43,135 nt of DNA from Nitrososphaerota archaeon (GTDB lineage: Archaea; Thermoproteota; Nitrososphaeria; Nitrososphaerales; Nitrosopumilaceae). Within the stretch, counting starts at the first letter, position 1. Each line of letters opens with the position of its first letter. The notes below the pieces were generated by a model that had not been told where the DNA came from, made no database searches, and saw only the letters and a list, made by a program, of their open reading frames with translations. Both the position numbers and the translations under genes were made by a program. The DNA lies in NCBI GenBank assembly GCA_028867675.1, contig JAGWGA010000014.1, forward strand, positions 1-43,135, written 5' to 3'. Positions 1 through 43,135 of the stretch are shown in pieces.

Positions 1-507
1 CCAATTCTTTATCTTGGCATTGGGCAAGAATACAAAGATCTGAAATCTTTTGACAAAGATGTATTTTTAGAAACTCTTTTTGGTCCTGAGGAAATTATTG
101 ATGGTGTGCAAAAACAAGTCTTAAAACCTAAAGTTGAACTAAAACCAGAACCTAAAGTTGAACTAAAACCAGAACCTAAAGTTGAACTAAAACCAGAACC
201 TAAAGTTGAACTAAAACCAGAAATCATAGTTGAAAAGAAACAAGAAAAACAAATTTCTAGTGAAGATCCATTCGCAGGAATTTCAACTAAAGATATAGAA
301 AAATATTCGGATCTATTTGATGTATCTCCTCCAGAAAATGACGAACAAGCAATAAAACTTGCATCGAATATTAAAAAATGGATTTCTGATGGACGACCAA
401 AAGTTAAGGAGCAAAAAGCTGAGTTAAAAATAGAGGGAGAATTTGAAAAAACGGAAGATGAAAAGTCTAAGAAGAAACGTTCGTTATTTGGATGGATGAA
501 GAAATGA
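1..507 (+). CDS. ftsY: Signal recognition particle receptor FtsY, C-terminal part
   Basis: The reading frame is open from the first base, so the gene starts upstream of the window. The first residues read GIGQEYKDL..FDKDVFLETLF, which matches the last strand and helix of the NG GTPase domain of archaeal FtsY, the membrane receptor that docks ribosome-SRP complexes at SecYEG. FtsY normally ends about here, but this protein runs on for about 130 residues: four perfect PKVELKPE octapeptides, a charged segment, and a basic tail ending SLFGWMKK. The tail resembles a short amphipathic membrane anchor (inference). The stop overlaps the downstream carbamoyltransferase start as ATGA. The FtsY call rests on the short visible end of the G domain. 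Confidence 0.7.
   Translation, partial: PILYLGIGQEYKDLKSFDKDVFLETLFGPEEIIDGVQKQVLKPKVELKPEPKVELKPEPKVELKPEPKVELKPEIIVEKKQEKQISSEDPFAGISTKDIEKYSDLFDVSPPENDEQAIKLASNIKKWISDGRPKVKEQKAELKIEGEFEKTEDEKSKKKRSLFGWMKK
127..222 (+). repeat. Four perfect 24-bp tandem repeats inside ftsY
   Basis: The unit cctaaagttgaactaaaacc plus agaa occurs four times back to back at 127-150, 151-174, 175-198 and 199-222 with no mismatch. It encodes PKVELKPE four times. Identity at the DNA level, including third positions, suggests recent expansion by slippage or unequal recombination, so copy number probably varies between strains. Confidence 0.95.
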
Positions 508-1418
508 AAGTAAAAACTAAAGATCTGCTTACATTAAACGAATTAAGTAAAAATGAATTACTAGGAATAATTGAAGATGCCATCAAACTAAAGAAAGATC
601 TTAAAAAAGGAATTTCCAAACCACTTTTGAAAAATAAAACACTTGCAATGATTTTCCAAAAACCATCTACTCGTACTAGGGTCAGCTTTGAAACTGGAAT
701 GTTCCAGATGGGTGGACACGCTCTAAATTTATCTGCGGATGATCTTCAGTTAACAAGAGGAGAAACTATTGAAGATACCGCAAAAACACTCTCAAGATAT
801 GTCAATATCATAATGGCTAGAGTGTACTCTCATGAGGAAGTAGAAATGTTGGCAAAAAACGCAATAATTCCTGTGATAAATGGATTGTCTGACTCATTTC
901 ATCCATGTCAGATATTGGCAGATCTTATGACAATTAAAGAGAAAAAGAAAAAGCTTAATGGGTTAAAAATTGCATGGATTGGAGATGGAAATAATGTTTG
1001 TAATTCTATGATTTATGGATGTGCAAAAGCATCCATTGACATTAACATTGCAACTCCTAAAGGTTATGAACCAAATCAGAATGTCATTAAAGAATCAAAA
1101 AAATTCATAGATATTCAATTACTTAGTAATCCAGAAATGGCAGTGAAGAATGCCGATGTTGTAGTTACTGATACATTTGTTTCAATCCATCATCAGGCAA
1201 CTGATAGGACAAAAGATTTTCTACCACGTTTTCAAGTAAATTCCGCTTTGATGAAAAAAGCAGATCATGATGCAATTTTCTTACATTGTCTTCCAGCAAA
1301 AAGAGGTCAGGAGGTTACAGGTGAAGTAATCGATGGTCCTCAATCCGCAATATGGGATGAAGCTGAGAATAGACTTCATGCACAAAAGGCATTGATGGCT
1401 TCTCTGCTCCAAGTCTAA
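504..1418 (+). CDS. argF: Ornithine carbamoyltransferase
   Basis: Transfers the carbamoyl group from carbamoyl phosphate to ornithine to give citrulline in arginine biosynthesis. From the ATG at 504 the protein has 304 residues, normal for the family. The carbamoyl-phosphate loop STRTR lies at residues 55-59, HPCQ at 133-136 and the HCLP motif at 261-264. The ornithine loop reads DTFVSI rather than the usual DxWxSM, a minor deviation. An in-frame ATG at 492 is possible, but 504 gives the ATGA overlap with ftsY that is typical of translational coupling and a family-like N-terminus. It sits ahead of the ribosomal genes but is probably a separate unit, since a T-run and a TATA box follow it. Confidence 0.9.
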   Translation: MKVKTKDLLTLNELSKNELLGIIEDAIKLKKDLKKGISKPLLKNKTLAMIFQKPSTRTRVSFETGMFQMGGHALNLSADDLQLTRGETIEDTAKTLSRYVNIIMARVYSHEEVEMLAKNAIIPVINGLSDSFHPCQILADLMTIKEKKKKLNGLKIAWIGDGNNVCNSMIYGCAKASIDINIATPKGYEPNQNVIKESKKFIDIQLLSNPEMAVKNADVVVTDTFVSIHHQATDRTKDFLPRFQVNSALMKKADHDAIFLHCLPAKRGQEVTGEVIDGPQSAIWDEAENRLHAQKALMASLLQV

Positions 1419-1420
1419 CG

Positions 1421-1427
1421 TTTATAA
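1421..1427 (+). promoter_or_regulatory. TATA box for the uL18-Cbf5 operon
   Basis: TTTATAA lies 38-44 bp before the uL18 ATG at 1465. A run of six T at 1441-1446 follows in the leader and may end argF transcription. Inferred from position and consensus only. Confidence 0.5.
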
Positions 1428-1464
1428 GAGCTTCACCAAAATTTTTTGTAAATAGGTTAGTACG

Positions 1465-1953
1465 ATGGCATATTCACAAATATTACGTAGATCTCGAGAA
1501 GAGAAAACCAACTACAAGAAGAGAAGACATCTTCTGATGGGTAGGAGGGACTTTATCACAGTACAGATATCCAATGAAAATACTCTGGTACAAATTCATA
1601 AGCCAGAAATGGAAGGTGACAAAGTTCTTTCATCAGCTCATTCAAGATCACTTGTCAATAAAGGATGGAAGGGTTCTAGAAAGAGTATTCCGGCAGCATA
1701 TCTTACTGGTTATCTTGCAGGAAAGAAAGCACTTGCTAGTGGAGTTAAGAGTGCAGTACTTTATACTGGTACTCGAAAATATACTCAGAGAATTGCAGCA
1801 GCATTGAAAGGAATAATAGATGCGGGACTAGATGTACCCGCAGACGCAGAAACTTTTCCATCTGAAGAGAGGATTAGTGGAAAGCATCTTAAAGTTGCAA
1901 ATGAAATCGACAAAGTACGATCTGCAATTGATAGTGAGGTTAAATCCAAATGA
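1465..1953 (+). CDS. rpl18: Large ribosomal subunit protein uL18 (L18)
   Basis: A 162-residue protein that binds 5S rRNA in the central protuberance of the 50S subunit. The N-terminus (YSQILRRSREEKTNYKKRR) and the AYLTGYLAGKKAL segment are characteristic of archaeal/eukaryotic L18/L5e. It opens the visible ribosomal run, preceded by its own TATA box, and its stop overlaps the uS5 start as ATGA, so the genes are translationally coupled. Confidence 0.95.
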   Translation: MAYSQILRRSREEKTNYKKRRHLLMGRRDFITVQISNENTLVQIHKPEMEGDKVLSSAHSRSLVNKGWKGSRKSIPAAYLTGYLAGKKALASGVKSAVLYTGTRKYTQRIAAALKGIIDAGLDVPADAETFPSEERISGKHLKVANEIDKVRSAIDSEVKSK

Positions 1954-2585
1954 GTAGAACAGAACAAAGATCAAGACCACCAAGAAGAGAGCCAGAACAA
2001 GTATGGGTTCCAAGAACAAAACTGGGAACGCTAGTTGCAACTGAAAAGATTACAACAATGAAAGAAATTTACGAAAATGGTTATAGAATTCAAGAGGCTG
2101 GAATTATTAAAAAATTGTTGCCAGCAATTAAAACCGAAGTAATTGATGTTGGAATTGTTCAGAAACAGACAACCAACGGTGAGTATACAAGATTTAAGGC
2201 ACTTGTTGCAGCCGGAGATGAAAACGGTTGGCTAGGGATAGGACAAGGAAAATCTAAACAAATGAGAATCGCAATTGAAAAAGCAACAAATCAAGCTTAT
2301 CTTAATGTCAGCCCAGTAAAACTTGGATGTGGAAGTTGGGAGTGCAGATGTGAACAACCGCACTCAGTTCCATTCAAAGTTAGAGGCAGAGGTGGAAGTG
2401 TTACAATTGAAGTTATTCCAGGACCAAGAGGTCTCGGGCTTGTTGCAGGTGGAAATATTAGAAATCTTCTAAAATTGGCAGGTCTCAAAGATGCCTGGAC
2501 AAAAAGTACCGGATCTACAAACACTATGACATCTACATCAAGAGCTGTTTTAGACTGTTTGAGACAAACATTTAGTCAGGGTTGA
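1950..2585 (+). CDS. rps5: Small ribosomal subunit protein uS5 (S5)
   Basis: A 211-residue S5 of archaeal size, part of the decoding-region and mRNA-entry side of the 30S subunit. The double-stranded RNA-binding S5 N-domain covers about residues 45-115 and the C-domain contains FKVRGRGGSVTIEVIPGPRG and the GLKDAWTKSTGST segment, both very typical. The stop overlaps a TTG that could start uL30. Confidence 0.96.
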   Translation: MSRTEQRSRPPRREPEQVWVPRTKLGTLVATEKITTMKEIYENGYRIQEAGIIKKLLPAIKTEVIDVGIVQKQTTNGEYTRFKALVAAGDENGWLGIGQGKSKQMRIAIEKATNQAYLNVSPVKLGCGSWECRCEQPHSVPFKVRGRGGSVTIEVIPGPRGLGLVAGGNIRNLLKLAGLKDAWTKSTGSTNTMTSTSRAVLDCLRQTFSQG

Positions 2586-2593
2586 ATGAAGAT

Positions 2594-3061
2594 ATGGGTA
2601 AAGCTTTCTTAATAGTTAGAATGAAAGGAACGGTCAATGTTCCTTATTGGGCTAACACTACAATGGACCTTTTACACTTAGATAAAAGATTCAGAGCCAC
2701 AATTATTCCAGAAAAAGATAACACAAAAGGAATGCTTGACAAGATTAAACACTACGTCTCATGGCAGGAAATTGATATGCCGACTGCAAAAGAATTGTTG
2801 GAGAAGAAGGCACGTAAAGAAGGTTATAGAAAACTTACTGCAGACGATGTAACCAAATTGGGATTCAAAAGCACTGATGAACTTGCAAAATCACTTGCAG
2901 ATGGGACTGCTACATTATCTAAATTAAAACCACTTAAACCATGGTTTGCATTATCACCACCAATTCATGGATTCAAACGAAATACTAAGAAAATGTACGG
3001 AGAAGGAGGAATTCTTGGTAGTCATAAAGAACTCTTAGCACAAGTGAGGTTAATGATGTAA
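2594..3061 (+). CDS. rpl30: Large ribosomal subunit protein uL30 (L30)
   Basis: Archaeal long-form L30 (homologue of eukaryotic L7), 155 residues from the ATG at 2594. MGKAFLIVRMKGTVNVP matches the family start, followed by NTTMDLLHLDKR and a C-terminal LSPPIHGFKRNTKKMYGEGGILG. An in-frame TTG at 2582 overlaps the uS5 stop and would add four residues; I prefer the ATG because the family starts directly before the first strand. It is one base from uL15. Confidence 0.94.
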   Translation: MGKAFLIVRMKGTVNVPYWANTTMDLLHLDKRFRATIIPEKDNTKGMLDKIKHYVSWQEIDMPTAKELLEKKARKEGYRKLTADDVTKLGFKSTDELAKSLADGTATLSKLKPLKPWFALSPPIHGFKRNTKKMYGEGGILGSHKELLAQVRLMM

Positions 3062-3062
3062 A

Positions 3063-3485
3063 ATGCCAACAAGATTGAGAAAGACAAGAAAATACAGAGG
3101 AAGTAGACACTGTGGATGGGGACAGATTGGTCAACACAGAGCCAGTGGTCACAAGGGAGGTCTTGGTCAATCAGGTTTACACAAACATCATTTCATCAGA
3201 ATGCTAATGACTGATCCAAAACATTTTGGTCATGATTCCACTCACCCACCACATCCAAATTTAGTCCGTAAATGGGCTAGCGTAAGAGATCTAGATGATA
3301 TCTTTGCAAAGTTTGGAAAACAGGAAGGAGGAAAGAAATTGATTGACCTTACTGAACTAGGCTACGACAAGCTGTTGGGAGGAGGACAGACTAAGAATGC
3401 TTATGTTGTTAAGGTAGAAAAATTCTCTGCTTCTGCCGAAGAAAAAGTAAAACAATCTGGTGGTGAGGTGCAAGCAGTAGCGTGA
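3063..3485 (+). CDS. rpl15: Large ribosomal subunit protein uL15 (L15)
   Basis: A 140-residue archaeal L15/L27a. The basic N-terminal tail RLRKTRKYRGSRHCGWGQIG, which penetrates 23S rRNA, is diagnostic, with the globular domain behind it. The last codons overlap the GTG start of secY (GTGA), so the translocon subunit is co-translated with the ribosomal genes, as is usual for this locus. Confidence 0.95.
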   Translation: MPTRLRKTRKYRGSRHCGWGQIGQHRASGHKGGLGQSGLHKHHFIRMLMTDPKHFGHDSTHPPHPNLVRKWASVRDLDDIFAKFGKQEGGKKLIDLTELGYDKLLGGGQTKNAYVVKVEKFSASAEEKVKQSGGEVQAVA

Positions 3486-4921
3486 CAGCAGAAGAAGGAC
3501 AAGCCTCTGGCGGTTTTCTAAAAACTATTATTTCAAAAGCTGAAGTCTACATTCCGCAAGTACCTAAACCAAAAAAGAAAATTCCATTACAAGTTCGTCT
3601 CATGTGGTGTGGACTAGCATTATTCATTTACATGATTATGGGACAAACTCCTCTTTACGGAGCATCTACCCCATCTTTCGACTTTCTTGCATTTGCAAGA
3701 GTGATTTTCGCTTCACAACAAGGTACTCTAATCGAACTCGGAATCGGACCTATTGTAACTGCTGGACTATTAATGCAGCTTCTAAAAGGTTCTGAGATAT
3801 TTCATCTTGATTTTAAGAAACCAGAAGATAGAGAATTGTATCAAACAGCTACCAAGATTGTTACTTACATAGTAATCATTGCCGAATCTTCATTGTATGG
3901 AATGGCAGTTTACGGACCTAGAATGCCTAACCATGAAGCTATCTACATCTTGATAGGACAATTGATTGGCGCATCTGTGATAATTATGCTCTTAGACGAA
4001 TTAGTACAAAAAGGATGGGGACTTGGCAGTGGAATTAGTTTGTTTATTGCTGCAGGTGTAGCTCAACAGGTAATTTGGAGTTTGTTCAGTCCAGTTCCTG
4101 CAGGAGACGGTGGTCCAGTAGGTGTATTTGCAAATATTATTCACGGAGCTATGAACCATGATTTTACTAATCTATTCTTCCGGTCAAACCAGTTACCTGG
4201 CATATTTGGTTTACTCATAACGGCTGGAGTATTGCTGATTCTTGTCTATACTCAGGGAATTAAGATCGAAATTCCAATCGTATCCACAAAATACAGAGGA
4301 TTCTCCGCAGTATATCCAATCAAGTTAATGTATGTTTCAAACATTCCAGTAATTTTGGCCTCTGCTCTAACAGCTAATGCTGTATTTGTGGGGCAAATCA
4401 TGTGGGCTAACTTTAATCCAAGAAATGCTAATCCGTTCTTGAATTTCCTTGGAATGTTTGACCCTACATCGCCATCTACGCCGACAGGTGGTATACTGTA
4501 CTATGTTACTGCACCACGTGGTTTGGATATAGTTGCATTAGATCCAACAAGAGCAGTTTTGTATATTCTTTTCATGGTGGGAATCGTAGTTCTATTTGGA
4601 AGATTATGGATTGAGCTTGGAGGCCTTTCTGCAAAGAGTGCAGCCAAAAACCTACTTGATGCCGAAGTTCAGATTCCTGGATTTAGACGTTCAAATCAAC
4701 CAGTAGAAAATCTACTTCAAAAATACATTCCCTCTGTTACTATAATTGGTTCAATGATACTTGGATTATTAGCTGGTACATCTGATGTACTGGGAACATT
4801 TGGATCAGGAACAGGAATGTTGTTGACAGTTGATATTCTGATTAACTATTACAATTTACTTGTTCGAGAAAAAGTCGAAGAAGTAATGCCTGCGCTGGGT
4901 GCATTGCTTGGCAGAAAGTAA
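3482..4921 (+). CDS. secY: Preprotein translocase subunit SecY
   Basis: The 479-residue channel-forming subunit of the Sec translocon, partner of the FtsY/SRP targeting route that ends at the left edge of the window. The N-terminus has the archaeal/eukaryotic Sec61-alpha pattern (PKKKIPLQVRLMWCGLALFIYMIMGQTPLYG), with a plug-like segment next to it, then about ten hydrophobic helices and the cytosolic loop TKYRGFSAVYPIKLMYVSNIPVI between helices 6 and 8. Start is the GTG overlapping the L15 stop. The C-terminal codons overlap the adenylate kinase start. Confidence 0.97.
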   Translation: MTAEEGQASGGFLKTIISKAEVYIPQVPKPKKKIPLQVRLMWCGLALFIYMIMGQTPLYGASTPSFDFLAFARVIFASQQGTLIELGIGPIVTAGLLMQLLKGSEIFHLDFKKPEDRELYQTATKIVTYIVIIAESSLYGMAVYGPRMPNHEAIYILIGQLIGASVIIMLLDELVQKGWGLGSGISLFIAAGVAQQVIWSLFSPVPAGDGGPVGVFANIIHGAMNHDFTNLFFRSNQLPGIFGLLITAGVLLILVYTQGIKIEIPIVSTKYRGFSAVYPIKLMYVSNIPVILASALTANAVFVGQIMWANFNPRNANPFLNFLGMFDPTSPSTPTGGILYYVTAPRGLDIVALDPTRAVLYILFMVGIVVLFGRLWIELGGLSAKSAAKNLLDAEVQIPGFRRSNQPVENLLQKYIPSVTIIGSMILGLLAGTSDVLGTFGSGTGMLLTVDILINYYNLLVREKVEEVMPALGALLGRK

Positions 4922-5498
4922 TCGTGTCATAATTGTAGGAATCCCAGGTGTTGGAAAGACTACAGTTGTATCACGTGTAGTAGAATTGTTAAAAGAAAAA
5001 AATGTCAAAGTAAGTGTCTCCATTTTTGGAACTGTAATGTTTGATGAAGCAAAAAAGAAAGGAGTTCAGAATAGGGATGATCTAAGAAAACTTTCAGTCA
5101 AGCAACAAAAAGAATTACAATCTATGGCTGCAAGAACAATAGCTTCGATTACAGACGATATAGTAATTGTAGATACACATGCATTCATTTCTACACAAGA
5201 AGGCTTCTATCCTGGACTTCCATACAATGTATTAGAAATTCTAAACCCTGATAGTTTCATTATGATATCTGCAAGACCTGAAGAGATCTATAACCGTAGA
5301 ATGAGTGATACTAGTAGAACTAGAGATATTGTATCGATTGATACTATAAAAAAGGAACTTGATGTAACAAGTGCAATGCTGTCAACTTGTTCGATACTAT
5401 GTGGTTCCCCAATTAAGATGGTTCTTAACACAGAAGGTAAGGTTGATGAGGCGGCTCGAGGTATTCTAAGTGCAATGGGGTATAACAATGGAACATAG
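4908..5498 (+). CDS. adkA: Archaeal adenylate kinase
   Basis: Converts AMP and ATP to two ADP. The protein begins with a Walker A loop, GIPGVGKTT, within the first 20 residues, and has the archaeal AdkA features VSIFGTVMFDEAKKKG, DDIVIVDTHAFISTQEGFYPGLP and RPEEIYNRRMSDTSRTRD. This family differs from bacterial Adk and lacks a LID zinc site. Two starts are possible inside secY: GTG 4899 (MHCLAESN) or TTG 4908 (MAESNRVIIV). The second is chosen because it places the P-loop at the usual distance from the N-terminus. Confidence 0.9.
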   Translation: MAESNRVIIVGIPGVGKTTVVSRVVELLKEKNVKVSVSIFGTVMFDEAKKKGVQNRDDLRKLSVKQQKELQSMAARTIASITDDIVIVDTHAFISTQEGFYPGLPYNVLEILNPDSFIMISARPEEIYNRRMSDTSRTRDIVSIDTIKKELDVTSAMLSTCSILCGSPIKMVLNTEGKVDEAARGILSAMGYNNGT

Positions 5499-6120
5499 TA
5501 TAATTTTTGATTTCATAAATACAATGGCACTTCAGATACCTGGTCTGAATAGAGGACCAATGGGTAGTGCAGATCCAATAGTAAAAGGAATGATTCCCGC
5601 TGCTTTTGGAATTATGTTCATCTCCATAGGTCTCAACTTACTTAATGCAATAATAAAACGAAAAATGGTTGACCAAGACAAAGTCAAAAGATTGCTCAAA
5701 GAAACAAGGGCCTGGCAAAAAGAAAGAATGGCCGCATTCAAAGCAAAAGATGATGAAAAAACAGCCGAGCTTAACAAGAAATCAGCATACATGAACAAAA
5801 TGAACATGGAAATCATGCAGATGAATATGAGGCCAATGATGATTACTTTTCTACCTTTGATTCTAGTATTCTATTTCGTACTTCCTCCACTATTTTCTTA
5901 CACTGTAGCAGTTGCACCGATATCATTAAACTTCATACCTGGAGGATTTTTCGAATTAACTTGTACTGCAGCTAAAGTAGCAGAATCACAAATTGCAGGT
6001 CATCCCAATGTATGTCATCATGTAAATGATCTGTATTTCTGGGCTTGGTACTTCCTTTCTTCTGCTGCCTTTAGTGGTATCATAATGAGAGTTACAAAAA
6101 CTACAATGGATACCAGCTAA
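5488..6120 (+). CDS. DUF106 membrane protein (EMC3/Oxa1-superfamily insertase-like)
   Basis: A 210-residue integral membrane protein in the position between adenylate kinase and cytidylate kinase that the archaeal DUF106 gene holds. An N-terminal amphipathic segment is followed by a helix (GMIPAAFGIMFISIGLNLLNAI), a charged coiled coil of about 60 residues (KVKRLLKETRAWQKERMAAF), a second helix (MMITFLPLILVFYFVLPPLF) and a C-terminal helix. This layout is shared with YidC/Oxa1/EMC3/TMCO1, so a role in membrane protein insertion beside SecY is likely (family knowledge). ATG 5488 overlaps the adk stop by 11 bases; an upstream GTG at 5470 is less likely. Confidence 0.88.
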   Translation: MEHSIIFDFINTMALQIPGLNRGPMGSADPIVKGMIPAAFGIMFISIGLNLLNAIIKRKMVDQDKVKRLLKETRAWQKERMAAFKAKDDEKTAELNKKSAYMNKMNMEIMQMNMRPMMITFLPLILVFYFVLPPLFSYTVAVAPISLNFIPGGFFELTCTAAKVAESQIAGHPNVCHHVNDLYFWAWYFLSSAAFSGIIMRVTKTTMDTS

Positions 6121-6121
6121 A

Positions 6122-6706
6122 TTGCTCCGCTCAGTAATAATTTCTGGTCCACCAGCCATTGGAAAAACTACAATAGCAAAAGGATTGGGAGAAGAATTTG
6201 GCTTGAAATATTTGAGCGGCGGTGATGTGCTGAAAGAACTAGCAAAAGATCAAGGCTTTGAAACAGACAGTGATGATTTTTGGGATACTGAAGAAGGAAT
6301 GAATTTTCTTAATATTAGAAAAGGAAATTCAGAATTTGATAAGGAAGTTGATGAAAAACTAAAAAAAATATTTCTAACTGAAGATGTTATCATAACCAGC
6401 TACACATTACCATGGTTAGTTAAAGACGGAATCAAAATTTGGCTTGCAGGATCTCATGAAAATAGCGCTAAAAGGATGACTATTAGAGATAGCATCTCAA
6501 TTCAGGATGCACTAAAAATAGTAAAAAAGAGATATGATGAAAATAAAACATTGTACAAGAAGCTTTATGGATTTAATTTCGGAGAGGACCTTTCTGTATT
6601 TAATAAAATAATAGATACAGATGATCTTGGACCTAAACAAGTTCTTGAACAGGCTAAAAATGCTGTAAAACACTACTATGACACTCAAACAATTGCAAAA
6701 TCTTAG
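6122..6706 (+). CDS. cmk: Cytidylate kinase, archaeal type
   Basis: Phosphorylates CMP and dCMP. The TTG start lies one base after the previous stop. The P-loop GPPAIGKTT is at the N-terminus, followed by YLSGGDVLKELAKDQG, the nucleotide monophosphate-binding helix of archaeal Cmk, and by a C-terminal KRYDENKTLYKKLYGFN helix. In most archaea L34e precedes and L14e follows this gene; neither is present here, which agrees with their absence in Nitrososphaerota. Confidence 0.88.
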   Translation: MLRSVIISGPPAIGKTTIAKGLGEEFGLKYLSGGDVLKELAKDQGFETDSDDFWDTEEGMNFLNIRKGNSEFDKEVDEKLKKIFLTEDVIITSYTLPWLVKDGIKIWLAGSHENSAKRMTIRDSISIQDALKIVKKRYDENKTLYKKLYGFNFGEDLSVFNKIIDTDDLGPKQVLEQAKNAVKHYYDTQTIAKS

Positions 6707-7676
6707 AGTAATCGACCAAGACATCACAAATGATGCCTATGGTACGTATTACGACAAAAGATCAATCGAGCAACTTCTTGAATATGGTTTTATTTTGTTG
6801 GACAAACCAAATGGTCCAACAAGTCATGAGACAGTAGCTTGGGTTAAGAAAATATTGCATGTTCCAAAAGCCGGTCATAGTGGAACCCTTGATCCTCAAG
6901 TTTCGGGGCTTTTACCAATAGGACTAGGTGAGGCAACTAAGGCACTCATAGTTTTATTACTTGGTCCAAAAGAATATCATGCTCTTGGTAGATTGCATAC
7001 TTTACCGCCAAAAGAAAAATTGGCTGATGTACTAAAGCAATTAACTGGCAAAATATTTCAAAAACCACCACAAAGATCTGCAGTATCACGACAAACCAGA
7101 ATCCGACATGTATATGAAATTGAAGTAATAGAGCAAAAAGAAAGATTGCTACTCCTTCGAATTCTTTGTGAAGCTGGAACATATGTGAGAAAAATTTTCT
7201 ATGATATGGGAGAGATTCTAGGTGAAGGTGCAACAATGATTGAACTTAGAAGAAGCAGAGTAGGACACTTTAATGAAGAATCTAATCTAGTAAAAATACA
7301 TGACCTTGTTGATGCATATGCTTTATGGAAAGAAAGTGGTGATGACAAAAAACTTAGACGAATAATGATGCCAATAGAATATACACTAAGCGAGATTAAA
7401 TCTGTTGTAATACGAGACTCTGCAGTAGATGCTCTTTGTCATGGGGCTCAGCTTGCAATACCTGGAATTCTTGAAATATCTCCTGGACTCAAACGTGGAG
7501 ATTTTGTTGCAATATATACACAAAAAGGAGAGGTTGTTGCACTTGCAGAAGCAACTCTATCTGAAGATGAGATTGTTGAAAATACCAAGGGTTTTGCTTT
7601 TAAAATAAAGAGAATTATTATGGCTCCAAACACATATCCAAAAAGTTGGAGAACAAAGGCAGTAGTTAACAATTAA
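6678..7676 (+). CDS. cbf5: tRNA/rRNA pseudouridine synthase Cbf5
   Basis: Catalytic subunit of H/ACA ribonucleoproteins, which isomerise uridine in rRNA and can also make pseudouridine 55 in tRNA. The protein has 332 residues. The catalytic loop GHSGTLDPQVSG places the catalytic aspartate at residue 72, KPPQRSAVSR and the AGTYVRK motif follow, and a C-terminal PUA domain spans about residues 240-325. The ATG at 6678 overlaps cmk by 29 bases; an in-frame TTG at 6693 is an alternative. It closes the long co-directional ribosomal transcription unit. Confidence 0.95.
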   Translation: MTLKQLQNLRVIDQDITNDAYGTYYDKRSIEQLLEYGFILLDKPNGPTSHETVAWVKKILHVPKAGHSGTLDPQVSGLLPIGLGEATKALIVLLLGPKEYHALGRLHTLPPKEKLADVLKQLTGKIFQKPPQRSAVSRQTRIRHVYEIEVIEQKERLLLLRILCEAGTYVRKIFYDMGEILGEGATMIELRRSRVGHFNEESNLVKIHDLVDAYALWKESGDDKKLRRIMMPIEYTLSEIKSVVIRDSAVDALCHGAQLAIPGILEISPGLKRGDFVAIYTQKGEVVALAEATLSEDEIVENTKGFAFKIKRIIMAPNTYPKSWRTKAVVNN

Positions 7677-7702
7677 AAAGGAACAGAATCAAATTTTCAA
7701 AG

Positions 7703-8152
7703 TTGATACCTAAAGGTGCAGCCATATTTTTTATAGTTGGACTAGTTGCAGCTGGGGCGTTAGGCCTTTATCTCTCACAGATTGCCAGTCAAATTCCAAC
7801 GCTAGTTTATGAAAATGGACCATCACTTACTGTTATTCCAGATAAAATAAACTACCATGTTGGAGAACCAGTTCATATTAGAATAATCAATTCAGGTACT
7901 ATACCTCTATCATTTTCAGACGCATCTTATGGTTTGAAGATTACAAGGCTTGATGGCATACTAGTTTATTCTCCAACATCTGCACAGGTTATATCTAAAC
8001 TGGAACCAAAAGAAGAAAAAACATTTGTCTGGGATCAAACAAAGAATGATGGAACCAAAACATACCAAGGACGATACAAGATTATATCAAGTACTTTTGA
8101 AGAAAATGGAAACTCATTAAAAAAATTTGTCACCATAAATTTATTAAAATAA
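7703..8152 (+). CDS. Membrane-anchored protein with BsuPI-like beta domain
   Basis: A 149-residue protein from the TTG at 7703, the first start codon in its frame. Residues 6-28 form one hydrophobic helix, which anchors the rest outside the membrane or acts as a signal peptide. The remaining 110 residues look like an immunoglobulin-like sandwich with the BsuPI layout: PVHIRIINSGTIPLSFSDAS, LDGILVYSPTSA, LEPKEEKTFVWDQ, TYQGRYKI. BsuPI was named as a proteinase inhibitor, but most relatives have no known activity. It follows cbf5 by 26 bases and may be cotranscribed. Confidence 0.6.
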   Translation: MIPKGAAIFFIVGLVAAGALGLYLSQIASQIPTLVYENGPSLTVIPDKINYHVGEPVHIRIINSGTIPLSFSDASYGLKITRLDGILVYSPTSAQVISKLEPKEEKTFVWDQTKNDGTKTYQGRYKIISSTFEENGNSLKKFVTINLLK

Positions 8153-8192
8153 ATTAAGATGAATTGAAAATTATTTCGATAATTTCTAACGA

Positions 8193-8573
8193 CTATCTTG
8201 ATTTGGACCACTTTTTCATCCATTGTAAAAGGTCTATCACAGATTCAACAAGTTCTTGTCCTTTACTAGTAAGCTTGTATTCTACTCTTGGAGGAATCTC
8301 GTTGTAGGATAATCTTTCTAATACTCCACTTTTCTCAAGTTCCTTTAGTCGCGTAGATAAGGTCTTACTGCTTATTCCTTTCAAAGCTTGCTTGAATTGT
8401 TTGTATCTTACAGGATCTGTTGTACAGCATAATGGAATTAAAATCTCAAGAGTACCTCTCTTTGTAATTATTTTTCTAAGTTTGGATGTCTCTGACATTA
8501 AAGAAGAAGCATCATAACCTTCAAAACTACAACTATCTTTAATCATTGGAAGTGATTTTCTTTTAGTTTCCAT
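8193..8573 (-). CDS. HxlR-family winged-helix regulator, candidate arsenic sensor
   Basis: A 126-residue HxlR-type transcription factor: the recognition region reads RYKQFKQALKGISSKTLSTRLKELEKSGVLERL and the wing RVEYKLTSKGQEL. It is divergent from arsC1, and the only palindrome between them (8572-8594) covers its own start codon, so autoregulation is expected. It has Cys15 and the pair Cys49-Cys50 (LCCTTDPVRY) at the end of the helix before the recognition helix, a position where HxlR proteins normally have no thiols. Vicinal thiols in a winged helix next to ars genes suggest direct As(III) sensing, as in ArsR, but this is inference. Confidence 0.85.
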   Translation of the reverse strand: METKRKSLPMIKDSCSFEGYDASSLMSETSKLRKIITKRGTLEILIPLCCTTDPVRYKQFKQALKGISSKTLSTRLKELEKSGVLERLSYNEIPPRVEYKLTSKGQELVESVIDLLQWMKKWSKSR

Positions 8574-8614
8574 AATTACACTAACTGTAATTATTTCTCC
8601 TAGACAACTTAAAT
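8564..8614. repeat. Promoter module copy 1 (51-bp direct repeat)
   Basis: This stretch recurs at 9098-9148 with one mismatch in 51 bases (A at 8602, T at 9136). It contains the first ten bases of hxlR read on the minus strand (ATGGAAACTA), the palindrome at 8572-8594 and a nearly symmetric TATA-like sequence (acttaaat) at 8607-8614 that can serve both directions. Confidence 0.95.
8572..8594. promoter_or_regulatory. Operator palindrome 1 between hxlR and arsC1
   Basis: ATAATTACA-ctaac-TGTAATTAT is a perfect inverted repeat with 9-bp arms and a 5-bp spacer. On the minus strand it lies between the TATA-like box and the hxlR start codon, a repressing position. Relative to arsC1 it lies just upstream of the box, where a factor could block TFB or activate. 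HxlR proteins bind as dimers to sites of this kind (family knowledge). Confidence 0.8.
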
Positions 8615-8645
8615 GGTTTACTAACTAAACTATGCCAGAAATAAA

Positions 8646-9080
8646 ATGGGATTGTTTGGAAAAAAACATCAAAAAATGGTTCTGTTTGCATGTATAGAAA
8701 ATGCAGGTAGAAGTCAGATGGCAGAAGGATTCTTTAGAAAATATGCACCAGAGGGATGGAGTACTATGAGTGGGGGTTCTAGTCCAAAATCATACGTAAA
8801 TCCTCTTGCAGTACAAGTAATGAAAGAGGCAGGAATAGACATTAGCAATCACAAGGCAAAGATCCTATCTGAAGAGCAGATCAGAATGGCAGATTTGAAG
8901 GTAAACATGGGATGCATGGATACAACAGAATGCCCATCTCTTATTCTAGGAAATTATGTGGATTGGGGAATTGAAGATCCTAAAGACAAGCCAGTAGAAA
9001 AAGTCAGAGAAATAAGAGACAAAATAGAGTCCAAGGTAAAAGAACTAGTATCTCAACTTGTAGCAGAACAAATAAAGTAA
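8646..9080 (+). CDS. arsC: Arsenate reductase, LMW-phosphatase type (copy 1)
   Basis: Reduces arsenate to arsenite by a thiol relay, acting in the cytoplasm. The 144-residue protein has the phosphatase loop CIENAGRS (CX5RS) with the nucleophile Cys16, then MGCMDTTEC with Cys90 and Cys96 as relay cysteines, and the WGIEDP segment carrying the usual acidic residue. The N-terminus carries eight extra basic residues. The TATA-like box at 8607-8614 gives an initiation site close to the ATG. A T8 run follows the stop, so it is probably monocistronic. It is a clear paralogue of the gene at 9936-10358. Confidence 0.9.
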   Translation: MGLFGKKHQKMVLFACIENAGRSQMAEGFFRKYAPEGWSTMSGGSSPKSYVNPLAVQVMKEAGIDISNHKAKILSEEQIRMADLKVNMGCMDTTECPSLILGNYVDWGIEDPKDKPVEKVREIRDKIESKVKELVSQLVAEQIK

Positions 9081-9088
9081 TTTTTTTT
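9081..9088 (+). terminator. Oligo-T terminator after arsC1
   Basis: Eight consecutive T begin directly after the arsC1 stop codon. U-rich tracts are the usual archaeal termination signal. It separates arsC1 from the arsM unit, which has its own promoter copy. Confidence 0.6.
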
Positions 9089-9097
9089 ATCTTCTAA

Positions 9098-9148
9098 TAG
9101 TTTCCATAATTACACTAACTGTAATTATTTCTCCTTGACAACTTAAAT
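9098..9148. repeat. Promoter module copy 2 (51-bp direct repeat)
   Basis: Second copy of the module at 8564-8614. Read on the minus strand it still carries the first codons of hxlR (ATG GAA ACT), which run into a stop after six codons (METIRR). This shows that the module was copied from the hxlR-arsC1 intergenic region and placed ahead of arsM. Confidence 0.95.
9106..9128. promoter_or_regulatory. Operator palindrome 2 upstream of arsM
   Basis: Identical to the palindrome at 8572-8594: 9-bp arms ATAATTACA and TGTAATTAT around ctaac. It lies 13 bp upstream of the TATA-like acttaaat at 9141-9148, the same geometry as for arsC1, so both units should answer to the same regulator. Confidence 0.8.
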
Positions 9149-9170
9149 GACTTTACGAGAGAATTTCAAC

Positions 9171-9929
9171 ATGAATGAAGTTATCAAAGAAAAGGTAAAA
9201 GAGAGATACGGCAAGATTGCACTTACGGGCAATTCTGATTGTTGTTGCATGCCAGGCGAATGCACTCCTAGTGATTCACCTATTGATGCTACAAAGATGA
9301 TAGGTTATGATCAAGAAGATTTGAAATCAATTCCAGAGGCTGCTATATTGGGTGTTGGATGTGGTGCTCCGATAAAATTTGCAGAACTTCAGGAAGGTGA
9401 AACAGTCCTAGATCTTGGATCTGGTGCAGGAATTGATGTATTCTTGTCTGCAAACAAGGTATCAAAGTCTGGTAAAGTAATCGGCATAGACATGACAAAT
9501 GAAATGTTGGATAAGGCCAGAAAAAATGCAAGAGATGGCAATTATACCAATGTAGAATTTCGGAGGGGGGACATTGAAAAGAACATTCCAGTTGATAACA
9601 GTACAGTTGATGCAGTAATTAGCAACTGTGTGATCAATCTTACAACTGACAAGACTAGTGCATTCAAGGAAGTTTATAGAATATTGAAAAAAGGTGGAAG
9701 AATGGTTATCTCTGATCTTGTAACAGATAGGGAACTTGACCATGACCAAGTAAGTCATGAACAGTGGTGCAGCTGCATAGATGGAGCCTTAACACAAGAG
9801 CATTATCTTGAGAGTATCAAAAAAGCTGGTTTTGAGAATGTCAGTATTCTAGACCAGAGAACGTACATGGAAGGTGAGAAGGTAGATGGAAGAAAAATCA
9901 CCAGTCTTGTGATTAAAGCAATAAAGTGA
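9171..9929 (+). CDS. arsM: Arsenite S-adenosylmethionine methyltransferase
   Basis: Methylates trivalent arsenic using S-adenosylmethionine. The SAM loop VLDLGSGAGIDV lies at residues 79-90. The As(III)-binding cysteines expected in ArsM are all present: Cys24-26 and Cys31 in the N-terminal CCCMPGEC, Cys64 in GVGCGAP, Cys153 in SNCVINL and Cys200 in WCSC. An in-frame ATG at 9147 lies inside the TATA-like box of the duplicated promoter, so transcription should begin after it. The ATG at 9171 is therefore preferred, giving 252 residues and an almost leaderless transcript. It is first in a unit with arsC2 and the aquaporin. Confidence 0.92.
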   Translation: MNEVIKEKVKERYGKIALTGNSDCCCMPGECTPSDSPIDATKMIGYDQEDLKSIPEAAILGVGCGAPIKFAELQEGETVLDLGSGAGIDVFLSANKVSKSGKVIGIDMTNEMLDKARKNARDGNYTNVEFRRGDIEKNIPVDNSTVDAVISNCVINLTTDKTSAFKEVYRILKKGGRMVISDLVTDRELDHDQVSHEQWCSCIDGALTQEHYLESIKKAGFENVSILDQRTYMEGEKVDGRKITSLVIKAIK

Positions 9930-9935
9930 GTGTTC

Positions 9936-10358
9936 ATGAATTTCTATGAGCAATCCACGAATCAAAAGAAAGTACTCTTTGTATGTATTGAAAATGCTGG
10001 TCGAAGCCAGATGGCAGAAGGCTTCTTTAGAAAATATGCCCCAAAGGGATACGAACCAGTAAGTGCTGGAACAAAACCTACGCCTGAGATAAATCCAGTT
10101 GCAGTAGAAGCAATGAAAGAGATTGGCATCGACCTTACCGAACAAAAACCAAAGATGCTTTCCAATGAAATGATCAAAGACTCGATTCTAAGTGTTAACA
10201 TGGGTTGTATGGACAAAACTGAATGTCCTGCGCTTTTTATGAAAAATACAGTTGATTGGAATATTGAAGATCCTAAAGGTAAATCGCTTGATCAAGTCCG
10301 AAAGATTAGGGATAACATTGAACAAAAGGTAAGGGAAATTTGCAAAACTCTAGAATAA
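9936..10358 (+). CDS. arsC: Arsenate reductase, LMW-phosphatase type (copy 2)
   Basis: Second LMW-phosphatase-type arsenate reductase, 140 residues from ATG 9936 (an in-frame GTG lies at 9930). It shares with copy 1 the phosphatase loop CIENAGRSQMAEGFFRKYAP, the VNMGCMD.TECP relay-cysteine motif and the IEDPK segment. The two differ most in the middle (SAGTKPTPEINPVAVEAM against SGGSSPKSYVNPLAVQVM), where SAG is the normal LMW-phosphatase form. It lies six bases after arsM and overlaps the aquaporin start by 19 bases, so the three genes form one unit. Confidence 0.9.
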   Translation: MNFYEQSTNQKKVLFVCIENAGRSQMAEGFFRKYAPKGYEPVSAGTKPTPEINPVAVEAMKEIGIDLTEQKPKMLSNEMIKDSILSVNMGCMDKTECPALFMKNTVDWNIEDPKGKSLDQVRKIRDNIEQKVREICKTLE

Positions 10359-11023
10359 CAAGCAAGTTATCGCATAACCAAAAAGCGTTCTTTGCTGAAA
10401 TAATTGGTACATTTGTTGTAGTTGTATTTGCAACTGGTTCTGTAGTTTTAGACGCAAAATATCCTGGAACATTTGGTCTTTGGTTTGTTGCACTTGCTCC
10501 GGCAATTGCAGTGGCTAGCATGGTGTATGCATTTGGAAAAATATCCATGGCTCATTTTAACCCTGCAGTAACCGTAGGCTTTCTTATTACAAAAAATACA
10601 CCAAAGAATTTCTTTAAACTATATCTTGTCGCAGAGATAACTGGTGCAATACTTGGAAGCATTTTTGTAAAATATGTTATAGGTACACAAGCAAATATTG
10701 GTGCAAATGCACCCAATTATCATTTTTCAATTCTGCTCATTATTGGTGTTGAGATTTTAGCAACTGCCTTACTAATGGCAGTCATTATAGTAGTTGTTCA
10801 TACAAAGGGGTTGAGAGGTTTTAGCGGAATTGTAATCGGTGGAATGGTTGGTCTTGACATTTTCTTTTTAGCATTTATCTCTGGAGCTTCGATGAATCCA
10901 GCAAGAGCACTAGCACCTGCCATAGTATCTGGATATCTTAATGATCTTTGGCTTTACTGGACTGCACCTTTCATAGGTTCTTTCATAGTATCTCTTATCT
11001 ATAGAAAAAAGTTTGTGAAATGA
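10340..11023 (+). CDS. Aquaporin of the NIP/AqpN-like type, probable arsenite channel
   Basis: A 227-residue major intrinsic protein with six hydrophobic helices and both signature loops: NPAVTVG at 74-80 and NPARALAP starting at 186. The segment ISGASMNPARALAPA resembles plant NIPs and bacterial AqpN proteins, which pass As(OH)3 and other metalloids, more than water-specific AqpZ, which has a His in the fifth helix (here Phe/Ala). Cotranscription with arsM and arsC2 and the absence of ArsB or Acr3 suggest that it lets arsenite leave down its gradient, as AqpS does in Sinorhizobium. Start is a TTG within arsC2. Confidence 0.85.
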   Translation: MQNSRITSKLSHNQKAFFAEIIGTFVVVVFATGSVVLDAKYPGTFGLWFVALAPAIAVASMVYAFGKISMAHFNPAVTVGFLITKNTPKNFFKLYLVAEITGAILGSIFVKYVIGTQANIGANAPNYHFSILLIIGVEILATALLMAVIIVVVHTKGLRGFSGIVIGGMVGLDIFFLAFISGASMNPARALAPAIVSGYLNDLWLYWTAPFIGSFIVSLIYRKKFVK

Positions 11024-11036
11024 TCATCTCTTACAG

Positions 11037-11046
11037 TAATATATAG
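11037..11046 (+). promoter_or_regulatory. TATA box of tRNA-Ser
   Basis: taatatatag lies 37-46 bp before the mature tRNA 5' end, leaving a short 5' leader for RNase P. Confidence 0.55.
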
Positions 11047-11082
11047 TCGGTTTTACAACGAAATTGAATTGGCGAGATGAAT

Positions 11083-11180
11083 GCCGGGGTCGCCTAGCCT
11101 GGTAGGGCGCGCGCCTGGAAATTAATAACCATAAAGCGCGTACTCGCAAGGGTTCGAGAGTTCAAATCTCTCTCCCGGCG
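11083..11180 (+). tRNA. tRNA-Ser(GGA) with a 14-nt intron
   Basis: Acceptor stem GCCGGGG pairs with TCCCGGC (one G-U), discriminator G73, then an encoded CC at 11181-11182. D stem GCCT/GGGC, anticodon stem CGCGC/GCGCG, loop CTGGAA-A with anticodon GGA at 11117-11119. The variable arm is long (ACTC-gcaa-GGGT), as class II tRNA-Ser requires. T stem GAGAG/CTCTC encloses TTCAAAT. The long variable arm, G73 and GGA anticodon agree on serine. The anticodon loop is interrupted after position 37. Confidence 0.95.
11121..11134 (+). other. tRNA intron at position 37/38
   Basis: attaataaccataa interrupts the anticodon loop between A37 and A38. The expected bulge-helix-bulge can be drawn: central helix CTGG against CCAT (three pairs and one C-T mismatch), a three-base AAA bulge on each side cut after its second A, and a 7-base inner loop. 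At 14 nt it is near the short end for archaeal tRNA introns. Confidence 0.8.
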
Positions 11181-11224
11181 CCTATTTACAAATCCATTAA
11201 TCATAGCATGAGGTTTTCATATCA

Positions 11225-12514
11225 TTGGAAAAATATGATGTAGCAATAATTGGCGGCGGATTGCTTGGTACTTCAATTTCATATTGGATTTCAAATTTGT
11301 ATGATGCAAAAGTTGTGGTAATTGAAAAAGAATCCGACGTTGGAATGCATACGAGCAGTCGAAATACTGGAGTAGTTCATTCTCCTTTCTATCTTAATCC
11401 TGACAAAAAGACCAAGCTTGCAAAAGCCGCGTTTCTTTCACATGAAATGTGGAAAACATTTGCTCAAAAAAAGGGACTGCCATGGAAGATGGTAGGTACT
11501 ATGGAAATTGCACTTGATGATGAGCAACACAAGATTCTTGAAAAATACCTGAATTGGGGTCCAAGAAATGGAATGTCTGAGAAAGATATAGAACTGTTAA
11601 GCAGTAATGCAGTAACACAAAGAGAGCCAAACATTAGATGTCATTCTGCAATTCATTGTAAGACTGATGCAGTAGTTGATTACGGAGAGTTTACCAGAAA
11701 ATTAAAAGAAGAATCACAAAAAAACGGAACTAAATTTTTACTAAACAGACAATTAGAAACAGTTGAAAATCTAGGTGATTGCCCAATGCTCTCATTTCAA
11801 AATAAAGAAAAAATAAGTTCCAAGCTTGTCATAAACTGTGCTGGTGGATATTCACTTGATATTGCCAAAAAGTTTGGATTGGCAAATGATTATTCTAGTC
11901 TTCACTTTAGAGGAGAGTATTGGATTGCAAATGATGAATACACTAATCTTGTCAAGACAAATATTTACTCTGTTCCAAAATATCCTGATTTTCCATTTCT
12001 TGATCCACACTGGATTCTAAGGGTTGATGGTAAAAGTGAAGTTGGACCAAACGCAGTTCCTGTTCCAAGTCCTGAAACTTATTCTGGATATGTAGGAGAT
12101 GTCGAAACCCTCATTTCTAAAATCACTGAGGTAGTAACAGGTAGTACCCGAAAATTACTTCTTAATGCTGATTTTATGAATTTGGTAGCAACGGAATGGC
12201 TAAGCTCTTTATCCAAAACTGTCATGATAGAACGAATACAGGAATTTATACCAAAGATAAAACCAGAATTTTTCTCACAACGAGGTACTGCTGGAATTAG
12301 AACTCCAATTATAACTCCAGAGGGAAAATTCTTACCAGATGTATTAGAACTTGAAGGTGAGAACTCATATCATATTCTAAATTATAATTCTCCTGGTGCA
12401 ACTGGGGCTCCTGCATATTCTACCTACGTTGTCAAATCTCTGCAGGAAAAGGGATTGTTACAATATAAAACACGAAAGACTGACTCCATTTGGGATTTTG
12501 AGACTATTAACTAG
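11225..12514 (+). CDS. FAD-dependent L-2-hydroxyglutarate oxidase/dehydrogenase-like
   Basis: A 429-residue DAO-superfamily flavoprotein. The N-terminal Rossmann motif AIIGGGLLGTSISYW binds FAD, followed by EKESDVGMHTSSRNTGVVHS, close to the EK.. HqT..NSGV.HsG pattern of L-2-hydroxyglutarate dehydrogenase (LhgO). The C-terminal RGTAGIRTPIITPEGKFLPD and NYNSPGATGAPAYS also fit. LhgO returns L-2-hydroxyglutarate, a side product of 2-oxoglutarate metabolism, to 2-oxoglutarate; the 2-oxoacid oxidoreductase downstream is consistent with that. The substrate is not proven. Start is a TTG. Confidence 0.75.
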   Translation: MEKYDVAIIGGGLLGTSISYWISNLYDAKVVVIEKESDVGMHTSSRNTGVVHSPFYLNPDKKTKLAKAAFLSHEMWKTFAQKKGLPWKMVGTMEIALDDEQHKILEKYLNWGPRNGMSEKDIELLSSNAVTQREPNIRCHSAIHCKTDAVVDYGEFTRKLKEESQKNGTKFLLNRQLETVENLGDCPMLSFQNKEKISSKLVINCAGGYSLDIAKKFGLANDYSSLHFRGEYWIANDEYTNLVKTNIYSVPKYPDFPFLDPHWILRVDGKSEVGPNAVPVPSPETYSGYVGDVETLISKITEVVTGSTRKLLLNADFMNLVATEWLSSLSKTVMIERIQEFIPKIKPEFFSQRGTAGIRTPIITPEGKFLPDVLELEGENSYHILNYNSPGATGAPAYSTYVVKSLQEKGLLQYKTRKTDSIWDFETIN

Positions 12515-12587
12515 ATAACAAAGGATGTTTCACTTATGATTTGTTCCTACATACAAGATTAATATTCTGAAATCAAGAAACAAATCT

Positions 12588-12857
12588 GTGTTTCCAGAAC
12601 ACTGCTCTATTAGAAAAAAAGGACAAGATTGTCCGATGCCACCAGAATTTGTAATCTCTGTAAAATCAGAAGATGGAGAATATATGGTTGGAGTTACATG
12701 TGACGGGCACAAAAATGCATTTACAGAAAAATTGACATCTCTACAAAAAGAAGGAAAGGTTCCACAAGGAACAGTCATCTTTACTGGCCTAAAACCAGTG
12801 GGTACTAATTGCATTAAAGTAAATCCTGATGATCTTATACAACTCTCTGATTTGTAA
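12588..12857 (+). CDS. Hypothetical protein with conserved cysteines
   Basis: An 89-residue protein from the GTG at 12588, the only start codon in its frame after the last stop. I do not recognise a family. It has an EHCSIRKKGQDCPMPPEFVISV opening, then strand-like GEYMVGVTCDGHK and a C-terminal PQGTVIFTGLKPVGTNC. Cys6, Cys15, the CDGH segment and a late Cys could bind a metal, but no standard ribbon is formed. It is convergent with the dehydrogenase, ten bases apart. Confidence 0.55.
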   Translation: MFPEHCSIRKKGQDCPMPPEFVISVKSEDGEYMVGVTCDGHKNAFTEKLTSLQKEGKVPQGTVIFTGLKPVGTNCIKVNPDDLIQLSDL

Positions 12858-12866
12858 AAAATTATT

Positions 12867-13829
12867 TTATACTATGACTTGATAAATCGGTTTTTTGTCT
12901 GCAAGCAAAAGTTCTAAATTCTTTATTGCAATTTCTGCCATCTTTCTTCTCGTTTCTATAGTTGCACTTCCACTATGAGGCATTAGTATAATATTATCCA
13001 TTTTTGCAAATGGGTGTTTGGAATTAATTGGCTCCTTTTGAAATACATCAAGACCTGCTCCTGCAATTATTCTTCTTTTTAACGCGGTAGCAAGATCTTT
13101 TTCATTTATTATTTTACCACGAGCTGTGTTTATCAAAAATGCAGTTCTCTTCATTTTATTTAACAATTTTAAATTAATAATTTCATGTGTTTGTGGTGTA
13201 TGTGGCGAGTGGATACTTACAACATCACTATCTCTAAAAAGATTCTCAAATGATACATATTTTATTCCTAATCTTTTTTCTTCGTTTTTTGTTAGTCTAG
13301 TTCTGTTATGATATATGATATTCATCTCAAAACCTGAAGCTCTTTTTACAACTGCTTTTCCAATTCTTCCCATTCCAAATATGCCGAGAGTTTTTTGGTA
13401 AAGGTCTGTCCCAAGAAACTCATATGGACCAAATATTGTACTCCATTTATCATTACGAACGAGTTTATCTCCTTCAGGTATTCTTCTAAAGAGAGCTAGT
13501 ATCAAAGCCATAGTCATATCTGCAGTAGCCCGTGTCAATACTTCTGGCGTGTAGCCAACTACTATGCCCCTACTTGAGGCAGTCTTGACATCAATGTGGT
13601 CATAACCTACACTATATGTCGAAATTACTCTGAGTTTGGTTCCTGCATTTATTACATCTGCATCTATGGAATCATACGGATAACAGATCAGGCCATCTTT
13701 ATCCTTGATTTTAGAAATTAGCAAATTTTTTGGCATTGGAATCTTTCCAGTGTGAACTTCAACATCGTATTTCTTTTTGAGTTCCTTTATTGCAAAATCA
13801 TGAATCTTTCGTGTAAGTAAGATCTTCAA
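12867..13829 (-). CDS. D-isomer-specific 2-hydroxyacid dehydrogenase (glyoxylate/hydroxypyruvate reductase-like)
   Basis: An NAD(P)-dependent reductase of 2-oxoacids, 320 residues. The dinucleotide loop GMGRIG is at residues 152-157, and the catalytic triad of the family is present: Arg237 in NTARGK, Glu266 in QKEP and His285 in MPHSGSAT. VGYDHIDV and TRATADMTMALILAL are characteristic of glyoxylate/hydroxypyruvate reductases, which is the most likely substrate range. The gene is alone on its strand with a TATA-like CTTAAAAT about 28 bp upstream of the ATG. Confidence 0.87.
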   Translation of the reverse strand: MKILLTRKIHDFAIKELKKKYDVEVHTGKIPMPKNLLISKIKDKDGLICYPYDSIDADVINAGTKLRVISTYSVGYDHIDVKTASSRGIVVGYTPEVLTRATADMTMALILALFRRIPEGDKLVRNDKWSTIFGPYEFLGTDLYQKTLGIFGMGRIGKAVVKRASGFEMNIIYHNRTRLTKNEEKRLGIKYVSFENLFRDSDVVSIHSPHTPQTHEIINLKLLNKMKRTAFLINTARGKIINEKDLATALKRRIIAGAGLDVFQKEPINSKHPFAKMDNIILMPHSGSATIETRRKMAEIAIKNLELLLADKKPIYQVIV

Positions 13830-13938
13830 CTATATCCATTTGAATAAATGACGATTTTAAGCGTATTATAATAAAAAATTAACTAGTCATAAGTAAAAAT
13901 CAACACAAAAATTTGTTCCAAGATATCACAACAACTCA

Positions 13939-13947
13939 TTTATAATT
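13939..13947 (+). promoter_or_regulatory. TATA box for the cysteine-rich miniprotein
   Basis: tttataatt centred about 27 bp ahead of the TTG at 13969, the spacing of a leaderless archaeal gene. Confidence 0.5.
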
Positions 13948-13968
13948 AATCAAAGTAATGGTATACAA

Positions 13969-14103
13969 TTGAAACACAAAGACGAGTTTGCTATTTGTGT
14001 ACAATGTAGAAATCCTCTAGAAAAATGTGTATGTGTATGTCCATTTTGCGGTGAACGGGATAAATGTGAATGTGCCTTGTTTGATGCTGCAACTGGTGGA
14101 TAA
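13969..14103 (+). CDS. 44-residue cysteine-rich miniprotein (zinc-ribbon-like)
   Basis: A short frame from TTG to TAA encoding 44 residues with eight cysteines: CVQC at 10-13, CVCVCPFCG at 20-28 and CEC at 33-35, ending in DAATGG. Eight regularly spaced cysteines in 44 residues are not expected by chance, and a well-placed TATA box precedes the start. The spacing suggests one or two zinc knuckles. It sits alone between the dehydrogenase and the oxidoreductase genes. Function unknown. Confidence 0.7.
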   Translation: MKHKDEFAICVQCRNPLEKCVCVCPFCGERDKCECALFDAATGG

Positions 14104-14117
14104 TACTCAAACTCGAA

Positions 14118-14125
14118 TTTTATAG
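14118..14125 (+). promoter_or_regulatory. TATA box of the 2-oxoacid oxidoreductase operon
   Basis: ttttatag is 35-42 bp before the ATG at 14160 and about 24 bp before an in-frame GTG at 14145. Either a leaderless GTG or a short leader to the ATG is possible. Confidence 0.5.
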
Positions 14126-14159
14126 AATTATTAATATTCAATGAGTGTCTAGATGCATC

Positions 14160-16073
14160 ATGTCTTCTATTGATTTTACATGGGTTATTGGTGGTCCTCA
14201 AGGAGGAGGTGTTGAAACTGCAGCAAATATTTTTGCTGGAGCATGTGCTGGTTGTGGACTAAAGGTATTTGGCAAAAGAGAATACTATTCCAATATTAAA
14301 GGTGAACACAGTTACTTTGGAGTTAGAGTTTCTGACAAGACAATCAGATCAAATGTAAGCGGAATTACAATGCTAGTCGGATTTGATGCTGAGACATTAT
14401 TCCGACATGCTGACGAGGTTTTTGATGATGGTGCTATTGTATTCGAATCTGACTTGACTGAAATAAAGATAGATGAAGTTCATACTCTTGACGCACAATT
14501 CAAGGAACGTCTCATAAAGTATCTTTTATCAAAAAACAAACCATTGACCATTCAAGGTGCAATTAACGCAGCCAAAGAAAGAGGCGTTACTCTCTATCCG
14601 GTATCATTCAAAGAAATACTGGCTAGTCTGTCAGATGAGACAAATAATCCAAAGTTACGTGGAATGTTTCGTATGCAAAATGTTCTAGCTGTCTCTATAT
14701 CAATTGGATTGCTTGGACTTCCACCAGAAACATTGTTAAAATCTGTAGGGTCGATATTTTCAAGAAAAGCAGAGATTGCTGAAATGAATAAAACTGCAGC
14801 AAACTATGCTTACAATTATGCAACAGTGAAATATTCTAAATTCAGATATCAATTGTCGCCTATCCCAAAAGAAGAACATACAATGTTAGCTCAAGGATTC
14901 CAGTCTACAAGTCTTGGAAAGATTGCATGTGGTTGCAGATTCCAGTCCTACTATCCAATTACTCCTGCATCTGATGAAAGTGTCTTCTTGGAGTCTAATG
15001 AAATTTTTGAGGTTGAAAACAATCGACCTGGTTCTACGCTAGTTGTTCAAACAGAAGATGAGATATCTGCAATTGGTATGATTATAGGCGCATCTTTGAC
15101 AGGATCTAGATCATCTACTAGTACATCCGGCCCGGGTTTTTCTCTAATGGCAGAAGCTCTTGGATGGGCTGGAATAAATGAAGTTCCAATTGTAGTAACC
15201 TTATACCAACGAAGTGGACCATCTACCGGACTTCCTACAAGACATGGACAAGATGATTTGCAATTTGCAATTCATGCAGGACATGGTGACTTTCCAAGAA
15301 TTGTATATGCATCAGGTGATACAGAAGAAGGATTCTATGATACTGCAAAATGTTTCAACTTTGCTGACATTTATCAAATACCTGTGATACACATGATGGA
15401 CAAATTCATTGCAAGTACAGTTTCCACTGTAAAAAGATTTGATCCTACAAAAATAACTATAGAACGTGGAAAACTCTTAGAAAAAATAGAAGATCCTGGA
15501 TACAAAAGATTCACACCATCACCGGATGGAATATCTCCTCGATCAAGACTTGGACTTGAAAACGGAATATTTTGGAATACTGGAGACGAGAGCGATGAGG
15601 CAGGTCACATATCTGAAGATCCAGAAAATCGTATTTACAAGATGGATAAACGCCTTCACAAGATGGATCTTGCTTTAGAGCAAATTCCCAAAGAGGATCA
15701 GGCAATAAACTACGGCATATCTGACTTTTGCATTCTTAGCTGGGGTTCAACTAAAGGTCCAATTTTAGATGCCATTGAGATGCTCAATAAAGCAGGTTAC
15801 AAGGTAGGATTTATCCAAATCAAACTATTGCATCCATTTCCAACAAAATATGTACAGTCATTGCTTTCAGGAGTCAAGAAAATAATCGATATAGAAGCAA
15901 ATCAATCTGCACAAATGGGATCATTACTTAATGAATATTTGGATAGAAAAGTTGACTATTACATATTAAAATACACTGGAAGACCAATGACTTGTAATGA
16001 ACTCTTTGATTCTGTTAAAAAAATTATTGACAACAAGGCAGAGAAAAAACAGGTGCTAAAATATGGTGTCTAA
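14160..16073 (+). CDS. korA: 2-oxoacid:ferredoxin oxidoreductase, fused gamma-alpha subunit
   Basis: With the next gene it oxidatively decarboxylates a 2-oxoacid to acyl-CoA using ferredoxin, or runs in reverse in carbon fixation. The N-terminal third (GGPQGGGVETAANIFAGACAG) is the gamma domain; the alpha domain follows with YPITP at 265-269 (the 2-oxoacid contact motif), TEDEISAIGMIIGASLTGSR and TSGPGFSLMAEALG. The gamma-alpha fusion with a separate beta subunit is the archaeal two-subunit form. ATG 14160 gives 637 residues; GTG 14145 would add five. 2-Oxoglutarate is the likely substrate but pyruvate cannot be excluded from sequence. Confidence 0.92.
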   Translation: MSSIDFTWVIGGPQGGGVETAANIFAGACAGCGLKVFGKREYYSNIKGEHSYFGVRVSDKTIRSNVSGITMLVGFDAETLFRHADEVFDDGAIVFESDLTEIKIDEVHTLDAQFKERLIKYLLSKNKPLTIQGAINAAKERGVTLYPVSFKEILASLSDETNNPKLRGMFRMQNVLAVSISIGLLGLPPETLLKSVGSIFSRKAEIAEMNKTAANYAYNYATVKYSKFRYQLSPIPKEEHTMLAQGFQSTSLGKIACGCRFQSYYPITPASDESVFLESNEIFEVENNRPGSTLVVQTEDEISAIGMIIGASLTGSRSSTSTSGPGFSLMAEALGWAGINEVPIVVTLYQRSGPSTGLPTRHGQDDLQFAIHAGHGDFPRIVYASGDTEEGFYDTAKCFNFADIYQIPVIHMMDKFIASTVSTVKRFDPTKITIERGKLLEKIEDPGYKRFTPSPDGISPRSRLGLENGIFWNTGDESDEAGHISEDPENRIYKMDKRLHKMDLALEQIPKEDQAINYGISDFCILSWGSTKGPILDAIEMLNKAGYKVGFIQIKLLHPFPTKYVQSLLSGVKKIIDIEANQSAQMGSLLNEYLDRKVDYYILKYTGRPMTCNELFDSVKKIIDNKAEKKQVLKYGV

Positions 16074-17028
16074 TGTAGCTGATTACAAAACAGAGGTACA
16101 TAATGATTGGTGTCCTGGATGTGGAGACTTTGGTATTGTAAGTGCAATTCAAATGGCTCTTGCAGAAATGGAAATTCCAAGACACAAGGCCGCAATTTTT
16201 TCTGGAGTAGGATGCTCTGGTAAGACTTCACATTATCTTAATGTGTACGGTGTTCACACTTTACATGGAAGAGTACTGCCATTTTCACAGGGTGCCAAAC
16301 TTGCGAACCCTGAGATGACTGTAGTGGCAGTCGGCGGAGATGGTGATGGATTGGGAATTGGTGCAGGGCATTTTGTTGCAGCTGGTAGAAGAAATGTGGA
16401 TATGACATATCTGATTTTTAACAACGGAGTATATGGTCTCACAAAAGGGCAAGCATCTCCTACACTAAAGCTTGGACTGCAAACCAAATCACTTCCTGAG
16501 CCAAATGTTAACCAATCTGTAAATCCAATAGCACTAGCTATTGCAAGTGGATTTACATTTGTTGCAAGGGGTTATGCATATGATGTAAGACAACTCAAAG
16601 ATTTGATTATTGCCGCAGTAAAACATAGAGGTCTTTCATTTCTTGATGTATTACAACCATGTCCAACTTACAATGATATCAATACAAGAGATTGGTTCTC
16701 AGGTATGGATAACATTGATGAGATAACAAATAGACCAAGACCTAGGATATACAAACTTGAGGATGTGGGATATGATCCAGTTGTACATATAGACTCGCCA
16801 CAAGAAGAAAACGAAAAACTAACTCAAGCACTGATTAAATCTAACGAATGGGATGCCAAGATTCCAACTGGGATTTTTTACAAAAATGACATTGCACAAT
16901 CATATGACCAAAGAATGGCCGAAAGAATTCCAAATTATCTTGAAAATCCTCCAGCATACCAGGAAATCTCTGCAGGTGGAAAGTCAATTACTGACATATC
17001 TCAACTGCTTGATAAACTAGAAATCTAA
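16063..17028 (+). CDS. korB: 2-oxoacid:ferredoxin oxidoreductase, beta subunit
   Basis: The thiamine diphosphate and iron-sulfur subunit, 321 residues, overlapping korA by 11 bases. CPGCG at 17-21 and Cys51 in GVGCSGK provide cluster ligands, with a later Cys in QPCPTYND. The TPP/Mg motif GGDGDGLGIGAGHF starts at residue 91 and continues to NNGVYGLTKGQ. This is the standard beta-subunit layout without an extra ferredoxin domain. Confidence 0.93.
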   Translation: MVSNVADYKTEVHNDWCPGCGDFGIVSAIQMALAEMEIPRHKAAIFSGVGCSGKTSHYLNVYGVHTLHGRVLPFSQGAKLANPEMTVVAVGGDGDGLGIGAGHFVAAGRRNVDMTYLIFNNGVYGLTKGQASPTLKLGLQTKSLPEPNVNQSVNPIALAIASGFTFVARGYAYDVRQLKDLIIAAVKHRGLSFLDVLQPCPTYNDINTRDWFSGMDNIDEITNRPRPRIYKLEDVGYDPVVHIDSPQEENEKLTQALIKSNEWDAKIPTGIFYKNDIAQSYDQRMAERIPNYLENPPAYQEISAGGKSITDISQLLDKLEI

Positions 17029-17122
17029 ATTCATAATTCTGTTATACTGTGGAAATAATCGGTAATCCTTTTCCGATAATGATATAAGTTATTAGCATCT
17101 TCGTAAAAAGAGTAATTCTACT

Positions 17123-17557
17123 TTGAATCTGGATGAAGTAAACAAGATATTCCGAAAATCTATAATTGATGGGTATTTCGAACCTCATCTTGTAAATCTT
17201 GATTTTAAAAAATCAAATGTAAAACATCCTACAATTAGAGACGACGGGCTTATGCAAACTAACTTGTTACATCTCTTCTTTGACATTGACACTGGTTCTG
17301 ATTATCCTGATGGCGATGAATGGTTTATGGCAGAATATCTTTTTCCGTACAGCATAAAAATACCTGATAAACTCAAAGGTCCTGATTATTTTAGCACTAT
17401 ATCTATCGGAGAAGGGAAAAATTTTTGGAGACATAGAGAACTAATACGATACAAGTACGGAAAAACAAAGAAACTAGAGGAGTCTTTGGATTTTATTGAA
17501 AAAAAATATCGAGAACTACACTCTATGTTAGAGCCTCTTGAAAAAGAGATCAAATAA
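17123..17557 (+). CDS. Hypothetical protein, 144 residues
   Basis: I do not recognise a family. The protein is acidic and aromatic-rich (DTGSDYPDGDEWFMAEYLFPYSI) with a C-terminal amphipathic helix of about 35 residues (KTKKLEESLDFIEKKYRELH). No signal peptide or membrane segment. It starts with a TTG; an AT-rich promoter region with gatataag lies about 35 bp upstream. Its last eight bases overlap the convergent gene at 17550. Confidence 0.6.
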   Translation: MNLDEVNKIFRKSIIDGYFEPHLVNLDFKKSNVKHPTIRDDGLMQTNLLHLFFDIDTGSDYPDGDEWFMAEYLFPYSIKIPDKLKGPDYFSTISIGEGKNFWRHRELIRYKYGKTKKLEESLDFIEKKYRELHSMLEPLEKEIK

Positions 17558-18080
17558 CTTTCCATTCATTTTCTGAGAATTGATATTTTTGTTCTCCCTC
17601 ACCTGACATTACCTGCCATTTCCCAGAAATGTCATTAAATTGATATGAAACTTCGGTAACCTCTCTGGGTAATTTTTTAGGATCCAGATGATATGGTAAT
17701 AATTCTAAAATAAAATCAATTTTATCAACAGCCATATCAAACGAATGTCTGTCATCAAGATCTATGATAAATATGATATCTGGTTTTCCTTTGAACTTAA
17801 TGTAAATACGTAAACTGTCTCCTCCACCCCTTCTTCTTTTCATCTCTTTTATGACGCCTTTAATTTTGTCCCATCGTGGAATTCCAAACCACTTAAAAAA
17901 TGATTCATTGAATTCAAGTGGAAATGTAATGTCCATCATTGTTGTAAAATCTTCATCTGGACTAGCATTAGGATCTTCTTGTACGTTGAATAAATTATGT
18001 AATGTACTATAGATAACTTCAAGCTCCCAGGGGGAAATTCCATAAAATCTTAAGGAAAGTGGAAGTTTTGTGGTACTCAT
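17550..18080 (-). CDS. Hypothetical protein, 176 residues
   Basis: An unrecognised soluble protein starting with ATG. It opens with LSLRFYGISPWELEVIYSTLHNLFN, has a basic patch EMKRRRGGG near the middle and a strand-rich second half (YIKFKGKPDIIFIIDLDDRH). Normal codon use and a clean divergent spacing from the miniprotein at 18173 support it as a real gene. Confidence 0.6.
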   Translation of the reverse strand: MSTTKLPLSLRFYGISPWELEVIYSTLHNLFNVQEDPNASPDEDFTTMMDITFPLEFNESFFKWFGIPRWDKIKGVIKEMKRRRGGGDSLRIYIKFKGKPDIIFIIDLDDRHSFDMAVDKIDFILELLPYHLDPKKLPREVTEVSYQFNDISGKWQVMSGEGEQKYQFSENEWKVI

Positions 18081-18172
18081 TTACAGACAATGGTGAAAAT
18101 TTCTAATTAAAGGTTCATAATTGATAATGAGGATTGAATTTATCTATACCTCATGTTGTATAAAATAAGATA

Positions 18173-18289
18173 ATGTCAAAAAAATGTGATTGTGGCTCTT
18201 GTGGACATGAAACTACAGAAGAGTGTTTTAATAAAGAGTGCAAATGCTGTCTGCCAGATCATTTGGGCGCATTTGGAAAAAATCGATAA
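18173..18289 (+). CDS. 38-residue cysteine-rich miniprotein
   Basis: ATG to TAA encodes 38 residues with seven cysteines and two histidines: CDCGSCGHETTEEC, then CKCCLPDH. The arrangement C-x-C-x2-C-x-H resembles a small zinc-binding knuckle. A TATA-like tttatcta lies about 30 bp upstream. It does not align obviously with the 44-residue protein at 13969, but it is of the same general kind. Function unknown. Confidence 0.65.
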   Translation: MSKKCDCGSCGHETTEECFNKECKCCLPDHLGAFGKNR

Positions 18290-18298
18290 TTGAAGGTT

Positions 18299-18850
18299 CT
18301 AAACGGTCATTATGTACTTGAACAGATACAAAATGCCTATTGTTGATATGACATATACCATAGGCTTCCATGCCAATACTGGAAAACTTGGAGTAGAAAG
18401 TTTAACCTTGTAATTATCAATGACTGTATTGACATACTTTCTAATTCGTTCGTTCCAAATCTTATATTCTATCTGATGTTTTTTCAATAAAGTTTCTATT
18501 TCGTATAGTACTGGAGTTCTTTGACAAAATAGGTGTTGAAGATAATCTCGTGAAACCTCTACTTCTGCTTGTATTGCAACTAGCCCTTTTTTCATTTCTA
18601 ATAGTCTTACGTGCATCTCCCATGGCTTTTTTAGCTTAAGGGATAAACCACTGCCAATCTGAGCAGACTGCTTATGTTCAAATTTTACATGAGTGAAACC
18701 TTCATTAGAAAATATCTTGAGAAGTTCATCGACACTTTTCTTTACTACGATGGTGAGTTGTTCTACTCCTTTTGTATCTACCTTGACTTTACTTGTATTT
18801 CCATCCATGAAATACATTGTTTTGGGATATTTAGTAAGAAACTCTACCAT
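18299..18850 (-). CDS. Tail-anchored hypothetical protein
   Basis: A 183-residue protein with a single hydrophobic helix at the extreme C-terminus (MVYVISTIGILYLFKYIM, about residues 163-180), so the soluble part probably faces the cytoplasm. The N-terminal part alternates strands and helices (VEQLTIVVKKSVDELLKIF, WEMHVRLLEMKKGLVAIQAEVEVSR). I do not recognise the fold. It is the next gene downstream of cofE, separated by 41 bases, and may be cotranscribed with it. Confidence 0.6.
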   Translation of the reverse strand: MVEFLTKYPKTMYFMDGNTSKVKVDTKGVEQLTIVVKKSVDELLKIFSNEGFTHVKFEHKQSAQIGSGLSLKLKKPWEMHVRLLEMKKGLVAIQAEVEVSRDYLQHLFCQRTPVLYEIETLLKKHQIEYKIWNERIRKYVNTVIDNYKVKLSTPSFPVLAWKPMVYVISTIGILYLFKYIMTV

Positions 18851-18891
18851 AACTTGCGATCGATTTTAGTTCTATTAAAACTATAGTTGTT

Positions 18892-19662
18892 CTAGATCAT
18901 TGTTCCTAGTCCACGAACATAGACACACTCTTCATAGGATATGGCCATGTCATTTTCCCTCATCTTTCTATCAGAAAGTCTTGCTTCGGAATCTCTAATC
19001 AATACACACGGAATTGCATCTGAACCCTCACCCATCTTTAGATTTGCAATTGACGCCAGATCATCTGCAATGGCTTGAAAAGTTACTTTGAGTACATTTC
19101 CATACAAGTCCTTTTCTCCTCGAAGATCAGAAGTAGGCTCTATCCCAGAACAAGCTATTGCAATTCCAACAGTTCCTACTCTTCCTGGCATTAATCTGCT
19201 ATCTGTTATTATAATTCCAACATGAATGTTATACTTTAACAGAACTTTTCTTCTAAGATGTTCTGCAACAAGATATGACTCATTTGGATACAACACAACA
19301 GTTCCACTATGTGTGTTAGATTTGTCAATTCCTGCATTTGGTGCTATGATATTATCTGACGATGTAATAACAAATCCTGGAATTCCGCCAAATATTTTAT
19401 CTGATTCTCTTAGAATTATTTCTGCCATTTTGGGTTTGATATGAAATCTATTTCCAATTTTTTCTGCATCAAAAGAAGGTACAATTTTATCATACTCTAA
19501 TACTCTACCCTGAGAGTTTGCAACATATTTACTTGAAATTACTAAAACATCTCCATTTTGAGGCGTTATCTGGGCATTTTCCAAATCAAGTACAATACTT
19601 TCAAACAAATCAAATTGTTCTTTTTTTAATGTGGACTTTACTGGCAAAACTGTAAGAGGCAT
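18892..19662 (-). CDS. cofE: Coenzyme F420-0:L-glutamate ligase
   Basis: Adds gamma-linked glutamate to F420-0 with GTP, the last step of coenzyme F420 synthesis. At 256 residues it has the normal length of archaeal CofE. Characteristic segments are NGDVLVISSKYVANSQGR, IIAPNAGIDKSN with the following HSGTVVLYP, and IITDSRLMPGRVGTVGIAIACSG. It shows that the organism makes F420. Divergent from the dehydratase genes across 73 bp. Confidence 0.93.
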   Translation of the reverse strand: MPLTVLPVKSTLKKEQFDLFESIVLDLENAQITPQNGDVLVISSKYVANSQGRVLEYDKIVPSFDAEKIGNRFHIKPKMAEIILRESDKIFGGIPGFVITSSDNIIAPNAGIDKSNTHSGTVVLYPNESYLVAEHLRRKVLLKYNIHVGIIITDSRLMPGRVGTVGIAIACSGIEPTSDLRGEKDLYGNVLKVTFQAIADDLASIANLKMGEGSDAIPCVLIRDSEARLSDRKMRENDMAISYEECVYVRGLGTMI

Positions 19663-19735
19663 ATCTGGTTTTAAATCATAATTCCTATTTAGGGTTCTGC
19701 AAACATTTTAATTTCTTGAAAGTTAATTTTGTATA

Positions 19736-21007
19736 TTGAATATTACTGAAAAGATCCTAGCCCGCGCTTCTGGAAAATCAAAGGTTTCACCAGGAGATGT
19801 AGTATTTGTTAATGTCGATAAAGTTATGATTCATGATGTATCAGGACCAGGAGTTATAGCCGTTTTTGAAAAATTGAAAAAGAAAGGAATGAAGATTGAG
19901 AAATTATGGAATCCTGATAAGGTATGGGTTGCAGAAGATCATTTTGTTCCAGCGGCTGATAAAATATCTGCCCAAAATATTGTATCTCTTACAAATTTCA
20001 CAAAACAATTTGGAATTAAAAAGCATTTCAAGTATGGTATGGGTCAATATGGCATTTGCCATACGTTATCTCATGAGGAAGCTATGGTTCTTCCCGGAGA
20101 AGTATATGTTGGAGGTGACTCTCATACGAACACCACTGGAGCTCTTGGAGCCTTTGCAGCCGGTTTAGGGCATACCGATGTTGCATATGTTTTGCTAAAT
20201 GGAAAGATATGGTTCAAAGTTCCTGAGACATTACTCTTCAAGTTAAATGGAAAACTTCCAGATCATATAATGGCAAAAGATTTGATATTGAAAATAATTG
20301 GTGATATTGGAAATGATGGTGCTGCATACAAGACTATGGAGTTTGGAGGAACAGGAATATCAGAAATGTCTGTTGAGGGAAGATTAACACTAACAAATAT
20401 GACTACTGAGGCAGGTGCCAAGAGTGGTATTGTAGAACCTGATCAAAAATTAAGAGATTATCTTGCAGCAAGAGGGGCAACTAAATATGATGAAGTCCAT
20501 GGTGACGCAGATGCTCAATATGAAAAAATTTACGAGTATGAAGGTTCAGAGATAGAACCTACTGTGGCAAAACCATTCTCACCTGAAAATATTTCTGTCG
20601 CTAGAGATTTGTCTTCGATTGAACTTGATAAGGCATACATTGGTTCGTGTACTGGTGCAAAACTAGAAGATTTACAAGCTGCAGCAAAAATTCTCAAAGG
20701 AAGAACTGTAAAAATAAGAACTGAAGTATTACCCGCGGCAATATCGATATTTAGAAAAGCTATGGACGAAGGATTGTTAAAAATTTTCCTGGATGCAGGA
20801 GTAGTTGTAGGACCTCCAACATGTGGTGCTTGCTGTGGTGCTCATATGGGAGTGTTGGCAAAAGATGAGATTTGCATCAGTACCACAAATAGAAACTTTC
20901 CAGGAAGGATGGGGCATGTCGAGTCCCAGACATATCTTGCCTCTCCTCTTGTTGCAGCTGCTTCTGCTATAACAGGAAAGATTACTGACCCGAGGGATTT
21001 GAAATGA
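19736..21007 (+). CDS. Aconitase-family dehydratase large subunit, archaeal type (isopropylmalate isomerase or homoaconitase)
   Basis: A 423-residue [4Fe-4S] enzyme of the LeuC/HacA family. Cluster cysteines are in GSCTGAKLEDL and in GPPTCGACCGAHMG, and GGDSHTNTTGALGAFAAGLGHTDVA is the substrate loop. The length and sequence belong to the short archaeal branch. Start is a TTG. Together with the small subunit it would isomerise isopropylmalate (leucine), homocitrate (lysine by the aminoadipate route) or a related acid. A full second pair of bacterial type lies directly downstream, so this pair may not be the leucine enzyme. Confidence 0.87.
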   Translation: MNITEKILARASGKSKVSPGDVVFVNVDKVMIHDVSGPGVIAVFEKLKKKGMKIEKLWNPDKVWVAEDHFVPAADKISAQNIVSLTNFTKQFGIKKHFKYGMGQYGICHTLSHEEAMVLPGEVYVGGDSHTNTTGALGAFAAGLGHTDVAYVLLNGKIWFKVPETLLFKLNGKLPDHIMAKDLILKIIGDIGNDGAAYKTMEFGGTGISEMSVEGRLTLTNMTTEAGAKSGIVEPDQKLRDYLAARGATKYDEVHGDADAQYEKIYEYEGSEIEPTVAKPFSPENISVARDLSSIELDKAYIGSCTGAKLEDLQAAAKILKGRTVKIRTEVLPAAISIFRKAMDEGLLKIFLDAGVVVGPPTCGACCGAHMGVLAKDEICISTTNRNFPGRMGHVESQTYLASPLVAAASAITGKITDPRDLK

Positions 21008-21486
21008 AAGGCTCTGTAATAAAATACGAACGAGATAATATAGATACAGATGTAATCTTACCCGGTCCTTATCTTAAGATTCATGATTATGCAGAATTGG
21101 CAACACATGCAATGGAAGGGCTAGACAAAGATTTCCATAAACGAGTTAAGCCAGGTGATTTTATTGTTGCAGGAAAAAATTTTGGCTGTGGCTCATCTAG
21201 AGAACACGCTCCGATAGCACTATCTTATTCTGGAATAAAAGCAGTCTTGGCATTGTCTTTTGCAAGAATATTTTATAGAAATGCGGTTGATGGTGCATTT
21301 TTACTTCCAATTGAAATAGATGAAAGTGCCTACAAGGATATTTCAGATACTGATTCACTTGAGGTAGATGTATCTAAAAATGAAATCAAGAACTTGACAA
21401 AGAACAAGATCTATAAAATGAAACCTTTCCCTGAATTGATAGGTAAAATAATCGAAGCTGGTGGACTCTTCAATTACAAACCCTAA
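21004..21486 (+). CDS. Aconitase-family dehydratase small subunit, archaeal type
   Basis: A 160-residue swivelling subunit, coupled to the large subunit by an ATGA overlap. NIDTDVILPGPYLK and KNFGCGSSREHAPIAL are the family signatures. The residue after YL in this loop has been linked to substrate choice: Val in methanogen isopropylmalate isomerase and Arg in homoaconitase (published for Methanocaldococcus). Here it is Lys, a basic residue like the homoaconitase form. Homoaconitase is therefore plausible, not proven. Confidence 0.87.
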   Translation: MKGSVIKYERDNIDTDVILPGPYLKIHDYAELATHAMEGLDKDFHKRVKPGDFIVAGKNFGCGSSREHAPIALSYSGIKAVLALSFARIFYRNAVDGAFLLPIEIDESAYKDISDTDSLEVDVSKNEIKNLTKNKIYKMKPFPELIGKIIEAGGLFNYKP

Positions 21487-21527
21487 ATCATACCATTATA
21501 TCTCCGATCCTGATTATTATGATCTAA

Positions 21528-22940
21528 ATGTCAAGAACATTGTTTGAAAAAATATGGGACTCGCATATTGTTGTAGATGAAGGTGGACGCTCACTACTTT
21601 ATGTGGATAGACATCTTATTCATGAAGTTACATCTCCTCAAGCTTTCGAAGGTTTACGTATTAATTCAAGAAAAGTAAGACGACCTGATCTAACATTTGC
21701 AACAATGGATCACAACGTACCAACAAGTGATAGATCATTGCCTATTTTAGATCAAATATCATCAACGCAAATTAAAACACTTGAAAAAAATTGTAAAGAA
21801 TTTGGAATTACTCTCTTTGACATTAATAGTCCTAATCAAGGTATAGTACATGTTATAGGTCCAGAATTGGGAATCACTCTTCCTGGGACAACTATTGTGT
21901 GTGGTGATAGCCACACGTCTACTCATGGTGCTTTTGGAGCCCTTGCTTTTGGAATCGGTACAAGTGATGTAGAGCATGTTTTAGCAACTCAGTGTATACT
22001 GATGGAAAAACCAAAAACTTTTGAAATCAAAATCCAAGGAAAAAGAAAGAATCCTCACGCCATTACTGCAAAGGATATCATTCTATCAATAATTAGAAAA
22101 ATTGGTACTGCTGGAGGGACTGGAACGGTAATTGAGTATAGAGGTGAAGCAATATCTGAATTGACAATGGAGCAAAGGATGACAATATGTAACATGTCAA
22201 TAGAGGCGGGAGCACGTGCTGGATTAATTGCTCCTGATGAAAAAACATTTCAATATCTCAAAGGACGAAAATACGTTCCAGAAAATTATGATGAATGTGT
22301 TGATAATTGGCGTGAAAATCTAACTACTGATAGAAGTGCAAAATTTGATAAATCATTTACCCTTAGTGCAGAAAGTATTGTACCCCAAGTGAGCTGGGGA
22401 ACAAATCCTGCAATGACATCTGATGTTACAGGAAGCATTCCATTTGCAGAAGAATATGGTAAAGGAAATCCAGAGGAAGAAAAGGGTGTAACAAAAGCAC
22501 TTCAGTATATGGACCTAAAATCTGGTACTCTAATTACTGATATTGCAATTGATAGAGTATTCATTGGTTCATGTACTAATGCAAGATTGGAAGATTTGAT
22601 AGAGGCATCTAAAGTTGTAAAAGGAAAAAAGGTCTCACCTAAAGTAAGAGCGATGGTGGTTCCAGGTTCACAACTTGTAAAGAAAAATGCCGAAATGATG
22701 GGTCTTGATAAAATATTCAAAGATGCAGGATTTGAATGGCGAGAATCCGGATGTAGCATGTGTCTTGGTATGAATCCTGATATTTTAGCTAAAGGTGAGA
22801 GATGTGCTAGTACTTCAAATAGAAACTTTGAAGGAAGACAAGGTGCAGGAGGAAGAACTCATCTTGTAAGCCCTGTAATGGCAGCTGCTGCAGCAATTTA
22901 TGGTCATTTTGTAGATGTACGGGAATTGGATTTGAACTAG
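21528..22940 (+). CDS. leuC: 3-isopropylmalate dehydratase large subunit, bacterial type
   Basis: A 470-residue LeuC of the long form usual in bacteria: [84 protein letters not shown]. Cluster cysteines are in [11 protein letters not shown] and [12 protein letters not shown]. It isomerises 2- to 3-isopropylmalate in leucine synthesis. It follows the archaeal-type pair by 41 bases in the same direction. Acquisition from bacteria is likely, though possibly ancient, since base composition matches the neighbours. Confidence 0.93.
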
Positions 22941-22941
22941 A

Positions 22942-23514
22942 ATGAAACCGTTTCAAAAAATAAAAAGCATTGCCACACCACTTGACAAGGTAAACGTTGA
23001 CACTGATCAAATAGTTCCAAAACAATTTCTAAAATTAATTCAAAGAACTGGATTTGGGCAATTCTTGTTTTATGATTGGAGATTCGAAAGAGAAGGCACT
23101 CCAATAAAAAATTTCATATTAAATGACCCGAAATATGCCAATTCCAAAATATTGCTTGCTAGAGACAACTTTGGATGTGGTTCTAGTAGAGAACATGCTG
23201 TATGGGCACTCGATGATTATGGTTTTAAGGTGCTAGTATCGACATCATTTGCTGATATATTTTATAATAATTGCTTCAAAAATGGAATATTACCAATTCA
23301 AGTCTCAGTGGATGTACTACAAAAGTTATTTTCAACAAAATCTGAAATCGAAGTAGATTTGGAAGAGCAGACAATTAAGGCAGACAATATTTCAGTCTCG
23401 TTTCATATAGAACCACATTGGAAAAAGATTCTACTTGAAGGCTTGGATGATATTGCACTGACTCTACAGCATGAAGCCGAGATTGTGAAATATGAGAGAT
23501 CTCACAAAATCTAG
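22942..23514 (+). CDS. leuD: 3-isopropylmalate dehydratase small subunit, bacterial type
   Basis: A 190-residue LeuD, one base after leuC. NVDTDQIVPKQFLKLIQRTGFGQFLFYDWRF and RDNFGCGSSREHAVWAL are the bacterial LeuD signature, including the FLK loop in place of archaeal YLx. Its last four bases overlap the convergent nucleotidyltransferase gene. Confidence 0.92.
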   Translation: MKPFQKIKSIATPLDKVNVDTDQIVPKQFLKLIQRTGFGQFLFYDWRFEREGTPIKNFILNDPKYANSKILLARDNFGCGSSREHAVWALDDYGFKVLVSTSFADIFYNNCFKNGILPIQVSVDVLQKLFSTKSEIEVDLEEQTIKADNISVSFHIEPHWKKILLEGLDDIALTLQHEAEIVKYERSHKI

Positions 23515-24245
23515 GTGCCAAATTTCTTAATTATAGAATCTACCAATTCTTTATTCCTATCAACACGTGTAGGTGAATCGACATCTAACCACTTGGTTTT
23601 TCCAATATCGTACGCTCCAATCTTTCCTTTTTTAGATAAGGGTTGTAATATGTCATAAGAAAGATTTAGATCCTTTTTCTTTTGTTTTTTAGATTTTATT
23701 GTTTTTATTATTTCTGAATTTATAATGTATATTCCTAAACATTCTGCCATCTGCAGTTTGATTGTAGGTTTTTCCTTAAATTCTTGAATGATCCCATTAT
23801 TTACTATTGCAAATCCTGTCTCTTCATTTCTATATCTTCTCACAGCTATAGTTGCAGTAGTCTTGGCATCTTTGTGAAATTGATACATCTTGCTTATGTC
23901 GATAGGACAGAGGTTGTCAGAAAACCACAAGATGAATTCTTTACTTTTTCCAAGGGATGATCTTAGATGAATAAGATCTCCACCTGTTCCACTTTGTGAA
24001 TCTTGAATGAACTTTATTGGTTTCTTAAATGAAATATGATTTTCAAAATATTTCTCAATTTGTTTTCCAATACCTGCAAAATCTCCTATTATTATAATTT
24101 CATCAATAATGTTAAACTTGGAGAGATATTTGACTACGTGATAAATTAGAGGTCTTCCCTGTACTGGAATCATTGCCTTTGGAATATAATCTGTAAATGG
24201 CCTGCCGCGCGTTCCACGGCCTCCTGCCAAAACTACAGCTTTCAA
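23511..24245 (-). CDS. Sugar-phosphate nucleotidyltransferase
   Basis: A 244-residue nucleotidyltransferase: the N-terminal signature AVVLAGGRGTRGRPFTDYIP plus KAMIPVQGRPLIYHV binds NTP and sugar-1-phosphate, SQSGTGGDL and WFSDNL follow. It has no C-terminal acetyltransferase repeats, as in short GDP-mannose or dTDP-glucose pyrophosphorylases. The sugar cannot be read from sequence. It starts two bases after uS9 on the same strand, so it is attached to the ribosomal operon. Confidence 0.82.
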   Translation of the reverse strand: MKAVVLAGGRGTRGRPFTDYIPKAMIPVQGRPLIYHVVKYLSKFNIIDEIIIIGDFAGIGKQIEKYFENHISFKKPIKFIQDSQSGTGGDLIHLRSSLGKSKEFILWFSDNLCPIDISKMYQFHKDAKTTATIAVRRYRNEETGFAIVNNGIIQEFKEKPTIKLQMAECLGIYIINSEIIKTIKSKKQKKKDLNLSYDILQPLSKKGKIGAYDIGKTKWLDVDSPTRVDRNKELVDSIIKKFGT

Positions 24246-24247
24246 GA

Positions 24248-24691
24248 CTATCTGTATGATTTCTGCTTTCTTCTTCTAGCACCAGGGCCACCAAATTTCT
24301 TTGGTTCCTTTTGTCTATCGTCACCGCTTAACAGATGTTTATCATAATCTGTTAATCGTTTTCTGAGGTCTTCTCTTATTGTTCTTGTAAGTGGGTGGTC
24401 TTTTGGTTCTTTTCTTGTTTTTGTCCATCCAGTCATGGCTCTTGAAATGGCAACTGCGCTTGCATAAGATTGCCCTACATAGCCACCGCCTTTGACTTTA
24501 ACTGAAAGATCTATTTTATTTCTAATATCTCCTGCAACTTCTAATGGACCCAGCATAATTTCTCTTGCAACTTCTTGTTGAATCATTTCTACTGGGACAT
24601 TGTTGATTCTAACACGACCTACTCCTTTTGTAATGAATGCATGGGCTCGTGCAGTTTTTCTAGTTGCGTAGTAGCTTTCTAGTTTTACCAT
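24248..24691 (-). CDS. rps9: Small ribosomal subunit protein uS9 (S9)
   Basis: S9 with the C-terminal tail KKFGGPGARRRKQKSYR that reaches the P-site tRNA. VKLESYYATRKTARAHAF is the typical start. The ATG at 24691 shares a base with the uL13 stop (TAATG); an in-frame GTG at 24703 would add four residues inside uL13 and is less likely. GGGYVGQSYASAVAISRAM is the conserved core. Confidence 0.95.
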   Translation of the reverse strand: MVKLESYYATRKTARAHAFITKGVGRVRINNVPVEMIQQEVAREIMLGPLEVAGDIRNKIDLSVKVKGGGYVGQSYASAVAISRAMTGWTKTRKEPKDHPLTRTIREDLRKRLTDYDKHLLSGDDRQKEPKKFGGPGARRRKQKSYR

Positions 24692-25185
24692 TATTCGTGC
24701 CACCCAACCATTTTACCTAATTCTCCTAATGTTGTATAATATGGAGAAGGTCTTCTAATTTTAGCATCATCAAACTGTGTTGTTTTCTTTGATCTTAATT
24801 CATTTGGTACTCCAAGGTATGCTCTTAATCTTTTCAAAGATGTTGCACCTGATGGTTTGTTCTTTGGTAGCATTCCCCGTACCATTCTACTTATGATGGT
24901 GTCTGGTCTACGAGGGTGAAATGGACCAAATTTAGGATTGTTAATGCTGCCTACTTCCAAAAATTTTCTATATTCTTCAATGATTGCCTTTCTATCACCT
25001 GAAATCATGATATTTTCAGAATTGACAATTGAAACTCTATTTCCTTTTATGAGTAGTTTTGCAACATGAGAGCAAAGTCTACCTGCAATCAAATTTGTTC
25101 CATCTACTATAATATCTTGTGAAGATGGATTCTTTTCTGCTGTTTTCTTTTCGGTTGCTTTTACTTCTGTAACTTGCTTAACCAA
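24691..25185 (-). CDS. rpl13: Large ribosomal subunit protein uL13 (L13)
   Basis: A 164-residue L13 with an extra N-terminal tail of about 20 residues rich in Lys, Glu and Thr. The core starts at IIVDGTNLIAGRLCSHVAKLLIKG, with FHPRRPDTIISRMVRGMLP further on, both strongly conserved. It overlaps eL18 by eight bases and uS9 by one. Confidence 0.95.
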   Translation of the reverse strand: MVKQVTEVKATEKKTAEKNPSSQDIIVDGTNLIAGRLCSHVAKLLIKGNRVSIVNSENIMISGDRKAIIEEYRKFLEVGSINNPKFGPFHPRRPDTIISRMVRGMLPKNKPSGATSLKRLRAYLGVPNELRSKKTTQFDDAKIRRPSPYYTTLGELGKMVGWHE

Positions 25186-25525
25186 TTATTTTCACTCCTT
25201 TTCCTGTTGGATGATTCTTGATAATTTGAGATATATCTAATATCTTTCCACCTGATTCTACTATCTTCTTTGCGCCAGAAGCTGAAATTGAAAATGAACA
25301 TAATGTAATTTTGTGTGAAAGACTTCCAGTTCCTAAAACTTTGCCTGGAACTATTATCACATCATTGTCTGATGCAAATTTATCGATTTGACCCAAGTTG
25401 AGTGTTCTCTTGGCTCTGGTTGGTTTTAAAGCCATTTCTGCTAATTTTTCCCAGATTGGTGCATTGTTCTTCTTTGATGCCCCTCGCAAAGTCTTCACCA
25501 TTTGAATAACAACTTGATTAGTCAT
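25178..25525 (-). CDS. rpl18e: Large ribosomal subunit protein eL18 (L18e)
   Basis: A 115-residue archaeal/eukaryotic L18e: APIWEKLAEMALKPTRAKRTLNLGQI and VIIVPGKVLGTGSLSHKITLCSFSIS are characteristic. It follows rpo3 on the minus strand, giving the conserved order Rpo3-eL18-uL13-uS9. Confidence 0.94.
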   Translation of the reverse strand: MTNQVVIQMVKTLRGASKKNNAPIWEKLAEMALKPTRAKRTLNLGQIDKFASDNDVIIVPGKVLGTGSLSHKITLCSFSISASGAKKIVESGGKILDISQIIKNHPTGKGVKIIG

Positions 25526-25565
25526 GTGTAATAATGCCCACTTTTACCCAAATATAATATATGCT

Positions 25566-26201
25566 TCAACCAAGTGCGGCTACGTTCTTTTGGAATTCAC
25601 CCAGTCTTTTTTCAAGCTCTTCAATAGCAGCTTTTAGAACCTGTTTTGGAGTTAAGCTACCTGTAGTCTCTATGCTCAAAATATGTTCATCGGGATTATC
25701 TGTTGATACAAGTGTTGAAACTGTAGATGAATTCCATTTAGCATGATCGCTACCTCTGCCTAATCTTGCATAGGCTTCTACCTTTAGCTTCTGACTTGGG
25801 GCAAGAGCAACAATTGGAATGTTAGGACTGACTGGCTTTACAACCTCGTCTTCTGAACTAATTTCTGATGAGGTTACTGTACGTGTATTATCGGAACTGC
25901 CTGAATCAAGCATAAGTAAAACTCTGCATCTACTGCATCCAAGCTCACTATGACAATCACATGCTGATGGTTCTATGAATCTCTCAAGATCTGTTCTTAA
26001 TGGCATCATTGCAAGTCTGTGACCCACTCCCTCATCAGGTAAAACAGATGAGTTTTCAATAATTACCACATCATCAACTGCAAATGTGGGAATTCCTGAT
26101 AAGCAAATGCGTCTAAGTGCGTTAGCATATTGGATGGGTATTCCCTTCAATTTTACAACCATATTGTTACCACTTTCTTCAACAATCTCTAAAGAAGTCA
26201 A
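25566..26201 (-). CDS. rpo3: DNA-directed RNA polymerase subunit Rpo3 (D)
   Basis: The 211-residue alpha/Rpb3-like subunit that nucleates RNA polymerase assembly with Rpo11. IPIQYANALRRICLSGIPTFAVDDV and DEGVGHRLAMMPLRTDL are diagnostic. A cysteine loop, Cys81, Cys83, Cys89 and Cys92 (CDC-x5-CSRC), sits where eukaryotic Rpb3 binds zinc. The separate ferredoxin-like [4Fe-4S] insertion of some other archaeal Rpo3 proteins is not seen. The rps4/rps11 genes that precede rpo3 in many archaea are absent; a divergent SBDS gene is there instead. Confidence 0.94.
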   Translation of the reverse strand: MTSLEIVEESGNNMVVKLKGIPIQYANALRRICLSGIPTFAVDDVVIIENSSVLPDEGVGHRLAMMPLRTDLERFIEPSACDCHSELGCSRCRVLLMLDSGSSDNTRTVTSSEISSEDEVVKPVSPNIPIVALAPSQKLKVEAYARLGRGSDHAKWNSSTVSTLVSTDNPDEHILSIETTGSLTPKQVLKAAIEELEKRLGEFQKNVAALG

Positions 26202-26251
26202 ATCTTACGAATGAGGACTAAAATTCCAAATAAAAATCTAGCGAGTTTTTC

Positions 26252-26259
26252 TTTATAGA
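26252..26259 (+). promoter_or_regulatory. TATA box of the SBDS-exosome operon
   Basis: tttataga lies about 30 bp ahead of the SBDS ATG at 26287 in the 85-bp region shared with the divergent rpo3 promoter. Confidence 0.5.
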
Positions 26260-26286
26260 TAAATACCGAGTGAGAGTACCTCAATT

Positions 26287-26976
26287 ATGGATACTAAAGT
26301 AACAATTGTAAGGTTTTCAGTAGAGGGTGAAAAGTTCGAAATATTGGTAAAACCAGACCCTGCACTGGAATTTAAGCTAGGTAAACGTAAGGATATTTCT
26401 GGAGTCTTGATTTCTGAAGAGATTTACTCTGATTCCAACAAAGGAACACGTGCATCTACTGAGAAACTTATGAAGGCATTCAAGACAACTGATGCAACTG
26501 CGATTGCTACTATAATGCTTCAAAAAGGAGAACTGAATCTTACAACTGATCAACGAAGAAAGATGGTTTCTGAAAAACGTAAACAGATAGTTGATAATAT
26601 TGCTAAAACCTATGTTGATCCCAGATCACATCTTCCACATCCGCCACTTAGAATAGAACAAGCAATGGATGATGCAAGAGTATCTGTTGATCCTTTTAGA
26701 AATACAGAAGAACAGATCAAAGAAATTATAGAACAACTCCGTTCAATAATTCCATTAAAGTCTGAAAATATGCTTCTTGAAATAATAGTACCGGCTCAAT
26801 TTGCAGCTCAATCTTATGCAGTCTTAAAATCATTTGGAACTTTGAAAAAAGAAGAATGGCAAGCAAATGGTGCACTCAAAGTAATACTAGATATACCGGC
26901 GGCGGCAAGGGCAAATGTAATGGACAGATTAGGTTCTGTAACAAAGGGTACAGCTTCTATTGAGGTTTCAAAATGA
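26287..26976 (+). CDS. Ribosome maturation protein SBDS
   Basis: A 229-residue SBDS/Sdo1 orthologue. Its eukaryotic counterpart helps release the anti-association factor eIF6 from the large subunit. FEILVKPDPALEFKLGKRKDISGVLISEEIYSDSNKGTRAS is the N-terminal FYSH domain, the helical middle follows (KRKQIVDNIAKTYVDP), and the ferredoxin-like C-domain ends the protein. It opens the archaeal exosome superoperon and overlaps rrp4 as ATGA. Confidence 0.94.
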   Translation: MDTKVTIVRFSVEGEKFEILVKPDPALEFKLGKRKDISGVLISEEIYSDSNKGTRASTEKLMKAFKTTDATAIATIMLQKGELNLTTDQRRKMVSEKRKQIVDNIAKTYVDPRSHLPHPPLRIEQAMDDARVSVDPFRNTEEQIKEIIEQLRSIIPLKSENMLLEIIVPAQFAAQSYAVLKSFGTLKKEEWQANGALKVILDIPAAARANVMDRLGSVTKGTASIEVSK

Positions 26977-27677
26977 TGGATATTAAAAGAAGATATGTTA
27001 TTCCTGGTGATGTAATAGCAACTGGTCCCCTAAGACCAGAACAAAATGTGTATCAGGACGGCGATAGAATGATTTCTACATGTGTAGGAATTTCAGAAAT
27101 TTTTGAAAATTCTGTTAAAGTAATTCCTCTCACAGGTGGATATATGCCAAAGACAAATGATTTGGTAATTGGAAAAGTTATTGGAACTTCACCACTTTCT
27201 TGGGAGTTTGACATTAATTCGTGCTTTGTAGGATTTTTACCAGCACAAGATGTTTTTGGCAGAGATTATTCCCCTACAAAAGATGAACTCAAACAGAGAT
27301 TGGATATTGGAGATTTAGTTGCAACAAGAATTGCTAATTTTGATAGATCAAGAGATCCACTTTTGACAGTACAAGATAGAGATCTTGGTAAAATTGATGC
27401 GGGTGAACTAGTTGAGATATCTCCAAGCAAAGTACCTCGATTAATCGGTAAACGCGGTTCGATGATTCAAACAATAGAAATGGCTACTAAAGCAATTATT
27501 ACAATTGGTCAAAACGGATGGATAGTAATTTCATGTGAAGATTCAGAGGGATTATTAAAGGCAGTTGAGGCAGTGAAAATGATCGATGCCCTTGCGCATA
27601 CGCCAAACTTGACTGAAAGAGTCAAATCTATGCTTGGGGTTACAGATGGTGAAAATAATGACACAATTAATGACTGA
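26973..27677 (+). CDS. rrp4: Exosome subunit Rrp4
   Basis: A 234-residue RNA-binding cap subunit of the archaeal exosome. The N-terminal domain (RRYVIPGDVIATGPLRPEQNVY), an S1 domain in the middle and a KH domain with RLIGKRGSMIQTI near residue 160 are in the expected order. The cap feeds RNA into the Rrp41-Rrp42 ring. It overlaps SBDS by four bases and rrp41 by eight. Confidence 0.95.
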   Translation: MMDIKRRYVIPGDVIATGPLRPEQNVYQDGDRMISTCVGISEIFENSVKVIPLTGGYMPKTNDLVIGKVIGTSPLSWEFDINSCFVGFLPAQDVFGRDYSPTKDELKQRLDIGDLVATRIANFDRSRDPLLTVQDRDLGKIDAGELVEISPSKVPRLIGKRGSMIQTIEMATKAIITIGQNGWIVISCEDSEGLLKAVEAVKMIDALAHTPNLTERVKSMLGVTDGENNDTIND

Positions 27678-28374
27678 AGATGGAATTAGATGTGATGGTA
27701 GGAGACTTGATGAGCTTAGAAATATCTCCATTAAGGTAGGAGTACTAAAAAATGCAGACGGTTCTGCTTATATCGAATTTGGAAAAAATAAAATTTTAGC
27801 TGGTGTCTTTGGCCCAAGAGACGTTCATCCAAAACACATGGCAAATCAAGATTCTGGAATTTTGCGTTGCAGATATCACATGTCTCCTTTCTCTGTAACT
27901 GAAAGAAAAAATCCTGCCCCATCAAGAAGAGAGATTGAAATTTCAAAGGTTATCAAAGAAGCATTACAGCCTTCTGTTATTCTAAAAGACTACCCACGTA
28001 CTGTGATTGATGTATTCATTGAAGTGCTTCAAGCAGATGGTGGTTCAAGGTGTGCTGCACTTGATGCTGCATCTGTTGCTCTAGCCGACGCAGGAATTCC
28101 AATGCGTGACTTGGTATCTGCATGTGCTGCAGGAAAAGTAGCAGACAGAATTGTTCTAGATGTTAATAATGAAGAGGATCAAGAAGGACAGGCAGATATG
28201 CCAGTTGCCTTGATGCCAAATGTGGGAAAAATTACATTGTTGCAACTTGACGGTATGCTAAAACCTGAAGAATTCAAAACTTGTATGCAAACTGCATTAG
28301 TAGGTTGTAGAAAAGTTTACGAAGTTCAAAGAAAAGCATTGATGGAAAAATACTTCCAAACTGGTGAGCAATAA
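27670..28374 (+). CDS. rrp41: Exosome catalytic subunit Rrp41
   Basis: The RNase PH-like subunit that performs phosphorolytic 3' degradation and tailing. MTEDGIRCDGRRLDELRNISI is the start region and QADMPVALMPNVGKITLLQLDG carries catalytic aspartates. Several in-frame starts exist (27634, 27646, 27658, 27670). The last gives a family-like N-terminus and an ATGACTGA overlap with rrp4. Confidence 0.95.
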   Translation: MTEDGIRCDGRRLDELRNISIKVGVLKNADGSAYIEFGKNKILAGVFGPRDVHPKHMANQDSGILRCRYHMSPFSVTERKNPAPSRREIEISKVIKEALQPSVILKDYPRTVIDVFIEVLQADGGSRCAALDAASVALADAGIPMRDLVSACAAGKVADRIVLDVNNEEDQEGQADMPVALMPNVGKITLLQLDGMLKPEEFKTCMQTALVGCRKVYEVQRKALMEKYFQTGEQ

Positions 28375-28376
28375 AA

Positions 28377-29180
28377 TTGAATTCTCAAATAATAGATCAA
28401 TTAAAGCGAGAGAAAATTCTAGAGCTTCTTAAAACCGGAAAGAGAATTGATGGAAGATCTCTTGATGAGCAAAGAGCATTAACTATTGAAACTGGAGTTA
28501 TTCCAAAAGCTAATGGTTCTGCTAGAATAAAACTAGGAAATACTGAAGTTATCACAGGTGTAAAGATACAGCCTGACAAACCATTTCCAGACCTTGGTGA
28601 TAAAGGAATTCTAATCTGCACTGCAGAAATTTTACCATTGGCAGATCCAAATGTAGAGCCTGGACCACCAAATGAAGAAGTAATCGAACTTGCAAGAGTT
28701 GTCGATAGAGGAATTAGAGAAACTGAAATGATTGATTTACATCAACTTGTTCTGATTGAAGATAAATCCGTCATTGGCATGTTTATTGATAGTAGTGTAA
28801 TTGATTCTGGTGGAAACTTGTTTGATGCATGTTCTTATGCCTCTGTAGCTGGTATTCTTTCTTGCACTGTTCCAAAATATGAAATTAAAGACGAAGCACC
28901 GGTACTTGTAGAAGGGGTTACATCAAAACCTCCGATAAAAACACTGCCGGTATCAGTTACAATGGCAAGAATTGGTGATTACGTGGTAGTTGATCCAACC
29001 AAGGATGAGGAATCATGTATGGATGCAAGAATTACAATTACAACAAATTCGGATGGTAACATTTGTGCAGTACAAAAAGGTGGAAGTGATGGATTCACTG
29101 CTGAGCAGCTAATACAATGCTCTGAAACCGCCCTTTCTGTAGGAAGAAAAATAAGGAAGCAATTTGAGCAGTTGAAATAA
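28377..29180 (+). CDS. rrp42: Exosome subunit Rrp42
   Basis: The non-catalytic RNase PH-fold partner of Rrp41, 267 residues, forming the hexameric ring. LLKTGKRIDGRSLDEQRALTIETGVI and NTEVITGVKIQPDKPFPD match archaeal Rrp42. TTG start two bases after the rrp41 stop. One base separates it from eL43. Confidence 0.95.
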   Translation: MNSQIIDQLKREKILELLKTGKRIDGRSLDEQRALTIETGVIPKANGSARIKLGNTEVITGVKIQPDKPFPDLGDKGILICTAEILPLADPNVEPGPPNEEVIELARVVDRGIRETEMIDLHQLVLIEDKSVIGMFIDSSVIDSGGNLFDACSYASVAGILSCTVPKYEIKDEAPVLVEGVTSKPPIKTLPVSVTMARIGDYVVVDPTKDEESCMDARITITTNSDGNICAVQKGGSDGFTAEQLIQCSETALSVGRKIRKQFEQLK

Positions 29181-29181
29181 G

Positions 29182-29397
29182 ATGACAAAAAAGAAGAGCG
29201 CTTCACTCAAGGGTCTCGGTCAAAAATATGGCCTCAAACCAAGAAAAAAATACACATCAGTCCATAGACAACTAAAGGCACAACGAAAATGTCCAGAATG
29301 TGGTTCTGAAAGATTTGGAAGAGAGGCAGTAGGAATTTGGGTTTGCAAAAAATGTAATTTCAAAGTAGCTGGCTTGGCATACGATGTCAAACTATAA
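29182..29397 (+). CDS. rpl37ae: Large ribosomal subunit protein eL43 (L37Ae)
   Basis: A 71-residue zinc-ribbon ribosomal protein. RKYTSVHRQLKAQRKCPECGSE and VCKKCNFKVAG give the CxxC-x(n)-CxxC zinc site. In many archaea the RNA polymerase subunit Rpo12 gene follows; here pcc1 overlaps by 14 bases instead, so rpo12 must be elsewhere. Confidence 0.93.
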   Translation: MTKKKSASLKGLGQKYGLKPRKKYTSVHRQLKAQRKCPECGSERFGREAVGIWVCKKCNFKVAGLAYDVKL

Positions 29398-29626
29398 TGC
29401 TAAAATAGAAATTTCTGCTGGCAAAAGAACAAAAGCAATTTTTCATTCTATTGATACTGACAATAAATTCTATGACGAAAATCCCACCAAAACAAGTTTC
29501 TCACTTGATGACAAAATTATAATTTTGATTGAGGCACAAGAAATTTCACATCTACGTGCAAATCTGAATTCTACTTTGAGACTTGTTCAGGCAAGTAATG
29601 ATTCAATCGAATCGGTAAAGATATAA
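29384..29626 (+). CDS. pcc1: KEOPS complex subunit Pcc1
   Basis: An 80-residue protein with the Pcc1 C-terminal signature SHLRANLNSTLRLVQASNDSIE. Pcc1 dimerises and binds Kae1 in KEOPS, which makes t6A37 in ANN-decoding tRNAs. Position between eL43 and prefoldin beta is the usual one in the exosome superoperon, although a Brix-domain gene often found here is missing. Confidence 0.82.
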   Translation: MSNYNAKIEISAGKRTKAIFHSIDTDNKFYDENPTKTSFSLDDKIIILIEAQEISHLRANLNSTLRLVQASNDSIESVKI

Positions 29627-29649
29627 ACAAAACAGCAAGTCAAACATTC

Positions 29650-30042
29650 ATGTCTGCAGGCGAACAACAAATTCCTCCTTGGTTACAAGAACAAGTAGGC
29701 AGATTACAACAATTACAACAAAACCTCCAGTCTATAATTATGCAAAAACAACACCTTGAATCAGAACATCTTGAAACTGAAAGAGCACTAGAGTTATTGC
29801 AAAAAGCAACTGATGATGATGTTGTTTACAAAACCGCAGGATCGATTCTTGTTAAATCTACAAAAAATGCTTTGGTTTTGGAATTACAAGAAAAAAAAGA
29901 GCTTGCAAATACTAGAATTACAGTTTTAACAAAGCAAGAAGCTAGAGTAAAGGAAAATCTAAAAGAAGCCGAGACTAAAATCAGAGAAATGCTAAAAGGT
30001 CCTTCTCAATCTGGACAAATTAAAACAGATACTCCTAAATAA
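29650..30042 (+). CDS. pfdB: Prefoldin beta subunit
   Basis: A 130-residue chaperone subunit made of two coiled-coil helices joined by a beta hairpin. VGRLQQLQQNLQSIIMQKQHLE and the second helix ELANTRITVLTKQEARVKENL flank the hairpin DDDVVYKTAGSILVKSTK, which matches prefoldin beta. It hands unfolded proteins to the thermosome. Confidence 0.92.
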   Translation: MSAGEQQIPPWLQEQVGRLQQLQQNLQSIIMQKQHLESEHLETERALELLQKATDDDVVYKTAGSILVKSTKNALVLELQEKKELANTRITVLTKQEARVKENLKEAETKIREMLKGPSQSGQIKTDTPK

Positions 30043-30068
30043 AATATTTACAGAAACTTGATGATTTA

Positions 30069-30755
30069 ATGAAAATTGAAGATCTCCGAATGGTAGTTGA
30101 CGAAAGAGAACAAAAAAGCGGAATTCCTGATCTATTAAAGCAAATAGGAGTAAAGGTCGAGATGATGAATTTACCTGTTGGAGATTATATTGTTGCGCCA
30201 GAAACTGTTGTAGAAAGAAAAAGTGTTAGCGATTTTATCTCCTCAGTTTTTGACGGAAGATTATTTGATCAATGTAATAGACTAAAAGAACACTTTGAAC
30301 ATCCAACAATTATCATTGAAGGAAATGTTGACGAAATTGATGAAATTACAGAAAATCCTCTTGTGTTTTATGGAGCAATGTCTTCTGTAGTGTTGGATTT
30401 TAAAATACCTGTAATTCCAACTCCTAATGCTTCTCATACTGCCAAATTGCTAATATCCATGTGTGCAAGGCAAGGAACTGTAAAAGGACCTTTCCTTAAA
30501 AAAATTAGAAAGTCTGGTGACTTGCAACAACAACAATTATCAATTTTGACTAGTTTGCCGGGTGTTGGAGAAAAACTTGCATCTAGAATGTTAGAAAAAT
30601 TTGGTTCACCAAGTGCATCATTGAATGCATCATCAGTGGAATTGTCTAAAATAAACGGAATGGGAGAAGCACGTGCCCAAAAAATAAGAAAAATACTCGA
30701 TGCTAAAAATAAGAATGCAAAAACATCTGATCAAAAGACATTACATGATATATGA
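30069..30755 (+). CDS. XPF/Mus81-family structure-specific nuclease (short form)
   Basis: A 228-residue nuclease with an ERCC4 domain followed by tandem helix-hairpin-helix motifs and no helicase, as in crenarchaeal XPF. VVDEREQKSGIPDLL, VGDY at 37-40 and the catalytic ERKSVSD at 49-55 are intact. The HhH pair is LTSLPGVGEKLASRMLEKFG and LSKINGMGEARAQKIRKIL. It cuts branched DNA. The C-terminus QKTLHDI resembles a PCNA-binding peptide but lacks the aromatic pair. Convergent with nob1, two bases apart. Confidence 0.92.
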   Translation: MKIEDLRMVVDEREQKSGIPDLLKQIGVKVEMMNLPVGDYIVAPETVVERKSVSDFISSVFDGRLFDQCNRLKEHFEHPTIIIEGNVDEIDEITENPLVFYGAMSSVVLDFKIPVIPTPNASHTAKLLISMCARQGTVKGPFLKKIRKSGDLQQQQLSILTSLPGVGEKLASRMLEKFGSPSASLNASSVELSKINGMGEARAQKIRKILDAKNKNAKTSDQKTLHDI

Positions 30756-30757
30756 TG

Positions 30758-31276
30758 CTATACGATAGCTTTTTTGTGTATATGATTGGAAGAAGGCTTT
30801 CTCTCGACTGATTTCTTCCTTAACTTGCTTCCACAAATGGGGCATTTAGATATCTTTTCAAAAGTTTTGTTACAAGCAGGACAAAAGTATACGTTATTCA
30901 ATATCTTAGATATTCCTTTGGTCATTAATGGAATGACTTTGAGATTCAAGTGTTTTGCAACGTTTGATACAGTATAATCATCTGTTACTAATTCTCCATC
31001 TAGTTGGATACATAATGCCAGTACTGACACATCTTCTTTTGATAAATTGAGAAGGTCACCGGTGTTATTTGCTTTTTCTAAAATAAAGTCAATGTTTTTT
31101 TGTTCTGGTTCTATAATCTTTAGTCTCCCTAAATCGATGAGAGTTTGTACTGCATCGTGACTCTTCTTGATATGTTTGATTTCTTCAAATACTAGAAGAG
31201 TTGTAAAGCTCGGTTCTTGTGAAGAAAATGGTATTCCGGCATAAAATGATGTGGCATCTAAAACTCTAGAAGCCAA
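30758..31276 (-). CDS. nob1: rRNA maturation endonuclease Nob1
   Basis: A PIN-domain nuclease with a C-terminal zinc ribbon, 172 residues. The PIN acidic residues lie in RVLDATSFYAG, EEIKHIKK, LSKEDVSVLAL and LVTDDYTVSN; the ribbon is CPACNKTF..ISKCPICGSKL. Nob1 makes the final cut at the 3' end of 16S rRNA. It overlaps the upstream NAD kinase gene by 11 bases. Confidence 0.9.
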   Translation of the reverse strand: MASRVLDATSFYAGIPFSSQEPSFTTLLVFEEIKHIKKSHDAVQTLIDLGRLKIIEPEQKNIDFILEKANNTGDLLNLSKEDVSVLALCIQLDGELVTDDYTVSNVAKHLNLKVIPLMTKGISKILNNVYFCPACNKTFEKISKCPICGSKLRKKSVERKPSSNHIHKKAIV

Positions 31277-32081
31277 GCTTACTCATCTGTCTTAGACCTT
31301 GTTTTTTCAGTCTTACAAATACTGCAGGTTTTTTGTATTTTCTAATTGTTATAACTTCATCAAATCTTGCAGATTTGATAACTTGAGCATCCATGATTAT
31401 GTTTGAATCATGATTACTTATGATCTCAACTTTTTCATCAGGAACGACAATTGATGGTAATTTGTTTACGGGAGCAACCGGTGTTATGATGAGAACATTT
31501 AGACTTTCATGAAGTATTGGTCCTCCAAGGGAATAGGAATGTCCGGTAGAACCACTTGGCGTTGCTACAATGACTCCATCCATTTTCTGTGTTACAGTAT
31601 CGCTTTGAAATTTAATCTCAAATAATGAAGTTTTTGTCAAATTCTCCCTATTGATGTATATCTCGTTTAGTGCTGGTGGAAAATCCTGTCCTCCACAAGA
31701 CGCAAAAACTCTGATCCTTTTATCGAAAAACACCTTGTTTGCAATGATTTGATCAATAGCAGTGTCGATTTGAGGTAATGTTATTTCTGATAATATTCCT
31801 CTATTGCCTCCAACGTTTATTGCAAGATTTGGAACCTCATTTTCTAAATATCTAAAAGTTCGGAGAGTAGTTCCATCTCCTCCTAACGTGATTGTTAAAT
31901 CTAGTTTTGTAGTCTTGAGTTCTTCTAAATCATTGACCTTTTTTGCCCCATCTACATCTACACCAGAAACTGTATACACCTTGATTTTTTTTGCTAGTAG
32001 TTTCTTGGCAACTTTCTTCACGGCATCCTCTGATTCCTTTGAACCAACTTTACTTACTAATGCGACATTGTGAAGTTCCAA
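31266..32081 (-). CDS. nadK: NAD kinase
   Basis: Phosphorylates NAD to NADP. 271 residues. The GGDG motif at 67-70 with TTLRTFRYLE, the ALNEIYINRE segment and the glycine-rich TPSGSTGHSYSLGGPI are the three conserved NadK blocks. First gene of a two-gene unit with nob1; divergent from the sulfurtransferase. Confidence 0.93.
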   Translation of the reverse strand: MELHNVALVSKVGSKESEDAVKKVAKKLLAKKIKVYTVSGVDVDGAKKVNDLEELKTTKLDLTITLGGDGTTLRTFRYLENEVPNLAINVGGNRGILSEITLPQIDTAIDQIIANKVFFDKRIRVFASCGGQDFPPALNEIYINRENLTKTSLFEIKFQSDTVTQKMDGVIVATPSGSTGHSYSLGGPILHESLNVLIITPVAPVNKLPSIVVPDEKVEIISNHDSNIIMDAQVIKSARFDEVITIRKYKKPAVFVRLKKQGLRQMSKLGF

Positions 32082-32124
32082 TCAGAAGTTCTATTCTAAT
32101 TTCACTTAAAAAGCATCTGATGGG

Positions 32125-32132
32125 TATAAAAT
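32125..32132 (+). promoter_or_regulatory. TATA box of the sulfurtransferase operon
   Basis: tataaaat is about 40-46 bp ahead of the ATG at 32171, in the 89-bp intergenic region shared with nadK. Confidence 0.5.
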
Positions 32133-32170
32133 ATTAAGGACCTTTTGAATTTATTAAAACAGAGATAATA

Positions 32171-33007
32171 ATGAATTATGCACAGCCCGTTTTAGTAGAT
32201 ACTGAAACCGTTGCAAATAATCTAAAATCATTAAAAATTGTTGAAGTTGATTATGATCCCGAAAATGCCTATAGACAAGGCCATCTACAAGGAGCCAGTT
32301 TAATATGGTGGAAACGAGACATTAATGATCCTATAACACGTGACATCATAAGCAAATCTCAGTTTGAAGATCTTTTATCCAGAAATGGAATAACTGCACA
32401 GTCTGAAGTTGTTTTGTATGGTGACTTTAACAATTGGTTTGCAGCATTTGTATTTTGGATATTCAAGTATTATGGACATGAAAAAGTAAAGATAATGAAT
32501 GGTGGAAGAAAAAAATGGGAAATTGAAAATAGATCTTACACCAAGGACGAACCACAAATACCAAGAACAGATTATGTTGCACAACCACCAAATGAAGGAT
32601 TGCGTGCATATCTCTTTGATGTGAGACGTGCACTTGAAAAAACTGATACAGTTTTAGTTGATGTACGTTCACCAAAAGAATTCTCTGGAGAAGTAACTGC
32701 GCCTGCTGAATATCCTATGGAACATGCTCAAAGAGGCGGACACATTCCAAATGCAAACAATATTCCTTGGGCAAGTGCTGTTAATGATACGGATGGTACT
32801 TTCAAATCAGTTGAAGAACTTAAAAAAATCTATGAAACAAAAGGTGTGACACCGGATAAAGATGTTATTTGCTATTGTAGAATTGGAGAAAGATCTTCAC
32901 ATACTTGGTTTGTTCTAAAATATCTTCTTGGATATCCTCAAGTTAGAAATTATGATGGTTCTTGGACTGAATGGGGTAATATGATTGGAAACCCAATTGA
33001 AAAATAA
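32171..33007 (+). CDS. Two-domain rhodanese (thiosulfate sulfurtransferase)
   Basis: A 278-residue tandem rhodanese. The C-terminal domain (VLVDVRSPKEFSGE, GGHIPNANNIPW) has the active-site loop CRIGERSSH with Cys236. The N-terminal domain keeps the fold (QGHLQGASLIWWKRD) but has YGDFNNWF in place of the loop, so it is structural. Acceptor unknown; thiosulfate or 3-mercaptopyruvate are the usual donors. The loop CRIGER rather than CEDGVT/CGSGVTA makes the thiosulfate type more likely. Confidence 0.88.
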   Translation: MNYAQPVLVDTETVANNLKSLKIVEVDYDPENAYRQGHLQGASLIWWKRDINDPITRDIISKSQFEDLLSRNGITAQSEVVLYGDFNNWFAAFVFWIFKYYGHEKVKIMNGGRKKWEIENRSYTKDEPQIPRTDYVAQPPNEGLRAYLFDVRRALEKTDTVLVDVRSPKEFSGEVTAPAEYPMEHAQRGGHIPNANNIPWASAVNDTDGTFKSVEELKKIYETKGVTPDKDVICYCRIGERSSHTWFVLKYLLGYPQVRNYDGSWTEWGNMIGNPIEK

Positions 33008-33317
33008 CGAAACCGGTCAAGAGCTACCCATTCTAAAAAAAGGCATATTCTATGCCATACTTGACGGTCCATATGATATTATACTGGAAGACAAGACCAA
33101 ACGTGGTCTTACCGTTCAAGAAAGATCGATTGATGAAAAATATACTGTAAATTCTGATAAAGGAATGATCTATGATATGGATGGAATAGGCCATAAAGTA
33201 GGAATCCGATGGTATTTTCCAAAAGACAAGTATGGATTTGATAAAGTACTTGAGCATGCATCTGAAATGGAACAAAGATATCGAAAGATCCGAGAAGAAA
33301 CTTGCCCCGATTATTAG
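32985..33317 (+). CDS. Hypothetical protein downstream of rhodanese
   Basis: A 110-residue soluble protein from a TTG inside the rhodanese gene (a second TTG lies at 32997). I do not recognise it. Features are KGIFYAILDGPYDIILEDK, a strand-rich middle with VGIRWYFPKDKYG and a charged C-terminal helix ending CPDY. The 23-base overlap points to translational coupling with the sulfurtransferase. Confidence 0.6.
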   Translation: METQLKNNETGQELPILKKGIFYAILDGPYDIILEDKTKRGLTVQERSIDEKYTVNSDKGMIYDMDGIGHKVGIRWYFPKDKYGFDKVLEHASEMEQRYRKIREETCPDY

Positions 33318-33354
33318 GAAGCATTTTTAAACTCTTTTCATCTACTAAAATTAG

Positions 33355-34311
33355 ATGTCACTCCTGCTAAAGGATAAAGTGTATACTGTTCAATCAGCCA
33401 CATCAAAGAGAGGAGTCTATCCTTTACACAGTTACAAGCTTGGTCTTTACCGTCTTCCGGTAAAATTAGAAGATCCTTATGAAATTGATTCCCTAGTTAG
33501 CGGATTTAAGAAAGTTTTCGAGATGGATAAATTTGCAGATAGAGTTTATGCTACATATCGTTGGAAGGAAGAAAACTTGCCAGATCCAGATGATAGTGGA
33601 TACAAATCCATTGAACTTGAAGTACAAGTTGAGATAGTAACTGGAGAAGTTGTAGACATGATTTATCAAATATATCCAGTTGAAAAATATGGTGATGGAC
33701 TTTGGGTTAAAGATTACAGAAAGAAAGCAGATGCTAACGCGAAGATGGTAATTGATACTATTTTGAGAAATAGTGTACTTGCTGATAAAATGATGGATCA
33801 TGAAGTAAAAACTAAACAACTAACACCGGAACAAGCTCTAAAAGAATTAGAAGAACTTACTCCATTAGCACAAGTAGTTCCAAACGCAAAACCAAAACCA
33901 AAGCCAGCAGCTCCTCCGCCTGGACAACAAGCTGCACAAGTTGAAGAACCTGTAGCAAATGAAGGCGCAAAACCAGGACCAATAGATGTAGATTTCAAAA
34001 AGAAACTCAAAGTTGTTGAGACTTTTACTGCGCCATCTAGTAATTACAAGATAAAAGTATTTGGTGCAAGAAAAGGAAACGAAGTATTGGGAATATGGGG
34101 AGAGTATGTATCAGTAGATTATGATATCTGTGTTGGAGATGGAGCATGTATCGATGCATGTCCTGTCAAAGTTTACGAATGGGCTGAATTTGCCGGACAT
34201 CCAGCTTCTGATAAAAAACCATTAATGGCAAGAGAACCAGATTGTATTTTTTGTCTATCTTGTGAAAACGTATGTCCTGTTCAGGCAATTAAAATTTCAA
34301 AGAAAGGCTAA
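33355..34311 (+). CDS. Long protein ending in a zinc-ferredoxin-like domain without zinc ligands
   Basis: 318 residues in two parts. Residues 1-175 form an unrecognised charged domain, joined by a Pro/Lys/Ala linker (about 176-210). Residues 212-318 align with the zinc-containing ferredoxin of Sulfolobus: VLGIWG, CVGDGACIDACP, FAGHPASDKK, CIFCLSCENVCP. Cys259, Cys265 and Cys269 with Asp262 in place of a cysteine indicate a [3Fe-4S] cluster; Cys297, Cys300 and Cys303 with Cys269 fit a [4Fe-4S] cluster. The histidines and aspartate that bind zinc in Sulfolobus are replaced. It probably serves as a low-potential electron carrier, with unknown partner. Confidence 0.85.
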   Translation: MSLLLKDKVYTVQSATSKRGVYPLHSYKLGLYRLPVKLEDPYEIDSLVSGFKKVFEMDKFADRVYATYRWKEENLPDPDDSGYKSIELEVQVEIVTGEVVDMIYQIYPVEKYGDGLWVKDYRKKADANAKMVIDTILRNSVLADKMMDHEVKTKQLTPEQALKELEELTPLAQVVPNAKPKPKPAAPPPGQQAAQVEEPVANEGAKPGPIDVDFKKKLKVVETFTAPSSNYKIKVFGARKGNEVLGIWGEYVSVDYDICVGDGACIDACPVKVYEWAEFAGHPASDKKPLMAREPDCIFCLSCENVCPVQAIKISKKG

Positions 34312-34332
34312 GGAAAATTTCAGCGGTACGGC

Positions 34333-34338
34333 TATAAA
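34333..34338 (+). promoter_or_regulatory. TATA box of the glycosyltransferase gene
   Basis: tataaa lies 25-30 bp ahead of the ATG at 34363, the spacing of a leaderless transcript. A perfect 5-bp inverted repeat GAGTT-gaaa-AACTC follows at 34346-34359, across the expected initiation region, and could be an operator or chance. Confidence 0.6.
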
Positions 34339-34362
34339 GACTTTAGAGTTGAAAAACTCCAA

Positions 34363-36384
34363 ATGCTTACACATGCTCTTCCAAATACTCTAACCCAATT
34401 TCTTTGGAATATTTTCATTAGTATTGCAATGGTGATTACACTCTATACTTGCAACTTTTACTATCTTGTAATAATTTCAAGACATCAAAAAAAGAATGAT
34501 TCTATTGAACTAAAAGAAATCCCGACTGTTACTATCCAACTTCCAATATATAATGAAAAATATGTTGCCGCAAGATTGGTAAATGCTGTTTGTAACTTAG
34601 ACTATCCAAAGGATAAACTCTCTATTCAGGTACTTGATGATTCAACTGATGACACATATGATATTCTTGAGAATCTCGTTCTAGAATATCAAAAAAAGGG
34701 CTTTGATATTCAGCATATACGACGATTAGACAGGAAAGGATACAAGGCAGGTGCACTTCGTAATGCAATGAAATTTGCAAAAGGTGATTTTATCACGATC
34801 TTTGATGCTGATTTTATTCCCCCAACTTGGTTCCTAAAAAAAGCCTTGACATATTTCTCTAAACCTGACATTGGATTGGTCCAATGCAGATGGGGTCATG
34901 TCAATGAAAGCTATTCTCCACTAACAAAGGCTCAAGCTCTAAGTCTTGATTTTCACTTTTTAATAGAACAAAAAGCAAAGAGCAATTCTCATCTGTTTAT
35001 GAGTTTTAATGGTACTGCTGGTATATGGAGAAGACAATGTATCGAAGATTCTGGGGGTTGGCATACTGCCACACTAGTTGAAGATTTAGATCTTAGCTAT
35101 AGAGCACAAATGAAAGGTTGGAAGTGTATCTTCATTCCTGATATTGTAGTAGATGCAGAACTTCCAGTCCAAATGAATTCTGCAAAAAGGCAGCAATTTC
35201 GATGGGCAAAAGGTTCCATTCAATGTGCTATAAAATTACTTGCCGATGTCACAGTAAAGAAAATGCCTGTTGATACAAAGATTCAGGCCTTTGTTCAACT
35301 TACAAGACATATTGTACATCCCCTAGTACTTGCACAATTTTTAATTCTACCAATACTGTTATCTTCCAAAATAAATCTCTATATCATAAGTGGATTGCCG
35401 GTATTGACAATAATTGCATACTTGGCAATGGGACCTGTTGCATACATACTAGTGATTCAGGGAATGTATGCCCAGAAATGGAGATCTAAAACCCTTTCCT
35501 ATCTGTATCTGATAATCTATTCTGCCGGTATGTCAGTTAACAATACCGTTGCAGTCTTTGATGCATTTTTTGGAGGAAAGAATGTATTCTTACGTACTCC
35601 AAAGTTTGGAATTATAAAAAATGATGATGACTGGAGAGATAAGGCATATGCTCTTCCATTTACAAAAACTACACTTCTTGAAATATTCTTTGGAGTGTAT
35701 GGAATTGTAGGTATTTTTATTGCAATATTTTCCAATAATTCTGTATTTGTTCCAATCATAGGCATTCAAGTAATTGGATTTCTTTACATTGCGTATCTTA
35801 GCATATCTCATTCAACATTTAAAAAAGGCAAATCAAGCAAAAGAGTCGAAACAAAGGAAGAGAAAATGGCAAATAATTACTATAAAGTTGCATTGGCTGG
35901 AATTATCGGATTAATTGTAGTAGGTGTTGTTATGGCTTTTGAGGAATATGGTAGTACTATTTACCCTCTTGACCAATCCCGAGGAATTTTATCAAGAATT
36001 CAAGCCACCTCTGACCCCCAAGTAATTCATGATGACATTCTAATGGTTCAACAACTCTTGCCAAAATCTGGAAACCCTGTTTGGATATTTCCTACAGATG
36101 AAACAAACTTTGGATTGATGCAAAAAGACCTTAACACAATGCTCTCAACACTTGATAAAATATCTACTACTTCGCCTGACACTGCAGCATTTCATACTGG
36201 AATGCTTAACATTCATGCTCAAGCAACTACAATTGTTTTCAATTTACTTGATGCAACTCCATACATGTATGTCAGCATTTCAAATATGTTGTTTGGAAGC
36301 ATATGGGTTGCAGTCATAATTGGAATCTTTGCTCTTCTTAAGAAGAAAAAGGAAAAGCTACAATCTCTTGAAATGACCGACTAA
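34363..36384 (+). CDS. Membrane glycosyltransferase family 2 (cellulose synthase-like) with extracytoplasmic helical domain
   Basis: A 673-residue processive-type GT2. An N-terminal helix (about 14-38) leads into the catalytic domain: VTIQLPIYNE, Asp92-Asp93, DAD at 148-150, VEDLD near 241 and QQFRW at 277-281. Several transmembrane helices follow (about 305-500). The C-terminus is unusual: two more helices (about 515-535 and 645-665) enclose about 110 mostly helical residues predicted outside the cell. The donor and product are unknown; beta-glucan, mannan or lipid-linked sugar are possible. Overlaps the convergent coiled-coil gene by four bases. Confidence 0.88.
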   Translation: MLTHALPNTLTQFLWNIFISIAMVITLYTCNFYYLVIISRHQKKNDSIELKEIPTVTIQLPIYNEKYVAARLVNAVCNLDYPKDKLSIQVLDDSTDDTYDILENLVLEYQKKGFDIQHIRRLDRKGYKAGALRNAMKFAKGDFITIFDADFIPPTWFLKKALTYFSKPDIGLVQCRWGHVNESYSPLTKAQALSLDFHFLIEQKAKSNSHLFMSFNGTAGIWRRQCIEDSGGWHTATLVEDLDLSYRAQMKGWKCIFIPDIVVDAELPVQMNSAKRQQFRWAKGSIQCAIKLLADVTVKKMPVDTKIQAFVQLTRHIVHPLVLAQFLILPILLSSKINLYIISGLPVLTIIAYLAMGPVAYILVIQGMYAQKWRSKTLSYLYLIIYSAGMSVNNTVAVFDAFFGGKNVFLRTPKFGIIKNDDDWRDKAYALPFTKTTLLEIFFGVYGIVGIFIAIFSNNSVFVPIIGIQVIGFLYIAYLSISHSTFKKGKSSKRVETKEEKMANNYYKVALAGIIGLIVVGVVMAFEEYGSTIYPLDQSRGILSRIQATSDPQVIHDDILMVQQLLPKSGNPVWIFPTDETNFGLMQKDLNTMLSTLDKISTTSPDTAAFHTGMLNIHAQATTIVFNLLDATPYMYVSISNMLFGSIWVAVIIGIFALLKKKKEKLQSLEMTD

Positions 36385-37712
36385 GTAATATTTAGTTCGC
36401 GTCTGATTTCATCTACTGCTCTTATTCCAAATAGATCACGAACTTGTTCTATTCTAATTGATTCTTTTACAATGTCTAAACCAAGTTCAGTAATCAAAAG
36501 TCGAAATACATCTGTAAATCTTATTTCCCATTTATCTGCGCAATCTAATATCTTTGATATGCTCCACTGTTTTACCTCAGAAGGTAATGGGATTTTTGTT
36601 TCTACTTCTATAGAAATTCGGTCAAACAGATTGATCATGTCTTTGGTTTGTTCTACCATCTTCTCAATGTCTTCTAATGTGCCATATTTTGATTCAGAAC
36701 GCATTCTGATGTTTGATTGGAATTCAGAAAGACGTAGTAATCCCATAACTTCATGTGAAGTATTCTGAGATGTTTTGTGAGTAACATGACGAATATCTTC
36801 AAGCTGCTGTGAAATCTCATAGGTTTTCTTATTAAACTCTGAGATGGACGCTGAATTTCTGTTTAATAATTCTACAAAATCTGATATTTTGTCATCTATG
36901 CCTTTATTCCTGCTTAGCACATTCTCCTTAAAGTTAGTAAATTCCGAATTGATATTCCTAATATCGTGACTAAGTGCAGACAGTGAATCTGTTTTCTTAA
37001 TCAAAGAATCAATCTCGGTACCAATATTTCTTATCTGTGCATCTAGGATTGGAAGGGAATCTGCCTTTGTTATCATTGTGCTTATCTCGCCTTTTAGGTT
37101 CGATATGCTCTCCTCAAGTCCTGACATTTTTTCTGTTTTTGAGGAAATCTCCTTTGTGTTCTGTCTTACTTGTTCAATCTCATTACTAAGATTAGAAAGT
37201 GATTCAGTTCTACCTGCTACTCCTTTGATATCTTCGCGTATCTTCTCAGTTTTTTCTGATACATGCATTATCATCTTGGTATTATTTCTAATGGAATCCA
37301 TACTGTCAGCTACACTTTGTATTATCTTGTTGGTATCTGGCATGGATTCTTGTTTGTCACGAATTTTCTCTACATGATCCTGAAGTCTGTTTATCTGACT
37401 GTTGATCTTATCTATTAGATTAGAATGGGCCTTGACTTGACTCATTCCAGAAAATAGGCGCTGTGTATCCTCTTCTATTATGTTTAATTGTCTTGAATTT
37501 TTCTGGATTTGATCAAGTGACGAGTTTACCGATGATATCATGTCCTTTAAAGAAATCAATATCTTCTGATTCTCTACAAATATTTTTGACATTGTTTTAA
37601 CTTCAGAGGCTAGAGTTTTGGTAGCTTCTGATATGGAAGCCATTTTTTTGACTGCATCATGTGTAGAATCTTTAGGCTTGGGTCTTGATTCTACTTTTTT
37701 TGATTTAGTCAC
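36381..37712 (-). CDS. Coiled-coil protein with 24-residue repeats
   Basis: A 443-residue protein, GTG start, with no signal peptide or membrane segment. Residues 25-320 are almost continuous heptad coiled coil. Four 24-residue units run from 168 to 263, each opening with K/R-T/A-E/D-S/K-L/M: RTESL at 168, KTEKM at 192, KADSL at 216, KTDSL at 240. The C-terminal 65 residues (from about 378) are globular and helical (WSISKILDCADKWEIRFTDVF). I do not recognise the family; a structural, chromosome-associated or sensory role are all possible. Confidence 0.75.
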   Translation of the reverse strand: MTKSKKVESRPKPKDSTHDAVKKMASISEATKTLASEVKTMSKIFVENQKILISLKDMISSVNSSLDQIQKNSRQLNIIEEDTQRLFSGMSQVKAHSNLIDKINSQINRLQDHVEKIRDKQESMPDTNKIIQSVADSMDSIRNNTKMIMHVSEKTEKIREDIKGVAGRTESLSNLSNEIEQVRQNTKEISSKTEKMSGLEESISNLKGEISTMITKADSLPILDAQIRNIGTEIDSLIKKTDSLSALSHDIRNINSEFTNFKENVLSRNKGIDDKISDFVELLNRNSASISEFNKKTYEISQQLEDIRHVTHKTSQNTSHEVMGLLRLSEFQSNIRMRSESKYGTLEDIEKMVEQTKDMINLFDRISIEVETKIPLPSEVKQWSISKILDCADKWEIRFTDVFRLLITELGLDIVKESIRIEQVRDLFGIRAVDEIRRELNIT

Positions 37713-37766
37713 TTCAAATTAGAATAAGATCAACCGATAAAAAAGTTAGGGTATTATTCTATATTA

Positions 37767-37847
37767 TACAAAAAGGGAAATCCTGGTTTAGTTATTGACT
37801 AAAACAGGATCATGAAGACTTTCATGGAAAGTCTTTGCTACTAAACC
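37767..37847 (-). promoter_or_regulatory. Structured region with mutually exclusive hairpins between msrB and the coiled-coil gene
   Basis: Arms at 37780-37792 and 37798-37810 form a 13-nt stem with one mismatch and a 5-nt loop; on the minus strand it is followed by a TTTTT run (complement of 37771-37775), so it resembles a terminator. A second perfect hairpin is at 37815-37835 (9-bp stem, loop of three). The sequence GGTTTAGT at 37785-37792 can instead pair exactly with ACTAAACC at 37840-37847, enclosing the second hairpin and disrupting the first. This is the layout of an attenuator, or of an msrB 3' terminator with extra structure. Confidence 0.55.
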
Positions 37848-37949
37848 ATTTGCAGTTTCGAAGAACTGTTTTGGGCAAAACTCACAATTAAGCATGTATT
37901 ACTGTACTATACGGTACTATTAATAACTGGGTAACTTTGCTATTACCAT

Positions 37950-38333
37950 TCAATCATGTTTTTCAAGATGTATTGCAGCCGAATTTATGCAATATCTTAG
38001 ACCTGTGGGATTTGGACCGTCATCAAAGAGATGGCCCAAATGGGCTCCGCAATTCTTGCACATTGCCTCGATTCTTAACATGCCATAACTGGCATCTTTC
38101 TCAGTTTTTACATTATCAGAAATTGACTCCCAAAAGCTTGGCCATCCTGTTCCAGAATCAAATTTTGTTTCTGAAGAAAATAGTTTAGTTCCACAGCATA
38201 GGCACTTGTAAATTCCCTCTTCTTTACAATCGTGATATATTCCAGTAAAGGGGGGTTCTGTTCCTTTCATTCTGCATATGTTATATTGTTCTGAAGTGAG
38301 TTTGTCCTTCCATGGGTCGCTTGACGAATCCAT
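37950..38333 (-). CDS. msrB: Peptide methionine-R-sulfoxide reductase MsrB
   Basis: Repairs methionine-R-sulfoxide in proteins. 127 residues, a complete single-domain MsrB. Zinc cysteines are Cys44/Cys47 and Cys92/Cys95, the substrate loop is GTGWPSFW, and catalytic Cys115 is in [27 protein letters not shown] is the normal N-terminus. It is flanked by 237 bp of structured non-coding DNA downstream and the C/D box sRNA upstream. Confidence 0.95.
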
Positions 38334-38391
38334 CTCTCATTCAATAGGTCTTTTAGGATTTAATCTTTGATAGTATTTCATATTTTCTAAA

Positions 38392-38450
38392 GCAGTCAGA
38401 TACCCCAGGTATAATTCATCATAGATCAGCATACCCAATCATCATTCTGC
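38392..38450 (-). ncRNA. C/D box sRNA (2'-O-methylation guide)
   Basis: Read on the minus strand all four boxes are exact: C box ATGATGA (38439-38445), D' CTGA (38426-38429), C' ATGATGA (38416-38422), D CTGA (38396-38399). The D'-C' spacer is three bases. A terminal stem GCAG (38447-38450) pairs with CTGC (38392-38395). The D' guide is TTGGGTATG (9 nt) and the D guide ATTATACCTGGGGTAT (16 nt). By the box-plus-five rule each guide should direct methylation to a C, in CATACCCAA and ATACCCCAGG respectively. It would load L7Ae, Nop5 and fibrillarin. Targets are not identified. Confidence 0.85.
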
Positions 38451-38614
38451 AACGAGTTTTATCTTATAATGCCTTATATTGTGACCGATTTTGTCTCGTG
38501 ATGATTATTTCATGTGTGAGAACGTCTCTTTTGTAGTGTAAAGTAACAATTTTTCACCAAATTGTTACCCTGTATCACATTGGATATTAAATAAAATTTT
38601 TCATAAACGTATCC
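38451..38614 (+). promoter_or_regulatory. Promoter region of the ATPase operon with 10-bp inverted repeat
   Basis: A perfect palindrome GTAACAATTT-ttcacc-AAATTGTTAC occupies 38543-38568. A TATA-like tattaaata is at 38585-38593 and the ATG at 38615, about 26 bp on, so the transcript should be nearly leaderless. The palindrome ends 16 bp ahead of the TATA box, a place for an activator or for autoregulation by the first gene product. Nothing else is seen in 38451-38542. Confidence 0.65.
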
Positions 38615-39187
38615 ATGATGAATGAGATATTAGAAAAACTCGAGTCTTCTGGTATTGGTGGAACTAAAAAGGTTGATCTAAAAAAGACATTTGGAAAGGA
38701 ATGTGAAAGTATACTTGAGGAATTAAAATCAAAAGAGCAAATATTTATTGAAAAAAAGGGCGTGGCATATTTTATCTGGACTAAAGAGAATTACATTAAA
38801 CATCTAACACAAAATGATCCCAAGTTCAAATTGATGCTTAACCTGTTAGGAAGCGTAAACTCCTCTCTAACAAAAGTACAAGCACATGCCGAGACTTTGG
38901 AAGAAGAACTGGAAAAACATTCATCACAAGAGAGTTTATCCCAAAATGATGATTTTGAAGGCGTGTTTAACAGTTCATTGAATGAATCATCTACCTCGAT
39001 AGGCTGGGTTCCATTTACTAAAATCCGAGAGAAAGTCTGCGAGACTCATAATCTCTCAAAAGACAAATTCTATCAAATGGCATCAAATCTGATTGAAAAT
39101 CATAAAGACCGATATGAAATTTCTTCTGGTGGTCAAGAAGGAATTGTAATGCGTGGGCTTGTTCATGGTTATGTGAGGAATATCTGA
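38615..39187 (+). CDS. Winged-helix-like protein, first gene of an ATPase operon
   Basis: 190 residues with three parts: an N-terminal winged-helix-like segment (VDLKKTFGKECESILEELKSKEQIFIEKKGVAYFIW), a helical middle of about 45 residues (NLLGSVNSSLTKVQAHAETLEEEL), an acidic Ser-rich linker, and a second winged-helix-like domain (WVPFTKIREKVCETHNLSKDKFYQMASNLIENH) ending in EGIVMRGLVHGYVR. Its stop abuts the ATPase start with a one-base overlap. A DNA-binding partner of the ATPase is likely, by architecture and context only. ATG 38618 is an equal alternative start. Confidence 0.65.
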   Translation: MMNEILEKLESSGIGGTKKVDLKKTFGKECESILEELKSKEQIFIEKKGVAYFIWTKENYIKHLTQNDPKFKLMLNLLGSVNSSLTKVQAHAETLEEELEKHSSQESLSQNDDFEGVFNSSLNESSTSIGWVPFTKIREKVCETHNLSKDKFYQMASNLIENHKDRYEISSGGQEGIVMRGLVHGYVRNI

Positions 39188-40785
39188 TGTATCCATATCA
39201 ATTACCACAAAATCCGTATCCAAGTAGTCCAACCCCGACAGAAAAAGATGCAAAAATACTTGGAGGTAGAAGACACAAAGAAGCAAAAGGTGCCATACTT
39301 GAATGCATAAAGGAACTAAATAGAAAAGTCGAAGGCAGAACTGCTGATAATGGTGATTTTCGAGTAATTACAGTTGTCCAAGATGTCGGTTCTGGAAAAA
39401 CACATTTGGCTTTACATGTTAAAAGTCTCAAGGGTAGATACAATACAGAGTGCTCTTATGTTGATTTGTCCACAATCTCACCAAAGAGTGTATCTGGAAT
39501 TTATGATGCAATACTCAAGGGATTTGATAATGAATTCTTTGTACAATTAAGAGCGAAATTCTTGAATTATCTAAAAGAAAATGCAGAACAGGGTGATAAT
39601 TCTGCCAAAAAGTCACTTGATTATACTTTTGTAAACAAGCTTACTGGAATGACAATAAAGGAGAAAACTGAAGATATAATCAATGGAAAACAATTCGTAT
39701 CTGTAGAAAACCTTGCAGTATTTCTAACTCACAAATTTAACTATCATGAATCTATTTTAATTAAAAATGTCATATCCAATTCTTTTGACGAAGTTAAAAA
39801 CTTGGAAACACTAATTGGAATGTTATCATCAATATCTGGATTAACTCATAGATTCTTGGGAAAAATTCTTGTCTTTGAAATAGATGAGATTGATGGAAAC
39901 AAAGATTCAATTGAACTAATCAAAGGTGTGATAAATGCTCATCTTCCTGCTTCTATATTGTTGCTAATATCTACACCATCTGGTTATTTGGAGATTCAAA
40001 ATGAAAGTCCTTCTGTATTTGATAGACTAGAAAAGGCAAATTACAAAATAGATCTTGCAGGATCAAATTCTAAAGATGAACTTGCTGAAATTGTTACAGA
40101 ATACATAATACATTCTGATAAAGATGGTAAATTCGGATCAGCAGAACAAAAAGAGTTGGAGGAAAAAATCCACGTCTTATATGATGAATTTTCAGAATTT
40201 AGAAATGTACGTTCTGTTATCAATATCTTGTATCAGGCAATGGAAAAAGCAATGCAGTCAGATTCTAAAAAGGTTGATGAAACGGTAATAGATGAAGCAA
40301 TAAAACAATCCTATCCTGGACTTAGGGTGAGGGGAAGTATAATGAATATTCCAATATCTGATTTCTTGACAATACGACGAAATGGTGGTGACAATCAAAA
40401 GGAAATCAAAAAAGCAGTCAAGAGTCTAACCGCCTTTGCACAGGAAATGGGTACAATACAAAAACTTGAAAAACAAAACTTACTCCTTGATGCAATCTAT
40501 GAAGATAATTTTGGATCAAAAGTGGGATTGGCTGTGATTGCAGACGAATTAGGCATTCCTGATCTAGACCAGATATCTGATATATCAAAATCAGCAATAG
40601 TAGACAAATTAATAATTCTAACAAACAAAAAGATTCAGACTCCTTACAATGCGACGATTGTAAACATTGACAAATCAAAGTTGGTAGACCTGATATACTT
40701 CAATAACAAGTATGATGGGAAGAAAATTGCTGAGGAAGATAATGAACGAATTGAACTCTTGGCAAAAACTCTAAGCATTATTTGA
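39187..40785 (+). CDS. P-loop (AAA+-like) ATPase of unknown function
   Basis: 532 residues. Walker A is QDVGSGKT at 65-72, with Gln in place of the first Gly, and Walker B is KILVFEIDEID at 226-236. The insertion between them, about 150 residues, is much longer than in Orc1/Cdc6. Helical, lid-like sequence follows, then a C-terminal part with repeated helix-turn-helix-like character (FGSKVGLAVIADELGIPDLDQISD). GSGKTHLALHVKSL with a following YVDLSTISPKS recalls the BrxC/DUF2791 ATPases of phage-defence loci, but the resemblance is local. Coupled to the winged-helix gene. Confidence 0.7.
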   Translation: MYPYQLPQNPYPSSPTPTEKDAKILGGRRHKEAKGAILECIKELNRKVEGRTADNGDFRVITVVQDVGSGKTHLALHVKSLKGRYNTECSYVDLSTISPKSVSGIYDAILKGFDNEFFVQLRAKFLNYLKENAEQGDNSAKKSLDYTFVNKLTGMTIKEKTEDIINGKQFVSVENLAVFLTHKFNYHESILIKNVISNSFDEVKNLETLIGMLSSISGLTHRFLGKILVFEIDEIDGNKDSIELIKGVINAHLPASILLLISTPSGYLEIQNESPSVFDRLEKANYKIDLAGSNSKDELAEIVTEYIIHSDKDGKFGSAEQKELEEKIHVLYDEFSEFRNVRSVINILYQAMEKAMQSDSKKVDETVIDEAIKQSYPGLRVRGSIMNIPISDFLTIRRNGGDNQKEIKKAVKSLTAFAQEMGTIQKLEKQNLLLDAIYEDNFGSKVGLAVIADELGIPDLDQISDISKSAIVDKLIILTNKKIQTPYNATIVNIDKSKLVDLIYFNNKYDGKKIAEEDNERIELLAKTLSII

Positions 40786-40833
40786 GAATTTTTCACAGCA
40801 TATCTTTTTACAAAGTTATTACAAATTTCCTTT

Positions 40834-41256
40834 ATGACCAATGAAGAACTAGAGAGATTTCTTTTAGAAAGACACAAAGACGTTACACTCTTTGATTATG
40901 AGGGAAAAAAGGTTCCTTGTATTATCCTAGATGAAAAGAAATTTGATAATATAATGAAAAACATTGCCGGAAAACCAGTCTCTGTAGAGACTAATCTTAA
41001 CATATTGCAAGATGGACTTGGTCATGTTTTTGTCAGGATTACATTACAATTCTCACAAGGAAGCATTGAAGAAAAGTTTCTCATTTACGCAAATGAGAAT
41101 ATGGAATTTTTTGAGGCATTAGCAGAAACTACAATGCTTACTCTTTCATCTCCCAATTCTCCAATTGGTAGTACTAATGTATTCATGATACAACTTCCTA
41201 AACCTGAAAGAGCTCAGAATGCTTTGGAAATAATCAGAAAAGGATTGCATAAGTAA
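40834..41256 (+). CDS. Hypothetical protein, third gene after the ATPase
   Basis: A 140-residue soluble protein. The N-terminal helix EELERFLLERHKDVTLF is followed by a strand-rich central region (LGHVFVRITLQFSQGSIEEKFLIYANE) and a C-terminal RAQNALEIIRKGLHK helix. I do not recognise it. It follows the ATPase by 48 bases in the same direction and ends one base before tRNA-Gly on the other strand. A TATA-like ctttttacaa lies about 25 bp upstream, so it may have its own promoter. Confidence 0.6.
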   Translation: MTNEELERFLLERHKDVTLFDYEGKKVPCIILDEKKFDNIMKNIAGKPVSVETNLNILQDGLGHVFVRITLQFSQGSIEEKFLIYANENMEFFEALAETTMLTLSSPNSPIGSTNVFMIQLPKPERAQNALEIIRKGLHK

Positions 41257-41257
41257 A

Positions 41258-41331
41258 TGCGGTTGCCGGGATTTGGACCCGGGTCGCAGAATTGGCAATC
41301 CCGCATAATAACCAAGCTATACTACAACCGC
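41258..41331 (-). tRNA. tRNA-Gly(GCC)
   Basis: Read on the minus strand: acceptor GCGGTTG/CAACCGC with discriminator A73, D loop AGCTTGGTTA, anticodon stem CGGGA/TTCTG with loop TTGCCAA giving anticodon GCC, four-base variable loop CGAC, T stem CCGGG/CCCGG. No intron and no encoded CCA. The T loop is TCCAAAT, with C where U55 is expected; the tRNA-Ser in this window has the normal TTCAAAT. Confidence 0.93.
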
Positions 41332-41413
41332 TTAACCGATTTAGAAATTATTAGTCTATTAAAGGGTACTGTTTAGAATACCATTTTTTAACATGCTGTT
41401 GTGAAGATATGTT

Positions 41414-41689
41414 ATGGATAAACAACTTGAAGAAAAAATAAATAAGAAAATTGCTGAGGTTGCAGACAAATCAAATGAAATTTTTAAAATTATAAAATCA
41501 TTAGATGAATTAAAAACTCATTCTGATTCATTTGGTTATGGAATCGTAATTGGAAGACTGTACAATTCATTTTATTATCAATGCCGAAGAATTCTAAAAC
41601 GTAATCCTACTAGTGAGGAGTTTGATGAATTCCTTGAAATTCTAAACAAGAAACAAAAAGAGATTCTTAACTCTCTGAAATTAAGCTAA
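41414..41689 (+). CDS. Hypothetical helical protein, 91 residues
   Basis: Almost entirely helical: KQLEEKINKKIAEVADKSNEIFKIIKSL, then GYGIVIGRLYNSFYYQCRRILKRNPTSEEFDEFLEIL. No membrane segment, no recognised motif. ATG start; its last nine bases overlap the convergent uL16 gene. Confidence 0.6.
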   Translation: MDKQLEEKINKKIAEVADKSNEIFKIIKSLDELKTHSDSFGYGIVIGRLYNSFYYQCRRILKRNPTSEEFDEFLEILNKKQKEILNSLKLS

Positions 41690-42190
41690 TGCAGGTTTTA
41701 GCAGAATTACTTTGAGCATTGGTGTGCAAGGTAGCTTTACACATGCACCATGTAATGCTTTTTTTGCTGCTTCAAGATGCTCTTTCTTAACATGAGCCTC
41801 CATGATCACTTGTCCAATCTCTATGCGTGCTGCTAAACTTACAGCTTTGCCAAATGCTCCACGCATTCCTTCCGACAATCTGTCTGCACCTGCTGTAGCA
41901 ATCATCTTGTTCTCTCTTAACAGGATGTGTGGGTATACTCTTAATGTGGAATAATAGCCTGTTTCGCCTGTAACTGTTTCAATTGCCTTGTTTGCAGATA
42001 ATCTTGCAGCTTCAATTGCCATGTGTCTTATCTGCATCTTTTGTTGTGAACAAAGCTGTACACAAAAATCATAATCACCATCTTTTTTTCCTCCGTAAAA
42101 CTTTGCAATTTTTATCTGAGGTTTACCCTTGATGTACTTCTTCCTTGTATATGGTTGGCCATTTCCAACGCGGTAATTTGCTCCGTGCAT
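41681..42190 (-). CDS. rpl10e: Large ribosomal subunit protein uL16 (L10e)
   Basis: A 169-residue archaeal L10e/L16. NYRVGNGQPYTRKKYIKGKPQIKI is the family start, the QKMQIRHMAIEAARLSANKAIE helix and RMRGAFGK-like EGMRGAFGKAVSLAARIEIGQ segment follow. It lies near the A-site tRNA and SRP/5S region of the 50S subunit. Single gene with its own promoter in the 168-bp region shared with endA. Confidence 0.94.
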   Translation of the reverse strand: MHGANYRVGNGQPYTRKKYIKGKPQIKIAKFYGGKKDGDYDFCVQLCSQQKMQIRHMAIEAARLSANKAIETVTGETGYYSTLRVYPHILLRENKMIATAGADRLSEGMRGAFGKAVSLAARIEIGQVIMEAHVKKEHLEAAKKALHGACVKLPCTPMLKVILLKPALA

Positions 42191-42358
42191 GATAACACTT
42201 TTTTTGTTTCAAGCCCTATATTTTAACCGTGAGCTCATCTCATGTTTCCTAGGTATTGCCTATTCGTTTTTCTTTATGATACTCTTATCTATTAATTTTG
42301 GAAATACTTGTTTGAATTGACAAGATCTATTATATTGCTAATGGTTCAATGAATTTCA

Positions 42359-42928
42359 ATGTCCGAGTTAGAGTCTAAAGTAGAAGGAGTTCTAGTAAAA
42401 GACCACGCTCTAGTATCTGATAAAGACATGCAACATGTCTTAGAACTAAAAGGATTTGGAGAAATAATTAAAAAGAAATTTTTTCTCAAGCCGTTTGAAT
42501 CTTTATACTTGTTATATGTTGACAAACTAAAACTCTTCAGAGGTACACATCTGATGGATTTTGATACTTTGATGGCAGAATGCATGAAGATTGATCCTGA
42601 CTCTTTTACAAAATTTTTGATATACCGTGATCTTAGAACAAGAGGATATATTCCAAAAGAAGGATTTGGATTTGGTTCTGATTTTCGAGTATATGAGCGA
42701 GGACAATTTGGTGAAAAAGGTGCAAAATATGTCATATTTGGATTGACTGAAGGTAAGCGTGAAAAGATTGGATTATTGCAAAAACAAATCGAAGACATTA
42801 CTACCATGGGTAAGGAACCAGTGCTTGCAGTGATTGAAAGAAGGGGAGAAGTCATCTATTACAAAGTATCAAAAATTCAATTCCATCAAAATAAAGATCA
42901 ACCTGGATTTTCTAATATAGATTCTTAA
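42359..42928 (+). CDS. endA: tRNA-splicing endonuclease subunit EndA, catalytic His missing
   Basis: A 189-residue member of the archaeal tRNA intron endonuclease family: FLIYRDLRTRGYIPKEGFGFGSDFRVYERG is the conserved core and VLAVIERRGEVIYYKV the last strands. Of the catalytic triad Tyr (112) and Lys (152) can be placed, but the His expected in an HSxYLV-type motif is replaced by GAKYVI near residues 121-126; the only later His is at 176. It may be the structural subunit of a heterotetramer. TATA-like ttatattg is about 28 bp upstream of the ATG. Confidence 0.85.
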   Translation: MSELESKVEGVLVKDHALVSDKDMQHVLELKGFGEIIKKKFFLKPFESLYLLYVDKLKLFRGTHLMDFDTLMAECMKIDPDSFTKFLIYRDLRTRGYIPKEGFGFGSDFRVYERGQFGEKGAKYVIFGLTEGKREKIGLLQKQIEDITTMGKEPVLAVIERRGEVIYYKVSKIQFHQNKDQPGFSNIDS

Positions 42929-42952
42929 ATACAATAAAACCATTTTTCATGT

Positions 42953-43117
42953 GTGGAGTTTAAAGAGATTTACTGTTTTAATTGTAAGAAAAGTTTAGGA
43001 AGATATAATGAAAAATATTTTTCAGAACAGCGAATAAACGAGATTATCAAAGCAAATCACTCATCACATGTTTACGAAGGACATGAAATAGTAGTAAAAA
43101 GAATCACTGTAACTTAA
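42953..43117 (+). CDS. 54-residue CxxC/HxxH miniprotein
   Basis: GTG to TAA, 54 residues, with CFNC at 8-11 and HSSHVYEGH at 36-44, spaced like a zinc finger. A TATA-like ttaaata lies about 25 bp before the GTG, consistent with a leaderless transcript. The last 18 bases of the window hold nothing recognisable. Function unknown. Confidence 0.6.
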   Translation: MEFKEIYCFNCKKSLGRYNEKYFSEQRINEIIKANHSSHVYEGHEIVVKRITVT

Positions 43118-43135
43118 ATCCATATGTGATTGGAG

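Follow-up and report, generated by a model that had tools for sequence, protein, structure and literature searches.

Ammonia-oxidizing archaea appear, as judged from comparative sequence analysis, to control their ars genes via a thiol-bearing HxlR-family protein and not via the usual ArsR. Since its three cysteines are kept in almost every relative, there is a strong case that this protein may be an arsenic sensor of a new type. From our point of view, it is probably a dedicated repressor of the ars cluster, in which an ArsR-like action would be realised on the HxlR fold and trivalent arsenic would be sensed by three thiols.

The regulator and the ars cluster

The window is the whole stretch of DNA that was analysed, namely 43,135 nucleotides of contig JAGWGA010000014.1 from a Nitrososphaerota archaeon. 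It carries the following genes and codons:

8193..8573, (-) strand, HxlR-family regulator of 126 aa whose cysteines are C15, C49 and C50 only (ORF translation and Pfam)
8529..8531, (-) strand, codon of C15, in the coil N-terminal to helix 1 (translation, predicted model; 117/118 orthologues)
8424..8429, (-) strand, codons of C49-C50, at the C-terminal end of helix 2 and in the helix 2-3 loop (translation, model; 118/118 orthologues)
8646..9080, (+) strand, arsC1, ArsC-like LMWPc protein (profile matches below the curated NCBIfam cut-offs)
9171..9929, (+) strand, arsM, arsenite methyltransferase (PRK11873, 289.8 bits, above the cut-off)
9930..10358, (+) strand, arsC2, ArsC-like LMWPc protein (profile matches)
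10340..11023, (+) strand, aquaporin (MIP), presumed As(III) channel (PF00230, E 4.7e-42)

The preliminary description had read the ORF at 8193-8573 as an HxlR protein with C15 and C49-C50 that lies divergent to arsC1, and translation, domain match and neighbours all agree with this reading. Membership in the HxlR/DUF24 family is evident from the Pfam scan (PF01638, E 4.4e-22, 78.2 bits against a cut-off of 20.8) as well as from the nearest solved structures, which are of the HxlR family and include YodB, HypR, HxlR and QsrR. The ArsR domain (PF01022, HTH_5) is absent from the regulator, for which the same scan returned HxlR and a sub-cut-off HTH_34 match only. A phmmer match to the engineered repeat protein OR497 was discarded as spurious.

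The cluster divergent from hxlR has the order arsC1-arsM-arsC2-aquaporin, and it is this linkage that suggests an arsenic role for the aquaporin. For arsM, the listed ORF starts at 9147, while position 9171 is the likelier start from the sequence and its relatives. Farther along, Rfam identifies a tRNA gene (11083-11180) that was missed by ARAGORN with bacterial settings and whose extra bases suggest an intron.

Conservation of the three cysteines and of the ars linkage

When 398 genomes of the phylum were searched, a group of proteins at about 65% identity or more stood out, followed by a drop to about 45%; a second search, in 400 genomes of the order, gave many further orthologues, which were retrieved and read. 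From these whole-genome searches, 118 intact orthologues (117 distinct) in ammonia-oxidizing archaea were obtained. The preliminary description had proposed that C15, C49 and C50 be looked for in ars-linked orthologues, and they are indeed conserved: C49 and C50 are kept in 118/118 and C15 in 117/118 intact orthologues, and 108 of the 115 orthologues with at least 300 bases of upstream sequence are divergent from arsM or arsC. A position within or divergent from an ars operon, as looked for in an ars repressor, is thus found for 108 of the 115 testable orthologues. The cysteine columns are counted among only 24 fully invariant columns of the alignment, 21 of which are other positions. The 27 orthologues of the first set all have three cysteines and no more, and these occupy identical alignment columns. 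The CC pair occurs in none of 89 other HxlR proteins, the outgroup, which was drawn from the mainly unrelated HxlR proteins that a scan of the whole collection of genome contigs gave. The N-terminal redox cysteine motif usual in YodB/QsrR proteins (a cysteine adjoining helix 1 at its start and preceding GKW by about 13 residues) is present in 66 of these 89 and in 0/27 orthologues.

The first divergent gene at the 108 linked loci is arsM in 93 cases and arsC in 15, and some of the linked clusters (L051, L055, L058) comprise arsC and an aquaporin without arsM. Conversely, G068 was the only genome of the order in the first sample in which an arsM of at least 58% identity occurs and the regulator has no orthologue. 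Among the seven non-divergent copies, L283 is preceded by what remains of an arsM gene, whereas L236 has in its vicinity a DUF2703 gene and a weak, Acr3-like SBF match. Five intact copies show neither an ars gene nor a remnant in the available flanking sequence, some of them being on short contigs. At L263:3246-5241, an intact HxlR gene with all three cysteines adjoins a cytochrome P450 gene, with no ars gene nearby. The sole orthologue without C15 (L296, 4010-4369) has no ars gene in the 4.6 kb of sequence available and no promoter element. Together with L073, L074 and L301, it exemplifies that hxlR decays or loses its C15 at loci devoid of ars genes. Degraded hxlR copies without ars genes are seen in genomes G382, G362 and G618. 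As a separate observation, G378 contains a second, decaying hxlR-arsM cluster (L072:6675-8520), in which hxlR is broken and arsM truncated, and the arsC and aquaporin matches are kept.

Promoter elements

The following elements were located around the divergent promoter and upstream of arsM:

8572..8594, palindrome A, first copy, 23 bp, ATAATTACA-N5-TGTAATTAT, overlapping the hxlR start (strain-specific full form)
8605..8615, (-) strand, shared TATA-like element CATTTAAGTTG between hxlR and arsC1 (conserved block)
8616..8630, (-) strand, dyad B, GTTTAGTTAGTAAAC, consensus GTTTAC-N3-GTAAAC, candidate operator that separates the TATA-like box from the start of the ars genes
9098..9149, (+) strand, duplicate, 52 bp long, of block 8564-8615 from the hxlR promoter, before arsM (51/52 identical by eye)
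9106..9128, palindrome A again, identical to the first copy, upstream of arsM

It had been claimed earlier that a single palindrome covers the shared promoter. Such a palindrome does exist at 8572-8594, but it has a second copy at 9106-9128, inside the 52-bp duplicated block, and it is not the element conserved in the orthologues. Palindrome A is perfect in the window and its inner 17 bp also occur at L046, whereas elsewhere only the hxlR-proximal half is found. Palindrome A was rejected as a general operator because only the window and its near relatives preserve the 5' arm. Besides its two copies, the whole genome contains only 17 sites with up to three mismatches, each of them with two or three.

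Some 60 bases of the region that separates hxlR from the ars genes could be aligned without gaps across 28 promoters, and the best dyad of this block is GTTTAC-N3-GTAAAC, with a pairing of 0.893, whereas 500 column shuffles reached 0.845 at most; the promoters compared are related sequences, and since dyad B overlaps the core promoter, it could in part be conserved for promoter function. The neighbouring element at 8605-8615 would act as the TATA box. Dyad B together with the TATA-like element was recovered from the ars locus of every searched genome that has an intact HxlR gene (25/25) and from none of those that lack one (0/3), among them the arsM-bearing G068. Additional matches lie before a second arsM in G326 and, in one weaker case, elsewhere in G283. 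In G326, the arsM genes form a tandem pair (L069:6321-8059) with a dyad-plus-TATA element before each. With a strict expression, 99 of 115 promoters are recognised as carrying the block, and the majority of those missed differ from it only slightly.

Taken together, linkage and the conserved promoter dyad make control of the ars cluster by the HxlR protein well supported at the level of sequence, and the protein very probably acts as the regulator at this locus.

Thiol geometry and the nature of the signal

The AlphaFold2 model of the regulator is a monomer with a mean pLDDT of 79.5. The CC pair had been thought to lie just before the recognition helix, which is not what the predicted monomer shows: C49-C50 terminate helix 2 (41-48), and the recognition helix spans residues 69-81. 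Residues 1-21, including C15, form a coil of moderate to low model confidence.

The view that HxlR proteins mostly sense through a single cysteine has to be corrected, as sensors with two cysteines exist in this family, namely YodB (PMC6798810) and QsrR (PMC12893000). In YodB, Cys6 pairs with Cys101'/108' (PMC6798810). The QsrR repressor of Staphylococcus aureus, likewise an HxlR/DUF24 protein, links its Cys4 across the dimer to Cys29' or Cys32' (PMC12893000), i.e., an N-terminal cysteine to a loop cysteine of the other subunit. Residue 33 of the QsrR chain (Cys29) aligns with C50, and the helix 2-3 loops are of similar length, so that a helix 2-3 loop thiol of the QsrR type is present in the regulator. 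QsrR differs in that it senses quinones and oxidants, is not linked to arsenic and lacks a vicinal CC pair. Moreover, C15 lies about 10 residues further N-terminal from helix 1 than the QsrR cysteine, in coil of moderate to low model confidence, and its reach to C49/C50 is therefore uncertain. The C50 equivalence and the N-terminal pairing render an inter-subunit site plausible and at the same time keep a redox mechanism alive. HypR/YybR of Bacillus subtilis shares the HxlR fold and has been solved in reduced and oxidized form (4a5n, 4a5m), but its Cys49 aligns with residue 64 of the regulator, a leucine; the equivalence of C49 with HypR Cys49 is thus ruled out, and the shared number is a coincidence.

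Among the known As(III)-responsive ars repressors, thiol positions differ and the ArsR backbone is common (PMC11868830). In Corynebacterium glutamicum, CgArsR binds As(III) via Cys15-Cys16 plus Cys55' (PMC11868830). With its vicinal cysteine pair, a cysteine from the other subunit and its control of ars genes, this type 3 site of CgArsR1 is the counterpart of the arrangement proposed here (PMC11868830). ArsR proteins, however, belong to a different winged-helix family and the cysteine positions are unrelated, so that any likeness would be convergent.

Based on the conserved sequence features, we consider it rather likely that the HxlR protein senses trivalent arsenic directly. An inter-subunit arrangement of the thiols, which is suggested by analogy, is more tentative and falls slightly short of an even chance. 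The complete proposal, in which an HxlR repressor would directly sense trivalent arsenic at an inter-subunit C15'/C49/C50 site across the ammonia-oxidizing archaea, may be right or wrong with equal probability.

One could also imagine that the protein regulates the ars cluster but forms a disulfide (between C15 and C49/C50', or within C49-C50) in response to electrophiles or to oxidation of its thiols, with arsenic as an indirect trigger only. The inter-subunit disulfides of QsrR and YodB, the alignment of C50 with QsrR Cys29 and the presence of YodB, QsrR and HypR among the nearest solved folds speak for this possibility. It is nevertheless unlikely, given that the arsenic linkage is near-exclusive, the conserved cluster contains no oxidoreductase target, the usual redox cysteine position is lost and the invariant thiols number three, not two.

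Less likely still, and on the whole improbable, is that mainly methylarsenite or another soft metalloid or metal is sensed via the CC pair, with a structural or subordinate role for C15. SpArsR needs no more than two thiols for MAs(III) (PMC11868830), and the predominance of arsM as first divergent gene (93/108 linked loci) would fit; yet C15 is invariant except in one copy, which is not ars-linked, and clusters of arsC and aquaporin without arsM exist.

Other candidate regulators

That no ArsR is found in the cluster had been stated before and holds true. The source genome encodes three HxlR proteins; no match to an SBF/Acr3-type transporter was found in it. Among nine HTH_5 matches genome-wide, the eight loci that were read include no small ArsR with a recognisable arsenic thiol site. 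It is hence very improbable that the cysteines of a purely local regulator are structural and another factor reads the true arsenic signal, since, even though 21 other columns are equally invariant, loop cysteines without a role would hardly stay so strictly conserved.

Elsewhere in the phylum, ordinary ArsR-domain proteins occur near arsM (L171:4935-5222, L178:6415-6795), and the HxlR arrangement therefore seems characteristic of the ammonia oxidizers sampled. In another family, arsM is divergent to a PadR-like regulator (PF03551; L176:3566-3901; N-terminus MSDCCPELPNCCDMRG), which on account of its vicinal cysteines may be a further non-ArsR candidate. In family f5, short cysteine-rich AbrB/MazE-like proteins are encoded directly upstream of arsM (L173:4549-4818; L181:4710-4970; L182:4728-5105).

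Proposed mechanism and implications

If the HxlR protein is a three-thiol arsenic repressor, a homodimer would bind dyads on either side of the shared TATA-like box, the first located ahead of the ars genes and the second where hxlR begins, and would thereby block both promoters. Trivalent arsenic, either As(III) or MAs(III) produced by ArsM, would be coordinated by three thiols, with one subunit contributing C49 and C50 and its partner C15, which could move the helix 2-3 region and release the DNA. Arsenate reduction, methylation and channel-mediated efflux would then be induced.

The HxlR family, its thiol sensing and arsenic-responsive repressors are each already known, and their combination did not turn up in the open-access literature searched, where no paper joining HxlR proteins with arsenite was found. 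A single small protein and a short promoter fragment would be enough to test the claim directly. If it proves true, the conserved HxlR sensor would add a second protein family for arsenic-sensing chemistry and could provide a new part for arsenic biosensors. It would further account for the control of arsenic methylation in abundant nitrifying archaea.
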